Shown piece by piece: positions 1 through 13,452 of a DNA stretch of 13,452 bases. The stretch is from Candidatus Eiseniibacteriota bacterium. GTDB taxonomy: Bacteria; JAFGKV01. Positions within the stretch are counted from its first letter, which is position 1. Each line of letters opens with the position of its first letter. The position numbers were made by a program, and so were the translations under genes. The stretch lies in the NCBI GenBank assembly GCA_025453925.1, contig JALOPK010000091.1:1-13452 (forward strand). Direction: 5' to 3'. The notes beneath the pieces were generated by a model. That model searched no databases, was not told the origin of the DNA, and saw only the letters and a program-made list of their open reading frames with translations.

Positions 1-345
1 GTCGGATGCTGGGATGGAGAAACATGGCAGCCAATCGAGTCACTTGGCTCAGCCGTTCCAACGCGCAAAGAATACGGCGCCTTGGAAGTTTTCCCAAATC
101 CCTTCACATTCGATGCGACCATCAGCATGCGGGGGCCTTCCGGGATGCCGCACAGCGTGCAGATCCTGGACCTCCAAGGGCGGCTCGTCAGAGCACTGGA
201 TCACCATCCCGGCCCCTCGGGCACAGGGTGGGTGAGATGGGATGGCAGAGGCGTCGCAGGCATGCCGCTTCCCAGCGGCACCTATCTGTGTCGGATACGG
301 AGCGCGGGCGGGACCACGAGCATCGCACTCATCAAGCGTCGTTGA
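1..345 (+). CDS. C-terminal end of a secreted repeat protein with FlgD-like Ig / T9SS-A-like domain (5' truncated by the window)
   Basis: The reading frame is open from base 1 and ends at TGA 343-345, leaving 114 residues. It opens with a WDGETW motif, the same WDG-x-x-W signature that closes each repeat of the downstream protein at 675-2174, so the missing part is probably the same kind of repeat domain. From about residue 32 it reads VFPNPF, a patterned beta-rich stretch, then WDGRG and PSGTYLCRI. This PNPF...W(D/N)G...(P/S)GTY layout is that of the C-terminal FlgD-like Ig domain, often labelled T9SS type A sorting domain, of secreted proteins in FCB-group bacteria. It is a tandem paralogue of its right neighbour. 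The role is probably extracellular or surface-associated; no enzymatic function can be read. Whether the tail is a sorting signal here or only a structural domain is unknown. Confidence 0.8.
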   Translation, partial: VGCWDGETWQPIESLGSAVPTRKEYGALEVFPNPFTFDATISMRGPSGMPHSVQILDLQGRLVRALDHHPGPSGTGWVRWDGRGVAGMPLPSGTYLCRIRSAGGTTSIALIKRR

Positions 346-423
346 TCCGCAGTCCCCGGCAGTCACCACAGGGATCGAACAGGGCCTGAGCGTCAAGTCC
401 GCGGGGCCATACTCCCTACATGC

Positions 424-448
424 CGGCCTGGTCAGCCTGACCATGCCG
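424..448. terminator. Near-perfect inverted repeat, possible terminator of the preceding gene
   Basis: CGGC-C-TGGTCAG-C-CTGACCA-T-GCCG is symmetrical except for one mismatch (C428/T444). As RNA it gives about nine pairs around a small loop. It lies about 80 bp after the stop of the truncated gene and before the promoter of the next one. There is no T-run after it. A weaker CCGCC/GGCGG hairpin (446-461) overlaps its right end. It could end transcription or serve as a protein-binding palindrome; the sequence alone does not decide. Confidence 0.4.
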
Positions 449-550
449 CCTCCTTGGGCGGATTGCTGATCAGGTTTCAGTTCGGCAGCCGGCCGCCGAC
501 GAGGGCGCGCCCGCGTCGAGTTGGGGCGATCGTCGTCTCCACACTCCGGA

Positions 551-579
551 TTGACACTCTGGGGCCCATCGGGTAGACT
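551..579 (+). promoter_or_regulatory. Sigma-70-type promoter for the 675-2174 gene
   Basis: A perfect -35 hexamer TTGACA (551-556), a 17-bp spacer and a -10 hexamer TAGACT (574-579, four of six consensus bases) lie about 95 bp before the start codon. The predicted transcript would begin near 586 and carry a leader of about 90 nt with two hairpins. Confidence 0.6.
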
Positions 580-592
580 GGGAGGCGTGAGA

Positions 593-656
593 GGGGCCGG
601 TGTCATGCGTTGTTTCCGGATCCGGCCCCGCCACGGGTCTGGCTCTACGCGAGCCA
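593..656 (+). promoter_or_regulatory. Structured 5' leader: two hairpins ahead of the Shine-Dalgarno site
   Basis: GGGGCCGG (593-600) pairs perfectly with CCGGCCCC (622-629) across a 21-nt loop. TGGCTC (640-645) pairs with GAGCCA (651-656) across a 5-nt loop. The Shine-Dalgarno AGGAGG begins only six bases later, at 663. The pairing is directly visible; any regulatory role is inference. It matches no riboswitch class I recognise. Confidence 0.4.
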
Positions 657-674
657 TGCGCCAGGAGGTGAGCG

Positions 675-2174
675 ATGCAGCGGCAGCGCACCGCCCTTCG
701 AGCATCCGGTGTTTCACGAATCCCTTCTCACGGGCTCCTTACCCTCTGCCTTCTCCTGCTTTCTGGCCCGGTCCTCGCAGCACCTCCTCCGATCTCCGGT
801 TCCCCGGTCCCTGACACCGGGCGTGCGGGAGAGCACTCCGCAACGGCTCGTTCGGGCCTCGATGGGACTGTCTGGTGCCTGTTGGAGTACGATGGAAGTC
901 TGATTGCAGGCGGGGACTTCTCCATGGCGGGGGAGGTCTCCGCGGCCAACATCGCGCGTTGGGACGGGTCCTCGTGGTCAGCGTTGGGGAGCGGCCTCAA
1001 CGGTGTTGCCTACTGCGTGGCGGCGTACGATGGGGACCTGATCGCAGGCGGCGAATTCACGACGGCGGGAGGCATGCCCGCGGCGAGAATCGCGCGCTGG
1101 AACGGGACTACGTGGGCCTCGCTTGGATCAGGAACCAACGCCGGTGTCCGGGCGCTGCTCGACCACCAAGGCACCCTTGTAGTCGGAGGAGACTTCACCG
1201 TGGCGGGAGGAGTCAACGCCTCCAAGATCGCCACCTGGAACGGTTCCCAATGGAGCCCGCTTGGCAATGGCTTCTCGGGTGGCTACAACAACCTCGGGGT
1301 CCGGGCGCTCGCGGTCTGCGATGGGCAGATCGTAGCCGGAGGCTTCTTCACCCATTCAGGGAGCGCGTACACCAACAGAATTGCGCGTTGGGACGGGCAG
1401 GGGTGGCGGCGATTGGGGGCGTGGACGGACGACACGATCTACACACTTCTCACCTATCGTGACCATCTCATCGCCGGATCAACCGTGTGGAACGCCGGCC
1501 AGGGGACATGGGCCAACTTGCTGAGACACTGGGATGGCACGATGTGGGGGGCTATGGGCAACGGGAGTCTTGATCCTCCCTTCCCCAATGCCGTCCGGAC
1601 GCTGACGGTGTACGACCAACGCATCTACGCCGGTGGGCAGTTTCCCCGCGCCGATGGGACCGTCGTGAACTACATCGCTGAATGGAACGGCAGACAGTGG
1701 AGGCCTATCCATTGGTTTCCGGTGAGTTCGGGCATGAATGGGCCCGTGTACGCGCTTGCTCCGTACGGGGGGCTTCTCTTCGCGGGGGGCGAGTTCACCA
1801 CTGCTGGCGGCGTGCCTGCTGAGCGGATTGCCGCATGGGATCACCACAACTGGAGTGACCCTGCGCGGGCGCCGTTGTCTGCATCCGTGGCGACCGACGA
1901 AGGCGTCGTCCCTGACACGTACCCGAATCCATTCGTCGACAGAATGACCGTGCGGTTCACGGTGGACGTGCCGACGCCCGCCAGACTTGACGTATATGAC
2001 CTTGCCGGCCACTGGGTCGCGCGCCTGATGGATGGTCCGGTTGGCGCCGGCACGCATTCCATCACCTGGAATGGCTCGGATCACCGGGGCATCGTGGTGC
2101 CGCCGGGCACGTATGTGTATCGCCTGGCGCTGGAAGGGACCTCTCAGGCGGGGCCGTTGCTCAAGCAGCCGTGA
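675..2174 (+). CDS. Secreted seven-repeat (beta-propeller-like) protein with C-terminal FlgD-like Ig / T9SS-A-like domain
   Basis: The protein has 499 residues. The start is set by a strong AGGAGG at 663-668, six bases before ATG. Residues 1-36 look like a signal peptide: basic start, hydrophobic core LLTLCLLLLS near 21-30, and an A-x-A-type end (VLAAP). Residues about 66-393 hold seven repeats of roughly 40-55 residues, each running x-x-AGG-(D/E/Q)F-x-x-(A/S)GG-x... and ending in W(D/N)G-x-x-W; repeat 5 (about 254-294) is the most divergent. Seven such units suggest a closed seven-bladed propeller. Residues 414-489 (TYPNPF ... ITWNGSD ... PPGTYVYRL) form the FlgD-like C-terminal domain. It is the paralogue of the truncated gene at 1-345. 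No catalytic residues are recognisable; an extracellular binding or structural role is the most that can be inferred. It faces a leftward gene across a 68-bp gap. Confidence 0.9.
   Translation: MQRQRTALRASGVSRIPSHGLLTLCLLLLSGPVLAAPPPISGSPVPDTGRAGEHSATARSGLDGTVWCLLEYDGSLIAGGDFSMAGEVSAANIARWDGSSWSALGSGLNGVAYCVAAYDGDLIAGGEFTTAGGMPAARIARWNGTTWASLGSGTNAGVRALLDHQGTLVVGGDFTVAGGVNASKIATWNGSQWSPLGNGFSGGYNNLGVRALAVCDGQIVAGGFFTHSGSAYTNRIARWDGQGWRRLGAWTDDTIYTLLTYRDHLIAGSTVWNAGQGTWANLLRHWDGTMWGAMGNGSLDPPFPNAVRTLTVYDQRIYAGGQFPRADGTVVNYIAEWNGRQWRPIHWFPVSSGMNGPVYALAPYGGLLFAGGEFTTAGGVPAERIAAWDHHNWSDPARAPLSASVATDEGVVPDTYPNPFVDRMTVRFTVDVPTPARLDVYDLAGHWVARLMDGPVGAGTHSITWNGSDHRGIVVPPGTYVYRLALEGTSQAGPLLKQP
870..1853 (+). 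repeat. Seven tandem protein repeats (WDG/WNG-x-x-W units) encoded in the gene
   Basis: The units end at WDGSSW, WNGTTW, WNGSQW, WDGQGW, WDGTMW, WNGRQW and WDHHNW. Units 1, 2, 3 and 7 share the phrase AGG(D/E)FT-like-AGG and still resemble each other at DNA level, which suggests growth by internal duplication. Unit 5 has lost the AGG(D/E)F phrase and reads AGSTVWNAG. Confidence 0.8.
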
Positions 2175-2202
2175 GGCCTGGAGTTTCCTGTTGAGAAGCC
2201 GC

Positions 2203-2226
2203 CTCTCAGGTCTGCGCCCCTGAGAG
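2203..2226. terminator. Hairpin between convergent genes, likely bidirectional terminator
   Basis: CTCTCAGG (2203-2210) and CCTGAGAG (2219-2226) form a perfect 8-bp stem with an 8-nt loop. It sits in the 68-bp gap between two genes that point at each other, where a shared terminator is expected. No clear T-run follows on either strand, so the call rests on position and symmetry. Confidence 0.5.
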
Positions 2227-2242
2227 ACCGGTGGCCCGCGCC

Positions 2243-3458
2243 TCAGTCACTGCGCTCGGGTTGTCGATTCGCGGATGGAGAGCGGCGTAGTCTCGCCGCG
2301 AGCCGCGACGCCAGAAGGTCACAAAGGCCGAAGGCCAGGGACCCGATGCTGGTCGTCACGTGGCGTGCCCACCACCACCAGTAGGGACGGAGCCGTGGCG
2401 TGCCAAACCAACGGGCGAGGTCTGCGCGGCTCGGCGCGAAGTAGTTGAGCAGATCCAGCAGGCGAACGGGGTGGAACACGGCATCTTCCTGGAAGCGCCA
2501 TTTCTGCAGGATGAGCCTCGTCAGGCGGCGCCGTTCCTCGATTGGCTGAAGGGTCCTGGCAGGGTCCACGAACGCCTTCACGAGTCCGCGCCCGAGCCGT
2601 GCGTGCCGGGCCGGCGCGCGGAGCCGCTGGAGCACCGGCGCCGGAGGGCCAATTCCGAACATGGCCTGCACGGCCGTGAATGCGCCGCTCGCCGCCGATT
2701 CCGCGCCCCAGGAGCGGGCGGTTGACACCATTCTCTCCCAATCCACTTCGCCATAGCGCTGCAATGCCATTGCAACGTCCAGCATCTGGGTCAACCATCC
2801 ATCGAGGAGGATGCGGCGGGGCAGCAGGGGTGCCGTGGGGAAGTACCGCACCGCGGGGCAGTGCTTCACCGCGTGGAGGCACAGACCAAGAAGGTCGTCA
2901 ACCGGCTCCAGCACCTGCACCAGTGCGGCGCCTATCTGCACGGGCACGGAACGGCCGATGAGCCCGGCCACGTCGATGGTGAACAGCGTGTACCGATGAT
3001 CCAAGTTCCAGTGCAGTTCCACCGTGGATCCTTGGCCGCCTCCCATCACGCGTTCCAGGTGGAAGTGGTTTCGGTAGTAGTATCCATTCCCCAGGGTTCC
3101 CTTGCGAGGCACTCCTCCGAGGCGTTCGATGGCCTGCAGCGCCGATGGAACGTCACGACGATTCACCAGGACATCGATGTCCGCGAAGCGCCGTAACGAG
3201 GGGTTCCCATATACGTGTTCGGCCAAGACCAATCCCCTGAGAAAGACGGCGGCCGTACCTACCGCCGGGTACATTGCGTAGTGCCCTGTGCAGCAAGGCG
3301 CCGACATTGTTCCGCTCGGCCAGGAACTGCACGCCGCGCCAGACGATTCCCTGTTCCAGGTCGCGGAGTATTGCTTCCTGACGCTGGGCAGAGAAACTGG
3401 AACTGACTGCTGCAAGGACGAGGAGTTCTTCTCGAGTAAGGGATGTCGCTGAGGTCAC
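2243..3458 (-). pseudogene. Nucleotidyltransferase-family protein (NTP_transf_5 type), frameshifted and probably internally deleted
   Basis: The start is GTG at 3458, preceded by AAGGAG with five bases of spacing. That frame gives a typical family N-terminus (EELLVLAAV ... FLAERNNVGALLHRALRNVP) but soon leaves the family and stops at 3153. The next frame then takes up the rest of the family: VFLRGLVLAEHVYGNPSLRR followed by FADIDVLV, the nucleotidyltransferase core with its D-x-D, and on to TGA at 2243. The switch falls near 3260-3272. In relatives I recall about 50 residues between the L-x-R-AL helix and the LLKG-like strand; here only some eight remain. A small deletion with loss of frame, or an assembly error, would explain this. 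The 390-residue frame whose first in-frame start lies at 3415 begins with unrelated residues (MQQSVPVSLP), so it should not be taken as the true protein. The family's substrate is not known. Confidence 0.7.
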
Positions 3459-3487
3459 ACGTGCTCCTTGGGGGTAACTGGGAATCG

Positions 3488-3516
3488 AGGATAGTCTTGA
3501 CCGCCGTGGGCGTCAA
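3488..3516 (-). promoter_or_regulatory. Sigma-70-type promoter for the leftward nucleotidyltransferase gene
   Basis: On the minus strand, TTGACG (3516-3511), a 17-bp spacer and TATCCT (3493-3488) match the -35 and -10 consensus at five and four of six positions. Transcription would begin near 3481, giving a leader of about 23 nt that contains the AAGGAG site. The promoter abuts the ribosome-binding site of the divergent rhomboid gene. Confidence 0.55.
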
Positions 3517-3530
3517 GCGGAGGAATGGGC

Positions 3531-4184
3531 ATGCTGCTCCCGATCCGTGACATCAGCGCGCATCGAGTCCGCGCGCCGGCGACGGTTGCGCTGGTAGCGT
3601 TGTCCGTTCTCGCCTTCGCCATGCAACTGGGGAACGGGCTGACCGCCACGGTCTGGAAGGCGGGGGTCATCCCGTGGGAGCTCACCCACGCGGAGGCGAT
3701 CGAACTCCCCTCCCGACTGCATCCGCTCCTTACTCCCCTTGCCTCGATGTTTCTCCATGGCGGGCTGATTCACCTCGCCGGCAACATGCTCTACCTCTGG
3801 GTGTTCGGACCCAATGTCGAGAAGGCGTTCGGTCGCACGCGTTTCGTATTGCTGTACCTCGGGGCCGGGGTGGCGGGCATGCTCGCCCACGCGTTCTCCA
3901 CTCCCCATTCGGTCCTCCCGGCGGTGGGAGCTTCGGGCGCCGTTGCCGGGATTCTGGGAGCCCACTTGCTTCTGTACCCCCGCGGGAGGGTCAGAGCGCT
4001 CTTGTTTCTGGTGATTTTTCTGTCCATCGTGGATGTTCCGTCGCTCTTGTTGATCGGGGTGTGGGCGGCTCTGCAGGCCGCGGCCGGGTTCACCGGCGCG
4101 ACTGGCTCCATCGCGGTGTTCGCCCACCTTGCCGGCTTCGTCGTGGGGTGCGTGGCCGCTCGCCATCGTCGACCGCCGTCATGA
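3531..4184 (+). CDS. Rhomboid-family intramembrane serine protease
   Basis: The product of 217 residues cuts membrane proteins within or next to the bilayer. An ATG at 3525 is possible, but GGAGG at 3519-3523 is too close to it and correctly spaced (7 nt) from ATG 3531, so the latter is preferred. Visible rhomboid marks, in order: a first hydrophobic helix at about 17-35; FLHGGLIHLAGN, with H81 and oxyanion-hole N85; GASGAVAGILGAH, with nucleophile S135; hydrophobic segments near 151-186; and FAHLAGFVVG, with catalytic H199. All key residues are present, so it should be active. It is compact, with about six membrane segments and no added domains. Its stop overlaps the next gene's start (ATGA), implying translational coupling. 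Physiological substrates cannot be told from the sequence. Confidence 0.93.
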   Translation: MLLPIRDISAHRVRAPATVALVALSVLAFAMQLGNGLTATVWKAGVIPWELTHAEAIELPSRLHPLLTPLASMFLHGGLIHLAGNMLYLWVFGPNVEKAFGRTRFVLLYLGAGVAGMLAHAFSTPHSVLPAVGASGAVAGILGAHLLLYPRGRVRALLFLVIFLSIVDVPSLLLIGVWAALQAAAGFTGATGSIAVFAHLAGFVVGCVAARHRRPPS

Positions 4185-4477
4185 CGCGCTGCGACCGTTG
4201 TGGGCGCGAGATTCTTCCCGACGCTCTCGCGTACCATGTGTGGATGTGGGTGGTTGCGCGCGTGAACGATGAACTCAGCGAAAGCCACTGGCCGGGACTC
4301 CAGGAGGCCATCGACGAGGTCGCGTACCGGCGGGGATCTCTGCCCGAGCCGCTGGTTGCCGCTGATGTACACTGCCGCCGAAGCTACCTCGTATGCCCCG
4401 CCTGCAAGGAACGGCTCCTGGCGAATCCCCTGGGGCGGGGCTGGCCGGACCCGGGGAAGTCAGAGGCCGAGACCTGA
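4181..4477 (+). CDS. Small zinc-ribbon-like protein of unknown function
   Basis: A 98-residue protein whose ATG overlaps the rhomboid stop by four bases (ATGA), so it is probably co-translated with it. It starts MTRCDRCGREI, giving a C4-x2-C7 pair, and near the end reads VCPACKERL, giving C72-x2-C75, with an extra C65. The two CxxC pairs would form one zinc site, with a mostly helical, acidic and aromatic stretch between (about 15-50). No enzyme motif is visible and I do not recognise the family. The 3' end overlaps the convergent TtcA-like gene by 18 bp. It could be a regulatory or chaperone-like partner of the membrane protease, but that rests only on the coupling. Confidence 0.75.
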   Translation: MTRCDRCGREILPDALAYHVWMWVVARVNDELSESHWPGLQEAIDEVAYRRGSLPEPLVAADVHCRRSYLVCPACKERLLANPLGRGWPDPGKSEAET

Positions 4478-5221
4478 CTCCTGATCCAGCGAGTCGTCCA
4501 CGACGGCGGCGGCACCTGGGACGACTCCGGCCATTGCCTGCCGGTGCAAGGCCCCAAGCAGGCTTCGTTTCGCATAGGGATGATCGCGGACGATCGAATC
4601 CAGCCAGGATCGCGCGAGCGTGCGCCTCGACGCTGCGGAGAACTCGCAGATCGTGTTCGAGACCGGGAGTCTCTCCACCCGTGCCAAGCGCTGCAGTGAA
4701 CGTTCGGAGACGAAGTAGAGTGGTCGGATGAGGCGGAACCTCCCCTGGAAGTACGCCTGAATGGGGAGGATTCCCCCAAAGCGGCCCTGGAGGAAGAGGT
4801 TCATCAGAGCGGTCACCGCCACGTCGTCGGAGTGATGCCCGAGCGCCACCACCGAACTGCCCAGACGTTCCGCAGTCTCGAACAACGCCTTCTTCCGATT
4901 CCACGAGCAGGAGAAACACGGCGACCGGCGCGCATCGGGTGGAGGCCTCAGGTTGGCCCGCACCGTCAGGAGCGGCATGTCCAGGCGTGCCAGCCATGCT
5001 TCCAGCGCATGAGCCGGGCCATCACCGACCGCGGAGTCGGCCACGTGAACGGGCAGGAGTTCATGCGTGTGCGCGTGGATCCGCCGCTGCCACCACAGCA
5101 GGTACAGAAGCCCCACGCTGTCCTTGCCACCGGATATTCCGACCACAATCCGGTCGGCAGGTTCGATCAGGCCGAAGGTTGCGGCCGCCTTATCGAGGCT
5201 CTTTACCAGCCTGAAGACCAC
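4460..5221 (-). CDS. TtcA-like PP-loop ATPase / iron-sulfur tRNA thiolation enzyme
   Basis: The product of 253 residues belongs to the family that includes TtcA, which makes 2-thiocytidine at position 32 of some tRNAs using ATP and a [4Fe-4S] cluster. Visible are the PP-loop SGGKDS (30-35), the GHHSDD nucleotide-site motif (128-133), a CFSC pair (C102, C105) in the place of the TtcA CxxC, and C192 in NTICEFS, matching the third cluster cysteine. The second cysteine sometimes found after that position in TtcA is absent here, but the three cluster ligands are in place. The likely start is GTG 5221, with KSLDKA...IEPADRIVVGI aligned as in relatives; no good Shine-Dalgarno is seen, and an ATG is lacking upstream. 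It follows the membrane-protein gene by 32 bp on the same strand, so the two probably form an operon. The exact tRNA target is uncertain because paralogues in this family differ. Confidence 0.85.
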   Translation of the reverse strand: MVFRLVKSLDKAAATFGLIEPADRIVVGISGGKDSVGLLYLLWWQRRIHAHTHELLPVHVADSAVGDGPAHALEAWLARLDMPLLTVRANLRPPPDARRSPCFSCSWNRKKALFETAERLGSSVVALGHHSDDVAVTALMNLFLQGRFGGILPIQAYFQGRFRLIRPLYFVSERSLQRLARVERLPVSNTICEFSAASRRTLARSWLDSIVRDHPYAKRSLLGALHRQAMAGVVPGAAAVVDDSLDQESGLGL

Positions 5222-5253
5222 GGACGATGGCTGCGCCCGCGGGTCGGATCGGG

Positions 5254-5970
5254 TCAGGTCTGCTCCCCGGGAGCCGTGGGAAGCAGAGGAGCGGGCCGTG
5301 TGTTCTCTTCGTTGATCTCAAGGCCCTCCGAAGTCATCACCATCCGGTAGATCACGTTCTCGGCGGCGGTCACCTGCCGCGTCATGAGATGCTGCACCGG
5401 AGGAAATCCCGGCACGTGGCGCGCATAGGTCAGGATCTGGTTCCACGAGCTCAGATTGCTGTGAGGCATCGGTCGTGCGAAGACCTCCCGGGGCGGCTGC
5501 CCCGGACTCCACGCCACGAGGTCCTTGAGCCGGTAGATCGGCCGGAGCCCCAGCGTCGCTCCCCACGTGGGCCAGTTGATCACCTCGGTGCGAACACCCC
5601 ACGTCACGCCGGGAATCTGCACCAGATCATCGTTCTGCGTGAGCGGGTCATCCGTTCGCGAGATGTTCAGCATGGTCGCGGTATCCCCGCGGGTCCACCA
5701 GACCTGGACCACGCCGACGGGATCCCGGCCTTGGAGGATGGGGAACTCCTGAAGCTTCCGCCCCACGAAGAAGGACCCCACGCCCGCGATGATGAGGACG
5801 AGAGCGACGAGGACGCGCGCCAAGGTGGCGAGGCCAACCAGCACTCCGAGGAGCGTGCCTCGAGACACGTTTCGGCTCTTCCCGCCCTTCAGAGCGTACA
5901 GCCCCAACACAACCGCCAGGAGGGAGGCCCATACTATGGCGGGCAGTTCAGTCTGCAGGAAGTTTTCCAT
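5254..5970 (-). CDS. Membrane-anchored protein of unknown function, two N-terminal helices
   Basis: A 238-residue protein. A longer frame opens at 6033, but GGAGG lies seven bases before the ATG at 5970, which gives the better start MENFLQTELP. Residues about 10-27 and 41-69 are hydrophobic membrane segments separated by a short basic loop (KGGKSRNVSR), which would sit in the cytoplasm and place both ends outside. The rest (about 72-238) is soluble, with a Trp-rich region (VVQVWWTRGD; TWGVRTEVINWPTWG; LRPIYRLKDL) and a proline-rich tail. There are no metal sites, transport motifs or catalytic triads that I can name. It lies 32 bp upstream of the TtcA-like gene on the same strand and is probably co-transcribed with it. 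Confidence 0.8.
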   Translation of the reverse strand: MENFLQTELPAIVWASLLAVVLGLYALKGGKSRNVSRGTLLGVLVGLATLARVLVALVLIIAGVGSFFVGRKLQEFPILQGRDPVGVVQVWWTRGDTATMLNISRTDDPLTQNDDLVQIPGVTWGVRTEVINWPTWGATLGLRPIYRLKDLVAWSPGQPPREVFARPMPHSNLSSWNQILTYARHVPGFPPVQHLMTRQVTAAENVIYRMVMTSEGLEINEENTRPAPLLPTAPGEQT

Positions 5971-6000
5971 CGTCTCTCCTCCAGGGGAGGACCGCACCGG

Positions 6001-6035
6001 CGACAGGCTGTCGTCCATGGCGCATGTCGCCATGG
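6001..6035. promoter_or_regulatory. Two adjacent palindromes upstream of the membrane-protein gene
   Basis: CGACAG-G-CTGTCG (6001-6013) is followed at once by CCATGGC (6015-6021) and GCCATGG (6029-6035) around a 7-nt spacer. Both are perfect. They lie 31-65 bp before the ATG at 5970 (minus strand), in the expected leader. A third small palindrome, CGTGA-TC-TCACG, lies at 6094-6105. They may be operators or RNA hairpins. Confidence 0.35.
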
Positions 6036-6187
6036 GAACAGGCCGGACCTTGGTCCCCCGTCGTTCGGTTCCCGCACGCCATCACAACGGAGGCGTGATC
6101 TCACGGGGAGGCCTTGACTCGCATGGCTGCGCAGGCTACGGCCGGCGCAATGCGGGCTTGGCCGCCCACACGACGGTTGCTGTTGCC

Positions 6188-6216
6188 TATTTCTTACACG
6201 GGCCCCGCGCTGTCAA
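6188..6216 (-). promoter_or_regulatory. Possible promoter of the membrane protein / TtcA-like gene pair
   Basis: On the minus strand there is a perfect TTGACA (6216-6211), placed just after the end of the PHP gene. The -10 is weak: GAAATA at 17-bp spacing or AGAAAT at 16, after a TGTAAG stretch. The -35 lies inside a short inverted repeat CTGTC-AA-GACAG (6210-6221), whose half-site recurs in the palindrome at 6001-6013. The leader would be about 210 nt. The 260-bp gap 5971-6230 holds no convincing gene. Confidence 0.35.
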
Positions 6217-6230
6217 GACAGTCGCAGTCA

Positions 6231-7019
6231 CTACCGCATGGACCTCCAGTCGATCACATGGAGCCCGACAGTGCGCGCGAGCTCGGCACCCTCGCTGAGG
6301 GGGACGACGTAGTGACCAGGGGCATGCGCATCGCTCCCCAGGGTGACCGCCTCCCCGCCCAATGCGCGGTAGCGCCTCAGTATCTCGATCGATGGGTAGG
6401 GCTCCTCGCAGCCGTGCCGGAGGCCCGACAGGTTCAGCTCGAGAACCCCCCCCCGAGACAACAGTCTCGCGAACATGCTGGAGAACTCCTCGTGGAACAT
6501 CGCCAGAAGCGATGCGCCGGTCAGCCCGGGCACGTATCTCTTGACGTAATCGACATGGCCCACCACCCTGAACAGCCCGGAGTCGACCATCTGTGACGTA
6601 AGCGCCACGAATGGTCGGATCCGTGGTGCGGTGGCCTGCGCCTGCCTCGCCGGCGAGTTCAACCACTCCCGCAGGTAGAGCCCGTCGAGGTCATGGATTG
6701 ATCCGATCACCAGGTCGAAAGGGCGAGACTCGAGAACCTCCCTGATGCGCTCCTCGGCATCCGGGCGGTAGGTTACTTCGAGGCCGATTCCCAGCGGCAC
6801 GGGAGGCCTCGAGGCACCAAGGCGCCGGTGGCGGTCGAACATGCCTTCGAGGTCGAGGTGCATGAATCGACGATCAGTTGGCGCGGGATCACAGTGCTCG
6901 GTGGGACACACGCCGCCGAGATTCAGCTCTTCTGCGTGGGTCAGCACCCAGGAGAGGCTCAACTCCGAGTCCCCTGAGTACTCGGTATGAACGTGGCAGT
7001 CGGACAGGTTCGCGGGCAT
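6231..7019 (-). CDS. PHP-family phosphoesterase, histidinol-phosphatase-like (HisJ/HisK type)
   Basis: A protein of 262 residues, the usual size for PHP-type histidinol-phosphate phosphatases. The ATG at 7019 is preceded by GAGGTG with five bases of spacing; a longer frame upstream has no family similarity. All metal-site motifs of the PHP domain are visible in order: DCHVHTEYSGD (H9, H11, D17), TEHCD (E41, H42), GLEVTY (E81), IGSIHD (H109), GHVDYVKRY (H155, D157) and LGSDAHAP (D230, H232). In histidine synthesis such an enzyme removes phosphate from histidinol phosphate in the cytoplasm. No other his gene is near, so a different small phosphate ester cannot be excluded. Its start lies 22 bp from that of the divergent SGNH hydrolase, so its promoter must lie within that gene. 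Confidence 0.88.
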   Translation of the reverse strand: MPANLSDCHVHTEYSGDSELSLSWVLTHAEELNLGGVCPTEHCDPAPTDRRFMHLDLEGMFDRHRRLGASRPPVPLGIGLEVTYRPDAEERIREVLESRPFDLVIGSIHDLDGLYLREWLNSPARQAQATAPRIRPFVALTSQMVDSGLFRVVGHVDYVKRYVPGLTGASLLAMFHEEFSSMFARLLSRGGVLELNLSGLRHGCEEPYPSIEILRRYRALGGEAVTLGSDAHAPGHYVVPLSEGAELARTVGLHVIDWRSMR

Positions 7020-7041
7020 GGTGCACCTCGGAGGCATCGGC
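7020..7041. promoter_or_regulatory. 22-bp divergent start region with both Shine-Dalgarno sites in one palindrome
   Basis: Between the two divergent start codons lies CCTCGGAGG (7026-7034). Its left arm is the leftward gene's GAGG site and its right arm the rightward gene's GGAGG site. There is no room for promoters, so each gene's promoter must lie inside the other coding region and the 5' ends of the transcripts should overlap. Confidence 0.6.
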
Positions 7042-8154
7042 ATGAGACTACGCGCAATCATAGTCAACATCGGCCTTGCCGTCACCAGCTTTCTGGTTGT
7101 CCTCGTCCTCGCGGAAGGCGCGCTGCGAGTCCGGCACGGTTCGCCCGCGCCGGCGCCCGCCCCCTCGCCGTACCGTACCGCCACTTCCCTTGGATCCCGT
7201 CTCATCCCCGGCGCCGACATGGAATTCCTGTTCGAGAGCACCCATACGCCGGTTCGCGTAACCATCAACCAGCACGGTCTGCGCGGTCCGGCGCCTCGGA
7301 TGTCGCCGTCTGCGAAGAGGGTGTTGTTTCTGGGGGATTCCGTCACGTTCGGCTACGGTGTGGAGGAGGAATCGACTTTCGTGGGTCGAGTGCGGGAGGA
7401 GTGGCGTCGGAGTCTGTCCGACCGCGAAGCAGTCAACGGCGGCATCGAAGACGCCGGCATCGTCGAGGAACGCATCCTTCTGGAAGAGATCGGCGCTGAG
7501 ATCGCCCCTGCGTCCGTGATCCTGTGCTTCTACCCGAATGATTCGCGTCCGCCCGTGGGCTTCTCCCAGGAGTACCTCTTGGAGGACCGTGTTGATCGCT
7601 GGCTCAGGACCCACCCGGCGGTCCTTGCCCGGAGCCGGCTGGCGTCCTTTCTGCATTTCCGCTACCGCGGTCTGCTCGCGCGCCTTCACCTCTACAATAG
7701 CCCGATCCCGGCGCGGTTCGCTTGGATTGACCTCTGGCGGTCCGGCACATGGCGGCATGACGGCGGTGCGTTGGATTCGCTCACATCGCTCGCCCGCTAC
7801 GATTGGGGCGCTGCCTGGCATGGTGATGGCTGGAAACTCGTGGAGCGTGAGCTTCGCGCGATACATCAATGGTGCGGCTCGCGGGGGGTCTCGCTGAGGG
7901 TGTGCTACTCACCCGTCCAGGTGGAGACTGAGGGTCCCGCGGGAAGGTCGCCGCCTGCCGGGCGCTTGGAAGCATTGTGTCGCGCCATGGGCCTCGACTT
8001 CCTCGACCTCCTCCCGGCCGTCAGGGGAAATGCCGGCTGCTACCTTGATCATTGCCACTATACGGCGTTGGGCCACCGCATTGTCGCGCGCGCACTGGTG
8101 CAGTGGCTCGACGTGCCGGCGGGGGAGACTTCGCGAGCTGAGGGAGAGGCTTGA
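7042..8154 (+). CDS. Membrane-anchored SGNH/GDSL-type hydrolase
   Basis: A 370-residue protein. ATG 7042 is chosen over the ATG at 7018 because GGAGG (7030-7034) lies seven bases before it and the protein then starts with a clean basic-hydrophobic anchor (MRLRAIIVNI...VVLVLAEGAL, about 5-25), followed by a Pro/Ala linker (34-43). SGNH marks: LFLGDSVTFGYG with nucleophile S100, NGG (132-134) as the block-II glycine, FYPND with N166 as the oxyanion residue, and DHCHYTALGH with D336 and H339 as the rest of the triad. Such exported hydrolases deacylate or deacetylate lipids, glycans or surface polymers. The substrate is not readable. The GDSVTFG-plus-anchor layout resembles proteins often found with surface-polysaccharide genes, but none lie here. 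It ends 33 bp before selC. Confidence 0.85.
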   Translation: MRLRAIIVNIGLAVTSFLVVLVLAEGALRVRHGSPAPAPAPSPYRTATSLGSRLIPGADMEFLFESTHTPVRVTINQHGLRGPAPRMSPSAKRVLFLGDSVTFGYGVEEESTFVGRVREEWRRSLSDREAVNGGIEDAGIVEERILLEEIGAEIAPASVILCFYPNDSRPPVGFSQEYLLEDRVDRWLRTHPAVLARSRLASFLHFRYRGLLARLHLYNSPIPARFAWIDLWRSGTWRHDGGALDSLTSLARYDWGAAWHGDGWKLVERELRAIHQWCGSRGVSLRVCYSPVQVETEGPAGRSPPAGRLEALCRAMGLDFLDLLPAVRGNAGCYLDHCHYTALGHRIVARALVQWLDVPAGETSRAEGEA

Positions 8155-8187
8155 CCGTTGTGGCCGCAGCCACCAGTTTGCATGACC

Positions 8188-8285
8188 GGGAGTACACAGG
8201 AGCCTGGTGGCCCTCCTGGACTTCAAATCCAGTGTGGGGTGGTAAACACGCCCTGGGTGGGTTCGATTCCCATGTGCTCCCGCCA
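8188..8285 (+). tRNA. selC: tRNA-Sec (anticodon TCA)
   Basis: A 98-nt tRNA with an encoded CCA end. The acceptor arm has 8 pairs: 8188-8195 (GGGAGTAC) with 8274-8281 (GTGCTCCC), including one T-G wobble. The T arm has 5 pairs (8257-8261 with 8269-8273, one wobble) around TTCGATT. This is the 8+5 design specific to bacterial tRNA-Sec. The anticodon arm is CTGGA-CTTCAAA-TCCAG with TCA at 8223-8225, which reads UGA. The long variable arm (8236-8253) has a stem of six pairs and one bulged G. The D arm is AGG-GCC with GGCCCT around TGGT, six pairs and a four-base loop as usual, but with one unpaired A at 8201. The discriminator is G8282. Its presence implies a selenoprotein-making organism; selA, selB and selD are not in the window. 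Confidence 0.95.
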
Positions 8286-8301
8286 GCGAGAGCCGGGTGC
8301 G

Positions 8302-8333
8302 CCCGTACCGGTGGATTACCGCACCGGTACGGG
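8302..8333 (+). terminator. Strong hairpin terminator after selC
   Basis: CCCGTACCGGTG (8302-8313) pairs perfectly with CACCGGTACGGG (8322-8333) across an 8-nt loop, starting 17 bp after the tRNA. What follows is GCTTGTGT, only a weak T-rich tail. The stem would stop read-through from selC, and possibly from the hydrolase gene, into the ribosome operon. Confidence 0.75.
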
Positions 8334-8335
8334 GC

Positions 8336-8364
8336 TTGTGTCGCAGGGATGCGGCGAGTAGATT
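8336..8364 (+). promoter_or_regulatory. Possible promoter of the rimP-nusA-infB operon
   Basis: TTGTGT (8336-8341), a 17-bp spacer and TAGATT (8359-8364) follow the selC terminator directly. The -35 matches at only three positions and the -10 at four. Position favours it: it lies in the only gap before rimP. Confidence 0.35.
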
Positions 8365-8410
8365 GCCGGTGTGATGCGATTCTTCCATTCCCCTCTCCGA
8401 CTCCACCTGC

Positions 8411-8441
8411 ACCGTCTCCGGATACTACCATGCGGGACGGT
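8411..8441 (+). promoter_or_regulatory. Leader hairpin just upstream of rimP
   Basis: ACCGTCTC (8411-8418) pairs with GGGACGGT (8434-8441), eight pairs including one G-U, around a 15-nt loop that contains ATG 8430. It ends 17 bases before the rimP start and borders the weak GGGTG ribosome-binding site (8446-8450), so folding could affect initiation of the first operon gene. The role is inferred. Confidence 0.35.
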
Positions 8442-8458
8442 TTCTGGGTGCCACGGCG

Positions 8459-8926
8459 ATGCACGACAAGGCTGAACTCGAAGGCATTTTCATGCCCGTG
8501 CTTTCCCGGTGTGGGCTTGAGCTGATCCGCTTCACCGCCAGCGGGTCTCCCCGCCAGCCGGCCTTCATGGTCTATGTGGATCGCGTGGGCGGCGTGACGG
8601 TGGGGGAGTGCGTCGAGGCAGCGAAGGCCTTGCGTCAGGCGCTGACGCTGCACTTCGGCCCGGGCCGAGCGTTCTCCGTGGCCGCTTCTTCGCCCGGGAC
8701 CGACCGGCTGTTGAGGGCGCAGAAGGATTTTGCGCTCGTTGCCGGGCGGAGCGTCGTACTCCGCGTTCGCGGCCCGAACGGCGACCCCGAGTTCGAGATC
8801 GTGGGACCGGTGCTTCGAGCCGATCAGGAGGGAGTGGTCCTGGGCGTCGGGGAGAACGGAACGGAACACTGCGTACCCTACGACAGAATCGCAACCGCCA
8901 AGTTGAAACTGCCGTACTCAGGGTAA
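8459..8926 (+). CDS. rimP: Ribosome maturation factor RimP
   Basis: A 155-residue cytoplasmic protein that helps assemble the 30S subunit. Residues about 5-83 form the alpha/beta N-terminal domain (LSRCGLELIRF ... FMVYVDRVGGVTVGECVEAA) and end with the family signature SSPGTDRLLRAQKDF (78-92). The C-terminal SH3-like barrel covers about 93-152 (GRSVVLRV ... GVVLGV ... VPYDRIATAKLK). Length and position before nusA are typical. The start ATG has only a weak GGGTG site, beside a hairpin. The signature usually has a proline (LDRPL) where this protein has leucine (TDRLL). Confidence 0.93.
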   Translation: MHDKAELEGIFMPVLSRCGLELIRFTASGSPRQPAFMVYVDRVGGVTVGECVEAAKALRQALTLHFGPGRAFSVAASSPGTDRLLRAQKDFALVAGRSVVLRVRGPNGDPEFEIVGPVLRADQEGVVLGVGENGTEHCVPYDRIATAKLKLPYSG

Positions 8927-9011
8927 TCACGAGCGTCGACCAACCATCGTGCCGCGGGTATCCGAGACCACGCGCCATGCGTGACCAGAGCCCGCGAAGG
9001 AGTCCTGCATT

Positions 9012-10424
9012 ATGAACTATGAGGTGCTCGAGGCGATTGGGCAGATTGCCCGGGAGAAGGAGATCGACCGCGCGGTCCTGGTGGAGACGCTCCAGGCGGG
9101 GCTCGTCTTGGCGGCCAAGAAGCGCTACTCCGACGCCAGGGATGTGACTGCGGTGGTTGACCTCGAGACGGGTGATATCTCCATCACTATGGTGCGCAAG
9201 GTCGTAGAGGCCCCGGCGAACCCTGAGCAAGAGATATCGCAGCAGGATGCCCGCGCATTCAAGCCCGACGCGCAGGTCGGCGAGGATGTCCGCGTGCCGA
9301 TTGCGGTGGAGGAATTCGGCCGCGCGGCGGTCCAGGCAGCCAAGCAGGTGATCTACCAGAGAGTGAGAGAGGCGCGACGGGAGCACGTATACGTGGAGTT
9401 CAGGGACAAGGTCGGCCACCTGGTCAGCGGATCCGTGCAGCACGTCGAGCGAGGCAATGCTTCGGTTCTCGTCAACGCGGTCGAGGCGCTGCTGCCCTGG
9501 AGGCACCAGATCCGTCGCGAACGCCACGTGCAGGGAGACACCGTACGGGCAGTGGTCATCGAAGCATCCAACGCTCCACATGGACCGCAGGTGATCCTCT
9601 CTCGGGCAGCACCTGAACTCGTCTCGGTTCTCTTCTCCCTGGAGGCACCCGAGATACGCGAGGGCATCGTGCGCATTGAAGCCATCGCCCGGGAGGCAGG
9701 CGTCAGGACGAAGTTGGCCGTGTCTTCGCGGGAGGGCAGAGTCGATCCCGTGGGCGCCTGCGTGGGCGTCAAGGGCGTCAGGGTGCAGGCGGTGGTCAGG
9801 GAATTGGGGGGTGAGCGGCTGGACATCGTTCCGTTTACGGCTGATCCCGCGGTCTTCATTGCCCGCGCCCTCAGTCCCGCCAAGATCGAGAGGGTCGTAC
9901 TGAACGAGCCTGACAAGAGGGCCATGGTGCTGGTGCCGGATGACCAACTCTCCCTCGCCATCGGCAAGGGTGGCCAGAACGTGCGGCTCGCCGGCCGGCT
10001 CACGGGTTGGGCGCTGGATCTGACGACGATGACCCAGCATCGCGAACAGCTTGGCGCGGAGATCGTGACTCCCATCGGAGTGGTGCGTCTCCCCGGTGTG
10101 GGCCCGAAGATCGCCCGCGAGCTTGAGATCGCCGGATTCGAGACCGTCCAGGATGTTGCCAAGGCCGGTGTTGAGGATCTCATGGCTGTGCCGGGTGTTG
10201 GGAAAGCGCGCGGACGGAGCATCCGGGAGGCCGCGATGCGGCTTCTCCGCGAAGCTGAGCAGGGGGCAGCCTCTCCCGCCCCCGACGGGGAACCGGCGCA
10301 CGCCGACGTCACCCGCGAGGATGCGCCATCCCCTGCGACGAAACGCCGCGTGGCACGCCGACATGCGCCAGTGGCGGACATTGACGATGAACACGATGCC
10401 AGAGATACGGAAGGTGGGGTGTGA
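9012..10424 (+). CDS. nusA: Transcription termination/antitermination factor NusA
   Basis: A 470-residue RNA polymerase-binding elongation factor acting in pausing, termination and antitermination. AAGGAG at 8997-9002 supports the ATG. Domains in order: N-terminal polymerase-binding domain (1 to about 130, MNYEVLEAIG...IDRAVLVETL); S1 (about 133-200, GHLVSGSVQHVERGNASVLV); KH1 (about 205-280, with DPVGACVGVKGVRVQAV); KH2 (about 283-345, with IGKGGQNVRLAGRLTGW); and one paired helix-hairpin-helix region (about 355-412, RLPGVGPKIA and AVPGVGKARG). The tail from about 415 is low-complexity, Pro/Ala-rich then basic and acidic. There are 85 bp between rimP and nusA, with a small hairpin CACGC/GCGTG (8969-8983). 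Its TGA overlaps the infB GTG (GTGA). Confidence 0.96.
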   Translation: MNYEVLEAIGQIAREKEIDRAVLVETLQAGLVLAAKKRYSDARDVTAVVDLETGDISITMVRKVVEAPANPEQEISQQDARAFKPDAQVGEDVRVPIAVEEFGRAAVQAAKQVIYQRVREARREHVYVEFRDKVGHLVSGSVQHVERGNASVLVNAVEALLPWRHQIRRERHVQGDTVRAVVIEASNAPHGPQVILSRAAPELVSVLFSLEAPEIREGIVRIEAIAREAGVRTKLAVSSREGRVDPVGACVGVKGVRVQAVVRELGGERLDIVPFTADPAVFIARALSPAKIERVVLNEPDKRAMVLVPDDQLSLAIGKGGQNVRLAGRLTGWALDLTTMTQHREQLGAEIVTPIGVVRLPGVGPKIARELEIAGFETVQDVAKAGVEDLMAVPGVGKARGRSIREAAMRLLREAEQGAASPAPDGEPAHADVTREDAPSPATKRRVARRHAPVADIDDEHDARDTEGGV

Positions 10425-12586
10425 CAGTGAGTCGTAAGCGCGTGCACCAGGTTGCGAAGGAGTTCAACATCTCCTCAGAGGCCCTGATGGAGCTGCTGCG
10501 TGGCATGGCCGTTGAAGTCAAGAGCCACATGAGCACCGTGGATGACGACACCGTAGCGCGGGTCAAGCAGCACTTCGATGCCGAGAAGGACAAGCTGCGC
10601 GAGGAAGCCGCGCGGAAAGAGAAAGAGCTGGCGCGTCGCCGGGACCAGCATCGGCCACCGGAGCCGGTGGACACTCGGGGCAGAAAGGCGCCGCCCAGAC
10701 CGCAACACCCCCACCGCGACCGGCACGAAGACCAGGTTGCGGTCAAGGCGAGCGTGAAGAAGGTCATGGCGCTCATGGAGTCCGGGAAGCGTGGGCGCAA
10801 GCGCCGGCGCAAGCTGCGCGAGGAGGAAATCGCGGTCGGGGAACCAGAGGTCTCCCAGGTCCTGACTCTCCATGATGCGACGGTCACGGTCGGGGAGCTG
10901 GCGCAGTTGATGGCGCGCTCGCCTGCCGAGATCATACAGATATGCATGGGCCTCGGCGTGATGGCCACCATGAACCAGAGGCTGGATCAGGATACGATCG
11001 AGGCCATCGCGGACGAACTGGGCTATGTCGTCGAGCGCCCCGGGACCCCCACGGAGGCCGACGAAGAAGAAACCGGCCCCCGGCCCCCTGTCGTCACCGT
11101 GATGGGCCACGTCGATCACGGCAAGACATCGCTTCTCGACTTCGTCCGCCGCGCGAATGTCGTCGCGGGAGAGGCGGGCGGCATCACGCAGCATATGGGA
11201 GCGTATGAAGTGGTCCTGCCCGAAGGCCGCATCACGTTCATCGACACTCCCGGGCATCAGGCGTTCACGTCGATGCGCACGCGGGGTGCCCAGATCACTG
11301 ACATCGTCGTTCTGGTGGTATCTGCGGGTGAAGGAGTCATGCCTCAGACGATCGAAGCGATCAACCACGCGAAGGCGGCCCAAGTCCCGATCATTGTGGC
11401 GATCAACAAGATCGATCTCCCCGATGCAAGCCCCGACACGGTGCGGCAGCAGCTCGCGAGCCATGGCGTGATGGTGGAGGCATGGGGAGGCGAAACGATT
11501 GACGTGCCCACCAGCGCCCGCACCGGAAAGGGTGTGGACAAGCTCCTCGAAGCAATTCTCCTGCAGGCGGAGATGATGGAGCTCAAGGCGTCGCGGGGAG
11601 GGCGCGCAGCAGGTGTCGTGATCGAGGCCGGATTGGAGCTGGGACTGGGGCCTGTGGCCACGGTCCTGGTGAAGAGCGGAACCCTCCGCGTCGGGGACGC
11701 TTTCGTCGCGGGAGCTTACTGCGGCCGGGCACGTGCGCTCATCGATGAGAGGGGCACCCGGCTGACGGAGGCGCCACCCTCGAAGGCGGTGCGCGTTGCG
11801 GGTATAGAAGGGTCACCGCAAGCAGGCGACCCGTTCCAGAGCATGGCCGATGAACGCGCGGCACGAGAAGTTGCTGAGCGCAGGCAGGCGATGCGACGCT
11901 ACAAAGGCGGCGGGCTCCCGAAACGAGCTACATTGGACGACTTGTACCGGCAGATCCGGGAAGGCGAGATCAAGGAACTGCGTCTCGTGATCAAAGGCGA
12001 TGTGCAGGGTTCTCTCGAAGCAGTTGTCGAGTCCTTGACCCGTCTCGGCACCAGCGAGGTGCGGGTGAACATTCTGCACCAGGGGATTGGTGCAATCACC
12101 GAATCCGACGTTCTGCTCGCTTCGGCCTCCAAGGCGGTGGTCATCGGGTACCACGTGCGCCCCGGTGCCCGCCCCCAGGAAGTGGCGGAACGCGAGGGCG
12201 TCGAGATCCGAACCTACAGGGTGATCTACGAATGTGTCGATGACATTCAGAAGGCACTGGAGGGACTGCTTGAGCCGGACTTCGAGGAGGTCACAGTCGG
12301 TCGTGTGGCGGTTCGCCAGGTCATCCACCACCCGAAGGCAGGCACCGTGGCGGGATGCTACGTGCTCGAGGGCTCGGTCGACAGGTCCTCGAGGGTCCGC
12401 GTCCTGAGGGACGGGGTCGTCATGGCCGATTCACGGATAGGATCGCTCAAGCGGTTCAAGGAGGACGTCCGCGAAGTGCAGGCCGGGTACGAGTGCGGCA
12501 TCGTCGTCGATAACTTCGGTGATGTGCACGAGGGTGACCAACTCGAGATCTACCGAACGCAGGCTGTTGCCCGCACCCTGCACTGA
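10421..12586 (+). CDS. infB: Translation initiation factor IF-2
   Basis: A 721-residue GTPase that brings fMet-tRNA to the 30S subunit and drives subunit joining. It has two IF2_N-type segments (about 5-52 and 149-203), joined by a charged linker rich in Arg, Lys and Glu with His/Pro patches. The G domain reads GHVDHGKT (229-236, G1), GGITQH (G2, T256), DTPGH (275-279, G3), NKID (329-332, G4) and SAR (365-367, G5). Domain II follows (VIEAGLELGLGPVATVLVKSGTL), then domain III (about 520-615) and the tRNA-binding C2 domain (about 625-721). In domain II the common DKGRGPVAT reads ELGLGPVAT, a small departure. The start is GTG 10421, overlapping the nusA stop, or GTG 10427 two codons later; AAGGTG at 10411-10416 fits either. 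No ylxR or L7Ae-like gene stands between nusA and infB. Confidence 0.96.
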   Translation: MTVSRKRVHQVAKEFNISSEALMELLRGMAVEVKSHMSTVDDDTVARVKQHFDAEKDKLREEAARKEKELARRRDQHRPPEPVDTRGRKAPPRPQHPHRDRHEDQVAVKASVKKVMALMESGKRGRKRRRKLREEEIAVGEPEVSQVLTLHDATVTVGELAQLMARSPAEIIQICMGLGVMATMNQRLDQDTIEAIADELGYVVERPGTPTEADEEETGPRPPVVTVMGHVDHGKTSLLDFVRRANVVAGEAGGITQHMGAYEVVLPEGRITFIDTPGHQAFTSMRTRGAQITDIVVLVVSAGEGVMPQTIEAINHAKAAQVPIIVAINKIDLPDASPDTVRQQLASHGVMVEAWGGETIDVPTSARTGKGVDKLLEAILLQAEMMELKASRGGRAAGVVIEAGLELGLGPVATVLVKSGTLRVGDAFVAGAYCGRARALIDERGTRLTEAPPSKAVRVAGIEGSPQAGDPFQSMADERAAREVAERRQAMRRYKGGGLPKRATLDDLYRQIREGEIKELRLVIKGDVQGSLEAVVESLTRLGTSEVRVNILHQGIGAITESDVLLASASKAVVIGYHVRPGARPQEVAEREGVEIRTYRVIYECVDDIQKALEGLLEPDFEEVTVGRVAVRQVIHHPKAGTVAGCYVLEGSVDRSSRVRVLRDGVVMADSRIGSLKRFKEDVREVQAGYECGIVVDNFGDVHEGDQLEIYRTQAVARTLH

Positions 12587-12596
12587 GCGTCTCTCG

Positions 12597-12878
12597 TTGG
12601 ACATCTTGTGCGCGGAGATCGAGCTCCACTTTCCCGACAGCGGATCCCTGAAGGAAAAGAGGATGGTCCTCAAGGGGACGAAGGACCGCCTCCGCGAGCG
12701 CTTTGGCGTATCGCTCGCGGAACTGGACTTCCAGGATCTCTGGCAGCGCACGCTCTTGGGTATCGCGCTGGTCAGCAGTGATGCCAACGCCAGCAAGGCG
12801 GTCTTCCAGCGGATCCGGGATCACCTATACGCCGATCCGAGGATTGTGATGCTTCGGTTTGACGAGGAGTGGCGATGA
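12597..12878 (+). CDS. DUF503 / YlxP-like protein
   Basis: A 93-residue cytoplasmic protein of the DUF503 family, usually found between infB and rbfA. It shows the family pattern: an initial beta strand (ILCAEIELHFPDSGSLKEKR, with SLKEKR at 17-22), then LKGTKDRLRERFGVSLAELD, LWQRTLLGIALVSSD, and a final strand VMLRFDEEW. TTG 12597 puts the start where relatives begin, 10 bp after the infB stop; the frame is open further back but only into infB codons in another frame. No strong Shine-Dalgarno is seen, so it may depend on coupling with infB. Its stop overlaps the rbfA start (ATGA). The molecular role is not well known; context suggests ribosome or RNA function. Confidence 0.85.
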   Translation: MDILCAEIELHFPDSGSLKEKRMVLKGTKDRLRERFGVSLAELDFQDLWQRTLLGIALVSSDANASKAVFQRIRDHLYADPRIVMLRFDEEWR

Positions 12879-13243
12879 TCGACGTACGCAGGCGAGAACG
12901 CCTCGGAGCCTTGCTCCGGCATGAGATCGCCTCGGTGATCGAGATTCGCATGTCCGACCCACGCGTGGGCTTTGTGTCCGTCACCTCGGTTCAGGTGGCC
13001 GCCGACCTCGGCACCGCGAAGGTCTTCGTGTCGGTCTATGGGGACGACGACGCCACCACCGCGGCGCTGACCACCCTCCAGGGCGCGGCGTCATTCATAC
13101 GGAGCGAAGTCGCCAAACGGGTCCGACTTCGTCAGATGCCGGCGCTGCGGTTCGTCCAGGATGATTCCCTTCGCCGCGGCGCCGTTGTCGACCGGCTTCT
13201 GCACGAGTGGCACGAAGAAGCTCCCCCCGGCCCCTCCGAATAG
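12875..13243 (+). CDS. rbfA: 30S ribosome-binding factor RbfA
   Basis: A 122-residue KH-like protein that binds the 30S subunit near the 16S rRNA 5' helix during late maturation and cold adaptation. Family marks: RRERLGALLRHEIASVI (5-22), SDPRVGFVSVTSVQVAADLGTAKVFVSVYG (27-56), and a C-terminal half with LRQMPALRFVQDDSLRRGAVVDRLL (85-109). The ATG at 12875 is supported by GAGGAG (12864-12869) five bases before it; GTG 12869 sits inside that site and is unlikely. It overlaps the DUF503 stop by four bases. Its TAG is 15 bp before the truB start. Confidence 0.95.
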   Translation: MIDVRRRERLGALLRHEIASVIEIRMSDPRVGFVSVTSVQVAADLGTAKVFVSVYGDDDATTAALTTLQGAASFIRSEVAKRVRLRQMPALRFVQDDSLRRGAVVDRLLHEWHEEAPPGPSE

Positions 13244-13258
13244 ACTAGGATCCTTCCA

Positions 13259-13452
13259 CTGGATGGCATTGTCGCGGTAGCCAAGCCACCTGGTCCGACC
13301 TCCCACGATGTCGTTCGTGCGGTGCGAAGGCTTTGTCCCGGAACCAAGGTGGGTCATGCGGGAACCCTCGATCCCTCTGCCTCGGGCGTCGTGGTGATCT
13401 GCCTGGGCACGTACACTCGGCTGGCGTCCCTGTTTCTTGACACGGAGAAGGA
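13259..13452 (+). CDS. truB: tRNA pseudouridine(55) synthase TruB, 3' truncated by the window
   Basis: The last 194 bases encode the first 64 residues of TruB, which converts U55 in the T loop of tRNAs. The frame reads DGIVAVAKPPGPTSHDVV (2-19), then KVGHAGTLDPSASG with catalytic Asp38 in GTLDP, then VVVICLGTYTRLASLFL. No ATG, GTG or TTG exists in frame between the rbfA stop and the conserved start region. CTG 13259, eight bases after AGGA (13247-13250), lies exactly where relatives have their Met (x-DGI...KP-x-G-x-TS), so a CTG start is the best reading. The gene follows rbfA by 15 bp in the same frame, and continues beyond the window. Confidence 0.9.
   Translation, partial: MDGIVAVAKPPGPTSHDVVRAVRRLCPGTKVGHAGTLDPSASGVVVICLGTYTRLASLFLDTEK

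Follow-up and report, generated by a model that had tools for sequence, protein, structure and literature searches.

The analysed window, a 13,452-nt stretch of DNA, carries on its plus strand a selC gene (8188-8285) that, judged from sequence comparison, almost certainly encodes a functional tRNA-Sec of the bacterial 8/5 type. Its D arm holds one additional base, which is real but is a common variation among bacterial selC genes. The source genome is that of an uncultured member of Candidatus Fermentibacteria, and the closest records in a NusA search were MAGs of this group (JAFGKV010000324, 76% identity; JAUXFG010000007, 64%). Since this genome is itself a MAG, 82% complete and fragmented into 502 contigs, the co-occurrence of genes described below rests on binning.

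The only tRNA gene detected by ARAGORN in the window was a tRNA-Sec with the anticodon TCA, 98 nt long including an encoded CCA. When the window was searched with the whole Rfam library, the single match was the tRNA-Sec model RF01852 at the same place (78.8 bits, E 3e-15, cut-off 47), and a search of the whole genome with this model found no second place above the cut-off. The score ranked 17th among the 153 genomes with a match. According to the pairing script, the 5′ strand of the acceptor stem (8188-8195) forms 8 bp with 8274-8281, including one U-G pair. The anticodon arm (8216-8232) has a 5-bp stem and the loop CUUCAAA with UCA at 8223-8225, and the T arm (8257-8273) has a 5-bp stem and the loop UUCGAUU, giving 13 bp of acceptor plus T stem (8/5), with G73 also encoded. 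The earlier note had read this gene as a complete tRNA-Sec with 8+5 arms and a UCA anticodon, and had proposed scoring it with a covariance model; both the architecture and the score, well over the cut-off, agree with that reading. The gene shares with the bacterial 8/5 tRNA-Sec described by RF01852 the 8+5 arms, the UCA anticodon, the long variable arm, G73, and a 6-bp D stem with a 4-nt loop, and differs from it in having a single base left unpaired in the 5′ strand of the D stem. Folded without constraints, neither this tRNA nor its counterparts in a genus relative (G001) and a family relative (G002) gave a cloverleaf as the minimum-energy structure, a frequent outcome for tRNAs when modifications and tertiary contacts are left out of the folding.

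The D arm (8198-8214) forms six pairs, 8198-8200 with 8212-8214 and 8202-8204 with 8209-8211, around the loop UGGU (8205-8208), when A8201 is left out as a single-base bulge, and only five pairs without a bulge. The acceptor and anticodon stems are separated by 20 nt (AC AGGAGCC UGGU GGCCCU C). Thus, the pairing analysis reproduced both the spacing and the dependence of the sixth pair on an unpaired A8201 that had been noted earlier. The tRNA of the genus relative differs from that of the window at one base (C8211 to U), so that its bulge could fall on A8201 or G8202, while the tRNA of the family relative carries U at the positions of both A8201 and C8212. Both relatives keep the 20 nt and the six bulged D-stem pairs, and the spacing is therefore found in three of three family genomes.

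To place this arm among bacterial selC genes, 386 genomes across the domain were searched, of which 153 had a tRNA-Sec at E <= 1e-11; beyond the window's family, the selC sample is thus domain-wide. With the sequences of an earlier search added, 149 selC sequences were read, and all but three could be parsed. The acceptor-to-anticodon spacing was 19 nt in 92 of these 146 genes and was first scored as 20 nt in 48. Five of the latter (L039, L156, L159, L183, and L187) were excluded, as the 3′ strand of their acceptor is 7 nt long, leaving 43 genes (about 30%) with a true 20-nt spacing and an 8-bp acceptor. These represent 34 families, counted by hand from the family labels of the tool, and since related genomes are not independent, the counts give a frequency rather than a number of evolutionary events. 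In all 43 genes, the additional base lies in the 5′ strand of the D stem, and the UGGU/CGGU loop is retained. Allowing a single internal bulge gives six D-stem pairs in 36 genes and five in the other seven. In a shuffled control, in which the 3′ strands were redealt among the sequences in 2000 trials, six pairs were formed by 8.2 sequences on average and by 16 at most. In genes whose bulge can be assigned to a single base, this base is most often A; its position along the stem differs between genes.

E. coli selC has 19 nt between its acceptor and anticodon stems, one fewer than the window gene, and the earlier note used it as the only yardstick for the length of the D arm. The survey shows this comparison to be misleading, given how many of the surveyed genes share the 20-nt spacing. 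The suggestion that the additional base may be a lineage trait held in so far as all three family genomes have it, but because the same spacing occurs so widely in the sample, the bulge is not a distinctive mark of this lineage.

The same bases could also be arranged without a bulge if the D stem is shifted, so that 3 nt link it to the acceptor stem and A8201 faces C8212 as an internal mismatch. The Rfam alignment, whose consensus has a 9-bp acceptor, gives the window gene these same D-stem partners, and in the family relative the bulged fold is not preferred (-42.7 versus -43.1), the two lying within 0.4 kcal/mol. However, the shifted stem has just five pairs in the window and in both relatives and reaches six in none of the 43 genes with 20-nt spacing, and the bulged fold is better by 3.0 kcal/mol for the window gene and by 2.1 kcal/mol for that of the genus relative, which makes the shifted stem unlikely. 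A 9/4 fold of the archaeal/eukaryotic type, in which an A8196-U8273 pair lets the acceptor stem absorb the additional base, could be drawn for the window and the genus relative, but not for the family relative, where A stands opposite C. Of the 48 genes initially assigned a 20-nt spacing, only 15 have a first linker base that could form such a Watson-Crick pair, whereas every selC with 19- or 20-nt spacing has the 49-65 pair of the 8/5 fold. For the window gene, the 9/4 fold is also less stable by 3.9 kcal/mol; we regard this fold as very improbable. Both alternatives were consequently rejected on pairing counts and energies in favor of the bulged D stem.

A second irregularity, an additional G8250 in the variable stem, had been proposed in the earlier note and proved unnecessary. 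The variable arm (8235-8255, plus strand) forms a regular, unbulged 7-bp stem, 8235-8241 with 8249-8255, around a 7-nt loop (8242-8248); three of the seven pairs are G-U, and G8250 pairs with U8240. Both relatives keep this unbulged register, and most of the listed 24-nt variable arms have a stem at the corresponding position. The bulged register with G8250 was 0.7 kcal/mol worse in the window (-42.8 versus -43.5) and lost one pair in the family relative.

Bulged nucleotides in bacterial tRNA-Sec, including a D-stem nucleotide 13a in Clostridiales, were described in the Secmarker paper (PMC5330540), where the 13a bulge is listed among forms whose acceptor has 7 bp and whose acceptor and T stems together have 12 bp. 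The window gene was compared with these 7/5 forms and does not belong to them, its acceptor stem having 8 bp instead of 7. No paper describing how frequent a D-stem bulge is in 8/5 tRNA-Sec was found in the part of the literature that was covered. It is possible, though doubtful, that the 5′-side D-stem bulge represents a widespread undescribed class of 8/5 tRNA-Sec to which the N-terminal domain of SelA has adapted in those lineages.

The selC gene lies between an upstream SGNH/GDSL-like hydrolase gene (7018-8154, plus strand; Pfam GDSL match just below the cut-off) and a downstream rimP (8459-8926, plus strand; RimP_N match slightly below the cut-off), which is followed by nusA (9012-10424) and infB (10421-12586), the latter named from its sequence and a weak SelB-family match. 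As had been noted, it stands alone between the hydrolase and the rimP operon, and the window contains no selA, selB, or selD. The E. coli selC is likewise a free-standing gene with the same cloverleaf. The order PHP hydrolase, SGNH hydrolase, selC, rimP, nusA, infB is identical in both relatives; therefore, the position of selC is old in the family and is not a sign of decay. A simple scan found neither a sigma-70-like promoter nor a T-tailed terminator beside selC. Downstream of the gene, a long inverted repeat lacking a T run (CCCGTACCGGTG...CGCACCGGTACGGG, 8296-8335) may be a terminator; the corresponding position in the genus relative showed no such repeat.

The search of the genome for selenocysteine machinery, which the earlier note had suggested, found selA (523.6 bits, contig C390), selB (333.9 bits, contig C170), and two selD genes over the cut-off (366 bits, C92; 363 bits, C389). 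Each selD contains one in-frame TGA at the active-site position (LTTAAG-U-AAK). Two formate dehydrogenase alpha genes were also found, a complete match on C393 and one cut by the contig end on C339, each with one TGA at the known Sec site (HCARL-U-HS), as in the genus relative. In single-sequence folds, a possible SECIS-like hairpin with the apical loop GGUCU lies downstream of each of these formate dehydrogenase UGA codons, and the selD genes have possible hairpins with GGUC at the tip. GGUCU is the loop read by SelB in the SECIS of E. coli fdhF. These findings bear out the suggestion that in-frame UGA codons elsewhere in the genome may encode selenocysteine, and on sequence grounds the genome very probably decodes them in this way. 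No match to the FlpD family was found in this 82% complete MAG, and no publication that mentions Fermentibacteria together with selenocysteine turned up. A single MAG of this completeness in 502 contigs might raise the suspicion that the gene is an artefact of sequencing or assembly, or that it is a pseudogene decaying after the loss of selenocysteine from the genome; this has a negligible probability given the equal tRNA length in two independently assembled relatives, the single base difference from the genus relative, and the full sel machinery with UGA-containing selenoprotein genes.

The two selD genes (L018, G000:C92, 500-1435; L019, G000:C389, 1501-2433) are 63% identical. A counterpart 81% identical to the first is present in the genus relative, which has none closer to the second; the latter is thus a paralogue or contamination introduced by binning. 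An open frame upstream of the first (L018, 15-480) encodes a product that by eye is YedF-like, YedF being associated with selenium metabolism. Besides a UGA-containing selD, the genus relative (L204, G001:C199) and the family relative (L203, G002:C33) each encode a SelD of the cysteine type within a longer open frame. In L204, this frame also encodes a NifS-like cysteine desulfurase as an N-terminal fusion partner, an arrangement not found in the window's incomplete genome.

In the proposed pathway, SerRS would charge the tRNA-Sec with serine, SelA would convert it to Sec-tRNA using selenophosphate from SelD, and SelB would deliver the Sec-tRNA to UGA codons that precede a SECIS hairpin. The unpaired base leaves the six stacked D-stem pairs and the 4-nt loop whole, so that the structural feature read by SelA should be kept and SelA should tolerate the bulge, leaving recognition intact. 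This fits a review in which the N-terminal domain of SelA holds the D arm, recognition is structural, and the fifth and sixth pairs help whatever their sequence (PMC7609411).

The presence of selA, selB, selD, and UGA-containing formate dehydrogenase genes, together with the conserved gene order, thus points to an ordinary functional tRNA-Sec and supports the UGA assignment. For tRNA-Sec covariance models and tRNA-Sec engineering, it is useful that a D arm 1 nt longer than that of E. coli is normal for bacterial tRNA-Sec. For the organism, selC marks the genome as one that very probably decodes UGA as selenocysteine, and its formate dehydrogenase and selD genes should therefore not be annotated as broken.
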